Source: Poseidonibacter lekithochrous (lineage in GTDB: Bacteria > Campylobacterota > Campylobacteria > Campylobacterales > Arcobacteraceae). From it: a DNA stretch of 64,000 nucleotides. Shown in pieces: positions 1-64,000 of this stretch. The translations under genes and the position numbers were made by a program. The stretch covers positions 868,001-932,000 of the forward strand of contig NZ_CP054052.1 of the NCBI RefSeq assembly GCF_013283835.1, in the 5' to 3' direction. Every line of letters starts with the position of its first letter. The stretch's first letter is position 1. The notes beneath the pieces were generated by a model. That model saw nothing but the letters and a program-made list of their open reading frames with translations. It was not told where the DNA came from and did no database searches.

Positions 1-2007
1 GTCAAGTCTATTAATTACATCATTGATTTGTTCAATACTTGTTCTTTGTTCAGCCGAAGCTTCTGAAATATCAGAAATAGCATCTGTTGTTTTAGATATG
101 TTTTCATTTAGTTTTTTATATCCCATAATCATATGGTCTGCTATTTGTTTTCCATTATCTGTTTTTTGTGTAGCATTTTCTACTAAGTCTTTTATCTCTT
201 TTGCAGCTTCTGCACTTCTAGCTGCTAGATTACGAACCTCTTGTGCAACTACTGCGAAGCCTTTACCTGCTTCTCCTGCTGTTGCTGCTTCTACTGCTGC
301 GTTTAGTGATAAGATATTTGTTTGGAATGCAATTTGATCAATAACAGTAATTGCATCAGCAATAGCTTGAGTTTGCTCATTTATTTCATCCATAGATACT
401 ACTGTTGAGTTAGCTAATTGCTGACCTTTTTTGATTGACTGAGATAATTCATTTGAATGATCTGACATCTCAGATATTCTACTTGTATTATTGATTACTG
501 TTGATGTTATCTCTTCAAGTGCTGCTGCTGTTTCTTCTAGTGATACAGCTGTTTCATTTGATGATTTATTTAATATATCAACATTTGTTAATAGTATTTT
601 CGAACTATCATCTAATGCTAATCCATTCGCTTTATTTTCTTGTAACATTTTATTGATTATGTCACATAGATTATTTAAACCTCTAGATATATTTCCATCT
701 GGATTTTCAATATTATTCACAAAGTTTAGTTTAGAATACTCTTCTAATTGAGCTAAAATAGGATTAATATCACTATTAACATTTTCATTAATAGTTTCAA
801 TCATATCATTTAGAATATCTTTTAATTCCTCTAATGCTTTATTAGAAGTTGAGTTCTGCACTTTTATATCAAGCTTTCCAGCTTGTACGTGAGAAACTAC
901 ATCTTTTACATTATTGATTAATTCTCTGTCTTGTTCAAGTCCAGAAGATATTACTTCCATTTCTTTATCAACCATACTTGCCATATTTCCAAACTCATCA
1001 TTTGTTTTGATATTTAGTTTATTAATATGTGATTCTTCACCTTTTAAATATCTAAAGAAAAAGATTAGACCATTTTCTAATTCTTTAATTGGAGCTAATA
1101 TTTTTAGAAGAGCATAGAAAATTATTGATAAGATAATTATTAGTAAAACTGCATATAAAAGAATCTCTTGAATTACATTTTTATCAATCTCTTCATATAT
1201 TTCATCTTTATCAAGTTCAAGTACAAGTTTCCAACCAGTAGTATCAATAGTGCTATATGCTACTAGTTTTTTAACACTATTTTCACTTGCTTCTCCAAAT
1301 GAGTCTTTATTTGTAGATTTAATTTGAGCAAAAAGTAAATCTTTTTTGTTGTATAGTTTTTCATCTTTATGAATAATTATCTTGTCATTTCCGTCTATTA
1401 AATATGCAAGACCTTTTCCTTCTAGATTTACTTTTAAAATTGTATCAACAATAGTATCAATAAAAATATCAGAACCAACAACCCCGATTGTTTTACCATC
1501 TTTAACTAGTGGAGCAAAGATTGATACTACAAGTTTTTTAGTATCAAAATCCACATAAGGAGCAGTAACTCCGCCTTTACCTTCTCTTAGAGCTTGTTTA
1601 TACCAATCTCTTTTTCTCGAATCATAATCTGTAGTTTGTGGTGTTCTTTTTTGTCCATTAGAACCTAAGAAGTTACCATTTTTTTCTACCCCAATAAAGA
1701 ATAAAGCAAAGTTACCCGCATTAGTTCCAAGCTGTAATTTTTTTACTATATCTTCGTTGTGAATATCAAAACTATCATCTGTAGGCATTACATCTCTAAT
1801 TGCCTCAGCAATATCAATTTTTGATTGTAAGTAACTATTAATAAATTTTGAAGTCTCTTTTGCTAAATCAGATTCTTGATGTTTTATTAGATTATATTGT
1901 GCTGTGTAGTTATTCTGAGCATTATAGAATCCAAGTATAGAAAATGATACGACTATACTTATTAATATTAATATTAGAAGTTTTGTTTTTATACTATTTA
2001 CTTTCAT
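1..2007 (-). CDS. Methyl-accepting chemotaxis protein, dCache type (3' end outside window)
   Basis: A membrane chemoreceptor that binds ligand in the periplasm and controls CheA through its cytoplasmic hairpin. 669 codons are open from the ATG at 2007 to base 1 with no stop, so the C-terminus lies outside the window. It has an N-terminal membrane anchor (about residues 8-28) and a periplasmic dCache_1-like domain containing the R-x-W-Y-x-x-A pattern near residue 130. A second membrane segment (about 280-300), a HAMP-like region and the conserved signalling tip ([20 protein letters not shown]) follow. An AAGGA ribosome site precedes the start by 6 bases. The tip closely resembles that of the receptor at 2898. 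The dCache class usually senses amino acids or organic acids; the ligand here is unknown. Confidence 0.93.
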
Positions 2008-2153
2008 ATTAGTCCTTTTTTTGACACTTTAACATTATTTTAGCACTTAAAAGTGGCATTTTGGTGTAAATTGATATTATTAAAATAAATATGAGATATG
2101 AATATAATTAAGTGAGAGTTGAAATTATTGTTAGAGAAAATAAGGCAAAAAAA

Positions 2154-2185
2154 AAGGCCAAGAGAAAAACTCTTGACCTTTTTTA
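2154..2185. terminator. Bidirectional intrinsic terminator after atpE
   Basis: An 11-bp stem (2154-2164 with 2170-2180, one mismatch) has a 5-base A loop. Read on the minus strand after atpE it is followed by a long T run; on the plus strand it is followed by six Ts. It separates atpE from the chemoreceptor gene downstream. Confidence 0.8.
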
Positions 2186-2210
2186 TAATTTATAAGTCGT
2201 AGCTTATAGA

Positions 2211-2525
2211 TTACCCTAGGAATGGGTTTGCATATAATGCAATCATAGCAACAACAAGTGCATAAATAACTTGTGCTTCGATCATCGCTAAAGCAATGAA
2301 CATAGTTGTCATTAATTTTCCACCTAAACCTGGGTTTCTAGCAGTACCAGCAATAGTTGCAGCAGCAGTGTTACCCATACCGATAGCACCACCAAGTGCA
2401 GCAAGACCAAGACCAATACCTGCAGCAACTACAGAGTAAGCTTTTAATGTTTCATTTGCAACTGCACCATCAGCAGCGAAAGCAGCACCAGCGATAGCTA
2501 GCATTAATAGAACGATTTTTTTCAT
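2211..2525 (-). CDS. atpE: F0F1 ATP synthase subunit c
   Basis: The proton-carrying ring subunit of F0 in the inner membrane. The 104 residues include two hydrophobic hairpin helices. The polar loop contains A-R-N-P (R63), and the ion-binding glutamate is E83 in M-I-E-A-Q. The first ~18 residues look like a cleavable signal peptide, which makes it longer than the ~80-residue classical subunit; as far as I recall this is usual in Campylobacterota. The gene stands alone rather than inside an atp operon. A-A-G-G-A lies 8 bases before the start. An alternative ATG three bases upstream is in another frame. Confidence 0.97.
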   Translation of the reverse strand: MKKIVLLMLAIAGAAFAADGAVANETLKAYSVVAAGIGLGLAALGGAIGMGNTAAATIAGTARNPGLGGKLMTTMFIALAMIEAQVIYALVVAMIALYANPFLG

Positions 2526-2897
2526 TCATGATTCCTTATAATATATTATGTTCAAAGTCCGTTCGGATAGCGTAACCAATTCATAAGAATTAGCAATAAC
2601 TACATAAATGCAATTATTTCCCTACTTGTCACTTTGTTCGCGTGTATTTTATCTTAAAGAAAATTAATTATAACTTATGAAAAAATAATAGAATTGGTAT
2701 TTATATTTCCATAAACTTTTTACTATAAAAAATAAAATACATTATTTGTAACACTATTATAACTTAGTAAAAAGATAAAAAACAATTTTGTTATTTTTTA
2801 AAAATATCAAAAAGTATATTCATAAAATAATATATTAAAAGCCCATAGAATTAATATTAATTTGATAAAATAACCAGCTTATGTGAAAAGGAAAAGT
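2526..2897. other. Intergenic region between divergent atpE and chemoreceptor gene
   Basis: About 370 bases with no ORF that has a ribosome site. The atpE side (about 2540-2640) is less AT-rich than the rest and may be a promoter with a long 5' leader. The chemoreceptor side is very AT-rich and has a -10-like GATAAAAT near 2861-2870, just before the gene. No tRNA or known riboswitch was recognised. Confidence 0.4.
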
Positions 2898-4721
2898 ATG
2901 TTCAGTAAATTTAGAGTTTCAACAAAAATCATTTTACCAATTGTGATTATTTTAACAATTGGTAATGTCGTGACAAATTATATAACCACCCATCAAATGA
3001 ATACTTTGGCTAAAAATAGTGCAAAAGAGTCATTAGAGATGTTAACGAACTCTATTTTTATTACATTGCGAAATGCAATGAATACAGGTGATCCAGCTGT
3101 TATTAAAGAAGCTGAAGAAGAAAGCCGTGCTGAAATCAAAGGTCTTACAAGTCTTATTGTTGCAAAAAGTGAGAAAACAATAGAGATGTATTCACCTGGT
3201 TCAGCCTATACAAATGATAAAGAAACTTTAGAAACTTTTGAAACAAAAGAAGAACAAGTTCAAGAAATCTTCAAAAATGACTCTCATTATTTAAGAGTTT
3301 TAAAACCTATGATTGCAACGCAAGAGTGTTTATTGTGTCATGCTAATCAACAAGAAGGTGATGTTATTGGAGTTATTGATGTAACTTTCTCACTTGATGA
3401 AGCAGATGCCACAATTAGCGAAACAATTAGTGAAATATTAATGACATCATTAGCATTCATTGTATTTACAATTTTAGTGGTTTGGTTAGTTGTTAAAAGA
3501 ACAACATCTCCTTTAAAAAATCTAAAAGATGAATTAGAAATATTTTTCTCTTTCTTAGCCCATGAAAAAGACTATATAAAACCTTTCAAAGTTCATAGTA
3601 TGGATGAAATTGGAGAAATTGTTGTAAGTTTAAATGAAAATATAGCAAGAACAACAAAAGGTTTAGAAAAAGATGCAGAAGCTATTAAAGAGAGTGCAAT
3701 AGTATGTGAGGAAGCCTCAAAAGGTAATCTTCATGTGAAAATTAATGCTACATCAAATAATCCAGAGATTAATAACCTAACTTCTATTGTAAATAATCTT
3801 CTTTCATCTCTTAGTTACAATATTGATAGAACTCTTACAGTTTTAGATTGTTATTCTAGTGATGAATACTCTAAAAGAATAGATTCAAAAGGTTCAACAA
3901 CTGGGGAAGTTAAAAAACTATTTGAACAAGTAGATTTCTTAGGAGAAACACTTACAAGATTAAGCACTCAAAATCTTAAAAATGGTAAAGCTTTATATGA
4001 TTCATCTTTAGTTTTCTCTCAAAATGTTCAAGAATTAGCACACTCATCAAAAGATCAAGCTAAATCATTAAATGAAACATCAGATGCTTTAAGTGAAGTA
4101 ACTCAAAATATCCAAAACACTACACAAAGTAGTAAACAAATGTCACAACTTGCAAATGAAGTAACAAAATCTTCAAAACAAGGTCAAGAATTAGCTTCAA
4201 AGACTGCAATTTCTATGGATGAAATAAACCAAAAAGTAGAAGCAATTAATGAAGCAATTACTGTAATTGACCAAATTGCATTCCAAACAAATATCCTTTC
4301 ATTAAATGCAGCAGTTGAATCTGCAACAGCAGGAGAAGCAGGAAAAGGATTTGCAGTTGTAGCAGGAGAAGTTAGAAACCTAGCGGCAAGAAGTGCAGAA
4401 GCTGCAAAAGAGATTAAAGATTTAGTTGAAATTGCAACATCTCAAACACAAATGGGAAAAAGTATTGCCCATGAAATGATTAAAGGTTATGAAGTATTAA
4501 ATGAAAATATTAGTGATACTACAAAACTTATTGATTCAGTTGCAAGAGATAGTAATATTCAAAGAGAAAAAATAGAACAAATAAATGATTCTATTAATCA
4601 TATTGATGAAGCAACACAACACAATGCAAGTATCGCAGCAGATACGAATATAATCGCTCAAGAAGCTAGTACAATCGCACAAAAAATTGTGGAAGATGCA
4701 AGCCAAAAAGAACAAAAATAA
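2898..4721 (+). CDS. Methyl-accepting chemotaxis protein with periplasmic c-type haem motif
   Basis: A chemoreceptor of 607 residues from the ATG at 2898. A GTG at 2883 is also in frame, but only the ATG has a well-placed AAAAGG (2886-2891). A membrane segment spans about residues 8-26. The periplasmic domain carries C-L-L-C-H (C144, C147, H148), a covalent haem c attachment motif, in a context like the DUF3365/Tll0287-type haem sensor. A second membrane segment lies at about 183-203, followed by HAMP and a methyl-accepting signalling domain with the conserved tip ([20 protein letters not shown]). It is probably a redox, gas or oxygen chemosensor. Haem attachment and ligand are inferences. 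Confidence 0.93.
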   Translation: MFSKFRVSTKIILPIVIILTIGNVVTNYITTHQMNTLAKNSAKESLEMLTNSIFITLRNAMNTGDPAVIKEAEEESRAEIKGLTSLIVAKSEKTIEMYSPGSAYTNDKETLETFETKEEQVQEIFKNDSHYLRVLKPMIATQECLLCHANQQEGDVIGVIDVTFSLDEADATISETISEILMTSLAFIVFTILVVWLVVKRTTSPLKNLKDELEIFFSFLAHEKDYIKPFKVHSMDEIGEIVVSLNENIARTTKGLEKDAEAIKESAIVCEEASKGNLHVKINATSNNPEINNLTSIVNNLLSSLSYNIDRTLTVLDCYSSDEYSKRIDSKGSTTGEVKKLFEQVDFLGETLTRLSTQNLKNGKALYDSSLVFSQNVQELAHSSKDQAKSLNETSDALSEVTQNIQNTTQSSKQMSQLANEVTKSSKQGQELASKTAISMDEINQKVEAINEAITVIDQIAFQTNILSLNAAVESATAGEAGKGFAVVAGEVRNLAARSAEAAKEIKDLVEIATSQTQMGKSIAHEMIKGYEVLNENISDTTKLIDSVARDSNIQREKIEQINDSINHIDEATQHNASIAADTNIIAQEASTIAQKIVEDASQKEQK

Positions 4722-4750
4722 CTACATTTTTTTAGAAATGTAGTTTATTT
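4720..4750 (+). terminator. Intrinsic terminator after haem chemoreceptor gene
   Basis: A perfect 10-bp stem (4720-4729 with 4736-4745) has a 6-base loop and a T-rich tail. The gene's TAA stop overlaps the left arm. Confidence 0.75.
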
Positions 4751-4779
4751 ATTCAAGTGAAATAATTTATTTATTTTGT

Positions 4780-4785
4780 TATAAT
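4780..4785 (+). promoter_or_regulatory. Extended -10 promoter of the AsmA-like gene
   Basis: TGTTATAAT, an extended -10 element, sits 29 bases before the start at 4814. No clear -35 is seen, which is usual for Campylobacterota sigma-70 promoters. Confidence 0.55.
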
Positions 4786-4813
4786 AAAACAAGTTATAAA
4801 TAAAGGATTTCAC

Positions 4814-6874
4814 ATGAATAAGATTTTTCTAGGATTAACACTTTTCATTTTATTTGTTTTAGGGTCTGTTTATGGGATTTTATTCACAAAGCCTGGAAAC
4901 AATATAGTCGCTTCATATATAGAAGATACAGTTAATGAACAACAAAAAGATGTAAAACTAAAAGTAAATGATTTTACACTGACATTTAATACTATCAATT
5001 TTGATGCTGTAATTAGTGATAACTCAATTATCAATATCTCAGGAGATTTACAATTACTTGCTAAAAAAGCTGATTTAAAATATGATATTAATATCAAAGA
5101 CTTATCAAAACTACAAGCACTAATCAAACAAAAACTAAATGGTTCTTTTTCAACTTCTGGTACTTTCAAAGGTGATGCTTCATTAGCTGTTGTTGCTGGT
5201 ATTGCATCTATTGCAAAGGGTGAAGCTAAATATAATGTAAATTTAGAAAATTTTGAACCATCAAATATAGACTTTACAATGAACAATGTAAAAATTGATG
5301 AACTATTATATACAGTAGATCAAGCTAAATTTGCAAAAGGTGATTTAAGTATAGTTGCTAAAATCAAAAATGCAAAAGTTGGACAATTAGATGGAACAAT
5401 TACATCAAGTGTAAAAAACGGAAAAGTAATTAACGAAATTGCAAATAAGCAGTTTAATCAAAATATAAATGTTCCAATTACTTTTAAGTCAAACACAAAT
5501 GCAGTTTTATCAAAAAATTTAATTACTTCAAAAACTGATTTTATCTCTTCTCTTGCAACACTTAATACAGTAAAAAGTATTGTTGAACTTCCAAGTGGAA
5601 AAATCACTTCTGATTACTTATTAAAGGTGCCAAACTTGAGTAAATTAGAATCAATTATTGGTACAAAATTAAATGGTTCTCTTTCTACATCAGGTGATGT
5701 GGTAATAAACAAAGGAATTATAAAAGCAGATGGTAAAACAGATATTTTTGATAGTTTAAGTAAATATAGTATCAAACTTGCAAATGGAAAAGCTGAATAT
5801 ATAAAAGCTAATATCTCAGATGCAAAAATTGAGAAACTATTATATCTTATAAACCAACCAAAAATGGCAACAGGAAAAATAAATATTGATGCAAATATTA
5901 AAAGTGCAGATGTATCTAATCTTGATGGTTTAATTACAACAACAATCACTAATGGTAAAGTTATAAACTCAGTAGTAAATAAAGAATTCAAACAAAAACT
6001 AAAAAAAACTATTACATTTAAAGGTGATATCAATACAACACTTGCTAAAACACAAGCAATTTCAAAAGCAAATATTCTTTCATCATTAGCAAGTATTGAT
6101 GTAAATAAAGCAGTATTTGATATTAAAACTGCCACTTTAAATAGTGATTATTTAGTAAAGGTAAGTGACCTTTCAAAATTATATGATGTTACACAAACAA
6201 AAATGAGAGGTAAAATGGACTTAAATGGAGATATTAAATCTTCAGCTAATTCTCTTTTAGTTAGAGGTAATTCTAAGTTATTAGGTGGAGCTTTAGACTT
6301 TATATTAAAAGATGATAATTTTAATGCTAATGTAAATGGTGTTCAAGTAAAACAATTAACACATATGATGTATTATCCTGAAGTATTTGATTCAACATCA
6401 AAACTAAAACTTGATTACAATCTTTTATCAAAAAAAGGTAAATTAACAGGAAACCTTATTCAAGGACATTTTTTACAAAATGATTTCTCATCTTTAATTA
6501 ATCAATTTGCTAAGTTCAACCTAACACGTGAAATTTATGATACGGTTGATATTAATAGTGATATTAATAACTTAGTTTTAAAAACAATAGTAAAAATGAA
6601 AAGTAAAAATACTCAAATTGATGTAACGAAATCTATTCTTGATTTAGAAAAAACTTTTGTAGATGCTAATGTAAAAGCACAAATTAGAAAACTAAATTTA
6701 GATTTTGATATTAAAGGAAATACAAAAAGTCCAAAAATCAAACTAAATACAAAAGATTTATTCAAGAATAAAATAAATGACAAAATAAATAAAAAACTTG
6801 GAGATAAGCTAAAAGATAAATTAGGCGATGAAGGTGCAAAAGACCTTCTAAATAACTTCAAGTCTCTATTTTAA
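4814..6874 (+). CDS. AsmA-like membrane-anchored repeat protein
   Basis: A 686-residue protein with one N-terminal membrane anchor (about residues 3-22) and a long periplasmic region of beta-rich repeats. The phrase L-S-K-L followed by K-x-x-G-x-x-x-x-S/N-G recurs near residues 93, 272 and 450, giving three modules of about 178 residues. A second phrase, L-D-G-x-I-T-x-x-x-x-N-G-K-V-I-N, occurs in the first two modules. The C-terminus is rich in Lys and Asp. Anchoring plus repeated beta modules resembles the AsmA/YhdP group thought to move phospholipid between membranes; this assignment rests on architecture only. It stands alone, with its own promoter and terminator. Confidence 0.7.
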   Translation: MNKIFLGLTLFILFVLGSVYGILFTKPGNNIVASYIEDTVNEQQKDVKLKVNDFTLTFNTINFDAVISDNSIINISGDLQLLAKKADLKYDINIKDLSKLQALIKQKLNGSFSTSGTFKGDASLAVVAGIASIAKGEAKYNVNLENFEPSNIDFTMNNVKIDELLYTVDQAKFAKGDLSIVAKIKNAKVGQLDGTITSSVKNGKVINEIANKQFNQNINVPITFKSNTNAVLSKNLITSKTDFISSLATLNTVKSIVELPSGKITSDYLLKVPNLSKLESIIGTKLNGSLSTSGDVVINKGIIKADGKTDIFDSLSKYSIKLANGKAEYIKANISDAKIEKLLYLINQPKMATGKINIDANIKSADVSNLDGLITTTITNGKVINSVVNKEFKQKLKKTITFKGDINTTLAKTQAISKANILSSLASIDVNKAVFDIKTATLNSDYLVKVSDLSKLYDVTQTKMRGKMDLNGDIKSSANSLLVRGNSKLLGGALDFILKDDNFNANVNGVQVKQLTHMMYYPEVFDSTSKLKLDYNLLSKKGKLTGNLIQGHFLQNDFSSLINQFAKFNLTREIYDTVDINSDINNLVLKTIVKMKSKNTQIDVTKSILDLEKTFVDANVKAQIRKLNLDFDIKGNTKSPKIKLNTKDLFKNKINDKINKKLGDKLKDKLGDEGAKDLLNNFKSLF

Positions 6875-6905
6875 GACTAAAAGCTTCGGCTTTAGTCTTA
6901 TATTC
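6872..6905 (+). terminator. Intrinsic terminator with TTCG tetraloop
   Basis: A stem of about 12 bp (left arm from 6872, right arm to 6900) is closed by a stable TTCG loop at 6884-6887, with a single bulged A. The stop codon of the AsmA-like gene is inside the stem. Confidence 0.85.
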
Positions 6906-6980
6906 ACACTTCCTACTTCTTCAAAAATCATCTTTTTCTTATGTTAAAAAAACAAATTAATAATAAATATCAAAAATAAT

Positions 6981-6995
6981 TGATAATGATTGTCA
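6981..6995 (+). promoter_or_regulatory. Fur box upstream of the iron operon
   Basis: TGATAATGATTGTCA is a 7-1-7 inverted repeat with one mismatch to the Fur consensus TGATAAT-n-ATTATCA. A second partial half site (TGATAAT at 7038-7044) lies nearer the gene. Position and the downstream imelysin genes support iron-repressed expression. Confidence 0.7.
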
Positions 6996-7071
6996 CTTTA
7001 AGTCACTGTTAAAGTTAAATTAGCTTTAATACCATAATGATAATTAATATTAAAATTAAAAAAGGAACATA

Positions 7072-8412
7072 ATGTTAAAAAGAACAAAAATTTTAGCAGC
7101 TTCACTATCTGTTGTAGCAGCAATCGCACTTACTGGTTGTACTGCTTCAAATAATGACAACATGTCAAAAATGGAAAGTGTTAAATCACAAACAATCTTA
7201 GGTTCATACGCGAATATTGCACAAGCAAATTATTCAGATGCACTTAAAGATGCAATCGTATTAAGATTTAGAATTGATGCATTAGCATCTACTCCAAATG
7301 AGCAAACTTTTGCAGCGGCTAAAAAAGCTTGGTTAATTTCAAGAGAATCTTACGGTCAAACTGAAGCATTCAGATTAGCTAACGGTCCTATTGATGCTGA
7401 AGAAGGTTGGGTTGCTGATACTTATGGTGCTTTAGAAGGACAATTAAACGCTTGGCCTTTAGATGAGAACATGATTGATTATACTATTGATGCAAATGGA
7501 TCTAAAACTTCTGGTAACATTATTGACACTAAGGGTTCATTTAACCCAGGTGGAGAAGAATCAAAATCAGTAAATGTTAAAAAAATTACTGTTGATGCTT
7601 TAACTGAATTAAATGAAAATGGTGGAGATGCAAACGTTTCTACTGGATACCATGCAATTGAGTTCTTATTATGGGGACAAGATCAAGATTACTCTAACTT
7701 CACAAAAGATTCAATTACTAACGGTGCTTTAACTGCTGGTCAAAGAACTTTAGCTGATTTCACTACTGCAAAAGATGCAAAAAGAAGACTTGCATACTTA
7801 AAAGCGGCATCAGAAAAAGTTGTTAAAGATTTAGAATTAGTTAACTCTGCTTGGGAAAAGAATGGTTTATACCAAGCTGCAATCCAAGGTACTTTAACTG
7901 GTGCTGATGCATCTAAAAACATTGAATCAAAAGAAGCATTAAAACAAATTCTTGCTGGTCTTGGTGTATTCATCAAATCTGAATTAGCAAATGAAAGAAT
8001 TGCAGTTGCAGTTTTAACTCCATCAGAAGAAGATGAGCATTCTTGTTTCTCTGATAATACACATAGAGATATCTTAAATAACTACTTAGGATTCAAAAAT
8101 GTTCTTACTTCTACTTACATGGGTAAAAAGTATGGAGCTTCTATGTTAGATGCAGTTGATGCAAAAACAAAAGCAAACATCATGGCATTAATGGGTTCTA
8201 TTGAAGCTAAAATCAACAATGTTGACGAAATGGCTAAAACAAAAGAACACTTCGATTACCAAATTCAACCAGGAAATCCTCAAGCTAAAGTTATTGTAAA
8301 ACTTAAGAATGAGATGAGAAAACTAGGTGATGAAATGGTTAATGTTGCGAAAGCAAATGGAATTGATTTAAGTACTGACGATGTTACTGATCCAGAAGAG
8401 ACTAAACTTTAA
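7072..8412 (+). CDS. Imelysin-family lipoprotein (iron-regulated)
   Basis: A 446-residue lipoprotein with lipobox A-L-T-G-C (C23), so anchored in an envelope membrane. It carries the imelysin G-x-H-x-x-E motif as G-Y-H-A-I-E at residues 192-197. The family includes IrpA and the EfeO/EfeM M75 domain and is tied to iron uptake; the peptidase role first claimed for imelysin is doubtful. A strong AAAGGA ribosome site precedes the ATG. It is first gene of a five-gene run behind a Fur box, probably made under iron limitation. A terminator-like hairpin lies just past its stop (8443-8480), so it may be expressed more strongly than the genes after it. Confidence 0.92.
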   Translation: MLKRTKILAASLSVVAAIALTGCTASNNDNMSKMESVKSQTILGSYANIAQANYSDALKDAIVLRFRIDALASTPNEQTFAAAKKAWLISRESYGQTEAFRLANGPIDAEEGWVADTYGALEGQLNAWPLDENMIDYTIDANGSKTSGNIIDTKGSFNPGGEESKSVNVKKITVDALTELNENGGDANVSTGYHAIEFLLWGQDQDYSNFTKDSITNGALTAGQRTLADFTTAKDAKRRLAYLKAASEKVVKDLELVNSAWEKNGLYQAAIQGTLTGADASKNIESKEALKQILAGLGVFIKSELANERIAVAVLTPSEEDEHSCFSDNTHRDILNNYLGFKNVLTSTYMGKKYGASMLDAVDAKTKANIMALMGSIEAKINNVDEMAKTKEHFDYQIQPGNPQAKVIVKLKNEMRKLGDEMVNVAKANGIDLSTDDVTDPEETKL

Positions 8413-9781
8413 TTTTAACTCTTTAGGAAAAATCATTTTCGCCAAAAGCCTTGTAGCAATTTTTGCTACAGGGCTTTTTGCCGTTAATAGTGAGGGCAAA
8501 TATTTCTCTAATGATAATAATAAGTCTTTACTATTAAAGCCAATAAAAAAGCTAAATGACGAAGAGTATGATCAGTTTATTTTAGGAAGAAGTTTTTTTA
8601 CTATTCCTTGGGTTGAAGCACCTAGTGCAACTACAGCTAGAGATGGTTTAGGACCATTATTTAATGCAAATACATGTGTTAGCTGTCATCCAGGAAATGG
8701 ACGAGGAATTTTATTTAATTCAAAAGGCAATACAGCTAGATCTTTAGTGGTTAGATTATCTATCCCTTCAAATGGATCTTTGCTACATGAAACAAAAAAA
8801 GAGAAAATGGGTTTTGTTCCTGAACCAACTTATGGTGCCCAAATCTCAATTAATGGTGTTCATGGTGTTCCTTTTGAAGCTAAGCCAAAAGTAGAGTTTG
8901 AAGAAGTATCTGTAGTATTTCCAGATGGAGAGAAAGATACAATTTTAAAACCAAAATACACTCTAATTGAGAATAATTATGGGGAGTTTGATAAGAACAC
9001 TTCATATACATTTAGAATGGCTCCATCTTTACATGGATTAGGTTTATTAGAAGATATTTCAAATGAAGATATCTTAGTAAACCAAGATATTAATGATAAA
9101 AATAACGATGGTATCTCTGGAAAAGCAAATATGGTTTATTCACCTTTAACTAAGAGAATTGAGTTAGGTAAATATACTTGGAAAGCTAGTTCTGCAACTA
9201 TTTTAGAACAATCAGCAGGTGCAGCACATAATGATATGGGACTTACTTCTTCACTGATTCAAATTGAGAATTGTACAGACTCTCAAAAGTTATGTAATGA
9301 AGCTCCAAAACCTAGAGATAAAAATGATATTACAGATTTAAGACTTGGTGCTATGGCTTATTATATTAGAAATTTAAAAGCTTATAAACCAAAAGAGACA
9401 AAATCTTTTAAAGAAGGTTTAGAAATCTTTGAAGAAGTTTCTTGTTCAAAGTGTCATATAACTAACTTTAAAACAAAAAGTGGGTTAAATATCGCCCCTT
9501 ATACTGATTTATTACTTCATGATATGGGTAATGATTTAAGTGATGGAAGAAGCGAGTTTAAAGCTAATAAAAATGAGTGGAGAACTGCACCTTTATGGGG
9601 ATTAGCACTTCATGAGAAAATAACTGGTAAAAAACCAAGACTTTTACATGATGGTAGAGCTCGAGATTTCCAAGAAGCAATTCTTTGGCATGGCGGTGAA
9701 GCAAGTGGTGCAAAAAATGCATACATGACTTTAGCAAAAGAAAAAAGAGAAAAATTAATTAAATTTTTAGAGAGGTTATAA
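8381..9781 (+). CDS. DUF1111 diheme oxidoreductase-like cytochrome
   Basis: A 466-residue exported protein with two haem c motifs: C-V-S-C-H (C99, C102, H103) and C-S-K-C-H (C355, C358, H359). Length and sequence fit the DUF1111 di-haem oxidoreductase/putative peroxidase family, often encoded beside imelysins. The ATG at 8381 overlaps the first imelysin gene by 32 bases and has no ribosome site. The only good one (AGGA, 8434-8437) points to ATC/ATT codons near 8435-8440, so the true start is uncertain. Residues ~18-36 form the signal peptide. The 3' end overlaps the next ATG (TAATG). It probably takes part in periplasmic redox handling of iron. Confidence 0.88.
   Translation: MLLIQKRLNFNFNSLGKIIFAKSLVAIFATGLFAVNSEGKYFSNDNNKSLLLKPIKKLNDEEYDQFILGRSFFTIPWVEAPSATTARDGLGPLFNANTCVSCHPGNGRGILFNSKGNTARSLVVRLSIPSNGSLLHETKKEKMGFVPEPTYGAQISINGVHGVPFEAKPKVEFEEVSVVFPDGEKDTILKPKYTLIENNYGEFDKNTSYTFRMAPSLHGLGLLEDISNEDILVNQDINDKNNDGISGKANMVYSPLTKRIELGKYTWKASSATILEQSAGAAHNDMGLTSSLIQIENCTDSQKLCNEAPKPRDKNDITDLRLGAMAYYIRNLKAYKPKETKSFKEGLEIFEEVSCSKCHITNFKTKSGLNIAPYTDLLLHDMGNDLSDGRSEFKANKNEWRTAPLWGLALHEKITGKKPRLLHDGRARDFQEAILWHGGEASGAKNAYMTLAKEKREKLIKFLERL
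8443..8482 (+). terminator. Terminator/attenuator hairpin inside the start of the DUF1111 gene
   Basis: Left arm 8443-8458 pairs with right arm 8464-8480 around a 5-base loop, with about 15 pairs and one bulge. It ends GGGCTTTTT, the form of an intrinsic terminator. It follows the first imelysin gene by 30 bases but lies within the region coding the next protein's signal peptide. Confidence 0.6.
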
Positions 9782-10725
9782 TGAAAAAAATCGTTTTATC
9801 AGCAATTTTAGCTGCAAGTACAATGTTTGCAGCCCCAAATACATTAATCTCAGTATTGAATAATGTTTCAATTCCTGATGTTAATAAAACTATTAACAAT
9901 GCAAAGGTATTACAAAAAGATATTAATGCTAAAAACTTTACAAAACTATTAGAGTCTTGGAAAAGAGTTGAGGCTTTATATTTTGCAGGTGATATTAATG
10001 AAGATTATATTGATACTCCAAGATATATTGATGTATTTCATAATTTAAAAGAGAATCTTAATGTTCAAATGCAAAGAGCAATTGATTCAAAAGATGCTCC
10101 AAGAGTTGCACTATTTAAAAACTCATTTAGAACTATTAATGCTTTAGAGTATGTATTATTTAATGATGATGTAGTAACTCCTAGAGAAAAGCTTTTAGCA
10201 GTTGAGATTTTAAATTCTATGATTTCAAACCTTGAAGATATCAAAGAAATTTATGAAGCTTATATCAAATCTCCAGACCAAAGTGAAAAATGGGAAAATG
10301 CAATGATTATTAATACATTAATTGCAAGCTCTTATAGACTTAAAGAGTGGAGAATTGGTGATGCTTCTGGGTATTCGACAAAATATAAAAATGATCCTAA
10401 AAACAAAAGAGCAGAGTACTTCTTAAGTAAGAACTCTTTTAATGCAATTAAAGCAATTTTAGAAGCGCATAATGAAGTAATGGGAGATCAAAAGTATTAT
10501 AACTTTGCTTCTATGTCAAAAGAAGCAGGAGCTACTTCTCAAACAAAAGAAGCACAAGATGCAATTGCCAAAACATTTGAAGAAATTACTAAATTAAAAA
10601 ATGATGATTTCTCAAATGGAAAACCTTTATTTACATCAGCAAAAGCAATTCATAATGCATACTATTTATCTTTAGTTGAAGAGTTATCTGTAACAGCAAA
10701 AATCTTAGATGCAGATGGTGACTAA
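9781..10725 (+). CDS. Second imelysin-family protein, motif-degenerate
   Basis: A 314-residue periplasmic protein with a clear signal peptide (M-K-K-I-V-L-S-A-I-L-A-A-S, cut near A17/A18). Length and helical pattern match the imelysin family. However, the G-x-H-x-x-E motif of the first paralogue is replaced by I-N-A-L-E-Y (119-124), keeping only the Glu. The start overlaps the DUF1111 stop, indicating translational coupling. Operons with two unlike imelysins flanking a DUF1111 cytochrome are a recurrent pattern as I recall it. It may be a structural or binding partner; loss of the His suggests a different metal role. Confidence 0.85.
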   Translation: MKKIVLSAILAASTMFAAPNTLISVLNNVSIPDVNKTINNAKVLQKDINAKNFTKLLESWKRVEALYFAGDINEDYIDTPRYIDVFHNLKENLNVQMQRAIDSKDAPRVALFKNSFRTINALEYVLFNDDVVTPREKLLAVEILNSMISNLEDIKEIYEAYIKSPDQSEKWENAMIINTLIASSYRLKEWRIGDASGYSTKYKNDPKNKRAEYFLSKNSFNAIKAILEAHNEVMGDQKYYNFASMSKEAGATSQTKEAQDAIAKTFEEITKLKNDDFSNGKPLFTSAKAIHNAYYLSLVEELSVTAKILDADGD

Positions 10726-10728
10726 GTC

Positions 10729-11637
10729 TTGAGTGATTTTTTTGCACTAGAGTATTTTATAAACCCAAACAAAAGAGTGTTTTGGGGTTATATTTTATCT
10801 TCAATATTATTAGCATGTATATATTTTTATTTTAATAGAAAACAATTAAGAATAAACCTATCATCAAAGCTTTGGTTACATCCAAGTGCTAAACTTGATT
10901 ATTATTACTTTTTTATTGGATATTTTATAAAAGTATTTATGTTATTCCCTATTGTAATTAGTGCAAAAGTAATCGCGCTTTTTGTAAATAAACAGCTGTA
11001 TTTACAGTTTGATTATTATGAAAATTCTGCTTTATCTTATGGTGAGGTTATATTTTTATATAGCATCGCGCTTTTTGTTGTGAGTGATTTCACACGATAT
11101 TGGCTTCATAGGTTTTTACATATGATTCCATTTTTGTGGGAGTTTCACAAGATTCATCATAGCGCAAAGGTATTAACACCTATTACATTTTATAGGGTTC
11201 ATCCTGTTGAAAATTTATTATTTGGATTTAGATATTCACTTAGTATTGGTTTTGTAACTGGGGTGTTTATATACTTTTTTGGTGCGATGATTGATATATA
11301 TTCGATACTTGGTGTAAATATTTTCATATTTATTTTTTCTATTTTTGGCTCAAACCTTAGACATTCTCATGTAGCTTTTGCTTATCCAAAGTTCTTTGAG
11401 AAGATTTTTATTTCACCTAAACAACACCAAATTCATCATAGTACAAAGTACTTTAATAAAAATTTTGGTGGTAGTTTAGCTATTTGGGATAGGATTTTTG
11501 GTTCATTAAAACTATCACATGAAGTAAAAATAATGAAGTTTGGTCTTAGAAAAAATCAAATGAAAGATTACACATCAATTTGGGCTTTATTAGTTACGCC
11601 TTTTAAAAATCTATTTGTAGGAGGAAAGATTTTATGA
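10729..11637 (+). CDS. Sterol desaturase / fatty acid hydroxylase family membrane protein
   Basis: A 302-residue integral membrane di-iron oxygenase-like protein. All three histidine boxes are present: H-R-F-L-H (127-131), H-K-I-H-H (140-144) and H-Q-I-H-H (233-237), with several membrane helices around them. The start is TTG, three bases after the imelysin stop; a coupled start is likely because no strong ribosome site is seen. The substrate is unknown; bacterial members act on lipids. Its place between imelysin and a diheme peroxidase in a Fur-type operon is unusual. It overlaps the next gene by 4 bases. Confidence 0.85.
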   Translation: MSDFFALEYFINPNKRVFWGYILSSILLACIYFYFNRKQLRINLSSKLWLHPSAKLDYYYFFIGYFIKVFMLFPIVISAKVIALFVNKQLYLQFDYYENSALSYGEVIFLYSIALFVVSDFTRYWLHRFLHMIPFLWEFHKIHHSAKVLTPITFYRVHPVENLLFGFRYSLSIGFVTGVFIYFFGAMIDIYSILGVNIFIFIFSIFGSNLRHSHVAFAYPKFFEKIFISPKQHQIHHSTKYFNKNFGGSLAIWDRIFGSLKLSHEVKIMKFGLRKNQMKDYTSIWALLVTPFKNLFVGGKIL

Positions 11638-12791
11638 AATATTTAAAAATACTAGGACTAGCTTCTTGTGCTTTATTATTTACTGCGTGTTCAAACTCAG
11701 CAGAAGTATCAAAAGCAAAACTTCAAGCTGACCTAAAAGCAAAAGAAGAGTTAGGGAAGGTGTTGTATTTTGATAAGAATTTATCAAAAAATAGAACACA
11801 AGCTTGTTCAACTTGTCATAATCCAGATGCTGGATTTGTAGATGATAGAAAGAATGGTGTAGGTGCTGCTGTATCTTTAGGAGATGATGGTAAGTCATTA
11901 GGAGATAGAACTGCTCCAACTGCTGCTTATGCAAAATTTGCTCCAGAGTTCCATTATGATGAGAAAAAGAAAAAGTACATTGGTGGACAATTCTGGGATG
12001 GTAGAGAATCTACTTTAGCAGGACAAGCAGGTGGACCTCCAACAAATCCAATTGAAATGGGAATGCCAAGTAAAAAAGATACTGTTGATAGACTTTTAGA
12101 AAATACTTTTTATGTTGAATCATTCAAAAAGATTTATGGGGAAAATATTTTCAATTCTTCAAGTGAAGCATATTCTGCAATGGCAGATGCTATTGAAAAG
12201 TTTGAGATGACTTCTGAATTCTCTCCTTTTGATTCTAAATATGATAGATTCTTAAGAGGTGAATATGATTTAACACCTTTAGAAGATTTAGGTCGTTCTT
12301 TATTCTTCTCACAAGCGAATAACTCTTGTGCAACTTGTCACGTATTAAAAGGTGAAGATAAAGCAGGGGAGACATTTAGTAATTATGAATTCCATAATAT
12401 TGGTGTTCCTGTAAATACTTCTTTAAGAGCTAAAAATGGTGTTACTGCTATTGATAAAGGTTTATTAAATAACCCAGCTGTTACTGATGAAAAGCAGATG
12501 GGAAAATACAAAGTTCCAACACTTAGAAATGTAGCTGTTACTGCTCCTTATATGCATAATGGAGTATTTAAAGAGTTAAAAACTGTAGTTGAATTCTATG
12601 ATAAATATAATAATAAAACTAGAACTATTAACCCTGAAACTGGTAAAGTGTGGGCTGATCCTGAAGTAAAAGATACTATTTCTCTTGAAGAATTAAAAGC
12701 AAAAAAACAAAATGATAGAAAAGTAGAGTCATTAGTTGCCTTTATGAAACTATTAACTGACAAAAGATATGAACATCTTTTAGAAAAATAA
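11634..12791 (+). CDS. Diheme cytochrome c peroxidase family lipoprotein
   Basis: A 385-residue lipoprotein (lipobox L-F-T-A-C near residue 19). Two haem c motifs, C-S-T-C-H (C58, C61, H62) and C-A-T-C-H (C232, C235, H236), have the spacing of the CcpA/MauG family, which reduces hydrogen peroxide in the periplasm with electrons from cytochrome c. The motif P-T-L-R-N-V-A-V-T-A-P-Y-M-H-N-G is typical of the family. A strong GGAGG-type ribosome site lies before the ATG, within the end of the preceding gene. As last gene of the iron operon it may detoxify peroxide during iron handling. Confidence 0.92.
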   Translation: MKYLKILGLASCALLFTACSNSAEVSKAKLQADLKAKEELGKVLYFDKNLSKNRTQACSTCHNPDAGFVDDRKNGVGAAVSLGDDGKSLGDRTAPTAAYAKFAPEFHYDEKKKKYIGGQFWDGRESTLAGQAGGPPTNPIEMGMPSKKDTVDRLLENTFYVESFKKIYGENIFNSSSEAYSAMADAIEKFEMTSEFSPFDSKYDRFLRGEYDLTPLEDLGRSLFFSQANNSCATCHVLKGEDKAGETFSNYEFHNIGVPVNTSLRAKNGVTAIDKGLLNNPAVTDEKQMGKYKVPTLRNVAVTAPYMHNGVFKELKTVVEFYDKYNNKTRTINPETGKVWADPEVKDTISLEELKAKKQNDRKVESLVAFMKLLTDKRYEHLLEK

Positions 12792-12799
12792 TATTTTTG

Positions 12800-12840
12800 A
12801 GGATAAATAGTACAAATAATTTATTATTTATCCTTTTCTT
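12800..12840 (+). terminator. Terminator at end of iron operon
   Basis: A 10-bp stem (12800-12809 with 12825-12834) has a long AT loop and is followed by TTTTCTT. Confidence 0.6.
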
Positions 12841-12902
12841 ATTAAATTTAGATTTTATTTACAATATTTTTGATAGAATCTAATTTAATAAGGAATATAA
12901 CA

Positions 12903-13184
12903 TTGAAAATAACATTAATAATTATATTAGCTTTATCACTGTTTGCAAAAGACTCTACAAGTGAATTCTATAAGAAGAAATTTCAAAAGCTAGAAAATGA
13001 AAAAATCAATCTTATTAAAAATTATGAATCTCGTTTAGAAGTAGCTAGAATAGATAGACTTTATAAACGTGTAAATGTATTATCAAAAACCTTATCTTGC
13101 TTCAAAAACTCAAGAAGTAAACAAGACCTAACAAAATGTAAAACTCAAGAGAGAAGAAGAATCATGAGAATGATTCGAGGCTAA
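12903..13184 (+). CDS. Small exported protein, unknown function
   Basis: A 93-residue protein from a TTG at 12903, chosen because AAGGA lies 8 bases upstream and the following residues (M-K-I-T-L-I-I-I-L-A-L-S-L-F-A) make a good signal peptide. The 11 residues further upstream have no ribosome site. The mature part is very basic and probably helical, with two Cys about 13 residues apart. No family was recognised. It stands alone after the iron operon. Confidence 0.65.
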   Translation: MKITLIIILALSLFAKDSTSEFYKKKFQKLENEKINLIKNYESRLEVARIDRLYKRVNVLSKTLSCFKNSRSKQDLTKCKTQERRRIMRMIRG

Positions 13185-13252
13185 CTCTTTTTAATACCTT
13201 TTAAATACTTTTTTCTAATAAAATGCTTTTCATAATATAAGAGGAGCTATTA

Positions 13253-13351
13253 ATGAAAAAGCCTATTCAAAAAATATCATGTACCAAACTAAAATTTAAA
13301 CTCAGACCAGATCCTGAAGATCCAGAAGAAGACGATTGGGATACTTTTTAA
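13253..13351 (+). CDS. Very small protein (32 residues), unknown
   Basis: A short ORF with a strong GAGGAG ribosome site 6 bases before the ATG. The N-terminal half is basic (M-K-K-P-I-Q-K) and the C-terminal half acidic (P-E-D-P-E-E-D-D-W-D). It has one Cys and no membrane segment. The good ribosome site and the position alone between two genes support translation; function unknown. Confidence 0.55.
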   Translation: MKKPIQKISCTKLKFKLRPDPEDPEEDDWDTF

Positions 13352-13408
13352 TTAAAAACTAATCTAATCATTTATATACTTTACTCATATAAAACTATGG
13401 AGAATGTT

Positions 13409-14116
13409 ATGTCAAAAAGAAAAGTACTTATTACAGGTGGAAATAAAGGAATTGGTCTAGCTGTTTCAAGAGCTATGATTGAATTAGGTCACGACATTGT
13501 AGTAGTTGCAAGAGACTTTAAAGACTTCCCTTTAGGTGGTTTACCTCAAGTAACTGAAATAGAGTATGATTTATCAAACGTAGATGATTTACCAAGTCTT
13601 GTAGAACAAATTGGTGAAATTGATGTATTAATTAATAATGCTGGGTATATGCAACCAAAATATACTTATGATAATTATCCAAAAGAAGCTAAAGAAGATA
13701 TTCTAAATGTAGATTTACATACTCCTGTTGAGTTAATGAATCTATTTAGTGTTGGTATGAAAAAAAGAGGATATGGAAGAATTGTTAATACAGCTTCAAT
13801 TGCTGGACAAATTGGACATCCTGATGTTTGGTATGGTATTGCAAAAGCAGGACTTATTAATGCAACTAAGATTTATGGAAAATTATTAGGTGCTCATGGA
13901 ATTACAGTAAATTGTGTAGCTCCAAGTCCAACTGAAACAGAAATGCAAGTGCATAACTCAGAAGCGAGAAAAGCTGAATTCAAAAAAACAGTAGCAACAG
14001 GAAGATTTGCAGAACCAGAAGAAGTAGCAAAAGCTATGGTGTGGTTAGCAACTGAATGTCCTGAGTATATTAATGGTACTTGTATAGATATAAATAACTG
14101 CTCTTACCCAAGATAA
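13409..14116 (+). CDS. SDR family NAD(P)-dependent oxidoreductase
   Basis: A short-chain dehydrogenase of 235 residues, starting at the second in-frame ATG (13409) because GGAG lies 7 bases before it; an upstream ATG at 13397 has no ribosome site. The cofactor motif T-G-G-N-K-G-I-G is at the N-terminus, N-N-A-G follows, and the catalytic Ser and Y-G-I-A-K are in the usual place. It resembles FabG-like 3-oxoacyl reductases, but the substrate cannot be read from sequence. The gene is monocistronic with its own terminator. Confidence 0.9.
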   Translation: MSKRKVLITGGNKGIGLAVSRAMIELGHDIVVVARDFKDFPLGGLPQVTEIEYDLSNVDDLPSLVEQIGEIDVLINNAGYMQPKYTYDNYPKEAKEDILNVDLHTPVELMNLFSVGMKKRGYGRIVNTASIAGQIGHPDVWYGIAKAGLINATKIYGKLLGAHGITVNCVAPSPTETEMQVHNSEARKAEFKKTVATGRFAEPEEVAKAMVWLATECPEYINGTCIDINNCSYPR

Positions 14117-14119
14117 AAA

Positions 14120-14146
14120 GAATCAACCTTTTGGTTGAGTCTTTTC
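14120..14146 (+). terminator. Terminator after SDR gene
   Basis: A 9-bp stem with one mismatch (GAATCAACC with GGTTGAGTC) and a TTTT loop, followed by TTTTCTT. Confidence 0.75.
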
Positions 14147-14226
14147 TTATTAGCTCTAAACTCATAATTATCTTTATATAAACATATTTCTTGACAAGTA
14201 TTAATATTTATAATAATATACGATAA

Positions 14227-14246
14227 AACTAACCGAATGTTTAGTA
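14227..14246 (+). promoter_or_regulatory. TetR operator, autoregulatory copy
   Basis: AACTAACCG-AA-TGTTTAGTA is an imperfect copy of the palindrome at 15011-15030. It sits just before the tetR start, suggesting negative autoregulation. Confidence 0.7.
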
Positions 14247-14258
14247 TAAGGTTTAAAA

Positions 14259-14855
14259 ATGACAAAAGATAAAATTTTAGATGTTGCTTCTGTTGAATTT
14301 TCCAAGTATGGATATGATGCAGTTAGTATGAATAATCTAGTTAAAAAAATAGATATTAATAAAGCAACAGTATATTACCATTACAAAGACAAAAAAACAT
14401 TATATATAGAAGTTATAAAAAGTGTAGTTGAAGCAATAAATGAAAAAACAAGATTGCTTTTTACTCAGAATCTTGAAGGAAAAGAGTTTTTTAAAGCTTA
14501 TATCCAAATACAAGTTGAGTGTATAAAAGATATGCCACATACTGCTGCTCTTGCTTTAAGAGAAATAGCAAACTTAGGGGCTGATATCGATGATACAGTT
14601 ACTCCGCTTTTTGAAGAAGACCTAAAATATCTTCAAATGGCTTTAGATAAATTAGATATAAAAGATAGTTATAAAGAATTAACTCTTTATGCTTTCCACT
14701 GTTTAATTGTAGGAACTATATTTACTTTTTATTCTATACAAATGAGTGATTTAAGTGTTGGAACAAAAGATGAACTTAAAAAAGATGCAGATAAAAGTTT
14801 GGATTTTATTAGTGATTTTGTTTCAAATATTATATTAGACGCTATTTGTAAATAA
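14259..14855 (+). CDS. TetR/AcrR family transcriptional regulator
   Basis: A 198-residue repressor with an N-terminal helix-turn-helix (Y-G-Y-D-A-V-S-M-N-N-L-V-K-K-I-D-I-N-K-A then T-V-Y-Y-H-Y-K-D-K) and a C-terminal ligand domain. It is divided from the RND operon it probably controls by a ~200-base spacer. The same palindrome lies before both genes (14227 and 15011), the classical layout for a local efflux repressor. Inducing ligand unknown. AAGG precedes the ATG by 7 bases. Confidence 0.92.
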   Translation: MTKDKILDVASVEFSKYGYDAVSMNNLVKKIDINKATVYYHYKDKKTLYIEVIKSVVEAINEKTRLLFTQNLEGKEFFKAYIQIQVECIKDMPHTAALALREIANLGADIDDTVTPLFEEDLKYLQMALDKLDIKDSYKELTLYAFHCLIVGTIFTFYSIQMSDLSVGTKDELKKDADKSLDFISDFVSNIILDAICK

Positions 14856-15010
14856 GTTTTTTTATTTAAATTCCAACTTTTAAAGTTGGAATTATCTCCA
14901 GCTTTTCTCTATATTTTCCCCATAAATTTTAATTAATATATCAAATTTTATCAGCTTTTTATTTTGTACTACTTGACAATAAATTAATTTTATATTAATA
15001 TTTCAATAAA

Positions 15011-15030
15011 AACTAACCGAACGGTTAGTT
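15011..15030 (+). promoter_or_regulatory. TetR operator of RND operon 1
   Basis: AACTAACCG-AA-CGGTTAGTT is a perfect 9-bp inverted repeat with a 2-base centre, 20 bases before the adaptor gene. It matches the weaker copy before the tetR gene. Confidence 0.8.
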
Positions 15031-15050
15031 GAAAATAGAGAAGGAAAAAT

Positions 15051-16130
15051 ATGAACTTGAGATTTATTTCACTTTTTAGTGTAATACTTTTATTTGCAGG
15101 TTGTGTAAATGAAGAGAAAAAAGAAACAAAAATAGAAGAGAAAACTAAGGTTGTAAAAACTTTTGATTTAAAAAATACTAATGCTTACAATGAAAGCAGT
15201 AAGTATCCTGCTTTAATCTATTCACTGCAAGACTCATCAATGGCATTTGAAGTTTCTGGAAAAATTACTAAGTTTTATTTTAATGAAGGTGATTTTGTAA
15301 AAAAAGGTTCAGTTGTTGCCAAACTTGATGACACTATTTATAAAGCAAACTATAACTCAAGCCTAGCAAATTATAATCAAGCTAAATTAGATTTTAAAAG
15401 ATATAAAAAACTTTATGAGAGTAGATCAATTGCAAAAAGAGATTTTGAACAAGTAAAACAAACTTTAGATGTAAATAGATCAAATTTAAATATTGCTAAA
15501 AAAAGATTGGAAGAAACAAAATTAATTGCAGAGTTTGATGGTGTTATGGCTAAAAAACTTGTAAAAGATTACGAGAGAATTTCTGAAAAACAAGGAATTA
15601 TAAGATTACAAGATAATTCAGCTTATAAAGTAAAGTTTTTTGCACCAGAGAGTGATATCTTATCTGTAAAAGAAAAAATCACTGAAGAATCAGCTGCAAA
15701 AGCTGTTGATTTTTTTGTAAGTGTTGGAAAAATGAAAAAGAAAATTCCTGCTAAATTTATTGATATTTCAACTACAGCAGAAGAGGTTAGTCGAACATTT
15801 GAAGTTACACTAAAAATTAAATCTTTTGAAAATCTAAATATCTTACCCGGTATGACTGCAAATGTAGAAGTTGTTAGAAAAGATAAACAAACTGAACCTA
15901 TATTTATTCCTTTAAATGCATTATTCTCAGATTCTTCAAAAGACTCTTTTGTTTGGACTATAAATGAACAAAATAGAGTTCATAAACAAAAAGTTACTAC
16001 AGGAAGATTAGAAAAGAACTCAATTGAAATAAAAGAAGGTCTAAGTAAATCTTCAAAAATTGTAACTTCAGGTGTTAGATTCTTAAGTGAAAATGATGAA
16101 ATCAAAGAATATCAAAAAATAGGTAACTAG
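15051..16130 (+). CDS. RND efflux periplasmic adaptor (lipoprotein)
   Basis: A 359-residue membrane fusion protein linking the inner-membrane pump to the outer-membrane channel. Lipobox L-F-A-G-C (C18) shows lipid anchoring. A lipoyl-like half (E-V-S-G-K-I-T-K-F-Y-F-N-E-G-D), a coiled-coil hairpin around residues 100-160 and beta-barrel segments follow in the usual order. It is first of three genes (adaptor, pump, TolC) packed with 1-base and overlapping junctions, and controlled by the TetR operator at 15011. Substrate unknown. Confidence 0.93.
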   Translation: MNLRFISLFSVILLFAGCVNEEKKETKIEEKTKVVKTFDLKNTNAYNESSKYPALIYSLQDSSMAFEVSGKITKFYFNEGDFVKKGSVVAKLDDTIYKANYNSSLANYNQAKLDFKRYKKLYESRSIAKRDFEQVKQTLDVNRSNLNIAKKRLEETKLIAEFDGVMAKKLVKDYERISEKQGIIRLQDNSAYKVKFFAPESDILSVKEKITEESAAKAVDFFVSVGKMKKKIPAKFIDISTTAEEVSRTFEVTLKIKSFENLNILPGMTANVEVVRKDKQTEPIFIPLNALFSDSSKDSFVWTINEQNRVHKQKVTTGRLEKNSIEIKEGLSKSSKIVTSGVRFLSENDEIKEYQKIGN

Positions 16131-16131
16131 T

Positions 16132-19100
16132 ATGAATTTTGCTGAATTTAGTATAAAAAACAAACTTTTAATTTATATACTTACATTTTTATGTGTAGGT
16201 TACGCTTTTATTGTTTTTGATAAAATGGGAAAACTACAAGACCCAGAGTTTACAATTAAAGATGCTTTAGTTATTACAAACTATCCAGGAGCTAGTGCTC
16301 TAGAAGTTGAAAAAGAAGTATCAGATAAATTAGAAGAGACTATTCAAAAACTTCCATATATCAAAAAAATTAGAACAAAAAATATGGATGGTCAGTCTTT
16401 AATTATTGTAAGTATGAAAGATAAATACAATAGTAAACACCTACCTCAAATTTGGGACGAACTTAGAAAGAAAATAAGTGATGAAAGTTATAAACTTCCT
16501 CCAAGAGCACAAACTCCAATTGTTAATGATGATTTTGGTGATGTATATGGTATTTTCTTTTCTGTTTATGGAGATGATTATACATATGATGAACTAAAAG
16601 ATTATGTTGACTTCCTAAAAAAAGAACTTATTTTAGTTGATCAAGTTGGAAAGGTTTCTACATTTGGAGAACAACAAAGAGCTATTTTTATTGAAATTAA
16701 AAAAGAAAAATTAGCAACTTTAGGAATCACTAAAGCTCAAATTGAGCAAGAATTATATGTAAGAAATTTAGTATCAGATTTTGGAAAAGTAAATATAGGA
16801 AGTGAATATATTTCTATTAAAGCAAAATCTATTTCAACAGTTGAAAAAATTGGAAATATTGTAATAAAAGGAACGTCAAGTAAAGCTCAGATTTTCTTAA
16901 AAGATATTGCAAATATTAAAGATACATATAAAGAGCCAAGTTCTGAAATATTACATTATGATGGACATAAAGCTATTGGTATTGGTATCTCTACGGTAAA
17001 AGGTGGAAATGTTGTAGCAATGGGCGAAAAAATAAATGAAAAACTTCAAGAGTTAGAAGAGAAAAAACCTTTAGGTATGGAAATCTCTGTTATTTCTCAA
17101 CAAGCTGAAGATGTTGAAAATGCTATTAACTCTTTTATGATTAATCTTTTAGAAGCTGTTGCTATTGTTGTTTTAGTTTTACTTTTATTTATGGGTTTAA
17201 GAAGTGGTTTAATTATTGGTTTTGTATTATTTGTAACTATTGCTTCAAGTTTTATTTTTATGCCAAGTCTAGGAATTATGTTAGAGAGAATCTCACTTGG
17301 AGCTTTAATTATTGCTCTAGGGATGTTGGTTGATAATGCCATTGTAGTAGTGGATGGAATACTCGTTCGTATAAATAAAGGAAAAGATGCAAAAGAGTCT
17401 GCAATAGAAGTAGTAAAACAAACTTCTATGCCTTTACTTGCTGCTACATTAATTGCTATTTTAGCCTTTGCTGCTATTGGTTTATCACAAGATTCAACTG
17501 GTGAGTTTACTCAATCACTATTTTATGTTGTAATGATATCTTTAGGATTATCATGGGTTACAGCAGTTACATTAACTCCATTATTAGCAATCAAGTTTTT
17601 AAAACCTGAAAAAAATGCAGATAAGAAAGAGGCAAATAGCTCTATTGTTTATAGAGTATATGGGGCACTTTTAAAGTACTCTATTAATCATAAGTTTATT
17701 ACTTTAATACTTGCTGTTTCTATATTTATTTTTTCATTATATAACTTCCAGTTCTTAAAACATAACTTCTTCCCTGACTCGTCAAGACCTCAGATCATGG
17801 TTGATTATTTTATGCCTCAAGGTACTTCTATTGAAGCAAATGAAAAAAATATGTTAGAGATTGAGAAAAAAGTAAGTCAGATAGAGGGTGTTACACATAC
17901 TTCTACATTTATTGGGGCTGGTTCACTTAGATTCTTACTTACATATTCTCCTGAACATCCAAATATTGCTTATTCATTTATGCTTGTTGATGTGGATGAT
18001 TATGAAAAATCTACAAGAATTAAAAAAGCTATTGAAGATACTATTAAAGAACAATATCCAGATATTAGTGCAAATGCTAAAAACTTTATTTTAGGTCCTG
18101 GTGAGGGTGGAAAAGTACAAGCTAAGATTTTTGGTAGAGATTTAAATAAACTACGAGAATATGAATCAAAAGTAAAAAGTATTTTTGAGGAAGCTTCTTA
18201 TGCCAAAGGTATTAGAAGTGATTGGAGAAATAGAGTAAAAGTAATTCAACCTGTAATCTCTTATGAAAAAGCCAATTTAAATGGTATTTCAAGAGATGAT
18301 ATATCAAATGCAATTCAAGATACATTTGAAGGAAGAACGGTTGGAGTTTATAGAGAAGACAATCAATTATTACCAATTATTTTAAGATCACCAGACTCTG
18401 AGAGAGGGGATATTAAAAATATTGAAGGTATTCAGATTTTCTCACCATATGCAAATAAAATGATTCCTTTAAAACAGTTAATTTCATCTTATAAAACTGT
18501 ATTTGAAGATGATATTATTTTTGAATACAACAGAAAAAGAGCTATTACAATTCATGCTGATCCAATTAGTGGAAAGTATGGAAATGATGTACTTGCTCAA
18601 GTTAAAGATAAAGTAGATGCTTTAGAGTTTGAAGATGGATATTATTTAGAGTGGCATGGGGAATATAAAGACTCAGCAGATGCTCAAAAACCAATTTCAG
18701 AATCTATTCCTTTAGTGATTGTTTTAATGATGTTAATTATTATTGCTTTATTTAAATCTATTAAAAAGATGTTAATTATTTGGCTTACTGTTCCATTTAT
18801 TTTAATTGGAGTTGTTTGGGGATTATTAATAATGGATACACCATTTGGTTTCATGTCTTTACTTGGATTATTAAGTTTATCTGGAATGTTAATCAAAAAT
18901 GCCATTGTTTTAGTAGATGAAATTGTCTTAGAAAACGAAATTGAGAAAAAGCCTTTAAATATTGCTATTTACAATTCAGGTATTAGTAGATTAAGAGCTG
19001 TTGCAATGGCTGCTCTTACAACTGCTCTTGGAATGGTTCCTTTATTATTTGATGTATTCTTTAGTTCAATGGCTATTGTAATTATCTTCGGTTTAATGGT

Positions 19101-19191
19101 TTCAACACTGTTAACTATGATTTTAGTTCCAGTTTATTATTCAATTTTTTATAAAAGTGAGAAATTAGTAGAGGTAAAAGAAAATGATTAA
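16132..19191 (+). CDS. RND family efflux transporter permease (AcrB/HAE1-like)
   Basis: The 1019-residue proton-driven pump has the RND pattern of two repeats of membrane helices, each with a large periplasmic loop. The helix-4 proton-relay motif reads G-M-L-V-D-N-A-I-V-V-V-D (about 397-408), so only the first of the AcrB Asp pair is kept and the second is Asn. The C-terminal half has L-S-G-M-L-I-K-N-A-I-V-L-V-D-E. It starts one base after the adaptor stop and overlaps the TolC gene by 8 bases. It is more like the shorter HAE1 proteins than E. coli AcrB. Confidence 0.95.
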   Translation: MNFAEFSIKNKLLIYILTFLCVGYAFIVFDKMGKLQDPEFTIKDALVITNYPGASALEVEKEVSDKLEETIQKLPYIKKIRTKNMDGQSLIIVSMKDKYNSKHLPQIWDELRKKISDESYKLPPRAQTPIVNDDFGDVYGIFFSVYGDDYTYDELKDYVDFLKKELILVDQVGKVSTFGEQQRAIFIEIKKEKLATLGITKAQIEQELYVRNLVSDFGKVNIGSEYISIKAKSISTVEKIGNIVIKGTSSKAQIFLKDIANIKDTYKEPSSEILHYDGHKAIGIGISTVKGGNVVAMGEKINEKLQELEEKKPLGMEISVISQQAEDVENAINSFMINLLEAVAIVVLVLLLFMGLRSGLIIGFVLFVTIASSFIFMPSLGIMLERISLGALIIALGMLVDNAIVVVDGILVRINKGKDAKESAIEVVKQTSMPLLAATLIAILAFAAIGLSQDSTGEFTQSLFYVVMISLGLSWVTAVTLTPLLAIKFLKPEKNADKKEANSSIVYRVYGALLKYSINHKFITLILAVSIFIFSLYNFQFLKHNFFPDSSRPQIMVDYFMPQGTSIEANEKNMLEIEKKVSQIEGVTHTSTFIGAGSLRFLLTYSPEHPNIAYSFMLVDVDDYEKSTRIKKAIEDTIKEQYPDISANAKNFILGPGEGGKVQAKIFGRDLNKLREYESKVKSIFEEASYAKGIRSDWRNRVKVIQPVISYEKANLNGISRDDISNAIQDTFEGRTVGVYREDNQLLPIILRSPDSERGDIKNIEGIQIFSPYANKMIPLKQLISSYKTVFEDDIIFEYNRKRAITIHADPISGKYGNDVLAQVKDKVDALEFEDGYYLEWHGEYKDSADAQKPISESIPLVIVLMMLIIIALFKSIKKMLIIWLTVPFILIGVVWGLLIMDTPFGFMSLLGLLSLSGMLIKNAIVLVDEIVLENEIEKKPLNIAIYNSGISRLRAVAMAALTTALGMVPLLFDVFFSSMAIVIIFGLMVSTLLTMILVPVYYSIFYKSEKLVEVKEND

Positions 19192-20413
19192 AAAGATTTT
19201 ATTAGTATCAGTATTTGCAAGTATAGCTTTGAGTAATACTCTTCCATCACTGCTTGAGAAAGCAATCAATAATAAAATAGTAGAAGCATCAAAAAATCAA
19301 ATTGATGCTTCAAAATTAGATTATAAGAGTTTAAAAAACTCTTATTTACCAAGTGTTCATTTAAACTCAAATTATTCAAATACTAGTAATGAAACTCCAT
19401 CTACTGCTAATAGTAGTTTTAATTCTTCTTTGAAACTTCAATATAATATTTATGATGGGGGAAGAAAAAACAATACTTATGACTCTTTTGAGTCAAAAAT
19501 AAAAATGCAAGATTTAAATCTAAATGATTTGAAAAATAAAATTGCATTAGATGTTGTATCTTTATATTTTAACTATTTATCATATGTGGAAACATACAAG
19601 GTAAAAGTTCAAGAAATAAAACAACTACAAACACAATATGAAAAACAAAAAAGATTCTTTGAAACAGAAACTATTGCTATTGATGAAGTTGAAAAAATCT
19701 TATCAAGGTTAGAGAATGCTAATGTTCAACTTCAAGAAATAGAACTTCAAAAACAAACAATCTTACATAACTTAGAGTATATAATAGGTGAGAAAGTAAA
19801 TATAAATAATGGTTCAAAAATTACAGAATCATCTGCATTAAATACTAAGTTAAGAGCAGATATAGAAGCTTTAGAGTATGAAATGCAAAGTGTGAAATCA
19901 GACGCAAAAGCATCAAAAAGTTCCCTATACCCACAAGTAAATATAGATAATACAATGAGCTATTATGACAATAACTTTGATAATAAAGCTTATGATCCAA
20001 ATGTAGATGCTCAAAATACTTTGATGGTAAATCTGTCATGGAAATTATTTGATTTTGATTCAACTAAAAAAACTTATGAAGCAAATATGAAAAGATATCA
20101 AGCTTTAAAATCTCAGTATGAATATGAAAAAAATAAAATGAATGTGGATTTAAGACTTGCATATAAATCTTATGAAATTTCAAAAATGAAAATCAAATCA
20201 GCTAATGCTTCACTAAAATCAGCAAATAGTACTTTTGATGCAATAGAAGCTAAGTACCAAAATTCATTAGTTGATAATGTAGCTTTCCTCGAAGCATTAA
20301 GTGAAAAGTATGATGCAATTAGTACATTAAAAAATGTCTTATATGAACTTGAAATCAAAAAAGCGAATATAATATATTATAGTGGAAAAAATATTATTGA
20401 TTATGTTAGGTAA
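19184..20413 (+). CDS. TolC family outer membrane efflux protein
   Basis: A 409-residue outer-membrane channel with an N-terminal signal peptide (about 1-18) and two related halves made of long helices and beta strands, as in the OEP family. Phrases such as N-I-Y-D-G-G and L-F-D-F-D mark the strand regions of the two halves. It overlaps the pump gene by 8 bases and completes the tripartite system. There is no obvious terminator after it. Confidence 0.93.
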   Translation: MIKKILLVSVFASIALSNTLPSLLEKAINNKIVEASKNQIDASKLDYKSLKNSYLPSVHLNSNYSNTSNETPSTANSSFNSSLKLQYNIYDGGRKNNTYDSFESKIKMQDLNLNDLKNKIALDVVSLYFNYLSYVETYKVKVQEIKQLQTQYEKQKRFFETETIAIDEVEKILSRLENANVQLQEIELQKQTILHNLEYIIGEKVNINNGSKITESSALNTKLRADIEALEYEMQSVKSDAKASKSSLYPQVNIDNTMSYYDNNFDNKAYDPNVDAQNTLMVNLSWKLFDFDSTKKTYEANMKRYQALKSQYEYEKNKMNVDLRLAYKSYEISKMKIKSANASLKSANSTFDAIEAKYQNSLVDNVAFLEALSEKYDAISTLKNVLYELEIKKANIIYYSGKNIIDYVR

Positions 20414-20464
20414 AACACTATTTAAACATTAAATTTATGTAGTATTAAAATAAAGGGGATTGTT

Positions 20465-21757
20465 ATGTTAAAAAAACTTTGGGTTCAAGTTGTACTTGGA
20501 ATGTTTTTAGGAATTGCTTTTGGATTAATACTTTCACCTAATGCTTTTGCTTTAGTTCCTGAACATATAGCATATGCAATTGCTCCATGGGTTGCTTTAG
20601 CTGGTAATGTATTTTTGGCTTTAATTAAAATGGTTGTAATTCCTTTGGTTATGAGTTCTATAATCTTAGGAATTACAAGTGCGGAAGATACACAAACCCT
20701 GAAAAGTTTAGGTGTTAAAATTGCACCGTATTTTGTATTTACAACTGTAGTTGCTGTAAGCATTGGAATTTTTATTGCTTTTTTAGTTCAACCCGGAGAT
20801 TTTGTATCCCCTGATGTTGTAAATTCTATATCAAGTGCTAGTGTAGTAGTAAAAGAAGTAACTCCTTTATCTCAAGTTTCAATTCCAGATATGATAGTAG
20901 GTTTAATCCCTGTGAATGTATCTCAAGCTGAACTTGATGGTAATATTTTATTTTTTGTGATCTTAGCTATTTTTGTTGGTGTTGCTATGATGAATATGGA
21001 AAATGATGATGCTAAACCTATGAAAGACTTAGCAAAATCTTTTCAAGCTTTTTCTATGAAAATTGTTGATTGGGCTATGAAATTAGCACCTTATGCTGTA
21101 TTTGGATTATTATCAAGTATTACTATTAAAATAGGTTTTGATGCTATTTCATCAATGTCTATGTATGTATTTACAGTGATTTTAGGATTATTTACTCTTT
21201 TATGTTTTTATCTTCTTATTGTTTATTTTGTAGGAAAAATAAAACCTCTTGATTTTTTAAGACAAATAAGAGAAGTACAACTAATGGCATTTTCAACATC
21301 AAGTTCAGCAGCAGTTATGCCTTTGTCTATGAAAACAGCAGAGGATAAACTAAATATCCCAACACCAATTTCAAAATTTGTAATACCTTTGGGTGCAACA
21401 ATTAATATGGATGGAACTGCTTTATACCAAGTAATTGCGGCTATATTTTTAACACAGTTATTTGGAGTTGATTTATCTTTAGTTGAAATTGTGATTTTAG
21501 CTCTTACAACTGTTGGCGCATCTATTGGAGCTCCTAGTACTCCGGGAGTTGGAATAGTAATACTTGCAACAATACTTCAAGGTATTGGTGTTCCAGTGGA
21601 GGGAATTGCACTTATTTTAGGAGTTGATAGAATCTTAGATATGTGTAGAACTACTATTAATGTAACTGGGGATTTAACAGCTTCTATTGTAATGAGAAGA
21701 TTAACAAGCTTTTCATCAAGTTCTAAAAAAATATCTGATGAAATAAAAGCAGCTTAA
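20465..21757 (+). CDS. Dicarboxylate/amino acid:cation symporter (DAACS/GltP-like)
   Basis: A 430-residue sodium- or proton-coupled uptake carrier for glutamate, aspartate or C4 acids in the inner membrane. The family signatures are present: the Ser-rich re-entrant loop (F-S-T-S-S-S-A-A-V-M-P), N-M-D-G-T-A-L-Y-Q, and the second loop G-A-P-S-T-P-G-V-G. Eight or so hydrophobic segments are visible. AAGGGG lies 8 bases before the start. Substrate not resolved. It is convergent with the APC permease gene. Confidence 0.93.
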   Translation: MLKKLWVQVVLGMFLGIAFGLILSPNAFALVPEHIAYAIAPWVALAGNVFLALIKMVVIPLVMSSIILGITSAEDTQTLKSLGVKIAPYFVFTTVVAVSIGIFIAFLVQPGDFVSPDVVNSISSASVVVKEVTPLSQVSIPDMIVGLIPVNVSQAELDGNILFFVILAIFVGVAMMNMENDDAKPMKDLAKSFQAFSMKIVDWAMKLAPYAVFGLLSSITIKIGFDAISSMSMYVFTVILGLFTLLCFYLLIVYFVGKIKPLDFLRQIREVQLMAFSTSSSAAVMPLSMKTAEDKLNIPTPISKFVIPLGATINMDGTALYQVIAAIFLTQLFGVDLSLVEIVILALTTVGASIGAPSTPGVGIVILATILQGIGVPVEGIALILGVDRILDMCRTTINVTGDLTASIVMRRLTSFSSSSKKISDEIKAA

Positions 21758-21779
21758 GAAGTAGGGTTCTACTTCTTAA
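21754..21779. terminator. Hairpin between convergent GltP-like and APC genes
   Basis: A perfect 11-bp stem (21754-21764 with 21769-21779) has a GGTT loop. It contains the stop codons of both converging genes. The T runs are weak, so it may act as a two-way transcription barrier. Confidence 0.65.
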
Positions 21780-22965
21780 AGTATGTGAATAAAAACAAAA
21801 TAGCAATTACAGCTAAAATATAAATATTTGAAAATAGTAAAATTACTGAAAAAACAAAAGTAAGAACAATTGCCCAAAATTTCAATAAACCTTTTTCAAA
21901 TAATATAATAGCTGTGATTAATCCAATAATTGCATTTGCAATAAAAAAACCATCTGCAAAAGCTACAAGATTATCCAAAGTAAGAAAACTCAAATAAACT
22001 AATACTAAAGTAATAATATATATAAAACTCAAAAAGTTTAATGCCCCAATTGGAGTACCATTTTTTAAATGTTTTGAGCTATATGAAGTAAACTCTAAAG
22101 ATGAGATAAGCCTAGCTACTCCACCTACAAATAAAATTAGAGTACCAATACACAAGATAATAGAAATAGAAGCTAATAGGGCATTAGAATAGCCTGCAAA
22201 GATTGGTTCTATTAACCATACAAGTTTAAACTCTTCATTCTTTGGAAACTCACCAAAACAAATAGATAAAGCAATTAGAATATAAACAAGTGATACAACA
22301 ACTGCTGAGAATATTACTGCATTTGTTAAAGTCTTTGATTTTTCAACTTCATTTGAATAATTACCAATTACTTCCCAACCTACTATTGCCCAAAATACTA
22401 AAAGAAAAGAGTATCCCATTTGTGAGATATCAATATTAGGTAGTGCAAAATTAAACTCATTAACATTTAGTAAAATATTTACACTTGATAGAAAAAAGAT
22501 AATAGTAATAGCAGAACTTACTATTAACATTAGTTTTCCTAAGAAATCTATTTTAATCAGTAGTAATATATATGTAAGAACATAAATATAAAAGCCTAAT
22601 TCAACTAATGAGCTATTAGGAAAGTACTCTAATACAAATTCTGCTGCAATTAATAAAACAGCAACAGGTCCAAAAAATACCGCACAGATTAAATAAAAAG
22701 AGGTAAGTAATTGATACTTCTTACCCATTGCTTCTTTTGTAGCTAAACTAACTCCCCCATCTCCTGGAAATAAAATAGCTAGTTTTCCAAAGATTAATGC
22801 AAAAGCAAATCCAAGACTTAATATTACTGCCCAAATAATTAATGAGAAGTTCTCAACCATGTTATATAACAATGGTGGAAGTAAAATAAGTCCAGAGCCT
22901 AAAATAGGACCAATAATAAGTCCTGATAAGGTTAGGGTGTTTAGTTTTTTACTTTGTGTGTTCAA
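21769..22965 (-). CDS. APC family amino acid permease
   Basis: A 398-residue inner-membrane protein with about 11-12 hydrophobic segments. The N-terminal phrase G-L-I-I-G-P-I-L-G-S-G-L-I-L-L-P-P is the unwound helix-1 signature of APC transporters, and G-D-G-G-V-S-L-A follows helix 2. It resembles YjeH-type amino-acid exporters more than uptake permeases, but direction cannot be decided. It overlaps the upstream DMT transporter gene by 17 bases, with an AraC regulator beyond; the three look like one unit. Confidence 0.88.
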   Translation of the reverse strand: MNTQSKKLNTLTLSGLIIGPILGSGLILLPPLLYNMVENFSLIIWAVILSLGFAFALIFGKLAILFPGDGGVSLATKEAMGKKYQLLTSFYLICAVFFGPVAVLLIAAEFVLEYFPNSSLVELGFYIYVLTYILLLIKIDFLGKLMLIVSSAITIIFFLSSVNILLNVNEFNFALPNIDISQMGYSFLLVFWAIVGWEVIGNYSNEVEKSKTLTNAVIFSAVVVSLVYILIALSICFGEFPKNEEFKLVWLIEPIFAGYSNALLASISIILCIGTLILFVGGVARLISSLEFTSYSSKHLKNGTPIGALNFLSFIYIITLVLVYLSFLTLDNLVAFADGFFIANAIIGLITAIILFEKGLLKFWAIVLTFVFSVILLFSNIYILAVIAILFLFTYFKK

Positions 22966-23857
22966 TGCTCTTCTTTTTAAAGATTTGAATATTATTTAGT
23001 ATTTTAACGGCAATAATAGTAAGAGCCGTTCCAATCATAATAGATAAACTAACTTCTTCACCTAAGAAGATAACACTAAGTATAATTGCAAATAATGGCA
23101 CTAGAAATACAAAAGAACTAACTTCATTTGTTCCTAGTTTTTCAATTCCAATAAAATATACAGTAGTTGCGAAAGTAGTAGATATAACTGCTAAACTAAT
23201 AATATTAATCCAAAATATTGAGTCATAAGTAGAATAATCTATTTTTTCAAACTCTACAAAGAATATACTTACAATTATTGTCATAATTACATACATATAA
23301 AATGTGAAAACCATTGGTGAAGTTTTTGTAATTTTCGAGCTAACAATAGTAAGAATAGGCCATAATATTGAACCTGCTAAGAAATAAATATTTTGAATTG
23401 AAAATATCTCTTCAATAGAGAAAGACCAAAAATTAAGCATTGTTAATACTCCAAGTGCTCCAAGACTTAAAGCAAAAAAATCTTTTCTTTGTATTTTTTT
23501 ACCAAAAAATATTGCCATAATCAAAAATGTATTAATAGGAATTAGAGTAGTAACCAATGCTCCCCCAAGTGATGCTGTACCATATTTTGTTCCTAAAAAA
23601 TAACACTTTAGATAAACGATCATAATAATTGCAGATACAACTGCAAGCATTAAACTTCTTTTGTTTATATGAAAGTATTTTCTTGAGAATATAAGTACAG
23701 GAGCTAATGTAATAATAGTAAATACGTTTCTAAAAAAGATTAATTCATATTCGTTCATATATGAGCTAAGTACTTTAGCATTAACCCATGAAGCTCCCCA
23801 TCCTGCCATTGCAAGGAACATTAAAGCATAAAATATATTTTTGTTTGTTTGTGTCAT
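22949..23857 (-). CDS. EamA/DMT family transporter
   Basis: A 302-residue protein with ten membrane segments arranged as two EamA repeats (about 10-140 and 155-290), typical of drug/metabolite exporters such as RhaT or YdcZ relatives. W-G-A-S-W-V-N-A-K in the first helix region and F-V-F-L-V-P-L-F-A-I-I-L-S in the second repeat are family-like. It lies 48 bases after the AraC regulator gene and overlaps the APC permease gene, so joint regulation is likely. Substrate unknown. Confidence 0.9.
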   Translation of the reverse strand: MTQTNKNIFYALMFLAMAGWGASWVNAKVLSSYMNEYELIFFRNVFTIITLAPVLIFSRKYFHINKRSLMLAVVSAIIMIVYLKCYFLGTKYGTASLGGALVTTLIPINTFLIMAIFFGKKIQRKDFFALSLGALGVLTMLNFWSFSIEEIFSIQNIYFLAGSILWPILTIVSSKITKTSPMVFTFYMYVIMTIIVSIFFVEFEKIDYSTYDSIFWINIISLAVISTTFATTVYFIGIEKLGTNEVSSFVFLVPLFAIILSVIFLGEEVSLSIMIGTALTIIAVKILNNIQIFKKKSIEHTK

Positions 23858-23905
23858 TGTTGTTCTTTAGTTTGTAAATTTATTGGAAGTATAAGAGAAA
23901 GTGAT

Positions 23906-24706
23906 TTATTTGTATAGAATAAAATTGCTTTCTTTTTGTAGTTCTTTAGGAGAATATCCATAGATTTTCCTAAAATTCCTAATAAAGTGTGACTGGTCAT
24001 TAAAACCAACACTAAAAGGAATGTGACTAAGTTTTTCACCACTTAGTATTAACTCTTTTGCTTTATGAACTCTTTGAGTTAGAATATATTGATGAGGTGT
24101 TAAGCCCATTTGTTTTTTGAATACTCTTAAAAAATGATATTTACTCAAATTAGAATTCATTGCTAACTCTTCAAGTGAAATATTTGTATCTAATAAGTCT
24201 TTTATATATTCAATTGAGTTTTTTACAATTAATTTATCATCAAATAAACCTGAATAATCTCTTGTTGTATCTGTATAGTTTTTTATTAAATAAGACATAG
24301 CATTTATAAGATTTGATTCCATAAGAAGCTTATCATTATTTTCATAAGCACTTAAAAAGAAGTTTAATAATAAATGATATAAAGTCATGTCTTCAATAAT
24401 ATGTTTTGTAAAAATTGGTATCTTTTTTTCAAAATATACTTGTTCATGTATTTGTGCTAAAAGCTCAATTTTTGGATAAAAATTAGTATATTTCCATGAG
24501 TCAGAGTTCCCGTAGTGAACTTCTCCTGGGTTAATAATTCTAGTTGAATTTTTATATGAAAGTGTAGTTTGATTTTGATTTATTGATTGAAATTTTCCAT
24601 CATGAGTTAATCCAATAGTATAAGTATCATGGAAGTGTTTTGAGAACTTTCCATTAGAGCTTTCTATATTTTCAAAGATTGTTTCATTTAATGATTCTAA
24701 TTTCAT
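23906..24706 (-). CDS. AraC family transcriptional regulator
   Basis: A 266-residue protein with an N-terminal cupin-like effector domain (H-F-H-D-T-Y-T-I-G; I-I-N-P-G-E-V-H) and a C-terminal pair of helix-turn-helix motifs (S-L-E-E-L-A-M-N-S-N-L-S-K-Y-H-F; G-F-N-D-Q-S-H-F-I-R-N-F). It is first in the run AraC-DMT-APC, so it probably activates the two transporter genes in response to a small molecule such as an amino acid. The layout matches LysE/RhtB-type exporter regulators. Confidence 0.9.
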   Translation of the reverse strand: MKLESLNETIFENIESSNGKFSKHFHDTYTIGLTHDGKFQSINQNQTTLSYKNSTRIINPGEVHYGNSDSWKYTNFYPKIELLAQIHEQVYFEKKIPIFTKHIIEDMTLYHLLLNFFLSAYENNDKLLMESNLINAMSYLIKNYTDTTRDYSGLFDDKLIVKNSIEYIKDLLDTNISLEELAMNSNLSKYHFLRVFKKQMGLTPHQYILTQRVHKAKELILSGEKLSHIPFSVGFNDQSHFIRNFRKIYGYSPKELQKESNFILYK

Positions 24707-24770
24707 AAGATATTATAACGAAAAAGTTATGTTAAAAATAGTATAAAGTTGCGATTAAGTTTCGAGTTTT

Positions 24771-24797
24771 AAAAGCAGCTGTAATTAAGCTGCTTTT
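24771..24797 (-). terminator. Terminator overlapping the end of nhaA
   Basis: A perfect 10-bp stem (24771-24780 with 24788-24797) encloses the nhaA stop codon (24785-24787) in its loop. On the minus strand the right arm ends TTTT. The last Lys-Lys-Ala-Ala codons form one arm. Confidence 0.7.
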
Positions 24798-26068
24798 TTT
24801 GCGTTTAAAATTAAGAATACACCAATTACAGCTGCTACAAAAGAGGCTGCAAAAACACCTAATTTAACTGCTGCAATAATATCTTCATCTAAGAATGCTA
24901 AGTGAGTAATAAAAATTGACATTGTAAATCCAATACCACCTAAGAACCCAACTGCTAGTACTTCATTCCAAGAGATATTCTCAGGTTTTTTAATAATTTT
25001 CAGTTTTGTTGCTAAGTATGTAAAACCTAAAATACCAATAGGTTTACCAATTACTAGTCCCGCAACTACTCCTAAAACAATCATTAAATTTGCATTTACT
25101 GTAGAGAAGTCTATAATAACTCCCGCATTTGAAAAAGCAAATAAAGGCATAATAATAAATGCAGATAAACCATGTAAGTTATGCTCTAACCTAACTAGTG
25201 GATTTTGAACCTTATCATAGTTATGCGCAATATTTTCTAGGGAGTCAATTTGATGATGATTTAATATAGGTATTTCATCTATATGTTTTTCGAAATCTTT
25301 AACATCTCTTTTTGTATCTTTAATAAACTTTCTTTCGTCCATAAATGATCTAATTGGAATAGCAAAGGCTAATAAAACACCTGCAATAGTCGCGTGAATA
25401 CCAATTGCATGGATATAAATCCATAATGCAATACCTAAAATTAAATAAGGTAAAAGTTTTGTAACACCTTTAATATTAAGTAACCAAATAATTCCATATA
25501 TAATACCTGCATGTACAAAGTATTGACTTTGAATATCACTAGTATATACAGTAGCAACAACTAAAACTGCGCCTAAATCATCAACAACAGCAAGGGCTAC
25601 TAAAAATAGTTTTAATGCAGGATTTACTCGTGTTCCTAAAAGCATTAAAATACCAAGGGCAAAAGCAATATCTGTGGCCATTGGAATACCAAAACCTAAG
25701 GGATTATTAGGGTTGAAAGCTACATAAACTAAAGCTGGAATTACCATTCCACCAATGGCTGCAACTATTGGAAAAGATGCTTTTGAAACAGATGATAATT
25801 CACCTATTAACATTTCTCTTTTGATTTCAAGCCCTACCATTAGGAAAAATAGTGCCATTAAAGCATCATCAATCCAATAAGTCAGCGTCATTGACATTTC
25901 TATATTACCTATATTCATACCAAGTGGCATGTGCCATAAGTCGTAATAAGCCTGACCTAGACTAGAGTTTGCAACAATAACAGCAGCAACAGTTGCAATA
26001 AAAAGAAGAACACCACTTAGGGCTTCTTTGTTAATAAACTTTTCTAGGGTAATTAATGGATGCATCAT
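24785..26068 (-). CDS. nhaA: Na+/H+ antiporter NhaA
   Basis: A 427-residue electrogenic sodium/proton antiporter of the inner membrane. The twin ion-binding aspartates are in V-V-D-D-L-G-A-V, and G-L-E-I-K-R-E is the pH-sensor region of helix 2. A soluble loop of about 50 residues, rich in charge (after M-D-E-R-K), lies between membrane segments and is longer than in E. coli NhaA. The gene follows the Fur-family gene by 17 bases on the same strand, an odd pairing. Its role is salt and pH homeostasis, consistent with a marine or brackish organism. Confidence 0.96.
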   Translation of the reverse strand: MMHPLITLEKFINKEALSGVLLFIATVAAVIVANSSLGQAYYDLWHMPLGMNIGNIEMSMTLTYWIDDALMALFFLMVGLEIKREMLIGELSSVSKASFPIVAAIGGMVIPALVYVAFNPNNPLGFGIPMATDIAFALGILMLLGTRVNPALKLFLVALAVVDDLGAVLVVATVYTSDIQSQYFVHAGIIYGIIWLLNIKGVTKLLPYLILGIALWIYIHAIGIHATIAGVLLAFAIPIRSFMDERKFIKDTKRDVKDFEKHIDEIPILNHHQIDSLENIAHNYDKVQNPLVRLEHNLHGLSAFIIMPLFAFSNAGVIIDFSTVNANLMIVLGVVAGLVIGKPIGILGFTYLATKLKIIKKPENISWNEVLAVGFLGGIGFTMSIFITHLAFLDEDIIAAVKLGVFAASFVAAVIGVFLILNAKKAA

Positions 26069-26085
26069 AAGTATTTCCTCTTAAA

Positions 26086-26451
26086 TTATTTTAAACAGTT
26101 TGGACAAATGCCTTTTATAATAATATTATCTACTTGATAACCTTGAAGATTGAAATCTAATTTTTCATGTATGCATTCAATGTTTGAGCATACAGAACAA
26201 ATAAAATGAGAATGTTTGATTTTTTGAATTTCAAAATATCTTTTTTTATCATTTGATTCAAAAGAACTGATAATATTCTCTTCTTCAAACTTTGTTATGT
26301 TTCTATAAAAAGTCGCCTTGTCCATTGCAAGTTGGTCTTTTATATCTTCATAAGACAGAGGTTTATCCCACTGTAATAAGATTTCTAAAATTGCTTTTCG
26401 AGCCGTAGTTAGTTTTATGTTTTTTTCATGTATTAATGTTTCTATATTCAT
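26086..26451 (-). CDS. Fur family transcriptional regulator
   Basis: A 121-residue metal-dependent repressor with a winged helix (S-Y-E-D-I-K-D-Q-L-A-M-D-K-A-T-F-Y-R-N-I) and dimer domain. H-S-H-F is the usual regulatory-metal region. C-S-V-C and C-P-N-C supply a four-Cys structural zinc site as in Fur/Zur/PerR. It is short, lacking the extra N-terminal stretch of classical Fur. Without the full metal-site pattern I cannot say which metal it senses; Zur is attractive given the zinc genes 2.5 kb away, but nhaA is its immediate neighbour. Confidence 0.85.
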   Translation of the reverse strand: MNIETLIHEKNIKLTTARKAILEILLQWDKPLSYEDIKDQLAMDKATFYRNITKFEEENIISSFESNDKKRYFEIQKIKHSHFICSVCSNIECIHEKLDFNLQGYQVDNIIIKGICPNCLK

Positions 26452-26567
26452 GGATAATATTATATCTAGTTATTTTTAAACTCAGTTGTGTATAAGTGCA
26501 GGAAATTGAATATTACTTTTAAGTCAAATAGTCATATACTATTTTGATACATTTTTATTAGGATAAA

Positions 26568-26595
26568 CAAACCTCTTTATGCTAGTAAAGAGATT
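26568..26595 (-). terminator. Terminator after porin-like gene
   Basis: An 11-bp stem with one mismatch (AAACCTCTTTA with TAAAGAGATTT) has a 6-base loop and is followed on the minus strand by a modest T-rich tail (TTTGTTTA). Confidence 0.55.
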
Positions 26596-26608
26596 TGAAT
26601 ATTTTTAT

Positions 26609-27796
26609 TTAAAACTTGATGTTTATAGAATGCATTGCATTTTGAATATCATCAAGGTTACCTTGATCAAAAGATGCTGCTGCATATTGTATTTTGTAAG
26701 TTACATCTTTTGCAATTTTATATTGAAGTCCTAGGTTATATTCAGTAATTTCTAGGTCTTTATTTAAGCTATTAAGAGTTGCTTTTTTTATAGAGTGTGA
26801 AGCTATTGTAGCTTCAATTAGTAATTCAGGGTTAATATCATATTTAACTTGTCCAGATAATAAAACTGTATCTCCATATCCACCAACTCTTCCAAGAGTT
26901 GCAATTGCACCATTTGTTGGTGATGTTAAATAAGAAGCTTCTAAATCTCCACCTGCTACATAACCATCTTCTGTTGAAATAGCAATGGCACCAATTTTTA
27001 ATCTATCAAATTGTTTAGCAACATTTAAATACATTCCTAATGCTTCTAAATCTACTTTTTTACCACCAGAGTATTTATCTCCGCCATTTTGTTGAACTTG
27101 TGCTTGTAGTTCAAGTCCTACAATTTCTCCACTAGCAAAGGCATCAACAAAGAATCCTTTTGTATCTCTAAATGTTTTTCCACCATCATCAGATCTATTA
27201 TCTTGTAATGATACGTATCTACCACCTAGTAATAATTTATCAATAGTAATTTGTCCACCAAGACCATAAGCATCATAATCACCATCTCCTGTTGAAGAAC
27301 CTAATTGACCATTACTACTATTATAAGCACCTTCAACCGCTTTATAATCAAATCCATATAATAAAGTATTTTCAATACCTGTATATCCAATAAACGCTAA
27401 ATCAATTTTGTCATTGTGAGAACCATAAAAAGGTGTTCCATAAGTATCATTAACTCTACCTGCATAAACAAAGAAGTCTTTTAATGGTACAAGAACACTT
27501 GCCTCATCCCATTCAACATTTTTATCACTTGTTTTTCCCCAAGTATCATTATCTAAAACAACTCTTGAATGAATTTTCACCCCTGAATCTGTTGTAGTAT
27601 TAAGATTTATTCTTATTCTAGAGTCATAAGTCTCTTTTGCTTTATCACTATTACTTGTTATTCCCGAAGTTGAAATACCTCTTACTCTTGCATCACCTTC
27701 AATTTCTAAGTTTGATAAAAGACTTAATTCAGCACCTAATGCTGAAGACGATATTACTAATGATGTAGCTACAGATGCTAATCTTTTCTTATTCAT
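26609..27796 (-). CDS. Porin-like outer membrane beta-barrel protein
   Basis: A 395-residue protein with a signal peptide (about 1-21, ending A-L-G-A). It is followed by alternating polar and hydrophobic strands typical of outer-membrane porins (D-S-R-I-R-I-N-L-N; V-K-I-H-S-R-V-V-L-D; Y-K-I-Q-Y-A-A-A-S-F), and ends in Phe after I-N-I-K, a BAM recognition form. It resembles the major Campylobacterota porins in length. It is monocistronic with an ~80-base AT-rich leader and a terminator. Function: diffusion of small solutes; no specificity visible. Confidence 0.8.
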   Translation of the reverse strand: MNKKRLASVATSLVISSSALGAELSLLSNLEIEGDARVRGISTSGITSNSDKAKETYDSRIRINLNTTTDSGVKIHSRVVLDNDTWGKTSDKNVEWDEASVLVPLKDFFVYAGRVNDTYGTPFYGSHNDKIDLAFIGYTGIENTLLYGFDYKAVEGAYNSSNGQLGSSTGDGDYDAYGLGGQITIDKLLLGGRYVSLQDNRSDDGGKTFRDTKGFFVDAFASGEIVGLELQAQVQQNGGDKYSGGKKVDLEALGMYLNVAKQFDRLKIGAIAISTEDGYVAGGDLEASYLTSPTNGAIATLGRVGGYGDTVLLSGQVKYDINPELLIEATIASHSIKKATLNSLNKDLEITEYNLGLQYKIAKDVTYKIQYAAASFDQGNLDDIQNAMHSINIKF

Positions 27797-27940
27797 ATTC
27801 TTCTCCTCTTTTTTTGTTTTAAATGTTTGCTTATTAATTTACTATTTACAAATTCGCAAAAACTCAATAGTAAAATTAATAAGCTGTGTTGCGCACTATA
27901 TAAATACTTTGAAAATCTCTTTCAAAACATTTTGTGAGGG

Positions 27941-27985
27941 AAGTATATATTGGAATTATAGCTCATAAATAGCCTATTTATGGGC
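27941..27985 (-). repeat. Flanking repeat A of the RAYT gene, with hairpin
   Basis: The stretch AAGTATATATTGGAATTATA and the following GC resemble repeat B at 28861. A 10-bp hairpin (27961-27970 with 27976-27985) ends it, next to TTTGGGGTCAGGTC, a motif like those I recall at RAYT gene ends. It lies just past the transposase stop. Confidence 0.5.
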
Positions 27986-27997
27986 TTTGGGGTCAGG

Positions 27998-28768
27998 TCA
28001 TGAATTTCCACTTTTTTGAATAATCTTAGAAATACTAGAGCTTGAAAGATTTAAATAAAGTGAAATTTCACTTTGTTTATAACCCTTATTAAAGGCAAAT
28101 AATATTCTTTTATTTCTCTCTTTTTTAGATTTTGAATCTCTAAAAATTGTATATAAACTCTCAGTCTTTTCTTTGATTACTTTTTCTTTTTTTAGAATAA
28201 ATTTTTCTTTTCTAAATTCATCTATTGTTTTTAGTTCATCATCGCCAAAGGGCTTATCTAAGTACTGGGCTAATTCTTTTTTTGTAAATCTGTTAAGAAT
28301 AAAAGAGTTTTTTGAACAGTCCAAAATATTATTATTAAAGATTCTATAAGAAGATGAGTATTTGTATTCTCCTATATTATATGAGAGTTCTTCAAAAACA
28401 GGAGTAGATTCTATATATCTATATATTGTATGTAAATATTTTATATTTGAAATATACCAAGATTTATATCTATCTTGCCACAATGTACCAGATCTAGAGT
28501 ATTTTTTATTGTAATACATAGAATACATTGAGTTTAATTGTCTCATTGCTAGTGAGAGATTTGTTGTGAAATTTTGGATAAGTAAATGATAAGAGTCTTT
28601 TGTAATACAGTAGGAATGAATTATTAAATTATACCTACTGGACACTTCTTCTAGGATTTCCATAAACCTTTCTTTGTCTTCATGGGATTTTAGTACTTTT
28701 TTCTTATCAATAGAAATATTATTAATGTGATGGAATCCTGGGATTTCTATTCTTCTTTTTCTTGACAT
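27998..28768 (-). CDS. REP-associated tyrosine transposase-like protein (RAYT, Y1/IS200 fold)
   Basis: 256 residues of the TnpA_REP type. Phrases such as R-R-I-E-I-P-G-F-H-H-I, L-W-Q-D-R-Y-K-S and Y-R-Y-I-E-S-T-P-V fit the family, whose members nick REP hairpins with a Tyr and an H-x-H metal site. Here the usual N-H-x-H-L-L-I reads D-S-Y-H-L-L-I (S59, Y60, H61), so the first metal His is lost. A C-terminal helix-turn-helix (K-Q-S-E-I-S-L-Y-L-N-L-S-S-S-S-I) is present. Related repeats lie on both sides. It may be inactive or domesticated. The stop TGA lies in the T-C-A-T-G-A end motif. Confidence 0.85.
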   Translation of the reverse strand: MSRKRRIEIPGFHHINNISIDKKKVLKSHEDKERFMEILEEVSSRYNLIIHSYCITKDSYHLLIQNFTTNLSLAMRQLNSMYSMYYNKKYSRSGTLWQDRYKSWYISNIKYLHTIYRYIESTPVFEELSYNIGEYKYSSSYRIFNNNILDCSKNSFILNRFTKKELAQYLDKPFGDDELKTIDEFRKEKFILKKEKVIKEKTESLYTIFRDSKSKKERNKRILFAFNKGYKQSEISLYLNLSSSSISKIIQKSGNS

Positions 28769-28860
28769 CTTATTTCTCCTTCTTGTATATAATTCATTAT
28801 TTTTATGACAAACTATGAATTTAGACTTTTATATATATGTTTATTATGGATTTTATCTTC

Positions 28861-28902
28861 AAGTATACTTTAGGAATATAGCCTTCATATAGCTATGAAA
28901 AG
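28861..28902 (-). repeat. Flanking repeat B of the RAYT gene, with hairpin
   Basis: AAGTATACTTTAGGAATATA then GCC aligns with repeat A (27941) with a few differences. It also carries a small hairpin (TTCATA, loop TAGC, TATGAA). Repeats on both sides of a single RAYT gene fit REP-type elements. Confidence 0.45.
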
Positions 28903-28936
28903 TATGTGTTTACTAGTTAAAATTAGCATAAAAACG

Positions 28937-28960
28937 TTAATTACAACTAAGTTGCATTAA
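28937..28960 (+). promoter_or_regulatory. Candidate Zur operator before znuA
   Basis: The 11-base palindrome CAACT-A-AGTTG is flanked by TTAAT and ATTAA, making a 24-base imperfect dyad 59 bases before znuA. A zinc-uptake operon usually has a Zur site here; the assignment is by position and symmetry only. Confidence 0.4.
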
Positions 28961-29018
28961 AGAATATTTTTAATATTATTCCACATATGCAACCCAATCG
29001 CAAAACTAAAGGATAATT

Positions 29019-30056
29019 ATGAAAAAGATTTTATTAGCTTTATTTTCACTATCAGCAGTATTACTAGCAAAAGAAGTAACTGTTAGTATTTTACCTCAAA
29101 AATATTTTGTAGAAAAAATAGCAAAAGATAAAATAGATGTAAATGTAATGGTAAGAAAAGGGTTTTCACCTGCTACTTACGAACCAAAAACATCACAAAT
29201 GAGAAAATTAGCAAAATCAGAAATATATTTTTCAATCGACGTACCATTTGAAGATGTGTGGTTAGAAAAATTTAAAAATTCAAATAAAAATATGTTAGTA
29301 GTTGATACTGATGAAGGTATTAAAAAACTAGAAATGAAAGCTCATAATCATCATGAAGAAGAAAAACATGACGAACATGATGACCATGATGGACACGATG
29401 ATCATGAAAAGCATGAGGATCATGATAAACATGAAGAGCATGGAAAACATCACGATGAACATGAAGACCATGATGATCACGAAAAACATGAAGAACATGC
29501 TAAACACCATGATGATCACGACGATCATGAAGAAGAAAAACATGAAGAGCATGCAGGACATGACCATACTGGATTAGACCCTCATATTTGGCTTGACCCA
29601 GTTTTAGTAAAAGTACAAGCAAAAAATATCTATGAAGCATTAGTTAAAATTGATGGAGCTAATAAAGAGTTTTATTTAGCAAACTACAAACAATTTGTAG
29701 GTGAATTAGAAGCTTTAAACAAAGAATTAAAAACTATTTTATCTGGTTCACATGATAAAGCATTTATGGTATTTCACCCATCTTGGGGATACTTTGCAAA
29801 AAGATATGATTTAGAAGAAATTTCTATTGAAATTGAAGGTAAAGAACCAAAACCAGCACAATTAGTTGAACTAATTAATGAAGCTAAAGAGCATAATATC
29901 AAGATTGTATTTGTTGCTCCTCAGTTCTCAACAAAAGGTGCAAAAACAATCTCTAATAGTATTGATGGAAATGTTTCAATTATTGACCCATTATCAGAAG
30001 ATTGGGATAAAAACCTTTTAAAAGTAGCTAAAGATATCGCGAAAAGTTACAAATGA
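29019..30056 (+). CDS. znuA: Zinc ABC transporter substrate-binding protein ZnuA-like, His-rich loop
   Basis: A 345-residue periplasmic metal-binding protein with signal peptide (1-17). Cluster A-I features include G-F-S-P-A-T-Y-E-P, D-P-H-I-W-L-D-P after the loop, and F-H-P-S-W-G-Y. Residues 109-183 are an insertion made almost only of His, Asp, Glu and Lys (27 His by my count), far longer than in most ZnuA. Such loops bind zinc weakly and may pass it to the site. No znuB or znuC adjoins; instead the gene overlaps a DUF1007-NicO fusion gene (ATGA), hinting at a shared zinc route. Promoter with dyad at 28937. Confidence 0.92.
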   Translation: MKKILLALFSLSAVLLAKEVTVSILPQKYFVEKIAKDKIDVNVMVRKGFSPATYEPKTSQMRKLAKSEIYFSIDVPFEDVWLEKFKNSNKNMLVVDTDEGIKKLEMKAHNHHEEEKHDEHDDHDGHDDHEKHEDHDKHEEHGKHHDEHEDHDDHEKHEEHAKHHDDHDDHEEEKHEEHAGHDHTGLDPHIWLDPVLVKVQAKNIYEALVKIDGANKEFYLANYKQFVGELEALNKELKTILSGSHDKAFMVFHPSWGYFAKRYDLEEISIEIEGKEPKPAQLVELINEAKEHNIKIVFVAPQFSTKGAKTISNSIDGNVSIIDPLSEDWDKNLLKVAKDIAKSYK

Positions 30057-31582
30057 TTAGACATATAGTCTTATTCTTTTTATTAAAGAGCATCCTTTTT
30101 GGGTGCACTTTATGCTCCGTGTACTCTCCCAAGACACACTTCTCCATAAATATAAAAGCAGATAAAGAATATATAAAAACCGCCAAAATAAAATGGGAAT
30201 TCGCCGAAGCTTTCACTACCGAATTATTACAAATATATGATACGAACCTTGATGCATCTTTTGATGAAGGTGAACTAAAACTTATTCAAGAAGCTCTAAT
30301 TACATATATCGAACCAAAAAACTTCCTAACTTTTATTACTTACGACACTCAAATAAACGAACAATCAAATCCTATCAATGTAAAAAAATACAAATTTTCA
30401 TATAAAAACAATATTCTAAGTTTTGATTATGAGTTTGATTTGAACTATAAAATAAAAGATAAACATAAATTATATGTAGAGATTTATGATGAGGGTGGTT
30501 ATTTTATAATGATTGCCAATGAGAAAAAGCAATTCCTTAGAATCCCTTATAAAATCAAAAAAGAGTTAGATTATAATAGTGCTACCTTTACAATTGATGC
30601 CCCTAATCTAAAAATCACTGATAATAATGAAGAAGTTTTAGCCTCAACTGATATTAAAACTGATGAAATAGAAAATAAAGATGAAATAATAAAATCTGAA
30701 TCTAAACAAAAAACTATCGAAAAAACAATAAATGAAGAGATTGTTGAAGATGATACTTCTAAAACTGTTGTAAAAAAAGAGATAAGTTTATTAGAAGAGT
30801 TTGTAAAAAAAATCAAAATCTATCTAGTAGAAATAGAGAAGGGTGAAGATAAAACAGCTCTAGCATTTTTATTATTTGCTTCATTTGCTTATGGAATCGT
30901 ACATGCTATTGGACCTGGACATGGTAAAGCATTAGCCTTTTCATATTTCTCAGCACAAAAAAGCTCTTATACACAAGCCTTTTTCATCTCACTTGCTACT
31001 GCCTTTATTCATATTGTAGGAGCTTTAGTATTAGTACTAATCTCAATAGTGATTTTAAAAAGTATTTTGAATAGTTTCTTAGATGATTCTATTACTTATA
31101 TTACTAGTACTAGTGCTGTGTTAATTATGCTTTTATCATTGTTTATTTTATACAGAAAACTAAAGAAAAAATCTTGTGTTTGTTCTGCTTGTAATATAAG
31201 TGAGGATAAACCAATGTTCTCAACACAAAATACAAATATGAACTTTGTACAGACTAATAAAGCTTCAAAAATACACTTTAGTAATACAAGAAAAAAAGAA
31301 GACTTATTTTTTGTACTTACTGCTGGATTAGTTCCTTGTCCGGGAACTGTAGTTCTTTTTGTATATGCTTTCATACTAAAAACATATATTTCCGTAATTC
31401 TTGCAAGTATCGCAATCAGCCTAGGAATGGGTCTTGTAATCTTTGCTTCATCATTTTTAGGAGTTACTTTAAATAAAGTATCAGCTAAACAAAATAAAAT
31501 TATAAATATAGTTGAGATATTAGCACCTATTGTAATGTTTATATTAGGATTAATGCTTCTATTAAACGCAAATATTTTATAA
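30053..31582 (+). CDS. DUF1007-NicO fusion metal transporter (ZevA-ZevB-like)
   Basis: A 509-residue fusion. Residues 1-17 are a signal or anchor. About 20-185 is a DUF1007 periplasmic domain, including an acidic EF-hand-like stretch (D-T-N-L-D-A-S-F-D-E-G-E). After an acidic linker, residues ~270-509 are a NicO/RcnA-type membrane domain with H-A-I-G-P-G-H-G-K-A (from H284) and L-V-P-C-P-G (C429). A loop carries C-V-C-S-A-C (C375, C377, C380). In Haemophilus, separate DUF1007 (ZevA) and NicO (ZevB) proteins are needed for zinc acquisition, and this looks like both in one chain. Coupling to znuA supports zinc, though nickel, cobalt or export are alternatives. Confidence 0.85.
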   Translation: MIRHIVLFFLLKSILFGCTLCSVYSPKTHFSINIKADKEYIKTAKIKWEFAEAFTTELLQIYDTNLDASFDEGELKLIQEALITYIEPKNFLTFITYDTQINEQSNPINVKKYKFSYKNNILSFDYEFDLNYKIKDKHKLYVEIYDEGGYFIMIANEKKQFLRIPYKIKKELDYNSATFTIDAPNLKITDNNEEVLASTDIKTDEIENKDEIIKSESKQKTIEKTINEEIVEDDTSKTVVKKEISLLEEFVKKIKIYLVEIEKGEDKTALAFLLFASFAYGIVHAIGPGHGKALAFSYFSAQKSSYTQAFFISLATAFIHIVGALVLVLISIVILKSILNSFLDDSITYITSTSAVLIMLLSLFILYRKLKKKSCVCSACNISEDKPMFSTQNTNMNFVQTNKASKIHFSNTRKKEDLFFVLTAGLVPCPGTVVLFVYAFILKTYISVILASIAISLGMGLVIFASSFLGVTLNKVSAKQNKIINIVEILAPIVMFILGLMLLLNANIL

Positions 31583-31590
31583 GGAAATTT

Positions 31591-32052
31591 ATGTTTGATA
31601 TTATTTCTATTTTAAAAGATGAGCTTCCTCGTTTCAAAAAAGTTTTGGAACTAGGAAGTAAAAAAGGTGAAGATCTTAAGACTCTTGATGGATATTATGA
31701 AGTTATCGCAAGTGAAAATGAAAAAGTAAAAACTAGATATTTAAAAGATGAGTTTATAGATATTCGAGTTATTTTACTTGATGTTATTACTGTTGATACT
31801 CACAAAAAAGTTGATTGTGTTTATTCTAAAAACTCATTTGATTCATTTGATTTATCTGAAATTAACGAATCATTAAAAAATCAAAAGAAAATACTAAATG
31901 AAAATGGTTTGATTTTCCATATTTTTGATTTGGAAAAAAATGATAAAAATGAAATACTTACTTTAATAAATAGTGATTACGAAATCATAAAGTCTGATTC
32001 TAATGAAAAACAATTTTATGTATTAGCAAAACTTGTTGATTTCAATCAATAA
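31591..32052 (+). CDS. Small methyltransferase-like protein
   Basis: 153 residues with a motif-I-like start, V-L-E-L-G-S-K-K-G, and a Rossmann-type order of strands (V-I-A-S; D-C-V-Y-S; N-G-L-I-F-H-I-F-D). This suggests a class I SAM-dependent methyltransferase fold, though it is short and the glycine-rich loop is weak. It lies 8 bases after the metal transporter with ribosome site AAGGA, so probably the last gene of the zinc operon. The activity is not certain. Confidence 0.6.
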   Translation: MFDIISILKDELPRFKKVLELGSKKGEDLKTLDGYYEVIASENEKVKTRYLKDEFIDIRVILLDVITVDTHKKVDCVYSKNSFDSFDLSEINESLKNQKKILNENGLIFHIFDLEKNDKNEILTLINSDYEIIKSDSNEKQFYVLAKLVDFNQ

Positions 32053-32071
32053 TGGCTATCATAAAACAAGT

Positions 32072-32077
32072 TATACT
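32072..32077 (+). promoter_or_regulatory. -10 element of the cupin gene
   Basis: TATACT lies 27 bases before the cupin start, after AAGT. No -35 was recognised. Confidence 0.4.
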
Positions 32078-32103
32078 TTTCATATAAACACAAAGGATTT
32101 AAA

Positions 32104-32445
32104 ATGAATAAATTTAATATATATGATAATCTAGAATTTGGTGAAGACAAAGTAAAAATCACACCAATGTTTAATAGTGATACTTCAAAAGAAATTAGAA
32201 TAGCTTTCAAAAAAGATCAAATTATGAAAGACCATAAAACGTCTTTTCCTATTTCTGTACAAATCTGTGAAGGTGAAATAGAATTTGGTGTAGGTGAAAT
32301 GGTTTATTCATTAGTAAAAGGGGATGTAGTGTCTTTAGAAGCTAATGTAGTTCATAATCTTAAAGCAAATGCTGAGAGTGTTGTAAGACTTACTCTATCT
32401 AAAGCTGATACAGTAGCACGTGTTCAGGGTGTTTTAAAACTGTAA
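32104..32445 (+). CDS. Cupin domain protein
   Basis: A 113-residue single-domain beta-barrel. The cupin motifs are weak. Motif 1 resembles K-D-H-K-T-S-F-P-I-S-V-Q-I-C-E-G-E-I-E-F, with one His kept. Motif 2 is G-D-V-V-S-L-E-A-N-V-V-H-N-L-K-A, with its His. It may bind a metal or a small ligand; substrate unknown. AAAGGA is 6 bases from the ATG. It is convergent with the PLP enzyme gene, with a shared terminator. Confidence 0.8.
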   Translation: MNKFNIYDNLEFGEDKVKITPMFNSDTSKEIRIAFKKDQIMKDHKTSFPISVQICEGEIEFGVGEMVYSLVKGDVVSLEANVVHNLKANAESVVRLTLSKADTVARVQGVLKL

Positions 32446-32467
32446 GTTTTGTATTTATATCTAATCT

Positions 32468-32500
32468 AAATAAAGGCTAGAAAAATTCTAGTCTTTATTT
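32468..32500. terminator. Bidirectional terminator, cupin / PLP enzyme
   Basis: A 13-bp stem (32468-32480 with 32488-32500, one G:U type pair) has a 7-base loop. T runs lie on the right side. The minus-strand gene's last codon lies in the right arm. Confidence 0.8.
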
Positions 32501-33988
32501 GATTCTATCAAACTCTTTTATTATCTCTTCTATTGGTTCAGTTCCAACAGAGATTCTTAGTAAATCAATAGGAAGTCCTATCTCTTCTAAAAATCTATTT
32601 CCTTCTTCACTTATAATCAAATCCCAATGGGCTAAATACGTATAAGGCATAAGTAGTGTAAACTCAGTACCAAGGCTAGGTCCCTTAGCAAAATTAAGCC
32701 TATCATATACTTCTTTGAACTCTTTGTTGAAAGTTACTGATACGATACCTGTAAGGCTATTATCATCTCTCATTGTTTGAGCATAGTTGTCTTTATTTTC
32801 ATCATTTAGACAGTAATAAATATGTTCTATATATGGACAAGTTTTGAAGTATTCTACTAATTGTTTTGTATTAGATGAAATCTTTTTTACTCTTGTCTCA
32901 TAACCTTTGATTTGTAAGGCTAATCTTTGCATATCTTTTATATATACAGGATCACAGTGCTTGAAAAACTCTACACTCATATGTGAAAGATTATGTCTTT
33001 TATTTAGAATAATCGCACCCATTAAAACGTCTGCATTTCCACAGGCGAATTTTGTAAGTGACTCTACAAATATATCTGCATAATCTTCTAAGTTTAAATT
33101 AAAAGGTGTTGCAAAAGTTGTGTCTATTACTAATGGAATATTATACTCATCACATAAAGCCCTTAATCTTTTGATATCCACTGTTTTAAGTAGAGGATTT
33201 GTAGGGATTTCTGTGATAATAGCACTTACTTTATTTCCATCAATTTTAAGATAATCTTCTAATAAATCAAGATTTAAAATATCTGGAAAAATCTTCGATT
33301 GATTATAGTGATGATTTACTATATTCATAGTGTCAAGATATAACCATCCAAACTGAACTAATACTGTTCTTCCATTATGGTTTTGAATAGAGTTAAGACC
33401 TCGAACTACTGAATAAATAGCGTTCATTCCTGATGGTGCTAAACATACATTTTGTTTTGGTTGATTGTATGCGTTAGCTAAAGTATCAATGATAATATCT
33501 TTTGCTAGATCTTTCTCTTCTACTTCTTCTTCATGAATAGTATCAATCAAACCTACATCAAAAAGATATTTTTCTGCAAGTCTTGAAGATAGATTACAAC
33601 CAACATGTTGAATATACATAAGTACTTTTTGTAGTTGTGAAGTGCCTTTTTGTACTAAGATAACTCCAAACTCTTCATTTACTTCTACTTTGTTGTGAAT
33701 AAAGTATTTATCACTTATTAATTCAACTGCTTTTTTTGAGCTTAGAAGTACTACTTCATAATCATCACAAATAGAATATTTGTTTTTGATATAAAGCCCT
33801 AATTGTTTTAAATATGGGTGTAATATAAATCTAGGATATCCACTTTTGATTTTTTCACAAATCTCTGGTGTTTGTTCCTCATAATCAACCACATCTTGAA
33901 TATGTGGCATTGATACAGAAACAGCGTGAACGTTGTTTACTGGTAATGTTTGTCCACACTCTATGTGATTAAAATAATTCTGATTCAT
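32495..33988 (-). CDS. PLP-dependent cystathionine gamma-synthase-like enzyme with N-terminal extension
   Basis: A 497-residue enzyme of the Cys/Met trans-sulfuration fold. The core (about 150-497) carries the PLP lysine in E-S-L-T-K-F and the family's T-T-F-A-T-P, so it likely joins O-acylhomoserine with cysteine. The ~150-residue N-terminal extension, with G-Y-P-R-F-I-L-H-P, is absent from the usual ~390-residue bacterial MetB. It resembles the longer fungal STR2-type enzymes. It starts two bases after the stop of a second trans-sulfuration gene, suggesting a complementary MetB/MetC-like pair for methionine synthesis. Exact substrate not proven. Confidence 0.85.
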   Translation of the reverse strand: MNQNYFNHIECGQTLPVNNVHAVSVSMPHIQDVVDYEEQTPEICEKIKSGYPRFILHPYLKQLGLYIKNKYSICDDYEVVLLSSKKAVELISDKYFIHNKVEVNEEFGVILVQKGTSQLQKVLMYIQHVGCNLSSRLAEKYLFDVGLIDTIHEEEVEEKDLAKDIIIDTLANAYNQPKQNVCLAPSGMNAIYSVVRGLNSIQNHNGRTVLVQFGWLYLDTMNIVNHHYNQSKIFPDILNLDLLEDYLKIDGNKVSAIITEIPTNPLLKTVDIKRLRALCDEYNIPLVIDTTFATPFNLNLEDYADIFVESLTKFACGNADVLMGAIILNKRHNLSHMSVEFFKHCDPVYIKDMQRLALQIKGYETRVKKISSNTKQLVEYFKTCPYIEHIYYCLNDENKDNYAQTMRDDNSLTGIVSVTFNKEFKEVYDRLNFAKGPSLGTEFTLLMPYTYLAHWDLIISEEGNRFLEEIGLPIDLLRISVGTEPIEEIIKEFDRIK

Positions 33989-33990
33989 AT

Positions 33991-35142
33991 CTATTTTACA
34001 GCCTGCTCAATATCTTCTATTAAATCTTCTACATTTTCTAATCCAATAGAGAATCTAACAGTAGAATCAGCGATTCCAATAGCTGCTAATTCTTCTTTTG
34101 AGAATGAAGCATGAGAGATTTTCGCTGGAATTTCTACTCTTGAATCAGGAGATCCAAATGAACACTTCTCTCCAAAGATTTTAGTATTTTCAATAAACTG
34201 TTCAGCTAACTCTACACTATTGAAATCTACACAAAATAGTCCTGGAATATAATCCATTTGCTCTTTTGCTAACTCGTGTTGAGGGTGTGATTCTAAAGAG
34301 GGATGAGATACTTTTACTATGTAGTCTTGTTCTTCTAAGTACTTAGCAATGATAATAGAGTTTTTCTCATGTTCTTTCATTCGCACTTTCAGAGTTGGAA
34401 TACCTAATGTGATTAAATATACATCCATTGGGTTTTGAGATCTTCCACCTGCATTTGCATAGTAGTGAATCTCATCACTTAACTCTTTTGTTTTTGCAAC
34501 AATTGCACCTGCAACTACAGCTCCGTGACCTGAGATATACTTAGTAGTTGAGAATAGTGAGAAATCAGCTCCTAATTCTAATGGTCGTTGAGAAATGAAA
34601 GTAGCAAGTGAGTTATCAACTGCAAATAAAGCGTCATTGTCATGTGCTAAAGTAGCTACTTTTTTTAAGTCGATGATTTTTAGACCTGGGTTTGTAGGAC
34701 TCTCACATAATACTAAATCAATTGGGTTGTTTTTTAGGATTTCTTCCATGGCATCAAACTCTAAGAAGTTGGCAAAGTGTACTGTTACATTGTATTTTTC
34801 TTTGAATACTTTCAGTAATCTAAACGTACCACCATAACAATCAGCTTCAACTAAGATATGAGAATTTGCTTTTAGAACTGTTTCGAATAAAAGTGCAACA
34901 GATGCAATACCAGTATGTGTACATACACATCCAGCTCCACCTTCTACTTCTGTGAATAGATTCTCTAACATCTCTCTAGTTGGATTGTCACTTCTTGTGT
35001 AATCATAGATTTTATCACCATCTTGTTTTTTTAAATCAAATGTTCCTGTATTGTAAATAGGAAAATGTGACGCTCCCGTTTTCTCAGCAAAGGGTGCAAA
35101 TTTTGCAATATGGCTTAGTGATGTTTCAACATGTTTTTTCAT
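33991..35142 (-). CDS. PLP-dependent trans-sulfuration enzyme (MetB/MetC/MetZ family)
   Basis: A 383-residue enzyme of the Cys/Met metabolism PLP family. PLP lysine in S-T-T-K-Y-I-S-G-H-G; Y-T-R-S-D-N-P-T-R near the N-terminus binds cofactor phosphate from the neighbouring subunit. Family members make or split cystathionine; sequence alone does not tell synthase from lyase. The neighbour at 32495 looks like a synthase, so a lyase role (MetC) or O-acetylhomoserine use is possible. It is upstream in the two-gene operon. No SAM riboswitch was recognised upstream. Confidence 0.88.
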   Translation of the reverse strand: MKKHVETSLSHIAKFAPFAEKTGASHFPIYNTGTFDLKKQDGDKIYDYTRSDNPTREMLENLFTEVEGGAGCVCTHTGIASVALLFETVLKANSHILVEADCYGGTFRLLKVFKEKYNVTVHFANFLEFDAMEEILKNNPIDLVLCESPTNPGLKIIDLKKVATLAHDNDALFAVDNSLATFISQRPLELGADFSLFSTTKYISGHGAVVAGAIVAKTKELSDEIHYYANAGGRSQNPMDVYLITLGIPTLKVRMKEHEKNSIIIAKYLEEQDYIVKVSHPSLESHPQHELAKEQMDYIPGLFCVDFNSVELAEQFIENTKIFGEKCSFGSPDSRVEIPAKISHASFSKEELAAIGIADSTVRFSIGLENVEDLIEDIEQAVK

Positions 35143-35320
35143 AAGAATCCTAATAGTTTATATAATTTAACGTGATTATATCTAAGTTTTTCTGAGAGTA
35201 AAAATCAGTGGGGAATGTGGAAAAAGATAGTATTAGTTTTTCTAATAGCCGATAATAATACTAGGGTTTAATACTTTTACTTAAAGCGCCTATAGTATTC
35301 TTAAGTAAGATAAATATTGG

Positions 35321-35346
35321 TCATAGTGATATTAGAATCACTATGA
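35321..35346. terminator. Hairpin downstream of the ATPase/PRTase cassette
   Basis: A perfect 10-bp stem (TCATAGTGAT with ATCACTATGA) has a 6-base loop, about 60 bases past the stop of the third cassette gene. There is no T run, so a terminator role is uncertain. The surrounding 266-base gap holds no supported ORF. Confidence 0.4.
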
Positions 35347-35408
35347 GGTATATTAGATCTACTGAGGAAAATTTGAATAATTATTTAACAGGTAATCATT
35401 CTATACTA

Positions 35409-36440
35409 CTATTTAATATCTATTTTTGATATTAGATCAAATTCTATTTCATATAAATTCACTTTTGAAAGCCCTACTCCTGCGGATGAAGAATATCGTT
35501 CGGTAAAGGGGTAAGTAAAATTTAAACTAATATCTTTCTCTTCGTACTTTTCTTTTTCGAATATAAAAAATAATATCATTCCTAATGTTTGTGCTTTAGT
35601 AGCTAATGGAATTAATGAAATATTTTCAATTTTTGTACTAGATTTATTATTTAAGTATTTAGTTACGCTATTTGATATATTTCTTGCTGTACTATATGGA
35701 TTATTAGCAGAAGCATAAATAAACTCATCTTCTTTTAAGTCTTCGTTTAAATCCATTGATTGTTTTAAATTAACAATATTTTCTTGATACATATCAGGTT
35801 GTAATGAAGGAAATCCAATTAGTACTTTTTTGTTCTTAGGTTTTTTGTCACCAATAACTTTATCCACTAACTTATGATCATATCCTACGTTAATTATTGT
35901 TAAATCATTTTTTCTTTGTTGACCAGAGTAATCGGTAAAGTTTCGTATAGTTCTAACATCTAATATGTTTTTTGAAAAAGGAGTATTTCCTTTTTTTTCA
36001 TATTTTTTTGGTTCTGAGTAAATAATACTTATTTTATCCATATTTTCAAATTCGTGTAAATACTCAATCAAGAAAATCATATATGGTTTTATAAATCCTG
36101 TTACATCTATACAAACTTTTTTATTTTTTAAATCTTGAATATTAAATTGTTCAAACATATTTTTTATACAGTTTATTTCTATTAGAGAATTATACTCTTC
36201 TTTAAAAAAATATGTATTTACTAATTCTGAAGTTTCTTCTGTAGTGAATTTATACTCAGGTAAAACTAGCCAAAATTTTTCTTCAGATTTTATTTTATTA
36301 AAAACATTTAAAACCATCTCTTCGTTATTAAAAGCAGAAATAAATATATCAAAATCTGTATTTGATAATTCATTAATATTATCTTCATAAAATTCAAAAC
36401 TTTTCATCAATTCATAAATACTAATCATTGATAAACTCAT
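35409..36440 (-). CDS. Third protein of putative defence cassette, Rossmann-like, unknown
   Basis: A 343-residue protein without a family I can name for sure. The N-terminus (F-D-I-F-I-S-A-F-N-N-E, 29-40) resembles the first strand of TIR-like domains. Next comes C-I-D-V-T-G-F-I-K-P-Y-M (110-121), of the D-x-T-G type seen in Rossmann sensor domains such as CARF. Later S-A-N-N-P-Y-S-T-A (244-252) and S-L-I-P-L-A-T-K-A-Q-T-L-G (275-287) look like conserved loops. It overlaps the ATPase gene by 20 bases. It may be the sensor or effector of the cassette. An in-frame ATG at 36428 is an alternative start. Confidence 0.7.
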   Translation of the reverse strand: MSLSMISIYELMKSFEFYEDNINELSNTDFDIFISAFNNEEMVLNVFNKIKSEEKFWLVLPEYKFTTEETSELVNTYFFKEEYNSLIEINCIKNMFEQFNIQDLKNKKVCIDVTGFIKPYMIFLIEYLHEFENMDKISIIYSEPKKYEKKGNTPFSKNILDVRTIRNFTDYSGQQRKNDLTIINVGYDHKLVDKVIGDKKPKNKKVLIGFPSLQPDMYQENIVNLKQSMDLNEDLKEDEFIYASANNPYSTARNISNSVTKYLNNKSSTKIENISLIPLATKAQTLGMILFFIFEKEKYEEKDISLNFTYPFTERYSSSAGVGLSKVNLYEIEFDLISKIDIK

Positions 36441-38370
36441 AAATTGTTTTTTGTTCTTTATTTACTTCTTTTAAAAATGTTTTTTCATGAGTGATTTTTC
36501 TTATAATTAAATCCCATTTTTTTTCTTCACTACTAAATAAAGCATCAATAGTATCCTTGTCAAGAGGAATAGAATTACCAACTTTAATAGGTAAATCCCA
36601 TTTTGGAGATAACATAGGATTTATTTTAACTTGATTTAGAATTGTTTTTCCATCTTTAGATTTTCTTCCATCTAATTTAATAAGTAAAGAATGGTTTATT
36701 GCATCATTTATATTTTTATCTAAGGCTGCACCAATTTTTACAGGATTATATGCAAATGATATTAATGTTTCTTCCGATATTTTGTCATAATTTCTATAAA
36801 GTCTAAAAAAATTACATAACCTGTGAATTGCATTAGTTATTTTATTGTTTGCATCAATTATTGCATTTTCCCAAAACCAATTTGATGATTCCCTAATTGA
36901 TAAGTTTTGGATTTCCTTAGAAATTAATCCACTCGCAAGCATATCCTTACCATAAAATAGACAGTTATTATAAATTGATTTCTGAATTTGTAAAAATGCT
37001 CTTGGGTTGTCTTTAGTTATATTTATAATAGTTTTAAATCCTGAATAATTGATTTTTTTGTTATATGTCAATAAAATTTGATATATTAAATCTTCTTTAA
37101 AGTGTCTTACTTGACCCATGTATTCTTTTGACTTAGTTAAACATTCTTTTTTTATTAAACTACTTACTTCTAAATAATTATTATTTTTAAACTTTCTGTA
37201 AAATTCTAATATATTTATTTTTTCATACACAGCATTATCTTTAACACTTAAATTTTCTACAATTTGATTTATTAGTTCTCTTTCTATTCCAAAGCTTGAT
37301 AATTCTTTGATTAATTTTTTAAAATATTTTCGTTCTTCACTTTTTTCATTATATATGAATTTAATATTCTGAATAGGTTCATCATTTTCAAAAAGACTAT
37401 CTAACGTTTCTTTAGAGTAGTGTGCGTTAATTCTTTTATTAAAAAGCTCTATACAAAACTTTTCATTAATATCTTTATTTCTTTTATCGGCTTTAACCAA
37501 ATTATAACCAATAAATTTCTTTTCAACTTCTGCTCCATGTAATAATTTTTCATTTGCATCAAAAGTGGCTTCTGTTTTTAGTGAATATAGCCTACCTGAT
37601 ACTTTTATTGAAATTTCATCTACATACCTTGGATGTCTAATAATTGTATTTATATACTTCTGTTGTTCTTCATTAAGATTTTCAAATTCATCAATAAAGT
37701 AAACAACTTTTAATTCATTAAGAGATTCAATTTTAGTTAAGATTTCATGAGTGATATCGTAAAAAATATTATTTCTACTATCAAATAATAATAGATCTTC
37801 ATCTAGATTTTTTGCCATTCCCATGTTTATTTTAGAAATTGCTTTATCAAAAGATTTATGTTTTTTTCTAAATAATAGATATAAATCTTCACAACTATTT
37901 ATACTATGTTCATCAAGATATAAATATTGTTCAATTATTTCAATAAATTCAATTTTAGATTCATCAACATTACTATCATGAATTATTTCTTTTATCGTGT
38001 ATAAAAATTCTTCTATCATAATTAGATTTAAATAATAAAAAAAATATTCATTCCATAGTACTTGTTCTTCTTTTTTTATTCTATTAAATCTACTTAGAGA
38101 ATAGTCATTTAATGATATATAGACACTAAAGAATTTATCTTGTTTTATTGTATTAATAATGTTACAGTCATTATTAGCTCTAATTTTTTGAGAATCATAT
38201 GAGAAGTATCTTATCAAGTGTGTTTTTCCACTTCCTTTTGCCCCTAAAATATACATTGGCTTAGGTGAAACTAATAGATCCTTATAATAATCTCTTACTT
38301 CTGCCCAATAACTAACAATATGACTTTCATCTAAATGTTCTGCTTTTGTTATTTCAAATGGATTTTTCAT
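36421..38370 (-). CDS. ORC/CDC6-like AAA+ ATPase of putative defence cassette
   Basis: A 649-residue NTPase with Walker A G-A-K-G-S-G-K-T-H (43-51) and Walker B V-V-Y-F-I-D-E-F-E-N-L (222-232). A sensor-like I-K-V-S-G-R-L-Y-S follows near 255-263, and a long helical C-terminal half ends in a likely winged-helix region. The N-terminal P-F-E-I-T-K-A-E plus E-F-E-N-L suits the ORC/CDC6-type ATPases described in bacterial conflict systems. One base is shared with the PRTase-like gene and 20 with the third gene, so all three are translated together. It is probably the regulatory switch. Assignment is by motifs and context. Confidence 0.75.
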   Translation of the reverse strand: MKNPFEITKAEHLDESHIVSYWAEVRDYYKDLLVSPKPMYILGAKGSGKTHLIRYFSYDSQKIRANNDCNIINTIKQDKFFSVYISLNDYSLSRFNRIKKEEQVLWNEYFFYYLNLIMIEEFLYTIKEIIHDSNVDESKIEFIEIIEQYLYLDEHSINSCEDLYLLFRKKHKSFDKAISKINMGMAKNLDEDLLLFDSRNNIFYDITHEILTKIESLNELKVVYFIDEFENLNEEQQKYINTIIRHPRYVDEISIKVSGRLYSLKTEATFDANEKLLHGAEVEKKFIGYNLVKADKRNKDINEKFCIELFNKRINAHYSKETLDSLFENDEPIQNIKFIYNEKSEERKYFKKLIKELSSFGIERELINQIVENLSVKDNAVYEKINILEFYRKFKNNNYLEVSSLIKKECLTKSKEYMGQVRHFKEDLIYQILLTYNKKINYSGFKTIINITKDNPRAFLQIQKSIYNNCLFYGKDMLASGLISKEIQNLSIRESSNWFWENAIIDANNKITNAIHRLCNFFRLYRNYDKISEETLISFAYNPVKIGAALDKNINDAINHSLLIKLDGRKSKDGKTILNQVKINPMLSPKWDLPIKVGNSIPLDKDTIDALFSSEEKKWDLIIRKITHEKTFLKEVNKEQKTIYEFIND

Positions 38371-39317
38371 TATCTATATACCTTTTCATATCTTTTGAAT
38401 ATTGGTGTCCATTCATCTGATTCTGCCCAAATAATCGGAATAGTATTATTAGGAATATTATAAAAAAAACCTAACAATAATTGAGAATCTTTAAATCCAC
38501 AACTTTTAAGGTATTTTTTTAAACTATCCTTGTCTTTTAGGCCATATTCTTTATAATCAAAATCAAATTTATCATAGTAGAATGTTTCAGAATTTTCTTT
38601 TAATAAAGTGATTTCTTCTTTATTATCAATATACTTTGACTTTTCATTACAAACTTTAAATGTATTATCTAGTTTAAAAATAAATTTTAATTCAAAACTA
38701 ATTATTTCTAGTGATTTAATGGTTTTCATAATTTCATCTATTGCTTCAGTCGTTGCAAATAAAACATAATATGAAAATTTTATTTTATCTTTCTTTAAAT
38801 CGTTTACATTTTCTTTTATAAATTTTATAGCTTGACTTCCTGATGCTGTTAAATCATCAATTATTATTACTCTTTCTATGTCTTCATGAATTGTTTTGAT
38901 TTCAGATAAACTACAGAATAAATCTTTTCTTAAACTATTTTCTTGTCTAAAAAAATATAATAATAACGAGCTACTTTCCGAGGGGTTACCTAATAGAACA
39001 AATCTAGTTTTTTTTAATTCATGATTAAAAAAGTTTGTATATTCTTCTAAATTAAAGGAATTTGTTTCTTTTCTATATTCTTGTATAATTGGTGTTTTAT
39101 ATAAGTCTTCATACATCGTATTTAAACATGTGCGAATTTCTTTAACATTAAAGTACATAAATTGGCTAAGAAGTTTAAGCACTAATTCTTTTTCTGTCTC
39201 TGTCTCAAAATTATTTAGCCATTTTTCAATACTTAATTTATTAATATCTTCTTTCCATATACTTTCTGCGAGTACATCTATTTTTAATGCTTTGATTTTA
39301 CCTATCAAATCATCCAT
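38370..39317 (-). CDS. PRTase-like protein (conflict-system phosphoribosyltransferase fold)
   Basis: 315 residues, first gene of the cassette. V-I-I-I-D-D-L-T-A-S-G-S-Q-A-I (150-164) is a phosphoribosyltransferase PRPP-binding signature (D-D-x-T-x-S/T-G). An earlier loop, L-L-G-N-P-S-E-S-S-S (108-117), precedes it. The rest is helical and acidic, unlike housekeeping PRTases. Its link to an ORC/CDC6-like ATPase gene matches the PRTase-CE elements reported in surveys of prokaryotic immune systems. The substrate is unknown; a PRTase effector could consume PRPP or modify a nucleotide. The flank upstream (39318-39537) is AT-rich and empty. Confidence 0.75.
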   Translation of the reverse strand: MDDLIGKIKALKIDVLAESIWKEDINKLSIEKWLNNFETETEKELVLKLLSQFMYFNVKEIRTCLNTMYEDLYKTPIIQEYRKETNSFNLEEYTNFFNHELKKTRFVLLGNPSESSSLLLYFFRQENSLRKDLFCSLSEIKTIHEDIERVIIIDDLTASGSQAIKFIKENVNDLKKDKIKFSYYVLFATTEAIDEIMKTIKSLEIISFELKFIFKLDNTFKVCNEKSKYIDNKEEITLLKENSETFYYDKFDFDYKEYGLKDKDSLKKYLKSCGFKDSQLLLGFFYNIPNNTIPIIWAESDEWTPIFKRYEKVYR

Positions 39318-39504
39318 TTTATTCCTTAACTATAATTTTTAAAACTAAATAGTATATCAATTAACTACTAACTAATAAATAAATTATTATTTAATGTTGT
39401 ATGAAAAATTTAATATCTACTTATTTATTTACAGTATTAAATTACTTCATTTAATATATTTTATTGTTTGTTAATAAATATTTAAAGTTTAGGGAGTGTT
39501 TTAA

Positions 39505-39516
39505 GAAGTATACTTC
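39505..39516. repeat. 12-bp palindrome, first copy
   Basis: GAAGTATACTTC, a perfect palindrome, repeated 40 bases further on (39545-39556) in the terminator of the methyltransferase gene. It lies about 190 bases upstream of the defence-like cassette. Confidence 0.45.
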
Positions 39517-39537
39517 GTATTTCTATCAGTTTTAAAT

Positions 39538-39563
39538 AAAAAGAGAAGTATACTTCTCTTTTT
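39538..39563 (-). terminator. Terminator after methyltransferase gene
   Basis: A 26-base perfect palindrome with AAAAA at the left and TTTTT at the right, holding the second GAAGTATACTTC copy. It lies 3 bases past the minus-strand stop and could work in both directions. Confidence 0.75.
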
Positions 39564-39566
39564 AAT

Positions 39567-40649
39567 CTATTTTTTCTTTGGAGCTAAAACCCAAAGTTCT
39601 ACTTTTTCGTTCTTTCTATTATCTTCTCTTTTTGTTCTTCTAGAAGATGCTCTTACTTCTCTTGTAAGATGTAAGTCTTTTCTAAATCTACCATTGTTTC
39701 TAAGCTCTTCAATGATTGGATTTGTACTATCTTCACCTACAACTTGTGCAAGGTTTGAGAATATTAGTACTATTTTTCCATCAGGTTTTAGATGTTGTGC
39801 AGCTTGCTCGAAGAATCTTGGGAATAACTCTTCTTCATAATACATAGCTTTGTCAATACCTTCTTCAAGTTTATGCTTAGCTTTTATCCATGGAGGATTA
39901 AATACAATTAGGTCAGCATTAACATCACAGTTCTCAAATAAATCTCCATGATTTAATGTAATCTTATCTTCGTATCCTAATCTTTTTGTTTCTTCATTTA
40001 CACCAATAACAGCATTTTTATTTGAATCTGTTGCATAAATATTATCAAAACCATTTTGGATTAATTGGAATGATAAAATTCCACTACCAACACCGATTTC
40101 AATAACATTATCTTTAGGTCCATCATATTTTTTTAGGTATCTATCGAATAATTTTAAGTGATCAAATCTAGTAGGGAAGTATGTTCCAAAATAAGGCTTA
40201 AGAGTAATATCTAAAGTCTTAACTTCAAGACCTTTTTCATACCATTGCCATGAGCTGTTCATTCCTTGAACATCTGGGAAAGATACATAAAACTCTGAAA
40301 CATCTGGGTATAACAGTTCTAACCAACCAACTTTTGGTGCTTTTTTAACTGCTAATTTATTGTCTTTTACTTTGATTAATAATCTATGAGATGCTTTTCT
40401 AAAAGCATTTCTGTATTCTCTTTGTCCTCTAAAACTTTTGTCAGTATATTTAAACGAAAGTCTCTTTTTTAATTCACCTAGAATTAAAAGTCCATTACTA
40501 TAAAACTCTTCAGCAATTACGTATCTTCCTGCAATCATATCTTTTACAGTTGCTTTTATATCCATCTTTCGATAGAAGCTAATAGCATCAACGTCAGTAG
40601 TGATAATTTCTGGTCTATCTACTTTGATAGAATCTAAATTTGTATTCAT
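39567..40649 (-). CDS. SAM-dependent methyltransferase with N-P-P-W motif
   Basis: A 360-residue enzyme. The SAM site V-I-E-I-G-V-G-S-G-I-L (about 183-193) and motif IV F-N-P-P-W (about 250) put it in the HemK/RlmG group, which methylates amide or exocyclic amino nitrogens of protein glutamine, rRNA or DNA bases. The N-terminal ~150 residues are a separate domain, possibly for substrate binding. The C-terminus is strongly basic, which favours RNA or ribosome binding. Monocistronic. The target is unresolved. Confidence 0.83.
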   Translation of the reverse strand: MNTNLDSIKVDRPEIITTDVDAISFYRKMDIKATVKDMIAGRYVIAEEFYSNGLLILGELKKRLSFKYTDKSFRGQREYRNAFRKASHRLLIKVKDNKLAVKKAPKVGWLELLYPDVSEFYVSFPDVQGMNSSWQWYEKGLEVKTLDITLKPYFGTYFPTRFDHLKLFDRYLKKYDGPKDNVIEIGVGSGILSFQLIQNGFDNIYATDSNKNAVIGVNEETKRLGYEDKITLNHGDLFENCDVNADLIVFNPPWIKAKHKLEEGIDKAMYYEEELFPRFFEQAAQHLKPDGKIVLIFSNLAQVVGEDSTNPIIEELRNNGRFRKDLHLTREVRASSRRTKREDNRKNEKVELWVLAPKKK

Positions 40650-40762
40650 TTGGGTATTCCTCTAATCATATTCTGAATTCTAATGTATAAGGGCTTATTT
40701 TAAGATTGTAAATATGTGATTATAGAAAGAATATTGTAATTCTTTTCTATGGCTTAAATAGT

Positions 40763-40768
40763 TATAAT
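40763..40768 (+). promoter_or_regulatory. -10 element of the agmatine deiminase-like gene
   Basis: TATAAT in TAGTTATAAT lies 20 bases before the ATG at 40788. Confidence 0.5.
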
Positions 40769-40787
40769 CAAAGAAAAAAGATTCCCC

Positions 40788-41912
40788 ATGATTTCAAGAA
40801 GAAAATTTATTTATACATCATCACTATTATCTCTAGGATTATCTATGAATATAAATGCAAAAACTACTAAGAGTGAGAATACTTTTGAATTTTATATGCC
40901 TGAAGAATCCCTAAAACACAAACAAACATGGATGTCATTTGTAGCAAATGATTATATTTGGTCAAAACGACAAATATCTGAGGTAAAAAGAAATCTAAGT
41001 CTAATTGCAAAAACTATTGCTAAGTACGAACCCGTATCAGTATTAGTAAGCCCATATGATAAAAACAAAGTTATCAAGCTTCTCGATGGTTTAGACTCTC
41101 ATAATTATCCTATTACTTTAGTAGAGAAAGAAATAGATGATTTATGGCTTCGAGATACAGGACCTACATTTGTATACAATAATAAAAATGAGAAATTAGG
41201 AGTTGATTTCAATTTTAATGGTTGGGGAGAAGATCAAGAACATGAGCTTGACTCAACTGTAGCTTCTTTTATTACAAAAACTGCAAATACAAAAACAATC
41301 AAAACAGACCTCGTTTTAGAAGGAGGGTGTTTTGAAATAAATGGTAAAGGTTTAGCCATTATGAGTGAATCTTGTATCTTAAATGACAATAGAAATCCAA
41401 ACAAAAGTAAAAAAGAAGTAGAAGAAGAACTGAAATATCTTTTAGGATTAGAAAAAATCATTTGGCTAAAAGGCATCAAAGGCAAAGATATTACAGATGG
41501 TCATACCGATTTTTATGCAAGATTTATAAGTAGTGATGAGATTATCGTAGCTTATGAACCCTATGAGGAATCATATGAACATGAACTTACAAAAGAAAAT
41601 ATTTCTATTTTAGCAAAAGCTACAAACCTAAAAGGTGAAAAGTTTAAAATCACATTATTAGAAAATCCTCAAGAAGTAAATGAGAAGTATGGAATAGAAG
41701 ATTTTGCAGCGGGATATATTGGATATTATTTATGTAATGATGCTGTGATTATGCAAAGTTTTGGAGATGATTATGCTGATAAAAAAGCAAAAGATACTCT
41801 ACAAAAAGCGTATCCAAATAGAATTATTGAACAAATAAGAATAGATGGAATTGCTTCTGGTGGAGGTAGCATTCATTGTGCTACACAACAAGAACCTATT
41901 GATTTACTATAA
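40788..41912 (+). CDS. Agmatine deiminase family protein with TAT signal
   Basis: 374 residues of the peptidylarginine/agmatine deiminase fold, which converts agmatine to N-carbamoylputrescine and ammonia. Catalytic features: D-T-G-P-T, T-D-G-H-T-D and the nucleophile Cys in G-S-I-H-C (C364). The N-terminus M-I-S-R-R-K-F-I-Y followed by a hydrophobic stretch is a twin-arginine signal, so this copy is exported folded, unlike most cytoplasmic agmatine deiminases. It may use external agmatine or another guanidino compound. It overlaps the convergent small gene by 17 bases. Confidence 0.9.
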   Translation: MISRRKFIYTSSLLSLGLSMNINAKTTKSENTFEFYMPEESLKHKQTWMSFVANDYIWSKRQISEVKRNLSLIAKTIAKYEPVSVLVSPYDKNKVIKLLDGLDSHNYPITLVEKEIDDLWLRDTGPTFVYNNKNEKLGVDFNFNGWGEDQEHELDSTVASFITKTANTKTIKTDLVLEGGCFEINGKGLAIMSESCILNDNRNPNKSKKEVEEELKYLLGLEKIIWLKGIKGKDITDGHTDFYARFISSDEIIVAYEPYEESYEHELTKENISILAKATNLKGEKFKITLLENPQEVNEKYGIEDFAAGYIGYYLCNDAVIMQSFGDDYADKKAKDTLQKAYPNRIIEQIRIDGIASGGGSIHCATQQEPIDLL

Positions 41913-42102
41913 TTGTATTATCACTCTTAATGTTGAATTTGATTTTATATTTGACTAGTGCATTAACGATATTATCATACTCTTCGAGTAGTTTAATCGT
42001 ATTTGTATTAAAATAGTTTCTTATTTGAAAAGAATTTTTGTTGAAGTTGTACTTGTATATAGTACAGTCAATTTCTGATAGAATTTCATTATTTAGCGCC
42101 AT
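41896..42102 (-). CDS. Small protein, unknown (68 residues)
   Basis: A 68-residue ORF with GGAG 7 bases before its ATG. It is mildly charged, with many Asn and Ile and no membrane segment. The 3' end overlaps the convergent deiminase gene by 17 bases. The good ribosome site supports translation; no family was recognised. Confidence 0.5.
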   Translation of the reverse strand: MALNNEILSEIDCTIYKYNFNKNSFQIRNYFNTNTIKLLEEYDNIVNALVKYKIKFNIKSDNTIIVNQ

Positions 42103-42177
42103 CGTAAACTCCTATATAATATATAGATTCATTGTAATTAAAAAATAGATATAAATCAAGTGACTAAGGTCAAGAAA

Positions 42178-42372
42178 ATGGAAGAAATACACATTCAATG
42201 CCCATACTGTTTACAAGCGGTAACAGTTTTATTAGATACAGGTGTATATGAATATACAACATTAATAGATGATTGTGAAGTTTGTTGTCGTCCAATCGAA
42301 ATATCATATACCACTGAAGATGGTGTGATATCGAGCTATTCATACAATAGTATTGAAGGCAATGAGAACTAA
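42178..42372 (+). CDS. CPXCG-type small cysteine-rich protein
   Basis: A 64-residue protein. It starts at the ATG at 42178, which has AAGG 8 bases upstream, rather than the in-frame GTG at 42160. C-P-Y-C and C-E-V-C-C form a zinc-ribbon of the short CPxCG family, found widely in proteobacteria with no known function. It lies 47 bases before truD on the same strand, but truD has its own -10. Confidence 0.8.
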   Translation: MEEIHIQCPYCLQAVTVLLDTGVYEYTTLIDDCEVCCRPIEISYTTEDGVISSYSYNSIEGNEN

Positions 42373-42385
42373 ATACAAATTTGAC

Positions 42386-42391
42386 TATAAT
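42386..42391 (+). promoter_or_regulatory. -10 element of truD
   Basis: TATAAT in TTGACTATAAT, 29 bases before the truD ATG. Confidence 0.5.
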
Positions 42392-42419
42392 TGCGAAAAA
42401 TAAATAAAAGATATAAAAT

Positions 42420-43421
42420 ATGATAAAAAGAGAATTCTTTCAAAAACACAAAAGTTTAGATTTTAAGTTCTATCAAAATGTAGATGATTTTGTGGTTGAA
42501 GAAGTGCCTATTAAATTCACAGGCAAAGGTAATTTTATAATTGCCAAAATTAAAAAAGAAAGATTAGGTACTTGGGACTTAATGGAAGCTCTAAGCAAAG
42601 GGCTTAAAATATATGAAAATGAGTTAGGATATGCAGGTCTTAAAGATAAAAATGCAACAACAACTCAATATATTTCAATTCCAAGAAAGTATGCAAAAGA
42701 TCTAAAAAACTTTAGACATCCAAGAATCAAAATATTAGAAACAACTCTACATAAAGAGAAGTTAAATATTGGAGATTTAATTGGTAATAAATTTGAGATT
42801 AACTTACATGAAGTAAAACAAGAAGATGTAGGTAAAATCGAAAAATATATAAACCAAGTTGCTAAAAAAGGAATGCTTAACTATTTTGGATACCAAAGAT
42901 TTGGACATGATGGAGCAGAAAACTTAGAAAAAGCAAAAAAATATATCTACGGTGATTTAACAATAAAAGATAGAAAATTATCAAAAATGTTAGTTGCTGC
43001 TTATCAAAGTGATTTCTTTAATAAATGGTTAGTTGAAAGACTAAACATGAGTGATGAGTCATTTGAAGCTTTAGATGGAGATGTATTTAGAGTTTATGAA
43101 ACAGATAGATTTTTCACTCCTAAAAACTTAACAGAAGCTATGGAAAAAGATTTTAAAGCTAAAAAAATTGTTCCAAGTGGATTATTACCTGGTAGAAAAG
43201 CATTTAGAGCTATTGGAAAAGCTAAAGAGATTGAAGAAAAGTATGATGATACATATATTCAAGAAAAAGGTTATAGAAGAGATGCTCTTGTATATCCAAC
43301 TAATATTAATATCAAATACAATAAAGAAACACAAAAATGTAAAGTAAGATTTACACTACCAAAAGGTTCATACGCAACTGTTTTAATAGAAAACATTGCA
43401 AATAGAAACCTAAAAGCTTAA
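42420..43421 (+). CDS. truD: tRNA pseudouridine(13) synthase TruD
   Basis: A 333-residue enzyme that makes pseudouridine at tRNA position 13. The catalytic Asp is D76 in G-Y-A-G-L-K-D-K-N-A-T-T, and N-Y-F-G-Y-Q-R-F-G is the second family signature. Length is normal for the shorter Campylobacterota form. The stop codon is inside a shared terminator with the thioredoxin-like gene. Confidence 0.95.
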   Translation: MIKREFFQKHKSLDFKFYQNVDDFVVEEVPIKFTGKGNFIIAKIKKERLGTWDLMEALSKGLKIYENELGYAGLKDKNATTTQYISIPRKYAKDLKNFRHPRIKILETTLHKEKLNIGDLIGNKFEINLHEVKQEDVGKIEKYINQVAKKGMLNYFGYQRFGHDGAENLEKAKKYIYGDLTIKDRKLSKMLVAAYQSDFFNKWLVERLNMSDESFEALDGDVFRVYETDRFFTPKNLTEAMEKDFKAKKIVPSGLLPGRKAFRAIGKAKEIEEKYDDTYIQEKGYRRDALVYPTNINIKYNKETQKCKVRFTLPKGSYATVLIENIANRNLKA

Positions 43422-43448
43422 ATAAAAGAGATTATCTCTTTTATTTAA
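43418..43448. terminator. Bidirectional terminator, truD / thioredoxin-like gene
   Basis: A perfect 14-bp stem (43418-43431 with 43435-43448) has a TTA loop. It holds the TAA of truD and the stop of the minus-strand gene. Confidence 0.8.
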
Positions 43449-43803
43449 AATACTTATTCACACTATTTGTTAATTGCTCAACAGTTTTGATTCCTCGCTC
43501 TTTTGCAAGAACTTCACCATTTTTAATATAAACTAACATTGGCACTGCGAAGGCTTTATACTTTTGAGTAAGAGCAGGTTCTTTCTCAATATCCACTTTA
43601 TAGATTTCTACATTGTCTGGTTTGCTTGTATTATATTTTGTCATGTTCCGCTCTAGAACCTTACAAGACCCTCACCATACTGCGTAAAAATCAATGATTA
43701 CATTTTTGTTTGCTATTTTTTGGTCGAAATTATCTGCAGTTAATTCTTCAAATGCAAATAATGAACTAAACCCAAGAAATAAAAACAGAACTAGTTTTTT
43801 CAT
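43441..43803 (-). CDS. Thioredoxin-like selenoprotein candidate (in-frame TGA as Sec44)
   Basis: An ORF of 120 residues if TGA at 43672-43674 is read through. AAAGGA precedes the ATG at 43803. A signal peptide (1-17, F-L-G-F-S-S-L-F-A) is followed by a thioredoxin fold: I-I-D-F-Y-A-V-W then TGA, then G-S-C-K (C47), with cis-Pro loop F-A-V-P-M. The TGA sits where the first active-site Cys of W-C-G-x-C-K belongs. A hairpin follows 12-19 bases later. Codons remain in frame on both sides with no other stop. A nonsense mutation is the alternative. The paralogue at 43865 has Cys there. sel genes are not in the window. Confidence 0.75.
43638..43666 (-). promoter_or_regulatory. Candidate bacterial SECIS element
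   Basis: Downstream of the TGA on the minus strand, TTGT-AAG-GTTC, loop TAGAGCG and GAAC-ATG-ACAA form a hairpin with two paired sections. The apical loop begins about 16 bases after the TGA and, if the U-G pair closes, has G at position 2, as bacterial SECIS elements require. Confidence 0.55.
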
Positions 43804-43864
43804 CTTTGATCCTTTTTTTGTATAATATAAAAACTTTGTTTAGTTTTTGTAAATACAAAAAAAA

Positions 43865-44227
43865 CTATTGAAAATATTTGTTAAAACTATCTTCAATTTG
43901 TTCTGTTGTTTTTATTGCATCTTCTCTAGCTATCTCTTTTCCGTCTTTAAAATAAATAAATAATGGGATAGTAATTGCATCATATTTTTTAGTCAAATAA
44001 ACTTCTTCACCTATATCAACTTTGTATATTGATAAATTAAGATCTTTATCTATTTTTGATTTGGATAAGTTATTAGATGTTTCTTTACAGATATCACACC
44101 AAGTGGCATAAAATTTTACTACTGTATTTCCTTTTTTTATTTTTTCATCAAAATTGTTTTCATTTAGATGTTCAAATGCAAATATATTACTTATAAGAAG
44201 TAGAGAAATAAAAATAGTTTTAAACAT
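43865..44227 (-). CDS. Exported thioredoxin-like protein (W-C-D-I-C-K)
   Basis: A 120-residue thioredoxin fold protein. The ATG at 44227 has AAAGGA 5 bases upstream; a longer in-frame start at 44245 has none. The signal peptide (1-16) is F-I-S-L-L-L-I-S-N-I-F-A. Active site F-Y-A-T-W-C-D-I-C-K and cis-Pro T-I-P-L-F. It is a close paralogue of the selenoprotein candidate just downstream, with the same length and C-terminus (N-K-Y-F). It is likely a periplasmic disulfide reductase or isomerase. Confidence 0.88.
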   Translation of the reverse strand: MFKTIFISLLLISNIFAFEHLNENNFDEKIKKGNTVVKFYATWCDICKETSNNLSKSKIDKDLNLSIYKVDIGEEVYLTKKYDAITIPLFIYFKDGKEIAREDAIKTTEQIEDSFNKYFQ

Positions 44228-44366
44228 AATTATCCTTTGTAACATTCATTATAACTTTTATATGTGTAGTTTGTGTTGGGTAAAGAGGATAATTTTTATC
44301 TTCTTTTATAAACTTTTTTGCTATTGTGAAATTATAAAATTAAACAATTATCAAAAGAGAAAAATT

Positions 44367-45821
44367 ATGAAATTAAAAGAATTAGAATTAAATGTAGATT
44401 ATTTTGAATTTAATGAAAAACTATATCAAAAACTAGATGCAACACCACTATCAAAACCTAAATTAATATCTTTCAATAAACAAGCCTGTGATTTAATCAA
44501 TCTTGATTATGAAGAGTGTGAAAGTGAAGAGTTTATTGACTTCATCAATGGAAGTAATGTTTTAAAAGGCTCAGTTCCATATTCAATGGTGTATGCAGGA
44601 CATCAGTTTGGTTACTTTGTACCACAATTAGGCGATGGAAGAGCTATTAACCTAGGAGCTGTAAATGGTTGGCATTTACAAACAAAAGGTTCAGGTATTA
44701 CAAATTATTCAAGAAGAGGGGATGGAAGAGCAGTTCTTAGATCTTCTATTCGAGAGTATATAATGGGTGAAGCAATGCACGCTTTAGGAGTTCCAACTAC
44801 AAGAGCTTTAGCTATTATTGATTCAGATACTTTTGCCCATAGAGAGTGGGAACAAGAATCATGTTCAATAGTTATGAGAATGTCTCCTTCTTGGATAAGA
44901 ATTGGAACATTTGAGTTTTTTGCAAATACGGATAATTCAAAAGAGAATCTTTCACAACTAGCAGATTATGTAATCAAAAATACATATCCACACCTAGAAA
45001 ATGAAAATAATAAATATGAAAAGATGTTTTACGCTCTTGTAGATAACAGTGCAGAACTATTAGCAAAATGGCAAACATATGGATTTATGCATGGGGTTAT
45101 GAATACAGATAACTTCTCAATGGCAGGTCTTACTATTGATTATGGCCCCTTTGCATTTATGGATTATTTTGATAAAAACTGTATTTGTAATCATACAGAT
45201 AGTGAAGGGCGATACTCTTATAATAATCAACCTTATGTAGCTAGATGGAACTTAATGGTTTTAGCACAAGCTTTAAGTGAAATAGCAAATTTAGAAAAAA
45301 TGCAAGATTATCTTCATGCCTTTTTACCACAACATGAAAATGTATATTTGCAAATGATGAATAAAAGAATAGGGCTTAATCCAAAGAATAGTGGTAATAA
45401 TAATCTTGATTTAATTGTTGAATTATTAGGTGCTCTACAAAGTGCTCAAATGGATTACAACGTATTCTTCCATAGATTAACAAACTTAGAATCTTTTGAT
45501 GATATTTCAAGTATTACAGATATTGCTGTATTTAGACAAAGTATTGAAGACTGGTTTGAGTCTTATAAAAAAGTATGTGAAAAAGATGGAAGTACTTTTG
45601 AAGATAGAAGAGTAATTATGAAAAAAATAAATCCAAAATATATAATCAAAAATTACATGTTACAAGATGCTATTGAATTAGCACATGAGGGAGATTATAC
45701 TTTGGTAAATGATTTATTGAATATTGCGCAAAATCCTTTTGATGAACATGAAGCTTTTGAAAAATACGCACAACCTACACCAATGGAGTATGCTAACACA
45801 CAACTTTCTTGTTCTTCTTAA
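44367..45821 (+). CDS. selO: Protein adenylyltransferase SelO (YdiU/UPF0061)
   Basis: A 484-residue pseudokinase-fold enzyme that transfers AMP to Ser, Thr or Tyr of target proteins, linked in other bacteria to oxidative stress and redox proteins. The ATG at 44367 was chosen; a longer in-frame ORF from 44154 is AT-rich, Cys/Ile-rich and overlaps the divergent gene. Signatures: Y-A-G-H-Q-F-G, L-Q-T-K-G-S-G-x-T-x-Y-S-R, M-H-G-V-M-N-T-D-N and D-Y-G-P-F-A-F-M. The tail ends S-C-S-S, so the residue that is Sec in animals is Cys here. It is divergent from two thioredoxin-like genes. GAGA is a weak ribosome site. Confidence 0.95.
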   Translation: MKLKELELNVDYFEFNEKLYQKLDATPLSKPKLISFNKQACDLINLDYEECESEEFIDFINGSNVLKGSVPYSMVYAGHQFGYFVPQLGDGRAINLGAVNGWHLQTKGSGITNYSRRGDGRAVLRSSIREYIMGEAMHALGVPTTRALAIIDSDTFAHREWEQESCSIVMRMSPSWIRIGTFEFFANTDNSKENLSQLADYVIKNTYPHLENENNKYEKMFYALVDNSAELLAKWQTYGFMHGVMNTDNFSMAGLTIDYGPFAFMDYFDKNCICNHTDSEGRYSYNNQPYVARWNLMVLAQALSEIANLEKMQDYLHAFLPQHENVYLQMMNKRIGLNPKNSGNNNLDLIVELLGALQSAQMDYNVFFHRLTNLESFDDISSITDIAVFRQSIEDWFESYKKVCEKDGSTFEDRRVIMKKINPKYIIKNYMLQDAIELAHEGDYTLVNDLLNIAQNPFDEHEAFEKYAQPTPMEYANTQLSCSS

Positions 45822-45849
45822 TAAGAGAAGCCTAAGGCTTACTCTTATT
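45820..45849. terminator. Bidirectional terminator, selO / yceI
   Basis: A 13-bp stem (AATAAGAGAAGCC with GGCTT-A-CTCTTATT, one bulge) with a 2-base loop, between convergent stops. The right arm overlaps the yceI stop region. Confidence 0.8.
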
Positions 45850-46393
45850 TATAAGGTAATGTAAATTCTATATTTACATCAGAAAATGATTTGTTCTGAT
45901 GGAATCCTGCACATTTTTTAGCAAAAGCCATAAATGAATTTTTCATACCATAATCTAAAATCTCAATAGTTCCCTTTGCAACAATAGAACCATTTACCAT
46001 TTCATATTTCATGGGTACTTGTTTTGTTACTTCATTCATAGTTACATCTAAAGTCAACATATTCTTTGCAGTATCAACATTAGAGATTGAACCCATAATT
46101 GTTTTTGATGTAGCAAGAGAGAATAGAGTACTTGTAATGTTTTTATCTCTAAAAGGATTTTTTGAATCAAAAGATGCACTAGCAATTTGTACTTTTGCAC
46201 TTTTTAAGAAAGCTGATAAATCGTCTGATTTAGTAATATTTAAAGCTATATCTTTAAATGTTCCAGAAACTGGAGCTTTTTTTTCTGTTTTAAATCCAGT
46301 CCATTTTACACCTAAGTTTCCATTTAATTCATAGGCACTTGCACTTGAAAGTAATCCAATAGTAAGTAAAGAAGAGATAACAATTTTTTTCAT
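45845..46393 (-). CDS. YceI family periplasmic protein
   Basis: A 182-residue lipocalin-like protein with signal peptide (1-20, ending A-S-A). Family features: V-K-W-T-G-F-K near the start, D-I-A-L-N-I, S-T-L-F-S-L and a C-terminal V-N-I-E-F-T-L-P-Y. YceI proteins bind polyprenoid lipids and are often induced by base or acid stress. It has a palindrome-rich upstream region (46459-46487). Monocistronic. AAGGAT precedes the ATG. Confidence 0.93.
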   Translation of the reverse strand: MKKIVISSLLTIGLLSSASAYELNGNLGVKWTGFKTEKKAPVSGTFKDIALNITKSDDLSAFLKSAKVQIASASFDSKNPFRDKNITSTLFSLATSKTIMGSISNVDTAKNMLTLDVTMNEVTKQVPMKYEMVNGSIVAKGTIEILDYGMKNSFMAFAKKCAGFHQNKSFSDVNIEFTLPYK

Positions 46394-46604
46394 TTAAAAT
46401 CCTTTATTATTTGATAAATTTATTTATATTATTAAATAAAAGTGTGTTTTTCAATAATTATTATCATAATAGTAAAATATATTTTACCATGAGTAAATAT
46501 GAAACTAAAATAGAGTAAGTAACTCTATTATTAGAAAATTATAAATTTATTATAAATCCCACTTTTTCCACACTATTTTTTCTTATTATTTTTTTAATTC
46601 CTGA
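46394..46604. other. Palindrome-rich spacer upstream of yceI
   Basis: The gap holds no ORF with a ribosome site. It has two abutting perfect palindromes, TATTATCATAATA (46459-46471) and GTAAAATATATTTTAC (46472-46487), and an 8-bp hairpin at 46509-46529. The first resembles Fur/PerR-type sites. Confidence 0.4.
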
Positions 46605-46626
46605 TTTTGACTGACCGTCGGTCAAG
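46605..46626 (+). promoter_or_regulatory. TetR operator 1 (RND operon 2)
   Basis: TTGACTGACCGTCGGTCAAG has the core palindrome TGACCG-T-CGGTCA. The same 22 bases recur in reverse complement at 46673, a spacer of 46 bases. Confidence 0.75.
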
Positions 46627-46672
46627 ATTTAAAATAAGTTTAAGTTTTAATAAACTATACTTCTAGAATATA

Positions 46673-46694
46673 CTTGACCGACGGTCAGTCAAAA
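46673..46694 (+). promoter_or_regulatory. TetR operator 2 (RND operon 2)
   Basis: An exact reverse complement of operator 1, 39 bases before the tetR start. Together the two form 22-bp inverted arms able to bind two repressor dimers. Confidence 0.75.
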
Positions 46695-46732
46695 TAAATA
46701 TTGTATCCAATATATAAAAAGAAAGGAGTGCT

Positions 46733-47344
46733 ATGAGTCCTAGAAAAGTCAACAAAGAAGAAAAGAGAAGAGAAGTTGCTCTTGCTTGTTCTGATTTAAT
46801 ACATGATGTAGGAATGAAGAAGTTAACAGTAGCGGAAGTTGCCAGAACTGCGGGCATTGGTAAGGGTACTGTATATGAATATTTCGATAATAAAGAAGAC
46901 ATTATTTTTGAAATAATTAATATTCATATCGAAGAACATCATAATGCTTTTACTCAAGAAGTGAAAAAGTTACCGACTGTTAGAGAAAAAATAGAACTAT
47001 TTTTTGATTTTGTTCTGAACGATTGTGATGAAAACATGAAACACTTTAATGGTTATAAAGAGTTTTTATCAATTGTTTTAGCAGAAGAGAATTTAACAAT
47101 GCAAGAGTTTAACTGTGATAAAAATGAATTCTTTAGAGGTGAATTAGTAAAAATATTTGCTGAAGGAATTGGAAAAGGTGAGTTAAAAGAAGAATCATTA
47201 GATTTAGCCGATGGTATTTTAACTTATCAAAAAGGATTAGCTCTTAGAAAAATGAGTCAAAGTAATTTTGATGTTCGAGCTGATTTTGAAAAATTCATTG
47301 ACACTATTTTTAAGTTAATAGAGGTTAAAAATGATTCCATCTAA
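46733..47344 (+). CDS. TetR/AcrR family regulator
   Basis: A 203-residue repressor with a helix-turn-helix (L-T-V-A-E-V-A-R-T-A-G-I-G-K-G-T-V-Y-E-Y-F) and ligand domain. It is the first gene of a co-directional operon (tetR, DUF2798, adaptor, pump, TolC). Two identical operators before it imply repression of the whole unit including itself. AAAGGAG lies 6 bases from the ATG. Overlaps the next gene by 14 bases. Confidence 0.94.
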   Translation: MSPRKVNKEEKRREVALACSDLIHDVGMKKLTVAEVARTAGIGKGTVYEYFDNKEDIIFEIINIHIEEHHNAFTQEVKKLPTVREKIELFFDFVLNDCDENMKHFNGYKEFLSIVLAEENLTMQEFNCDKNEFFRGELVKIFAEGIGKGELKEESLDLADGILTYQKGLALRKMSQSNFDVRADFEKFIDTIFKLIEVKNDSI

Positions 47345-47552
47345 ATTTAAAAATGTAGTATTTGCTTTTTGCATGTCTTTATTCATGAGTTTTGTGATGA
47401 GTATGATAATTACATTTATTAATTTAGGAATAGTTGATGGATTTGTTATGAAATGGATGGAAGCTTTTGTAAAAGCCTTTGCTTTTGCCTTCCCAATAAT
47501 ATTAATAGTTGCACCACTTGTGCATAAAATTACAAATAAAATAGTTAAATAA
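47331..47552 (+). CDS. DUF2798-type small membrane protein
   Basis: 73 residues with two membrane helices (about 8-30 and 46-64), as in DUF2798 proteins often found beside TetR regulators and transport genes. Function unknown. The start overlaps tetR by 14 bases, so expression is coupled. I cannot say whether it is part of the pump. Confidence 0.8.
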   Translation: MIPSKFKNVVFAFCMSLFMSFVMSMIITFINLGIVDGFVMKWMEAFVKAFAFAFPIILIVAPLVHKITNKIVK

Positions 47553-47562
47553 GGAATATAAT

Positions 47563-48600
47563 ATGATAAAAAAGATTGTAGCAACAGCATTATTAAGTTT
47601 GAGTGCATTTGCTATGGGTGGACCTTCACTAGTTGAAACTACTAAAATAGTAAAAGGTGAAGTTAATCCTTTACAAGAGTTTGTTGGAACTTTAAATTTT
47701 GATAAAAAATCAGTATTAGCAGCACAAAACTCAGGTGTTGTAAAGTCAATTAATTTTGAACTTGGTGATAAAGTATCAAAAGGTAAAGTATTAGTTCAAA
47801 TTGATGCAGACTTATTAAATGCACAAATTAAAGCCTCTAAAGCAAATCTTTCAATTGCAAAAGACGAATCTGTAAATTCATCAAAAGATTATAATAGATA
47901 TAAAAAATTATTAGCTTCAAAAGCAATTACTCAAAAAGAGTATGATGATGCACTTTTAAAATCAAATTCATCTTCTAGCAATGTTCAAGCTTTAAAAGCG
48001 AACTTAAAAGAGTTAGAAATTCAAAGTGATAAAAAAAGAATTAAGGCACCATTTTCAGGTGTAATTGTAGAGAAAAATATCAACTTAGGTGAATGGGCAA
48101 ATGCAGGTTCTGCTATTGCAAAAATTGTAGATACTTCAAAAGCTGAATTCATTTTTAATGTACCATTAAATGTAGCAAATGGATTAAAAAAAGGTGATAT
48201 GTATGATATTCAAGTTTCAAACCAAATAATTAAATCAAAATTAACAGCAATTATTCCAAATGGAGATAAATTAACTAGAACTTTCCCAGTTAAATTTAAT
48301 GCAGATATTAAAAGCAATTTTGTATTTGATGGTCAACAAGCAAAAGTATCTTTATCTAAAGATGCAAAAAAAGAAGCATTAATTTTACCAAGAGATGCAG
48401 TAATTAAAAGATTTGGTCAAAATGTAGTATTTGCTGTAAATGACAAAATGTTAGCTCAAATGATTCCTGTACAAATTATTGGATATGTATCTAATAAAAT
48501 TGCTATTTCAGGACAAGGTTTAGTTGAAGGTATGGAGATTGTATTAAAAGGAAACGAAAGAGTTTTCCCTAATTCTCCAGTAAAAGTATTAAATAAATAA
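47563..48600 (+). CDS. RND efflux periplasmic adaptor
   Basis: A 345-residue membrane-fusion protein with signal peptide (1-18). The lipoyl part is S-G-V-V-K-S-I-N-F-E-L-G-D-K-V, followed by a helical hairpin (about 88-145), then A-P-F-S-G-V-I-V-E-K-N. Unlike the first pump's adaptor it has no lipobox Cys. AAGGAAT before the ATG. It is the adaptor of RND system 2. Confidence 0.92.
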   Translation: MIKKIVATALLSLSAFAMGGPSLVETTKIVKGEVNPLQEFVGTLNFDKKSVLAAQNSGVVKSINFELGDKVSKGKVLVQIDADLLNAQIKASKANLSIAKDESVNSSKDYNRYKKLLASKAITQKEYDDALLKSNSSSSNVQALKANLKELEIQSDKKRIKAPFSGVIVEKNINLGEWANAGSAIAKIVDTSKAEFIFNVPLNVANGLKKGDMYDIQVSNQIIKSKLTAIIPNGDKLTRTFPVKFNADIKSNFVFDGQQAKVSLSKDAKKEALILPRDAVIKRFGQNVVFAVNDKMLAQMIPVQIIGYVSNKIAISGQGLVEGMEIVLKGNERVFPNSPVKVLNK

Positions 48601-48612
48601 TAGGAATATAGA

Positions 48613-51600
48613 ATGGATTTAATTAAATTTTCGATTAAAAACCCAGTTACTATTATTGTATCGGTTTTAATCGTAGTTATATTTGGTATTTTATCTTTAA
48701 ATAAATTACCATATCAATTAACGCCCTCAGTTACTAAACCTGAGATTAAAGTAACAACTGCATGGGGAGGAGCCACTCCTTATGAAATTGAAAGAGAAAT
48801 TATTGAAGAGCAAGAAGATGCTTTAAAAAGTTTAAATAACTTAATAGAGTACGAATCTTCTGCAAAAGATAATTATGGTGAAGTTACTCTTACATTTAAA
48901 TTAGGAACTGATTTAAGAGCAGCTTTACAAGATGTATCTAATAAATTAAACGAGGTTAGCTCTTACCCTGATGATGTTGAAGAACCAATAATTGAAACTG
49001 CAACAGCAAGCCCAGTTATTTGGATGATGCTTCAAACTGAAGATAGTAATCCTAGACATATTGATGAGTATAAAACATTCTTTGATGATGAAATAAAACC
49101 TGCTATTAAAAGAGTAGATGGTGTTGCTGGAACTATGACTGCTGGTGGTAGAGATCAAGAGATGCAAGTTGAATTTGATTCAAATAAATTAGCATCTTAT
49201 GGGTTAACAATTCCCAAAGTAATCTCAACACTTCAAAGTGAAAATGTTGATGTAGCAGCTGGTATTCAAAATCTTGATAGAAGATCTTATAGAATTAGAA
49301 CTGTTCATAAATTCTCAACTATAGAAGATATTGAAAATGTAATTTTAATATCAAATAGAGAACAAAGAGTTACAGTTGGTGATGTTGCAAAAGTAAACTT
49401 CGGATATGAAACAGCACAAACTGTTGCAATGTACTTAGGTAAAGATGGTATGTTCTTAGGAGTTCAACCAAACTCTGATGCAAATATTGTAAAACTTACT
49501 AATGATGTTGAAAAAGTTGTAAATGAACTTAACGCAGGTATGTTAAAAAAAGAACAACTTAAAATGCAATGGATTTATGATGAAAGACCATATATTGTAG
49601 GTTCTGTTGATTTAGTTCAACAAAACATTATGATTGGTGGTATTTTAGCCGTATTCATTCTAATTACATTCTTAAGAAGTATTTCTCCAACTGCTGTTGT
49701 TGCAGTTGCAATTCCAATTTCTGTAATTGGTACATTTATTATTCTTTCTGTTATGGGAAGATCTTTAAATACAATTTCACTTGCAGGTATTTCATTTGCA
49801 GTTGGTATGCTAGTAGATGCAGCTATTGTTGTATTAGAAAATATTGATAGACATAGAAAAAATGGTGATAGTGTTGCTGAAGCTGCATATAAAGGTGCTA
49901 GTGAAGTATGGGGTGCATTAATTGCTTCTGCATCTACTACTGTTGCTGTATTCTTACCAATCATTTTCTTACAAGATGAAGCAGGTCAGTTATTTAAAGA
50001 TATTGCGATTGCAGTTACTGCTGCGGTTACATTCTCTTTATTTGTTTCAATTTCTGTAATTCCAATGCTTTGGAAAAAATTTGCAGGAGTTTCAAAATCT
50101 GAACCAAAAGATGCAGGAGTTATTGCAAACTTTGGACATAAAATAGTTGACTTTATTATGTCAATTGTAAAAGCATCTTTAAAGAATTTATTTACAAAAT
50201 TAGCAACGATATTCTTATTATCGGCATTTTCAGTTGGTGCGATTTATACATTGTTCCCAAAACTTGATTATTTACCACAAGGTAATAAGAACTTAATTTT
50301 TAATATTTTAATTGCTCCTCCGGGATTATCATATCAAGAAAGATATGATATGGGTACATACTTAATGAAAAAAGTTGAGCCACATATTAATAAAGATGTT
50401 GATGGTATTCCTGGTTTAAATAGAGCCTTTTATGTATCATTTGGAGATTTTAATATCTTTGGTGGAACATCTATGCATGAAGATAGAGCTAAAGAAACTA
50501 TTCCAATGTTTAGACCAATTGTAAATTCATTACCATCAGTATTTGGTGTATCAATTCAATCTGGTGTATTCGAAGATGGTATTGGTGAAGGTAATACAGT
50601 TAATATTGATATCTCTGGTGAAAAAATTGAAGATATCGCAAATGTTGGGGGTCAACTATTTGGTGCAACAATGGGTGCATTAAAAGGTTCTCAGGTAAGA
50701 CCTGTTCCTTCTGTTGAGTTACTTTACCCAGAAGTTAGAATTAAACCTAACCAAGATGCTCTTAAAGCTTTAGGTATGTCATCAGAAGATTTAGGTATTG
50801 CTGTTGATGTATTAATGAGTGGTAGACAAGTTGGTGACTTTGAACAAGATGGTAAAAAGAAAATTGATTTAGTTTTAAAAGCAAATGAAGATTTAATTAA
50901 AACACCTGAAGATATTATGTCTGCTCAGATTGTTTTACCTAATGCCTCACTTGTTCCTGTATCATCTATTGCAACATATGGAATTACTACAGGTATTTCT
51001 GAGATTAGACACTTAGATGGAAAAAGAACAATTACACTTCAAGTTACACCACCACAAGGTACAACTATTGAAGAAGCAATGAAAACAATTGGTGGAATGT
51101 TAGCTGGTATGAAAGCTAAAGGTATGATTCCTCCTACAGTTGAAATTGGTATGTCTGGTACGGCTGATAAATTAACTGAAACAATTGGTTTATTAACAAG
51201 TAACTTCTTATTAGCATTAGTAATTGTATATCTATTAATGTCAGCATTATTTGGTAACTTCTTATATCCAATTGTTATTATGTTTACAGTGCCTTTAGCA
51301 ACTGCTGGTGGATTTATTGGTCTTGCTTTAACTAATGCCTTTGTAGCACCTCAGACATTGGATATTTTAACCATGTTAGGATTTATTATTCTTGTTGGTA
51401 TTGTTGTAAATAATGCCATTTTAATTGTACACCAGAGTTTAAATTATATTAAAAATGAAGCAATGGAGCACAAAGAAGCAGTTATTGAAGCTACTAAAAC
51501 AAGAATTAGACCAATTTATATGAGTTCATTAACTTCTATTTTTGGGATGTTACCATTAGTATTAATTCCAGGACCAGGATCTGAGTTCTATAGAGGATTA

Positions 51601-51741
51601 GGTTCTGTTATTACAGGAGGACTTGCGTTCTCTACAATCTTTACGATTTTTGTTACACCAGCATTACTAATGTTCTTTATTAAATTAGAGCAAAAAGTAG
51701 GTAAGAAACCTAATACACCTGTTGATGTAAGTAAAGCATAA
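48613..51741 (+). CDS. RND family efflux transporter permease
   Basis: A 1042-residue pump of the HAE1 type with twelve membrane helices and two large periplasmic loops. The helix-4 motif is G-M-L-V-D-A-A-I-V-V-L-E-N (about 397-409), keeping only the first Asp of the AcrB pair. The C-terminal half has G-I-V-V-N-N-A-I-L-I-V. It lies in the operon after the adaptor and before TolC; distinct from the pump at 16132. Substrate unknown. Confidence 0.95.
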   Translation: MDLIKFSIKNPVTIIVSVLIVVIFGILSLNKLPYQLTPSVTKPEIKVTTAWGGATPYEIEREIIEEQEDALKSLNNLIEYESSAKDNYGEVTLTFKLGTDLRAALQDVSNKLNEVSSYPDDVEEPIIETATASPVIWMMLQTEDSNPRHIDEYKTFFDDEIKPAIKRVDGVAGTMTAGGRDQEMQVEFDSNKLASYGLTIPKVISTLQSENVDVAAGIQNLDRRSYRIRTVHKFSTIEDIENVILISNREQRVTVGDVAKVNFGYETAQTVAMYLGKDGMFLGVQPNSDANIVKLTNDVEKVVNELNAGMLKKEQLKMQWIYDERPYIVGSVDLVQQNIMIGGILAVFILITFLRSISPTAVVAVAIPISVIGTFIILSVMGRSLNTISLAGISFAVGMLVDAAIVVLENIDRHRKNGDSVAEAAYKGASEVWGALIASASTTVAVFLPIIFLQDEAGQLFKDIAIAVTAAVTFSLFVSISVIPMLWKKFAGVSKSEPKDAGVIANFGHKIVDFIMSIVKASLKNLFTKLATIFLLSAFSVGAIYTLFPKLDYLPQGNKNLIFNILIAPPGLSYQERYDMGTYLMKKVEPHINKDVDGIPGLNRAFYVSFGDFNIFGGTSMHEDRAKETIPMFRPIVNSLPSVFGVSIQSGVFEDGIGEGNTVNIDISGEKIEDIANVGGQLFGATMGALKGSQVRPVPSVELLYPEVRIKPNQDALKALGMSSEDLGIAVDVLMSGRQVGDFEQDGKKKIDLVLKANEDLIKTPEDIMSAQIVLPNASLVPVSSIATYGITTGISEIRHLDGKRTITLQVTPPQGTTIEEAMKTIGGMLAGMKAKGMIPPTVEIGMSGTADKLTETIGLLTSNFLLALVIVYLLMSALFGNFLYPIVIMFTVPLATAGGFIGLALTNAFVAPQTLDILTMLGFIILVGIVVNNAILIVHQSLNYIKNEAMEHKEAVIEATKTRIRPIYMSSLTSIFGMLPLVLIPGPGSEFYRGLGSVITGGLAFSTIFTIFVTPALLMFFIKLEQKVGKKPNTPVDVSKA

Positions 51742-51752
51742 AAGGAAAAACA

Positions 51753-53012
51753 ATGAGAAGAATAAAAAACAAATTATTAACTCTATCACTAGCGGCATCT
51801 TTCTTTGCCGTTGGTGCTAATGCTTTGAATTTAGATGAAGCTGTAAATATTGCATTAGAAAAGAATAATGACTTACAAATTCAAAACTTTGATTATATTG
51901 AGTCAATTCAAAATGTAAAAGCAAATAATGCTAATTTTTTACCTAAGTTAGATTTAGCTTACGGTTATAATAATAGAGATAAAGTTAATGCAACACAAAC
52001 AAAAGAAGATGGTACTTTAAGTGCAAAAATTTCTTATAATTTATTTAATGGATTTAAAGATGTTGCAACAAAAAAATCATCAAAATATTTATCTGAATCA
52101 TCAAAGTATTCTTTAGAAGCTTTAAAACAAGATACAGTATTAAATACAAAAAATGCATATATTAACTATCTTGATAAAGTTAATGCGCAAGAAACTTATG
52201 AGAGTGAATATACATTATTTGAGAAACAATATACAGATGCTCAAAATAAATATGATCAAGGTTTAGTAGCTAGAAATGATTTATTACAAGTTCAAGTAAA
52301 TATGTCTAGTGCAAAACAAAATGTTGTAAGAGCTAAAGCAGATGTTAAAATTGCTAAATTAGAGTTATCTAATATTTTAGGTGGTATGAATTTAAAGGGT
52401 GAAACTATTGAACCTTTACATGAAAAAAACCTAAATATTAAAACTTATGATGAAAATATTTTAGATCAAAGAAGTGAAATCCAAGCTTTAAAAATGAGTT
52501 TAGAATCAGTACGAAATCAACAAAAAGCAACTAAGGGATCTTTTTACCCTAAGTTAGATGCTTCTTTTTCTCATAATAGATTTTATGATGATTTAGGGTT
52601 TGATGAGGTAGATTCTGGAATTGATAATCAAAATGTTGCAAATTTAAGTGCATCATGGAATTTATATAATGGTGGAAGTGATGATAATCAAATTGCCATT
52701 TATAAAACAAGAATGTCTAAACTAAAAACACAATTAGTAAAAACATCACTTGATATTAAATTACAGTATGAAAATGCTAAATCAGATTTAGAAGTTGCAA
52801 ATGATAATTACGAAACAGCTACATTATCATTAGCACAAGCAAAAGAAAATTATAATATAGTTAGCAATAGATTTAATGAAGGTATCTCAAGTAGTACTGA
52901 TTTAACTGATGCAAACTTCTTATTAACATCAGCAAAACAAAGATTTAGTAGAGCATATTTTGATAAGTATTTATCAATTGCAACATTACATAGAATTGTA
53001 GAGGCAAAATAA
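51753..53012 (+). CDS. TolC family outer membrane protein
   Basis: 419 residues with signal peptide (1-24). Two OEP repeats with long helices; N-L-F-N-G and N-L-Y-N-G-G mark the strand turns of the repeats. AAAGGA ribosome site. It completes RND system 2; the EamA-type gene follows by 9 bases and may be in the same transcript. Confidence 0.93.
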   Translation: MRRIKNKLLTLSLAASFFAVGANALNLDEAVNIALEKNNDLQIQNFDYIESIQNVKANNANFLPKLDLAYGYNNRDKVNATQTKEDGTLSAKISYNLFNGFKDVATKKSSKYLSESSKYSLEALKQDTVLNTKNAYINYLDKVNAQETYESEYTLFEKQYTDAQNKYDQGLVARNDLLQVQVNMSSAKQNVVRAKADVKIAKLELSNILGGMNLKGETIEPLHEKNLNIKTYDENILDQRSEIQALKMSLESVRNQQKATKGSFYPKLDASFSHNRFYDDLGFDEVDSGIDNQNVANLSASWNLYNGGSDDNQIAIYKTRMSKLKTQLVKTSLDIKLQYENAKSDLEVANDNYETATLSLAQAKENYNIVSNRFNEGISSSTDLTDANFLLTSAKQRFSRAYFDKYLSIATLHRIVEAK

Positions 53013-53021
53013 TATATAAAA

Positions 53022-53903
53022 ATGAATATCCATCAAAAAGAAAATATTAATTTATTCTTTTTAATAAGTGTTTCTTTACTATTTTTGAGTTTGAACTCAA
53101 TCTTTTGTAAAGCAGCATTAGTTAATAACTACATTGATGCATATTCATTTACTTTTTTTAGATTATTATCAGCAAGCGCCATGTTAGTAATAATCTATTT
53201 ATTTAAAAATAAAAAAATATCAATCTCTTTTAAACAAAATTGGATTAGCTCATTTATGCTATTTTTATATGCAGTTTCTTTCTCCTACTCATATTTAAGC
53301 ATAGATGCCGGCTTTGGAACACTTCTTCTTTTTGCAGTGGTTCAAATAGTTATGTTAGCTAGTTCATTTTTTTATAAAGAGTCTTTATCCCAAACTAAAA
53401 TCTTAGGTTTATTAATAGCATTTTCTGGTCTTATATATTTGTTATATCCTAGTGAAAGTTTTGAGTTATCATACTTTCATATTTTCTTAATGATTATTTC
53501 TGGAATAGCATGGGCTGTTTATTCAATACTTGGAAAAAACTCTTCAGATGCACTGTTTAATACAATGGATAATTTTATAAAAGCAAGTTTTTTTATAATA
53601 TTGTTTTTCTTTATATTTATAAGAGATGAGATGTATTTTACTTTTGAAGGTTTAATATTTGCAATTTTATCAGGTAGTATTACTTCTGCTTTAGGATATG
53701 TATTGTGGTATCAAGTTTTACCTCAAATTCAAATAGTTACAGCTGGAATAATTCAACTGTTTGTTCCAATATTAGCAATTATTGTAAGTATTATATTCTT
53801 AGATGAGTTATTAACTATGAGCCTATTTATCTCAACTGCATTAGTATCTTTTGGTGTAGTTTTGTCTTTGTATTCAAAAAAGAAGATTAATCAAAATACT
53901 TAA
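53022..53903 (+). CDS. EamA/DMT family transporter
   Basis: 293 residues with ten membrane segments in two EamA repeats (about 12-135 and 150-285), as in metabolite exporters. Only a distant ribosome-like GAGG lies upstream, so translation may be coupled to TolC. There are no clues to substrate. Its 3' end overlaps a short minus-strand gene by 17 bases. Confidence 0.88.
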   Translation: MNIHQKENINLFFLISVSLLFLSLNSIFCKAALVNNYIDAYSFTFFRLLSASAMLVIIYLFKNKKISISFKQNWISSFMLFLYAVSFSYSYLSIDAGFGTLLLFAVVQIVMLASSFFYKESLSQTKILGLLIAFSGLIYLLYPSESFELSYFHIFLMIISGIAWAVYSILGKNSSDALFNTMDNFIKASFFIILFFFIFIRDEMYFTFEGLIFAILSGSITSALGYVLWYQVLPQIQIVTAGIIQLFVPILAIIVSIIFLDELLTMSLFISTALVSFGVVLSLYSKKKINQNT

Positions 53904-54039
53904 AGTCTTTATCTTCACTTCCATCTTTTTTTCTATTTTTAAATTTCCACATAGTCCTAAAATATTTAACTGTTTGAAAAGACAGTACTATTGCAATAAG
54001 AAAAAGAATAAAATATACTAGAATAAATAAAAGTTCCAT
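53887..54039 (-). CDS. Single-helix small membrane protein (50 residues)
   Basis: A short gene with AAGGAG 6 bases before its ATG. Residues 3-22 are one hydrophobic helix (L-L-F-I-L-V-Y-F-I-L-F-L-I-A-I-V), followed by a basic then acidic tail (K-F-K-N-R-K-K-D-G-S-E-D-K-D). The topology looks N-out or hairpin-free. It is convergent with, and overlaps by 17 bases, the EamA-type gene. Family not recognised. Confidence 0.6.
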   Translation of the reverse strand: MELLFILVYFILFLIAIVLSFQTVKYFRTMWKFKNRKKDGSEDKDFKYFD

Positions 54040-54131
54040 TGCTGCTCCTTCTACTATTTTCTTTATACTTATATTTTACATATTTTTTGTAAATTCTTCA
54101 AATTATTTGAAAAATCTGTTATTATCTTTTT

Positions 54132-54551
54132 ATGAAAATAGAACAAAAAGAGTTTAATCTCAAATCAAAAAGTAGGGGATTTCATTTGATTACAAATGAA
54201 ATACTATCAAATTTAAAAGAATTATCTAGTTTTAAAGTAGGTACTTTAAATTTATTTATAAAACATACAAGTGCAAGTCTTACAATAAATGAAAATTGCG
54301 ATTCCTCAGTAAGAGATGATATGGAAAGATTTGTAAATGATGTGATTTCAAACAAAGCATACTTTGAACATACCTATGAAGGTGATGACGATATGCCAGC
54401 CCACCTAAAATCTTCAATCTTTGGCTCTAATATTACTATACCTATTACAAATGGAAAACTAAACCTTGGAACTTGGCAAGGTATATATTTAGGTGAGCAT
54501 AGAGATTATGGTGGTAGTAGAAAAATTGTTGCTACTATTATGGGTTTGTAG
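54132..54551 (+). CDS. YjbQ family protein (UPF0047)
   Basis: A 139-residue protein of the YjbQ family, which contains secondary thiamine-phosphate synthase activity in some members. Signatures: H-T-S-A-S-L-T-I-N-E-N, H-T-Y-E-G-D-D-D-M-P-A-H-L-K-S, and W-Q-G-I-Y-L-G-E-H-R near the C-terminus. The His residues line a metal site. Monocistronic; physiological role uncertain. Confidence 0.93.
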   Translation: MKIEQKEFNLKSKSRGFHLITNEILSNLKELSSFKVGTLNLFIKHTSASLTINENCDSSVRDDMERFVNDVISNKAYFEHTYEGDDDMPAHLKSSIFGSNITIPITNGKLNLGTWQGIYLGEHRDYGGSRKIVATIMGL

Positions 54552-54556
54552 TTATA

Positions 54557-55336
54557 TTATTTTAAATTTGTTATATACTCAAATGCTGTAATTCCATAAA
54601 CTCTTTTAAAATGCCTATTTAAATGTGAAAGGTCAGTAAATGCAAACTCAACTACTGTTCCATATAAATCTTTTGTAATATCTAGATGTTTTTTTGCATG
54701 AATAATTTTGCAATTCAAAAAATATTGATAAGGAGTTATTCCAGTATTAGCCTTAAATGTTCTAATAAATTGAAATTTTGATATATTTAATTCTTTAGAT
54801 ATTTCATCAATATCTAAAACTTCTCCAAGGTTATAATAAATAATCTCTTTTGCTTTTTTTATAAATACAGTTTCATTTGTATACTCTAGTGAAAAGTCTT
54901 TTGAAGTAAAATTATTCATTAGGTTTAAATACAATTCATTGCATAAAGCTAAATCTTTATTATTTAATATTGAGTAAGAGAGGTTTAGAATATCATTTTT
55001 TAATTTCTCTTCATAAACAATTGGTTTATTAAAAGTAACAATATCTTTTTTCTCAAGTGCTTCTAAAAATAGTTGAGGTTTAATATATAGCATAACATAA
55101 TCTAAACCATCTTTATAGTTTGCTGCATTACCATCGTGTACTTGTTCTGGATTAAAAAGCATTACACCATTCTTATGAGATGCTAGTGAAGTTCCTTCTA
55201 GGTTATATTGTTGAATGCCTTTTAGTGTTACACCTAAAGTGTACTCTTCATGGGAGTGTTTTTTATAAGAGAATTTACTCATTTTTGCAGATAGGACTGT
55301 AATATCTAATTTGTTTTTATATATAAATTTATCCAT
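54557..55336 (-). CDS. AraC family transcriptional regulator
   Basis: 259 residues. The N-terminal cupin-like ligand domain (H-S-H-E-E-Y-T-L-G; M-L-F-N-P-E-Q-V-H) is followed by two helix-turn-helix motifs (D-I-D-E-I-S-K-E-L-N-I-S-K-F-Q-F; F-A-F-T-D-L-S-H-L-N-R-H-F). It lies directly after the LysE-type exporter gene on the same strand. This AraC-LysE pair is a common module in which the regulator turns on amino-acid export. It resembles the AraC protein at 23906. Confidence 0.9.
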   Translation of the reverse strand: MDKFIYKNKLDITVLSAKMSKFSYKKHSHEEYTLGVTLKGIQQYNLEGTSLASHKNGVMLFNPEQVHDGNAANYKDGLDYVMLYIKPQLFLEALEKKDIVTFNKPIVYEEKLKNDILNLSYSILNNKDLALCNELYLNLMNNFTSKDFSLEYTNETVFIKKAKEIIYYNLGEVLDIDEISKELNISKFQFIRTFKANTGITPYQYFLNCKIIHAKKHLDITKDLYGTVVEFAFTDLSHLNRHFKRVYGITAFEYITNLK

Positions 55337-55339
55337 TTC

Positions 55340-55933
55340 TTACCCTAGAAAATCCGTAATACCTGATATCATAATAGCACAATATACTAGAAATAAAGAC
55401 AACAAAATATTTGTATATTTTTGGTATTTTACTAAAAATGATTTTAATAAACTTCCAAACATTACCCAAAAAAAGAATGATAATGATCCAATACTTGAAA
55501 CAATTACTATAAATATTGTTAATTCATAAAAAGTGCTATAGTAAGGCATTATAAAACTTGGAAAAATAGTAATACAAAATAAAATCACTTTTGGATTTAT
55601 AAATTGCATAATAAATCCAGTTTTAAAAGAGCTAAAATCTTTTCTTTCTTCTGAAATAGTATCCATGTTATAAATTTGATATGCTAAATATAGAATATAA
55701 GCAGTTCCAATAATTTGCATTATAAAAATAGCTTTTGGTATGAATGATGCTAATATAGAGTTTAGTACAACAGATAATACTAATATAATAGAAAATGCAA
55801 TAGATGCCCCATAACAAAAGCTAATTGCTTTTTTTATACCATAGTTTTGAACTGTTGATAATGTAACAATATGAGTAGGACCTGGTGAGAAAGTTATAAT
55901 AATACAGTAGATTAAAAAAGATGTTATATTCAT
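55340..55933 (-). CDS. LysE family translocator
   Basis: A 197-residue exporter with six membrane helices. F-S-P-G-P-T-H at residues 15-21 is the LysE/RhtB signature. It is usually an exporter of amino acids or their derivatives. GGAAT precedes the ATG. It is first gene of a two-gene unit with the AraC regulator. Confidence 0.9.
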   Translation of the reverse strand: MNITSFLIYCIIITFSPGPTHIVTLSTVQNYGIKKAISFCYGASIAFSIILVLSVVLNSILASFIPKAIFIMQIIGTAYILYLAYQIYNMDTISEERKDFSSFKTGFIMQFINPKVILFCITIFPSFIMPYYSTFYELTIFIVIVSSIGSLSFFFWVMFGSLLKSFLVKYQKYTNILLSLFLVYCAIMISGITDFLG

Positions 55934-56130
55934 TGGTATTCCTTTTATATTTAGTAGAAGTAATTATATAAATTAATTGATATTTGGCATAGTACATTAT
56001 TGCAATCATACTTTTGAAATTTATATAAAAATTAAAAAAAAATCTATTAAATAATTTTTATTTATTATTAAATAAAACTAGGATAGATTAAAAAAGGAAT
56101 GTTCGTTATTGAGTTAGAGGAGGAATTACT

Positions 56131-56625
56131 ATGGTTTCTTTAGTTCATTTGCATATCGTTACTTTTTTTATAATCTTTATAAACTTACTAATTTTTAATA
56201 AAAGAATGGAAAATGACTTAGGGTCGAAATATTTTTTTGTTAACTACATTTATCATAAACATAAACAACTCAGTTGTTTTATTGTCACATATCCATTTAT
56301 AATCATATTATTCTATTTTTTAATGGAAGACATATTTCCTATTGGAACTTTTTTTATATCAGTACTTCATGTTTGTTTTTTACATGAAATTACATCTAAA
56401 AAAATTATAAATAGAAGAGAAGCTTATATTGAGTGGTTTAAACATAATGTAAAACATAGTTTATCAATGCATGCCTATGATATGATAAAAAAAGATTTTA
56501 GATTTTTAAACGAAAAAATAAATAGAATGTTTTTATTTAAATTTGAAATTATATTTTTTATATCTATTGTAATTGAAAGTGAAGTAATATATGAAGTTTT
56601 TGCTATTCTTGATAAATTAAAGTAA
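56131..56625 (+). CDS. Membrane protein, unknown function (164 residues)
   Basis: Three or four hydrophobic segments (about 8-24, 50-66, 70-86 and 137-155), the rest rich in Lys, His and Phe. A strong GAGGAGGA ribosome site supports the start. No family was recognised. It lies alone between LysE/AraC and the two small proteins. Confidence 0.7.
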   Translation: MVSLVHLHIVTFFIIFINLLIFNKRMENDLGSKYFFVNYIYHKHKQLSCFIVTYPFIIILFYFLMEDIFPIGTFFISVLHVCFLHEITSKKIINRREAYIEWFKHNVKHSLSMHAYDMIKKDFRFLNEKINRMFLFKFEIIFFISIVIESEVIYEVFAILDKLK

Positions 56626-56650
56626 GTGTATTTAAGAGAGAAGATATTTA

Positions 56651-56896
56651 TTATTCGTTTGATACACCTTTAAATGAGTCAAACCAATTAAGTTCAGACG
56701 GCGCACTATCTGCTTTCTTACTACTTTTACTACTGCTTGTGTTAGTTGATTTTTGAGTACGTAACTTATTTTCAGACATTGAATAACTACCTGATGGTTG
56801 CTCAAGAACTATAAGTGCAAAAACAAGAATTACAGCAATTACTAGTACTTTAAATATAGTATCTGATAATGATTTTTTCTTTTCTTCTTTTTTCAT
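56651..56896 (-). CDS. Small membrane protein with L-x-W-x-D-S-F-K-G-V tail (81 residues)
   Basis: 81 residues: a basic N-terminus (K-K-E-E-K-K-K-S), one membrane helix (about 16-32) and a Ser/Lys-rich linker. The C-terminal tail L-N-W-F-D-S-F-K-G-V-S-N also ends the neighbouring gene product at 56928. The two are in tandem on the same strand and are paralogues with diverged middles. Function unknown; the shared tail suggests a binding motif. No clear ribosome site. Confidence 0.65.
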   Translation of the reverse strand: MKKEEKKKSLSDTIFKVLVIAVILVFALIVLEQPSGSYSMSENKLRTQKSTNTSSSKSSKKADSAPSELNWFDSFKGVSNE

Positions 56897-56927
56897 ATTA
56901 TAATTTTGACATACTTTTATTAAAAGC

Positions 56928-57161
56928 TTACTTGTTCTTCATATTATTTACACCTTTAAAACTATCAACCCATTGAAGTCTTTGTGGTGTGTGTTTTGAA
57001 CCATTAACAGGTTTTGAATTTCCATAATAAATTGCATGAATTATACTTTTACTATTTTCTACAACAGTGACAGTCAGAAATAGTCCAAGCAGACTTAATA
57101 AAGTTATTAAAAACTTTCTTTTGTGCATTTTAAGCATCTTATACAAGTTATTTTTTTTCAT
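56928..57161 (-). CDS. Small membrane protein with L-x-W-x-D-S-F-K-G-V tail (77 residues)
   Basis: 77 residues with a basic N-terminus, one membrane helix (about 17-35) and the tail L-Q-W-V-D-S-F-K-G-V-N-N. This is the paralogue of the gene just downstream at 56651. Other parts show little similarity, so the tail is the conserved element. An in-frame ATG at residue 9 or 12 is possible. No known family. Confidence 0.65.
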   Translation of the reverse strand: MKKNNLYKMLKMHKRKFLITLLSLLGLFLTVTVVENSKSIIHAIYYGNSKPVNGSKHTPQRLQWVDSFKGVNNMKNK

Positions 57162-57354
57162 AATGCTATTTTTACATATTTGACTTTAATATTTGATTAT
57201 CTAGGAGTAGCAAATAGTACTAGAGTGCTCCTTTCTATAATTGACTATATGACGAGTGAATATATTGCTTTTTATTAAAATAAAACTTATTGTAAATTCA
57301 AGTTTTACTTTATTAATGAATAGTATAATTATTCATTAATATTTAGGAGTAGAA

Positions 57355-57957
57355 ATGGATTACAAAAAATTTGCAGATTTTTCACCTTGTGATTATGCAG
57401 GGCCATTAAAAAGAGAGAGTTTTATGGATGCTGGAATGAAAGAATTATGGCCAGAAATTCCTAGAGTTTCAGGTCCTGCATTTACTGTTGAAATGGTTGC
57501 TGGTGAGAATTTAGCTCTTCATAGAGCAATTTATGAAGCACCTGTAGGCTCTATTATTGTTGCACAATCAAACACAGTTGATTATTCAGTAATAGGTGGA
57601 AATGTTACAGAAATTGCCCAAAAAAGAGGAATTGCAGGTTTTGTAATAGATGGAACGGTAAGAGACATAGGTGAAATAAAAGAGTTAAAAATGCCAATGT
57701 TTGGAAGAGGTGTTTTACCAATGCCTGGAGGCAAAAAAAATGCAGTACCTGTAAATGTTCCTATTACTGCAGGTGGTATTGCTGTAAATCCTGGTGATAT
57801 TATTGTTGCAGATGAAGAAGGAATTGCCGTTATTCCAAAAGATAAAGCAGAAGAAATTTATACTCAAACAAAAGCAAATGTAGAAAAAGATAAAGCCATG
57901 AGTTTTGAACAATGGGCTACTAATCATAAAGAGAAGATTGATTCTTTTTATAATTAA
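57355..57957 (+). CDS. RraA family protein (aldolase/dimethylmenaquinone methyltransferase-like)
   Basis: A 200-residue protein of the RraA/HMG aldolase fold. The active-site phrases G-G-N-V-T-E-I-A, D-G-T-V-R-D and N-P-G-D-I-I-V-A-D-E-E-G are present. Members act as RNase E inhibitors or as aldolases on 4-hydroxy-4-methyl-2-oxoglutarate. Since an acid/antiporter gene follows, a catabolic aldolase role is more likely than RraA proper. AGGAGT before the ATG. Confidence 0.88.
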   Translation: MDYKKFADFSPCDYAGPLKRESFMDAGMKELWPEIPRVSGPAFTVEMVAGENLALHRAIYEAPVGSIIVAQSNTVDYSVIGGNVTEIAQKRGIAGFVIDGTVRDIGEIKELKMPMFGRGVLPMPGGKKNAVPVNVPITAGGIAVNPGDIIVADEEGIAVIPKDKAEEIYTQTKANVEKDKAMSFEQWATNHKEKIDSFYN

Positions 57958-58089
57958 TTAAATTTGTAGTATTGACTTTAGTAAACCATTATTAGTTTTA
58001 TCTAGTTTTTAATACTTAGCTAGTAGAATTGCACAATTATTACAATAAAATAGTATTTAAGTGTCTATTTTGTTACAAAAGGAAAACAG

Positions 58090-59415
58090 ATGAATTCTGT
58101 AGTAATTGCAGTTACTGTAATGGTTTTACTTTCATTAGTGAGAGTAAACATTGTTATTGCTTTAATAATTGGAGCAATAGTTGGTGGTCTTACTGGTGGA
58201 CTTGGTTTAAATGAAACAATAGGGGCTTTTAATAAAGGTCTTGGAAATGGTGCAACAATAGCATTGTCTTATGCAATGTTAGGAACATTTGCAGTTGCGA
58301 TTTCAAAGTCTGGAATTACTGATTTATTATCAAATGTGATTATAAAAAAAGTTAATTCAGGTGCTTCTGAGATGCAATTTATTTATATTAAATATGTAAT
58401 GTTAACATTAGTATTATTTGCAGCGATTTCTTCTCAAAACTTAGTTCCTGTGCATATTGCATTTATTCCTATTTTAATTCCACCATTATTACACTCAATG
58501 GCTCAATTACAATTAGATAGAAGAGTAGTGGCTTGTGTTATTACTTTTGGTTTAGTAGCAACATATATGTTCTTACCTATTGGTTTTGGTGGGATTTTCT
58601 TAAATGAAATCTTATTGAAAAACTTAGTTGACAATGGTGTTAATGCAATGTCAGGACAACTTCCAGTTGCAATGGCAATTCCTGTTTTAGGAATGTTTTT
58701 AGGTTTATTAGTAGCTATTTTATTTACATATAGAAAAAAAAGAGTTTATGATGTAAGTAAAATCCTTGAAGTAGAATCAGAAAAAAAAGAGATTAATGGT
58801 TTTTATATTGTAATCGCATTAGTTTCTATTATTACAGCACTTGGTTTACAGTTATATACTAACTCAATCATTTTAGGTTCATTAGCTGGATTTATCATCT
58901 TTATTATTGCAGGAGTAATCAGAGCTAATGAAACTCAAGATTTCTTTACTAGAGGTCTTAAAATGATGGGAATGATTGGTTTTATTATGATTGCGGCAAA
59001 TGGATTTGCAAGTGTTATTAATAGTACTGGTGGAGTTGAAACATTAGTTTCTTCAGTTGCTGATATTATTGGTAATAATAAATCTTTAGCAGCATTACTT
59101 ATGTTAATTGTTGGTTTGTTTATTACTATGGGAATTGGTTCTTCTTTCTCAACTATTCCAATTATTGCTACAATTTATGCACCATTATGTTTACAGTTAG
59201 ATTTCTCTGTAATGGCAACAATTACTTTAATTGGTACTGCGGCTGCTCTTGGAGATGCGGGAAGTCCTGCTTCTGATTCAACACTTGGACCAACATCTGG
59301 TCTTAATGTAGATGGTCAACATGATCACATTTGGGATTCTGTTGTTCCTACATTTATTCACTACAATATTCCACTAATCATTTTTGGTTGGTTTGCAGCG
59401 GTTTATATTTTCTAG
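58090..59415 (+). CDS. Na+/H+ antiporter family protein (YuiF/NhaC-like)
   Basis: A 441-residue carrier with about 11 membrane segments and a G-G-L-T-G-G-L-G start, of the Na_H_antiport_2 type; D-A-G-S-P-A-S-D and M-G-I-G-S-S-F-S are family-like. Close relatives include histidine/tyrosine or organic-acid carriers. AAAGGA before the ATG. It lies 132 bases after the RraA-type gene, so the two may form a small uptake-and-breakdown unit, though the gap makes an operon uncertain. Confidence 0.85.
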
Positions 59416-59436
59416 AAAATATAAAAACTGCTTTTT

Positions 59437-59462
59437 CTATGGCTAGTAAAACTTAGCCATAG
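59437..59462 (+). terminator. Hairpin after antiporter gene
   Basis: A perfect 9-bp stem (CTATGGCTA with TAGCCATAG) has an 8-base loop but no T run after it. It probably acts as a terminator or mRNA stabiliser. The following ~225 bases to 59687 are AT-rich with no other supported gene. Confidence 0.55.
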
Positions 59463-59687
59463 AGATAAAAACTCTCAAATATCTAAATATTATTAAATAA
59501 AAAAACTAGATAAAAATATTATAAATACTCGAAATAATGGTATTTACTCTTAGATACTTTAGAATAATAGAAATTATTTATAGAAAATACAATACTCAAA
59601 TAATCATACTACTTAACTAATAATAAAAAACATTATAAAAACTTGTTAGAATGTCACAAAACAGGTCACAAATTAAAAAGGTTTATA

Positions 59688-60137
59688 ATGTTAAAAACAA
59701 TATTTATATGTGTAATTACAATATTTGTATTTACTTCTTGTTCTTCTTCAACTAATAATCAAATACTTACAAACTCAAAAAAAATGGAAACTATTAATCC
59801 TATTGAGGTTAAAAAAACATCAAAAGATTATGGAAAAATATCTGTAATTAAATATGAAAAAAGTGCAGACAATAAAACAAAAGTCTTTTTGTCTCAATGT
59901 TCAATAATGAATGAACCTCATGTTTCTTGTAAAGGTTATATGTATGAAGTTATGTATGATGAAGAGTGGTTAGTTCATGCTCATACTCAAGTAGAAGCTG
60001 AAAAATTAATAGAAGTAAATGAAAATAAATACTACTTAAAACTTCAAAATAGGGATAACAGTAAAGTTTATAATGTTACTGGTTTACTTGAATTAAAAGC
60101 AAAATATATTAATTATGTAAAACTAGAACTAGAATAA
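59688..60137 (+). CDS. Lipoprotein of unknown function
   Basis: 149 residues from the ATG at 59688, which has AAAAGG 6 bases upstream; the in-frame ATG at 59643 has none. Lipobox F-T-S-C marks lipid attachment at about residue 17. The mature part has two Cys (S-Q-C-S; V-S-C-K-G) and charged strands; no known family. Confidence 0.75.
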   Translation: MLKTIFICVITIFVFTSCSSSTNNQILTNSKKMETINPIEVKKTSKDYGKISVIKYEKSADNKTKVFLSQCSIMNEPHVSCKGYMYEVMYDEEWLVHAHTQVEAEKLIEVNENKYYLKLQNRDNSKVYNVTGLLELKAKYINYVKLELE

Positions 60138-60155
60138 GAAAGCTCTTATTCTAGT
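60128..60155. terminator. Bidirectional terminator, lipoprotein / GGDEF-EAL gene
   Basis: A perfect 11-bp stem (60128-60138 with 60145-60155) has a 6-base loop. It includes both converging stop codons. Confidence 0.75.
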
Positions 60156-62298
60156 TTATTAATTCTCTTTTAGGTTCACTAAAATAGTAACCTTGAGAAA
60201 AATCTATACCCAGTTCATTTACTATCTTTTGAACCTTTTCATTATGTACAAATTCAGCAGTACATAAAATATTTACATTCTTAGCAAAATATACTAGTGC
60301 TTTAGTGATTTCATAACTTCTTTTATTTGTATCAATATCTTTTATATATTTAGCATCAATTTTAATAATATCAACATCTAAATCTAGTATTCTCTCAAAG
60401 TTAGAGTATTCTGTTCCAAAATCATCAATAGCAATTTTTAAACCTAAAGATTTGAGTTTATCTAATTGTTTGATATGGTTTTTTTTACCGCTTGAACTTA
60501 CTCCCTCAAGAATTTCTAGAGTTATTCTTTTTGCTTCTATTTTATATTTATTTATTTTTTCTATAAAGTATGAGTACAAGTAGTTTTGGCTTAAGTCATC
60601 TTCTGTAATATTTATTGAAAACTCTTCTTTACACTCTGTCATAACTTTTAGAGTCTTGTCTATCATTATTTTTGTTATTTGGGGTAAAAATCCAGATAAT
60701 CTAGCAGCATCTAAAAAGTAAAAAGGACTAATTATTTCATCTTTGTTTATTATTCGAACTAAAGATTCATATTTAGTGATTTTCTCTTTTTTATTATCAT
60801 AAATTCCTTGGAAGAAGGGAACTATATTATCCTCTTCAATAGCATTTTTTATTAAGTTAGTTGCTAAGATAAAGGATTCTCTATTTGATTGATCCAAAGT
60901 ATCTTTTTGTGAATCAAAAATATAGTATCTATTTTTACCATTTTCTTTTGCAATTTTTAGCGCTGAAGCACTATTTTTAAGAATATTACTTTTATCGTAA
61001 GTTGCACCATAAGAGAATGATATATTCACTTGTGTATTTGCAATCTCAATTGAATTACTATTAAAATATGATTGAAGTTCTTGAATCTTTTTATCAAGAT
61101 CAATTTTTTCATTATAAAGTAATGCAAATTCATCACTATTAAATTTGAAGATATTATTAGTATCTCCAATTATTCTTAATGTATTAGCAATATTAATTAA
61201 AAGTTCATCTCCATTTTCAAATCCATAAACAGTATTTAAATAAGAGAAATTATCTACATTTAATAAGATAATAGAATTATAATCATTATTTAAAGTAATT
61301 TTTTCTAGATATGTTTTATTAAATAATTTTGTTAATGAATCATGATATAACATATACTCAAGTTTTTTTTGCGCATTAATTAATTGGGTTAAATCCGTAA
61401 ATATAGATATGTAATTTTGAATATTTTTATTTTCATCATATATAACTCTAATACTCATCCATTGAGTTATTATAGAACCATCTTTTTTCTTATTCGTTAT
61501 CTCTCCACTCCAATGTGATTGTGTTTCTAGTTGTGTCCACATTTGAGTAAAAAAGTTTTTGTTATGCTGTTCTGATGATAACATTTTTGGACTATAGCCC
61601 ATTAATTCAGATTCAGAATATCCGTAAATATCTTCAAATGTTTTATTGATTTCTATAATTCTATTATTCTTATCTGTAATAATAATACCTTCTGCAGCAT
61701 TTCTTACAATATCTGAGAATAATTCAACTTTTCTTTCATTAATTTGGTTTTTTAATACAATGCTTACAATTGTCGCAGCAGTATCTAAAAGTGTTTTATG
61801 AAAATTTGTTGGAGCTCTGTGTTCAAAAGAAGATAAAGCAAAAGAACCAATTGCATTACCTTTTATATCTCGAATTGGCATAGACCAACAAGAACAAATA
61901 TTAAAATCTATTGCAACTTGTCTAAGCTCATCCCATCTAGGATCTTCAAAAGTATTTAATACATATTGAGCTTCATTTCTAAAAACTGCATTTCCACATG
62001 AACCACCATGTGGTCCTGGTTTTAAATTTGCTAATGCTGTATGCCCAGCTTTTGGTACTGATGGTGCTGATCGAACACTTATTAGTTGTGTAGTTGGATC
62101 TTTTAACATTATAGATGATACAGAGTTAGGGAGTAATGTTTCTGCAAGGGAGCAGATTTTATCTAAGATTACATCTGTTTTATTATGAGAGTAAACCATA
62201 GATAAAATATTTTGTTGAATATCTGATAATTTTGTGAATTGTTCTAATGATATTGGAACTTCATCTACTTGAATTTCATTTAAATTATTGTCTTTCAT
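60151..62298 (-). CDS. GAF-PAS-GGDEF-EAL signalling protein
   Basis: A 715-residue cytoplasmic c-di-GMP signalling protein: GAF (about 22-180), PAS (about 190-310), GGDEF (about 315-460) and EAL (about 480-710). The GGDEF signature reads N-S-D-E-F, so cyclase activity is doubtful. The EAL domain has E-S-L in place of E-A-L but keeps L-E-I-L-E, D-D-F-G-T-E-Y-S, K-I-D and Q-G-Y-Y-F, so phosphodiesterase activity is plausible. The GAF may sense a small molecule. There is no membrane segment. Monocistronic. Confidence 0.93.
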   Translation of the reverse strand: MKDNNLNEIQVDEVPISLEQFTKLSDIQQNILSMVYSHNKTDVILDKICSLAETLLPNSVSSIMLKDPTTQLISVRSAPSVPKAGHTALANLKPGPHGGSCGNAVFRNEAQYVLNTFEDPRWDELRQVAIDFNICSCWSMPIRDIKGNAIGSFALSSFEHRAPTNFHKTLLDTAATIVSIVLKNQINERKVELFSDIVRNAAEGIIITDKNNRIIEINKTFEDIYGYSESELMGYSPKMLSSEQHNKNFFTQMWTQLETQSHWSGEITNKKKDGSIITQWMSIRVIYDENKNIQNYISIFTDLTQLINAQKKLEYMLYHDSLTKLFNKTYLEKITLNNDYNSIILLNVDNFSYLNTVYGFENGDELLINIANTLRIIGDTNNIFKFNSDEFALLYNEKIDLDKKIQELQSYFNSNSIEIANTQVNISFSYGATYDKSNILKNSASALKIAKENGKNRYYIFDSQKDTLDQSNRESFILATNLIKNAIEEDNIVPFFQGIYDNKKEKITKYESLVRIINKDEIISPFYFLDAARLSGFLPQITKIMIDKTLKVMTECKEEFSINITEDDLSQNYLYSYFIEKINKYKIEAKRITLEILEGVSSSGKKNHIKQLDKLKSLGLKIAIDDFGTEYSNFERILDLDVDIIKIDAKYIKDIDTNKRSYEITKALVYFAKNVNILCTAEFVHNEKVQKIVNELGIDFSQGYYFSEPKRELIN

Positions 62299-62374
62299 TT
62301 TCTCAACCGTTTATTAAAATTAGTGTAGTGTTATAATTTTTTATTATATTAGTTACATTGTAACATTTTCTGTA

Positions 62375-62716
62375 TTATATTACAGCCCCCGATGCTGCCA
62401 TTAGTTCTAGTGCATCATCACTCATTTTATCTTTTGACCATGGTGGTGTAAAAGTTAAACTTACATAACATTCATCTATTTCATCTACTGCTAAAGTTAC
62501 ATATTTTGCTTGTTCAACCAAGGCTTCTGCAACTGGACAAGCTGGACTTGTTAGTGTCATAATAATATTACAATATAAGTAATTCTTTTTCTCTTCTAAA
62601 CCAATTTCGTATATTAATCCTAAATCATAAATGTTTACTGGTATTTCTGGATCAAACACATTTTTTAGATTTTCAATTACTTTTTCTTTTATTTCTTCAA
62701 TTTTTTCTTGCTCCAT
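62375..62716 (-). CDS. Metal-sulfur cluster assembly factor (MIP18/DUF59)
   Basis: A 113-residue MIP18-like protein with D-P-E-I-P-V-N-I-Y-D-L-G-L-I-Y and S-P-A-C-P-V-A (the reactive Cys). Such proteins help mature iron-sulfur proteins. It is the last of three clustered genes after sufE and sufS. Confidence 0.92.
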   Translation of the reverse strand: MEQEKIEEIKEKVIENLKNVFDPEIPVNIYDLGLIYEIGLEEKKNYLYCNIIMTLTSPACPVAEALVEQAKYVTLAVDEIDECYVSLTFTPPWSKDKMSDDALELMAASGAVI

Positions 62717-62728
62717 AATTCATCCTAT

Positions 62729-63136
62729 TTATGCTTTTAATGCATACTCTTTTATTTTTTTAATCATTCCAATTACTCCACTTTGTCTATTTGGAGTAAT
62801 CACTTCTGCTAATTTAAGTTCATGAACTATATCCATATCAACTTCTTTTAACTCTTCAATTGTTGCACCTGAGAATATTTCTAAAATCATAAAAACTAGA
62901 CCTTTTACAATAATTGCATCAGATGTTCCATTGAAATATAAATTACCATCTTTATTTTCTACAATTAGCCAAACTTGAGAAGTACATCCATGTACTAAAT
63001 TTGCTGGAATTTGATGTGTTTCATCTAAGGGTTTTAACTTTTTACCTAGATCAATAATATATTCATATTTTGATAATTCATCTTCGAAAAAGTCTAAATC
63101 TTCTTTTATTTGTTCTACTTTAGTTTCTATGCTCAT
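62729..63136 (-). CDS. sufE: SufE family sulfur-acceptor protein
   Basis: 135 residues. The sulfur-accepting Cys is C51 in V-H-G-C-T-S-Q-V. It takes sulfur from SufS and boosts its activity. It is encoded 8 bases from sufS and 12 from the MIP18-like gene. Family length fits. Confidence 0.93.
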   Translation of the reverse strand: MSIETKVEQIKEDLDFFEDELSKYEYIIDLGKKLKPLDETHQIPANLVHGCTSQVWLIVENKDGNLYFNGTSDAIIVKGLVFMILEIFSGATIEELKEVDMDIVHELKLAEVITPNRQSGVIGMIKKIKEYALKA

Positions 63137-63144
63137 TTTTTATC

Positions 63145-64000
63145 CTAATCTTTTAACATACTTATTGCTTTTTTTAATGCAAGAATTAATTTATCAATAT
63201 CAGTGTAGTTATTATAAAAAGCAAGAGATACTCTAATCGTACCTTTTATTCCTAGTTGTTTCATAATAGGTTGGGCACAATGATGTCCAACTCTAAGAGC
63301 TATTTTCATTTTGTCAACTAAGATTCCAACATCATCATGGATTAAACCTTTTATATTAAAACTTCTGCTACCTACTGAATCTTCTATGTCATTATAAAGT
63401 TCAATATCTGGTATTTCTCTTAATCTTTTATCTAAATATGTATAAACATCTTTTTCTATTGTCTCAATATTTTCATATCCAACATGTTTTATATACTCTA
63501 AGGCTTGAGCAAAACCAATTACTCCTGCAATATTTTGAGTTCCAGCTTCAAACATATATGGTGAATCTAATAGAGTTGAACCGTGATAATCAACTTCATG
63601 AATTGTAGCTCCACCTGTTTGGTATGGTAATAAATCAGCTAAATGTTCTTTTTTTACATATATTGCACCAACTCCTGTTGGTCCAAAAGTTTTATGTGCT
63701 GATATTGCAAAGAAATCAACATCTAAATCTTGAACATCTACTTTCATATGGGCTAAACTTTGAGCTCCGTCTATCATAACAACAGCGCCATATTTATGTG
63801 CTAATCTTGTTATTTCTTTTATATCATGTATTTTTCCAAAGGCATTAGAAATATGAGTAACTGAAACAAAAGCATTTTTATTTTGACTTAGGAGTTTTTC
63901 AAAGTGATCAAAATCAAAAGAAAGATTTTCATCACACTTTACAACCTCTAATCCTTTTCCAATTGTTCTGCCTTGCATATGCCAAGGAACGATATTAGAG
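63145..64000 (-). CDS. sufS: Cysteine desulfurase SufS (5' end outside window)
   Basis: 285 codons from the 3' end are visible; the frame stays open to base 64000, so the N-terminus is missing. An internal Met at 63978 is not the start, since the upstream frame reads S-N-I-V-P-W-H, a conserved SufS phrase. The PLP lysine is in S-A-H-K-T-F-G-P-T-G and the sulfur-carrying Cys in R-V-G-H-H-C-A-Q-P. It is the first of the visible suf genes and releases sulfur from cysteine for Fe-S clusters. Confidence 0.95.
   Translation of the reverse strand, partial: SNIVPWHMQGRTIGKGLEVVKCDENLSFDFDHFEKLLSQNKNAFVSVTHISNAFGKIHDIKEITRLAHKYGAVVMIDGAQSLAHMKVDVQDLDVDFFAISAHKTFGPTGVGAIYVKKEHLADLLPYQTGGATIHEVDYHGSTLLDSPYMFEAGTQNIAGVIGFAQALEYIKHVGYENIETIEKDVYTYLDKRLREIPDIELYNDIEDSVGSRSFNIKGLIHDDVGILVDKMKIALRVGHHCAQPIMKQLGIKGTIRVSLAFYNNYTDIDKLILALKKAISMLKD

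What the first reader, a model, noticed from the sequence alone, without database searches (positions are those of the whole stretch)
43441..43803. Thioredoxin-like gene with TGA at the catalytic Cys: a probable hidden selenoprotein
Seen: one in-frame TGA (43672-43674, minus) splits an otherwise intact signal-peptide plus thioredoxin ORF at the first Cys of W-x-G-S-C-K. The start has a good ribosome site and C-terminal codons continue in frame to the cis-Pro and beyond. Known: selenocysteine replaces exactly such Cys in redox proteins. Inference: W-Sec-G-S-C-K. The odds of a random nonsense mutation landing on that codon and leaving the rest intact are low.
Basis: partly seen in the sequence, partly recalled or inferred. 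Interest (0 to 1): 0.9.

Follow-up and report, generated by a model that had tools for sequence, protein, structure and literature searches.

The report
Exported thioredoxin using selenocysteine
This split-looking gene in a marine Arcobacter-type bacterium is almost certainly intact: its internal UGA "stop" is read as selenocysteine at the catalytic position of a small, probably exported thioredoxin, a new member of a known kind of selenium protein.

Summary
Minus-strand ORF 43803-43441 encodes a 120-aa thioredoxin with a signal-peptide-like start. Its only internal stop is TGA (43674-43672), at the first catalytic residue. The same closed genome carries selA, selB, tRNA-Sec and selD (itself UGA-containing).

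In Arcobacteraceae relatives, 22 homologous loci have TGA at exactly this codon and 29 have TGT/TGC; none examined has TAA or TAG. After the UGA, Sec forms share a hairpin with compensatory base changes and a G in the loop (a bacterial SECIS). Cys forms lack it, except one recent Sec-to-Cys convert. Protein sequence after the UGA is under purifying selection.

The genome also has a second Sec paralogue, a Cys paralogue in a rhodanese-trx-dsbD cluster, and a diverged tandem Cys copy. In two related genomes the Sec form itself occupies the dsbD cluster, pointing to DsbD as electron donor (inference). Ten of 22 Sec loci, from three genus groups, lie beside SelO.

Sec-thioredoxins (UxxC) are already a known selenoprotein kind, so this is a new member with a distinctive genomic context. 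There is no protein-level proof.

The parts
43441..43803 (-). Sec-thioredoxin gene, 120 codons plus TAA; signal-peptide-like segment in residues 1-17 (MKKLVLFLFLGFSSLFA)
43672..43674 (-). UGA codon 44, read as selenocysteine (W-U-G-S-C-K)
43638..43666 (-). SECIS-like hairpin; upper stem GUUCU/GGAAC (43655-43659 with 43645-43649), loop AGAGC with G (43650-43654)
43804..43819 (-). ribosome-binding site (AAAAAAAGGATCAAAG) directly upstream of the ATG
43865..44224 (-). tandem, strongly diverged Cys paralogue (WCDICK), directly upstream on the same strand
44367..45821 (+). SelO/YdiU-family protein adenylyltransferase (Cys form, ends ...LSCSS), divergent; recurrent neighbour of the Sec form in three genus groups
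42420..43421 (+). gene convergent with the Sec-thioredoxin (TruD-like by eye, not profile-tested); same neighbour in six other same-genus genomes

Best explanation
The locus encodes a full-length, probably exported thioredoxin-fold oxidoreductase. SelB and Sec-tRNA, directed by a hairpin just after the codon, insert selenocysteine at UGA-44 to give W-Sec-G-S-C-K. Sec acts as the attacking nucleophile and Cys47 as the resolving thiol, forming and breaking a selenenylsulfide. Inferred: it works in the periplasm as a disulfide, sulfenate or peroxide reductant recharged by the membrane reductase DsbD, as a paralogue of the Cys (CPPC) thioredoxin of the rhodanese-trx-dsbD cluster. Shown computationally: frame, UGA conservation, Sec machinery, hairpin covariation, Cys homologues, gene neighbours. 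Not shown: actual Sec insertion, export, DsbD as donor, substrate. The confidence given is for the selenoprotein claim; for the DsbD-fed periplasmic role it is about 0.6.
For: Single internal TGA at the catalytic codon in an otherwise intact ORF. Complete Sec trait in the same closed genome: selB 298 bits over cut-off 242, selA 563 bits, selD 347 bits with an in-frame TGA giving AAGUAAK, tRNA-Sec with anticodon TCA. 22 loci with TGA and 29 with TGT/TGC at the aligned codon, none with TAA or TAG. On 19 distinct Sec sequences the hairpin is 91.9% paired with 18 cells of double compensatory change, 0 of 500 shuffles as high; slid structures reach 63% at most; 25 Cys sequences give 70.2%, no better than shuffles. 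RNAalifold finds the same 5-bp upper stem unprompted. dN/dS after the UGA is 0.08-0.36 among five close Sec orthologues. AlphaFold gives a confident thioredoxin fold, pLDDT over 90 for the domain, nearest to solved thioredoxins at 1.2-1.4 angstrom rmsd. The Cys paralogue of this genome is followed by DsbD (529 bits against 330), the same cluster recurs in nearly all CPPC homologues, and in G057 and G023 the Sec form itself stands before dsbD.
Against: No protein-level evidence. Lone-sequence folding of the hairpin is not unusual (z -0.93), so the RNA case rests on covariation. In that test two measures (number of pairs with a double change, further pair types) did not exceed the shuffles. SelB presence does not separate Sec from Cys-only genomes significantly (19/20 against 31/37, Fisher p 0.40); one TGA genome, G007, shows no SelB but is 86% complete. 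Export was judged from the sequence, not with a signal-peptide predictor. In this genome the Sec gene lies away from dsbD, so the donor is inferred from paralogues.
Confidence: 0.95

Rival explanations
1. Pseudogene: a recent nonsense mutation or sequencing error turned Cys into a stop, and the downstream frame is a remnant.
For: Only one base separates TGA from TGT/TGC; Cys paralogues exist in the same genome.
Against: TGA is kept at this codon in 22 loci across several genera, protein after it is under purifying selection, the UGA is followed by a covarying hairpin absent from Cys forms, and the genome has the Sec-decoding genes.
Confidence: 0.02
2. UGA is read through by another amino acid (near-cognate suppression) rather than Sec, or serves as a regulated stop.
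For: Read-through of UGA is known in general (own knowledge).
Against: The genome has a dedicated tRNA-Sec and SelB; the position aligns with the catalytic Cys; a SECIS-type hairpin at the right distance is conserved.
Confidence: 0.02
3. It is a selenoprotein, but its main partner is not DsbD; its physiology is tied to the neighbouring SelO AMPylase and oxidative stress.
For: 10 of 22 Sec loci, in three genus groups (g1, g3, g19), lie beside SelO, while no dsbD-cluster Cys locus does. SelO AMPylates glutaredoxin in a redox response and is itself controlled by a disulfide (PMC8097203).
Against: SelO should be cytosolic while this thioredoxin has a signal-peptide-like start, so direct contact is unlikely; SelO was not found beside the other 12 Sec loci within the flanks held; G057 and G023 place the Sec form in the dsbD cluster.
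Confidence: 0.15

Closest known systems
Sec-containing thioredoxin (Trx, PF00085, UxxC; listed as experimentally verified in PMC13188914; recorded in Treponema denticola, Geobacter, Anaeromyxobacter, Carboxydothermus in PMC1794560)
   Same: Thioredoxin domain with Sec replacing the N-terminal catalytic Cys of WCxxC.
   Different: This one has a signal-peptide-like N-terminus, belongs to a family found here only in Arcobacteraceae, and is linked to dsbD or SelO. Sequences of the listed examples were not compared here.
The single annotated Sec thioredoxin reported in Epsilonproteobacteria (PMC4607533)
   Same: Same phylum, same kind of protein, same sort of 5/6-bp SECIS hairpin with an invariant loop G.
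   Different: Its species and sequence could not be compared (supplementary tables not readable), so it may or may not be this family.
Cys (CPPC) thioredoxin of the rhodanese-trx-dsbD cluster in Arcobacteraceae
   Same: Paralogue, same length and signal-peptide-like start, about 45-58% identity; present in this genome at G000:C1:3360290-3360646.
   Different: Cys codon, no SECIS hairpin, CPPC instead of U-x-x-C.
Rhodanese/DsbD fusion-like selenoprotein TsoB (NF045694) and thiol:disulfide interchange selenoproteins
   Same: Sec proteins with thioredoxin-fold or DsbD-like parts.
   Different: Far below the TsoB cut-off (27 against 805 bits); different architecture.

Membership tests
Selenoprotein (bacterial) | In-frame UGA in an otherwise intact, selected ORF | tested here: met
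Selenoprotein (bacterial) | Host genome has SelA, SelB, SelD and tRNA-Sec | tested here: met
Selenoprotein (bacterial) | SECIS hairpin downstream of UGA, G in apical loop, supported by covariation | tested here: met
   absent from Cys forms
Selenoprotein (bacterial) | Homologues with Cys at the UGA position | tested here: met
   29 Cys homologues
Selenoprotein (bacterial) | Sec present in the isolated protein | not testable with these tools
   needs mass spectrometry or 75Se labelling
Sec-thioredoxin (PF00085, UxxC) | Thioredoxin domain over the gathering score | tested here: met
   77.4 bits against 23.5; fold
Sec-thioredoxin (PF00085, UxxC) | U-x-x-C at the WCxxC site and a proline at the cis-Pro position | tested here: met
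   W-U-G-S-C and invariant P88
Classical thioredoxin equivalog (TIGR01068) | Score over NCBI's equivalog cut-off | tested here: not met
   83.0 bits against 96.8
Exported (periplasmic) protein | Cleavable signal peptide | tested here: inconclusive
   hydrophobic MKK...SLFA start conserved in the family and low-confidence in the model; no signal-peptide predictor was run
DsbD-dependent thiol reductant | Genetic linkage to dsbD | tested here: inconclusive
   met for the Cys paralogues and for Sec forms of G057 and G023, not for the window gene itself

The most novel reading that the evidence does not exclude
An Arcobacteraceae-specific periplasmic selenium redox relay: a DsbD-fed thioredoxin was duplicated, took up selenocysteine, and was repeatedly kept beside SelO, so that exported Sec chemistry and SelO-type AMPylation form one linked oxidative-stress module.
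Probability: 0.12. Interest if true: 0.65.

Novelty: new member of a known kind. Interest (0 to 1): 0.4.

Why it matters
Plain ORF calling keeps only a 67-aa fragment of this gene, so a conserved selenoprotein family of marine Arcobacteraceae may be going unrecorded. The family offers a clean natural series (Sec forms, Cys paralogues, and a fresh Sec-to-Cys convert that still carries its SECIS) for asking why selenium is kept in a probably exported redox protein.

Tried and rejected
Lone-sequence folding of the hairpin: not significant; replaced by covariation. SelB co-occurrence as a statistical test: not significant, because SelB is common in the family (p 0.40). A TGA-bearing hit outside the family (G258) was checked and is an artefact: the TGA lies upstream of its ATG and its active site is WCNPC. 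A weak third SECIS-model hit in the genome (18.9 bits, E 4.4) lies in an intact ORF without TGA and was dismissed. Papers on Arcobacter or Poseidonibacter selenoproteins: none describing this family found. Pseudogene and generic read-through were considered and rejected for the reasons under the rivals.

Full report
Observation. The minus-strand frame 43803-43441 was read directly. It is 120 codons from ATG to TAA, with one internal stop, TGA at 43674-43672, codon 44. Read through, the protein begins MKKLVLFLFLGFSSLFAFEELTADNFDQKIANKNVIIDFYAVW-U-GSCKVLERNM and continues past AVPM to the natural end. It matches the Pfam thioredoxin domain across the TGA at 77 bits.

Machinery. The window lies in a closed 3.57-Mb genome. 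That genome holds selB (298 bits, cut-off 242), selA (563 bits) and selD (347 bits), clustered around a tRNA-Sec at 1351318-1351412 with anticodon TCA, which Rfam's model (47.3 bits, gathering score 47) and ARAGORN both recognise. selD has its own in-frame UGA (AAGUAAK), so the genome codes for at least one other selenoprotein.

Who it is. The window's organism is therefore inferred to be a Poseidonibacter (Arcobacteraceae, Campylobacterota).

Homologues. A search of 150 relatives and extraction of the best loci gave 51 family members: 22 with TGA and 29 with TGT or TGC at the aligned catalytic codon. None has TAA or TAG there. The motifs vary around the Sec (WUGSC, WUPSC, WUYAC, WUGAC, WUFAC, WUPAC, YUPAC, GUSAC, TUGAC), so the UGA is kept while its neighbours change. 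On a maximum-likelihood tree the Sec/Cys label needs four changes against about 17 for shuffled labels. Two Cys forms sit in Sec groups: G001 (WCPSC) and G003b (GCSAC), which look like Sec-to-Cys conversions. A wider sample of 249 genomes of the phylum gave no Sec form outside this family; the one flagged hit was an artefact.

SECIS. After the UGA the Sec forms share a hairpin: a 5-bp upper stem starting 13 nt after the codon, a 5-nt loop with an invariant G at its second position, and a lower extension. In the window gene the upper part is GUUCU-AGAGC-GGAAC. On 19 distinct Sec sequences 91.9% of pair cells are standard, 18 cells have changes on both sides, and the covariation score exceeds all 500 shuffles; slid structures reach at most 63% paired. 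Three stem pairs switch between types with both sides changed (GC/AU, UA/CG, UA/CG). Two of the five measures, the number of pairs with a double change and the number of further pair types, did not exceed the shuffles. RNAalifold finds the same upper stem unprompted. In 25 Cys forms the same columns behave no better than shuffles. G001, the recent Cys convert, was left out of both sets and keeps the hairpin letter for letter, a fossil SECIS. The window sequence alone folds unremarkably. A model built from the Sec forms hits only the two Sec paralogues convincingly in the whole genome; both were in its training set, so this is a check for extra copies and not independent evidence. The anatomy agrees with the epsilonproteobacterial SECIS described in PMC4607533: a 5/6-bp hairpin a few nucleotides after TGA with an invariant loop G.

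Selection. Among five close Sec orthologues, dN/dS downstream of the UGA is 0.08-0.36, as expected for translated protein and not for a dead tail.

Neighbours and mechanism. The CPPC Cys paralogues lie in a conserved cluster: divergent rhodanese, thioredoxin, dsbD. The window's genome has one too, at 3360290 (DsbD 529 bits against 330). In G057 and G023 (one genus group; G057 is an Arcobacter MAG, NORP36) the Sec form itself occupies the place before dsbD. This is the best clue that the family is reduced by DsbD in the periplasm. The window gene instead lies next to SelO, with a diverged tandem Cys paralogue between them. SelO adjacency recurs in 10 of 22 Sec loci from three genus groups (g1, g3, g19), plus the Cys convert G001, and in none of the dsbD-cluster Cys loci. 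SelO is a redox-linked AMPylase that modifies glutaredoxin (PMC8097203), but it should be cytosolic, so only a regulatory link is suggested. AlphaFold gives a confident thioredoxin fold with a low-confidence N-terminal stretch, closest to solved thioredoxins. The proposed chemistry (Sec attacks, Cys47 resolves) follows from established thioredoxin mechanism, not from a test here.

Comparison. Sec-thioredoxins with UxxC are a listed, experimentally verified selenoprotein kind (PMC13188914; PMC1794560), and one thioredoxin was already noted in Epsilonproteobacteria (PMC4607533). The window gene meets every defining feature of that kind that could be tested. It falls below NCBI's classical thioredoxin equivalog cut-off (83 against 96.8 bits), in keeping with a separate subfamily. 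What is new here is the Arcobacteraceae family, its signal-peptide-like start, two Sec paralogues in one genome, and the dsbD and SelO contexts; no paper found describes them.

Limits. No wet evidence. Signal peptide judged by eye. SelB co-occurrence is consistent but not statistically informative (19/20 against 31/37, p 0.40), and one TGA genome, 86% complete, shows no SelB. The DsbD donor and any SelO link are inferences. Flanks held per locus were 1.5-3 kb, so more distant neighbours were not counted.

Noticed in passing
43865-44224 (-): Tandem Cys paralogue (WCDICK) between the Sec-thioredoxin and SelO, on a very long branch (1.27) and not seen next to the Sec gene in the other genomes: a fast-evolving lineage-specific duplicate.
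   Followed up: partly
L064 (G000:C1:1638324-1638680): Second Sec paralogue in the same genome, motif I-G-U-S-A-C, with the same SECIS hairpin; its relative in G003 is Cys and has lost the hairpin.
   Followed up: yes
L012 (G001, Poseidonibacter lekithochrous A1R12), 1501-1878: Cys form (TGT) that keeps the Sec-type hairpin letter for letter: a fresh Sec-to-Cys conversion with a fossil SECIS.
   Followed up: partly
44367-45821 (+), and L010, L016, L058, L063, L066: SelO (AMPylase family) is a recurrent neighbour of the Sec-thioredoxin in three genus groups, never of the dsbD-cluster Cys paralogue.
   Followed up: partly
L018, L021, L073: Sec form sits directly before dsbD, in the place held by the Cys paralogue elsewhere: apparent Sec-for-Cys replacement in the rhodanese-trx-dsbD cluster.
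   Followed up: partly
L048 (G000:C1:1352543-1353463): selD of this genome is itself a selenoprotein gene (AAGUAAK), which plain gene calling would truncate.
   Followed up: partly
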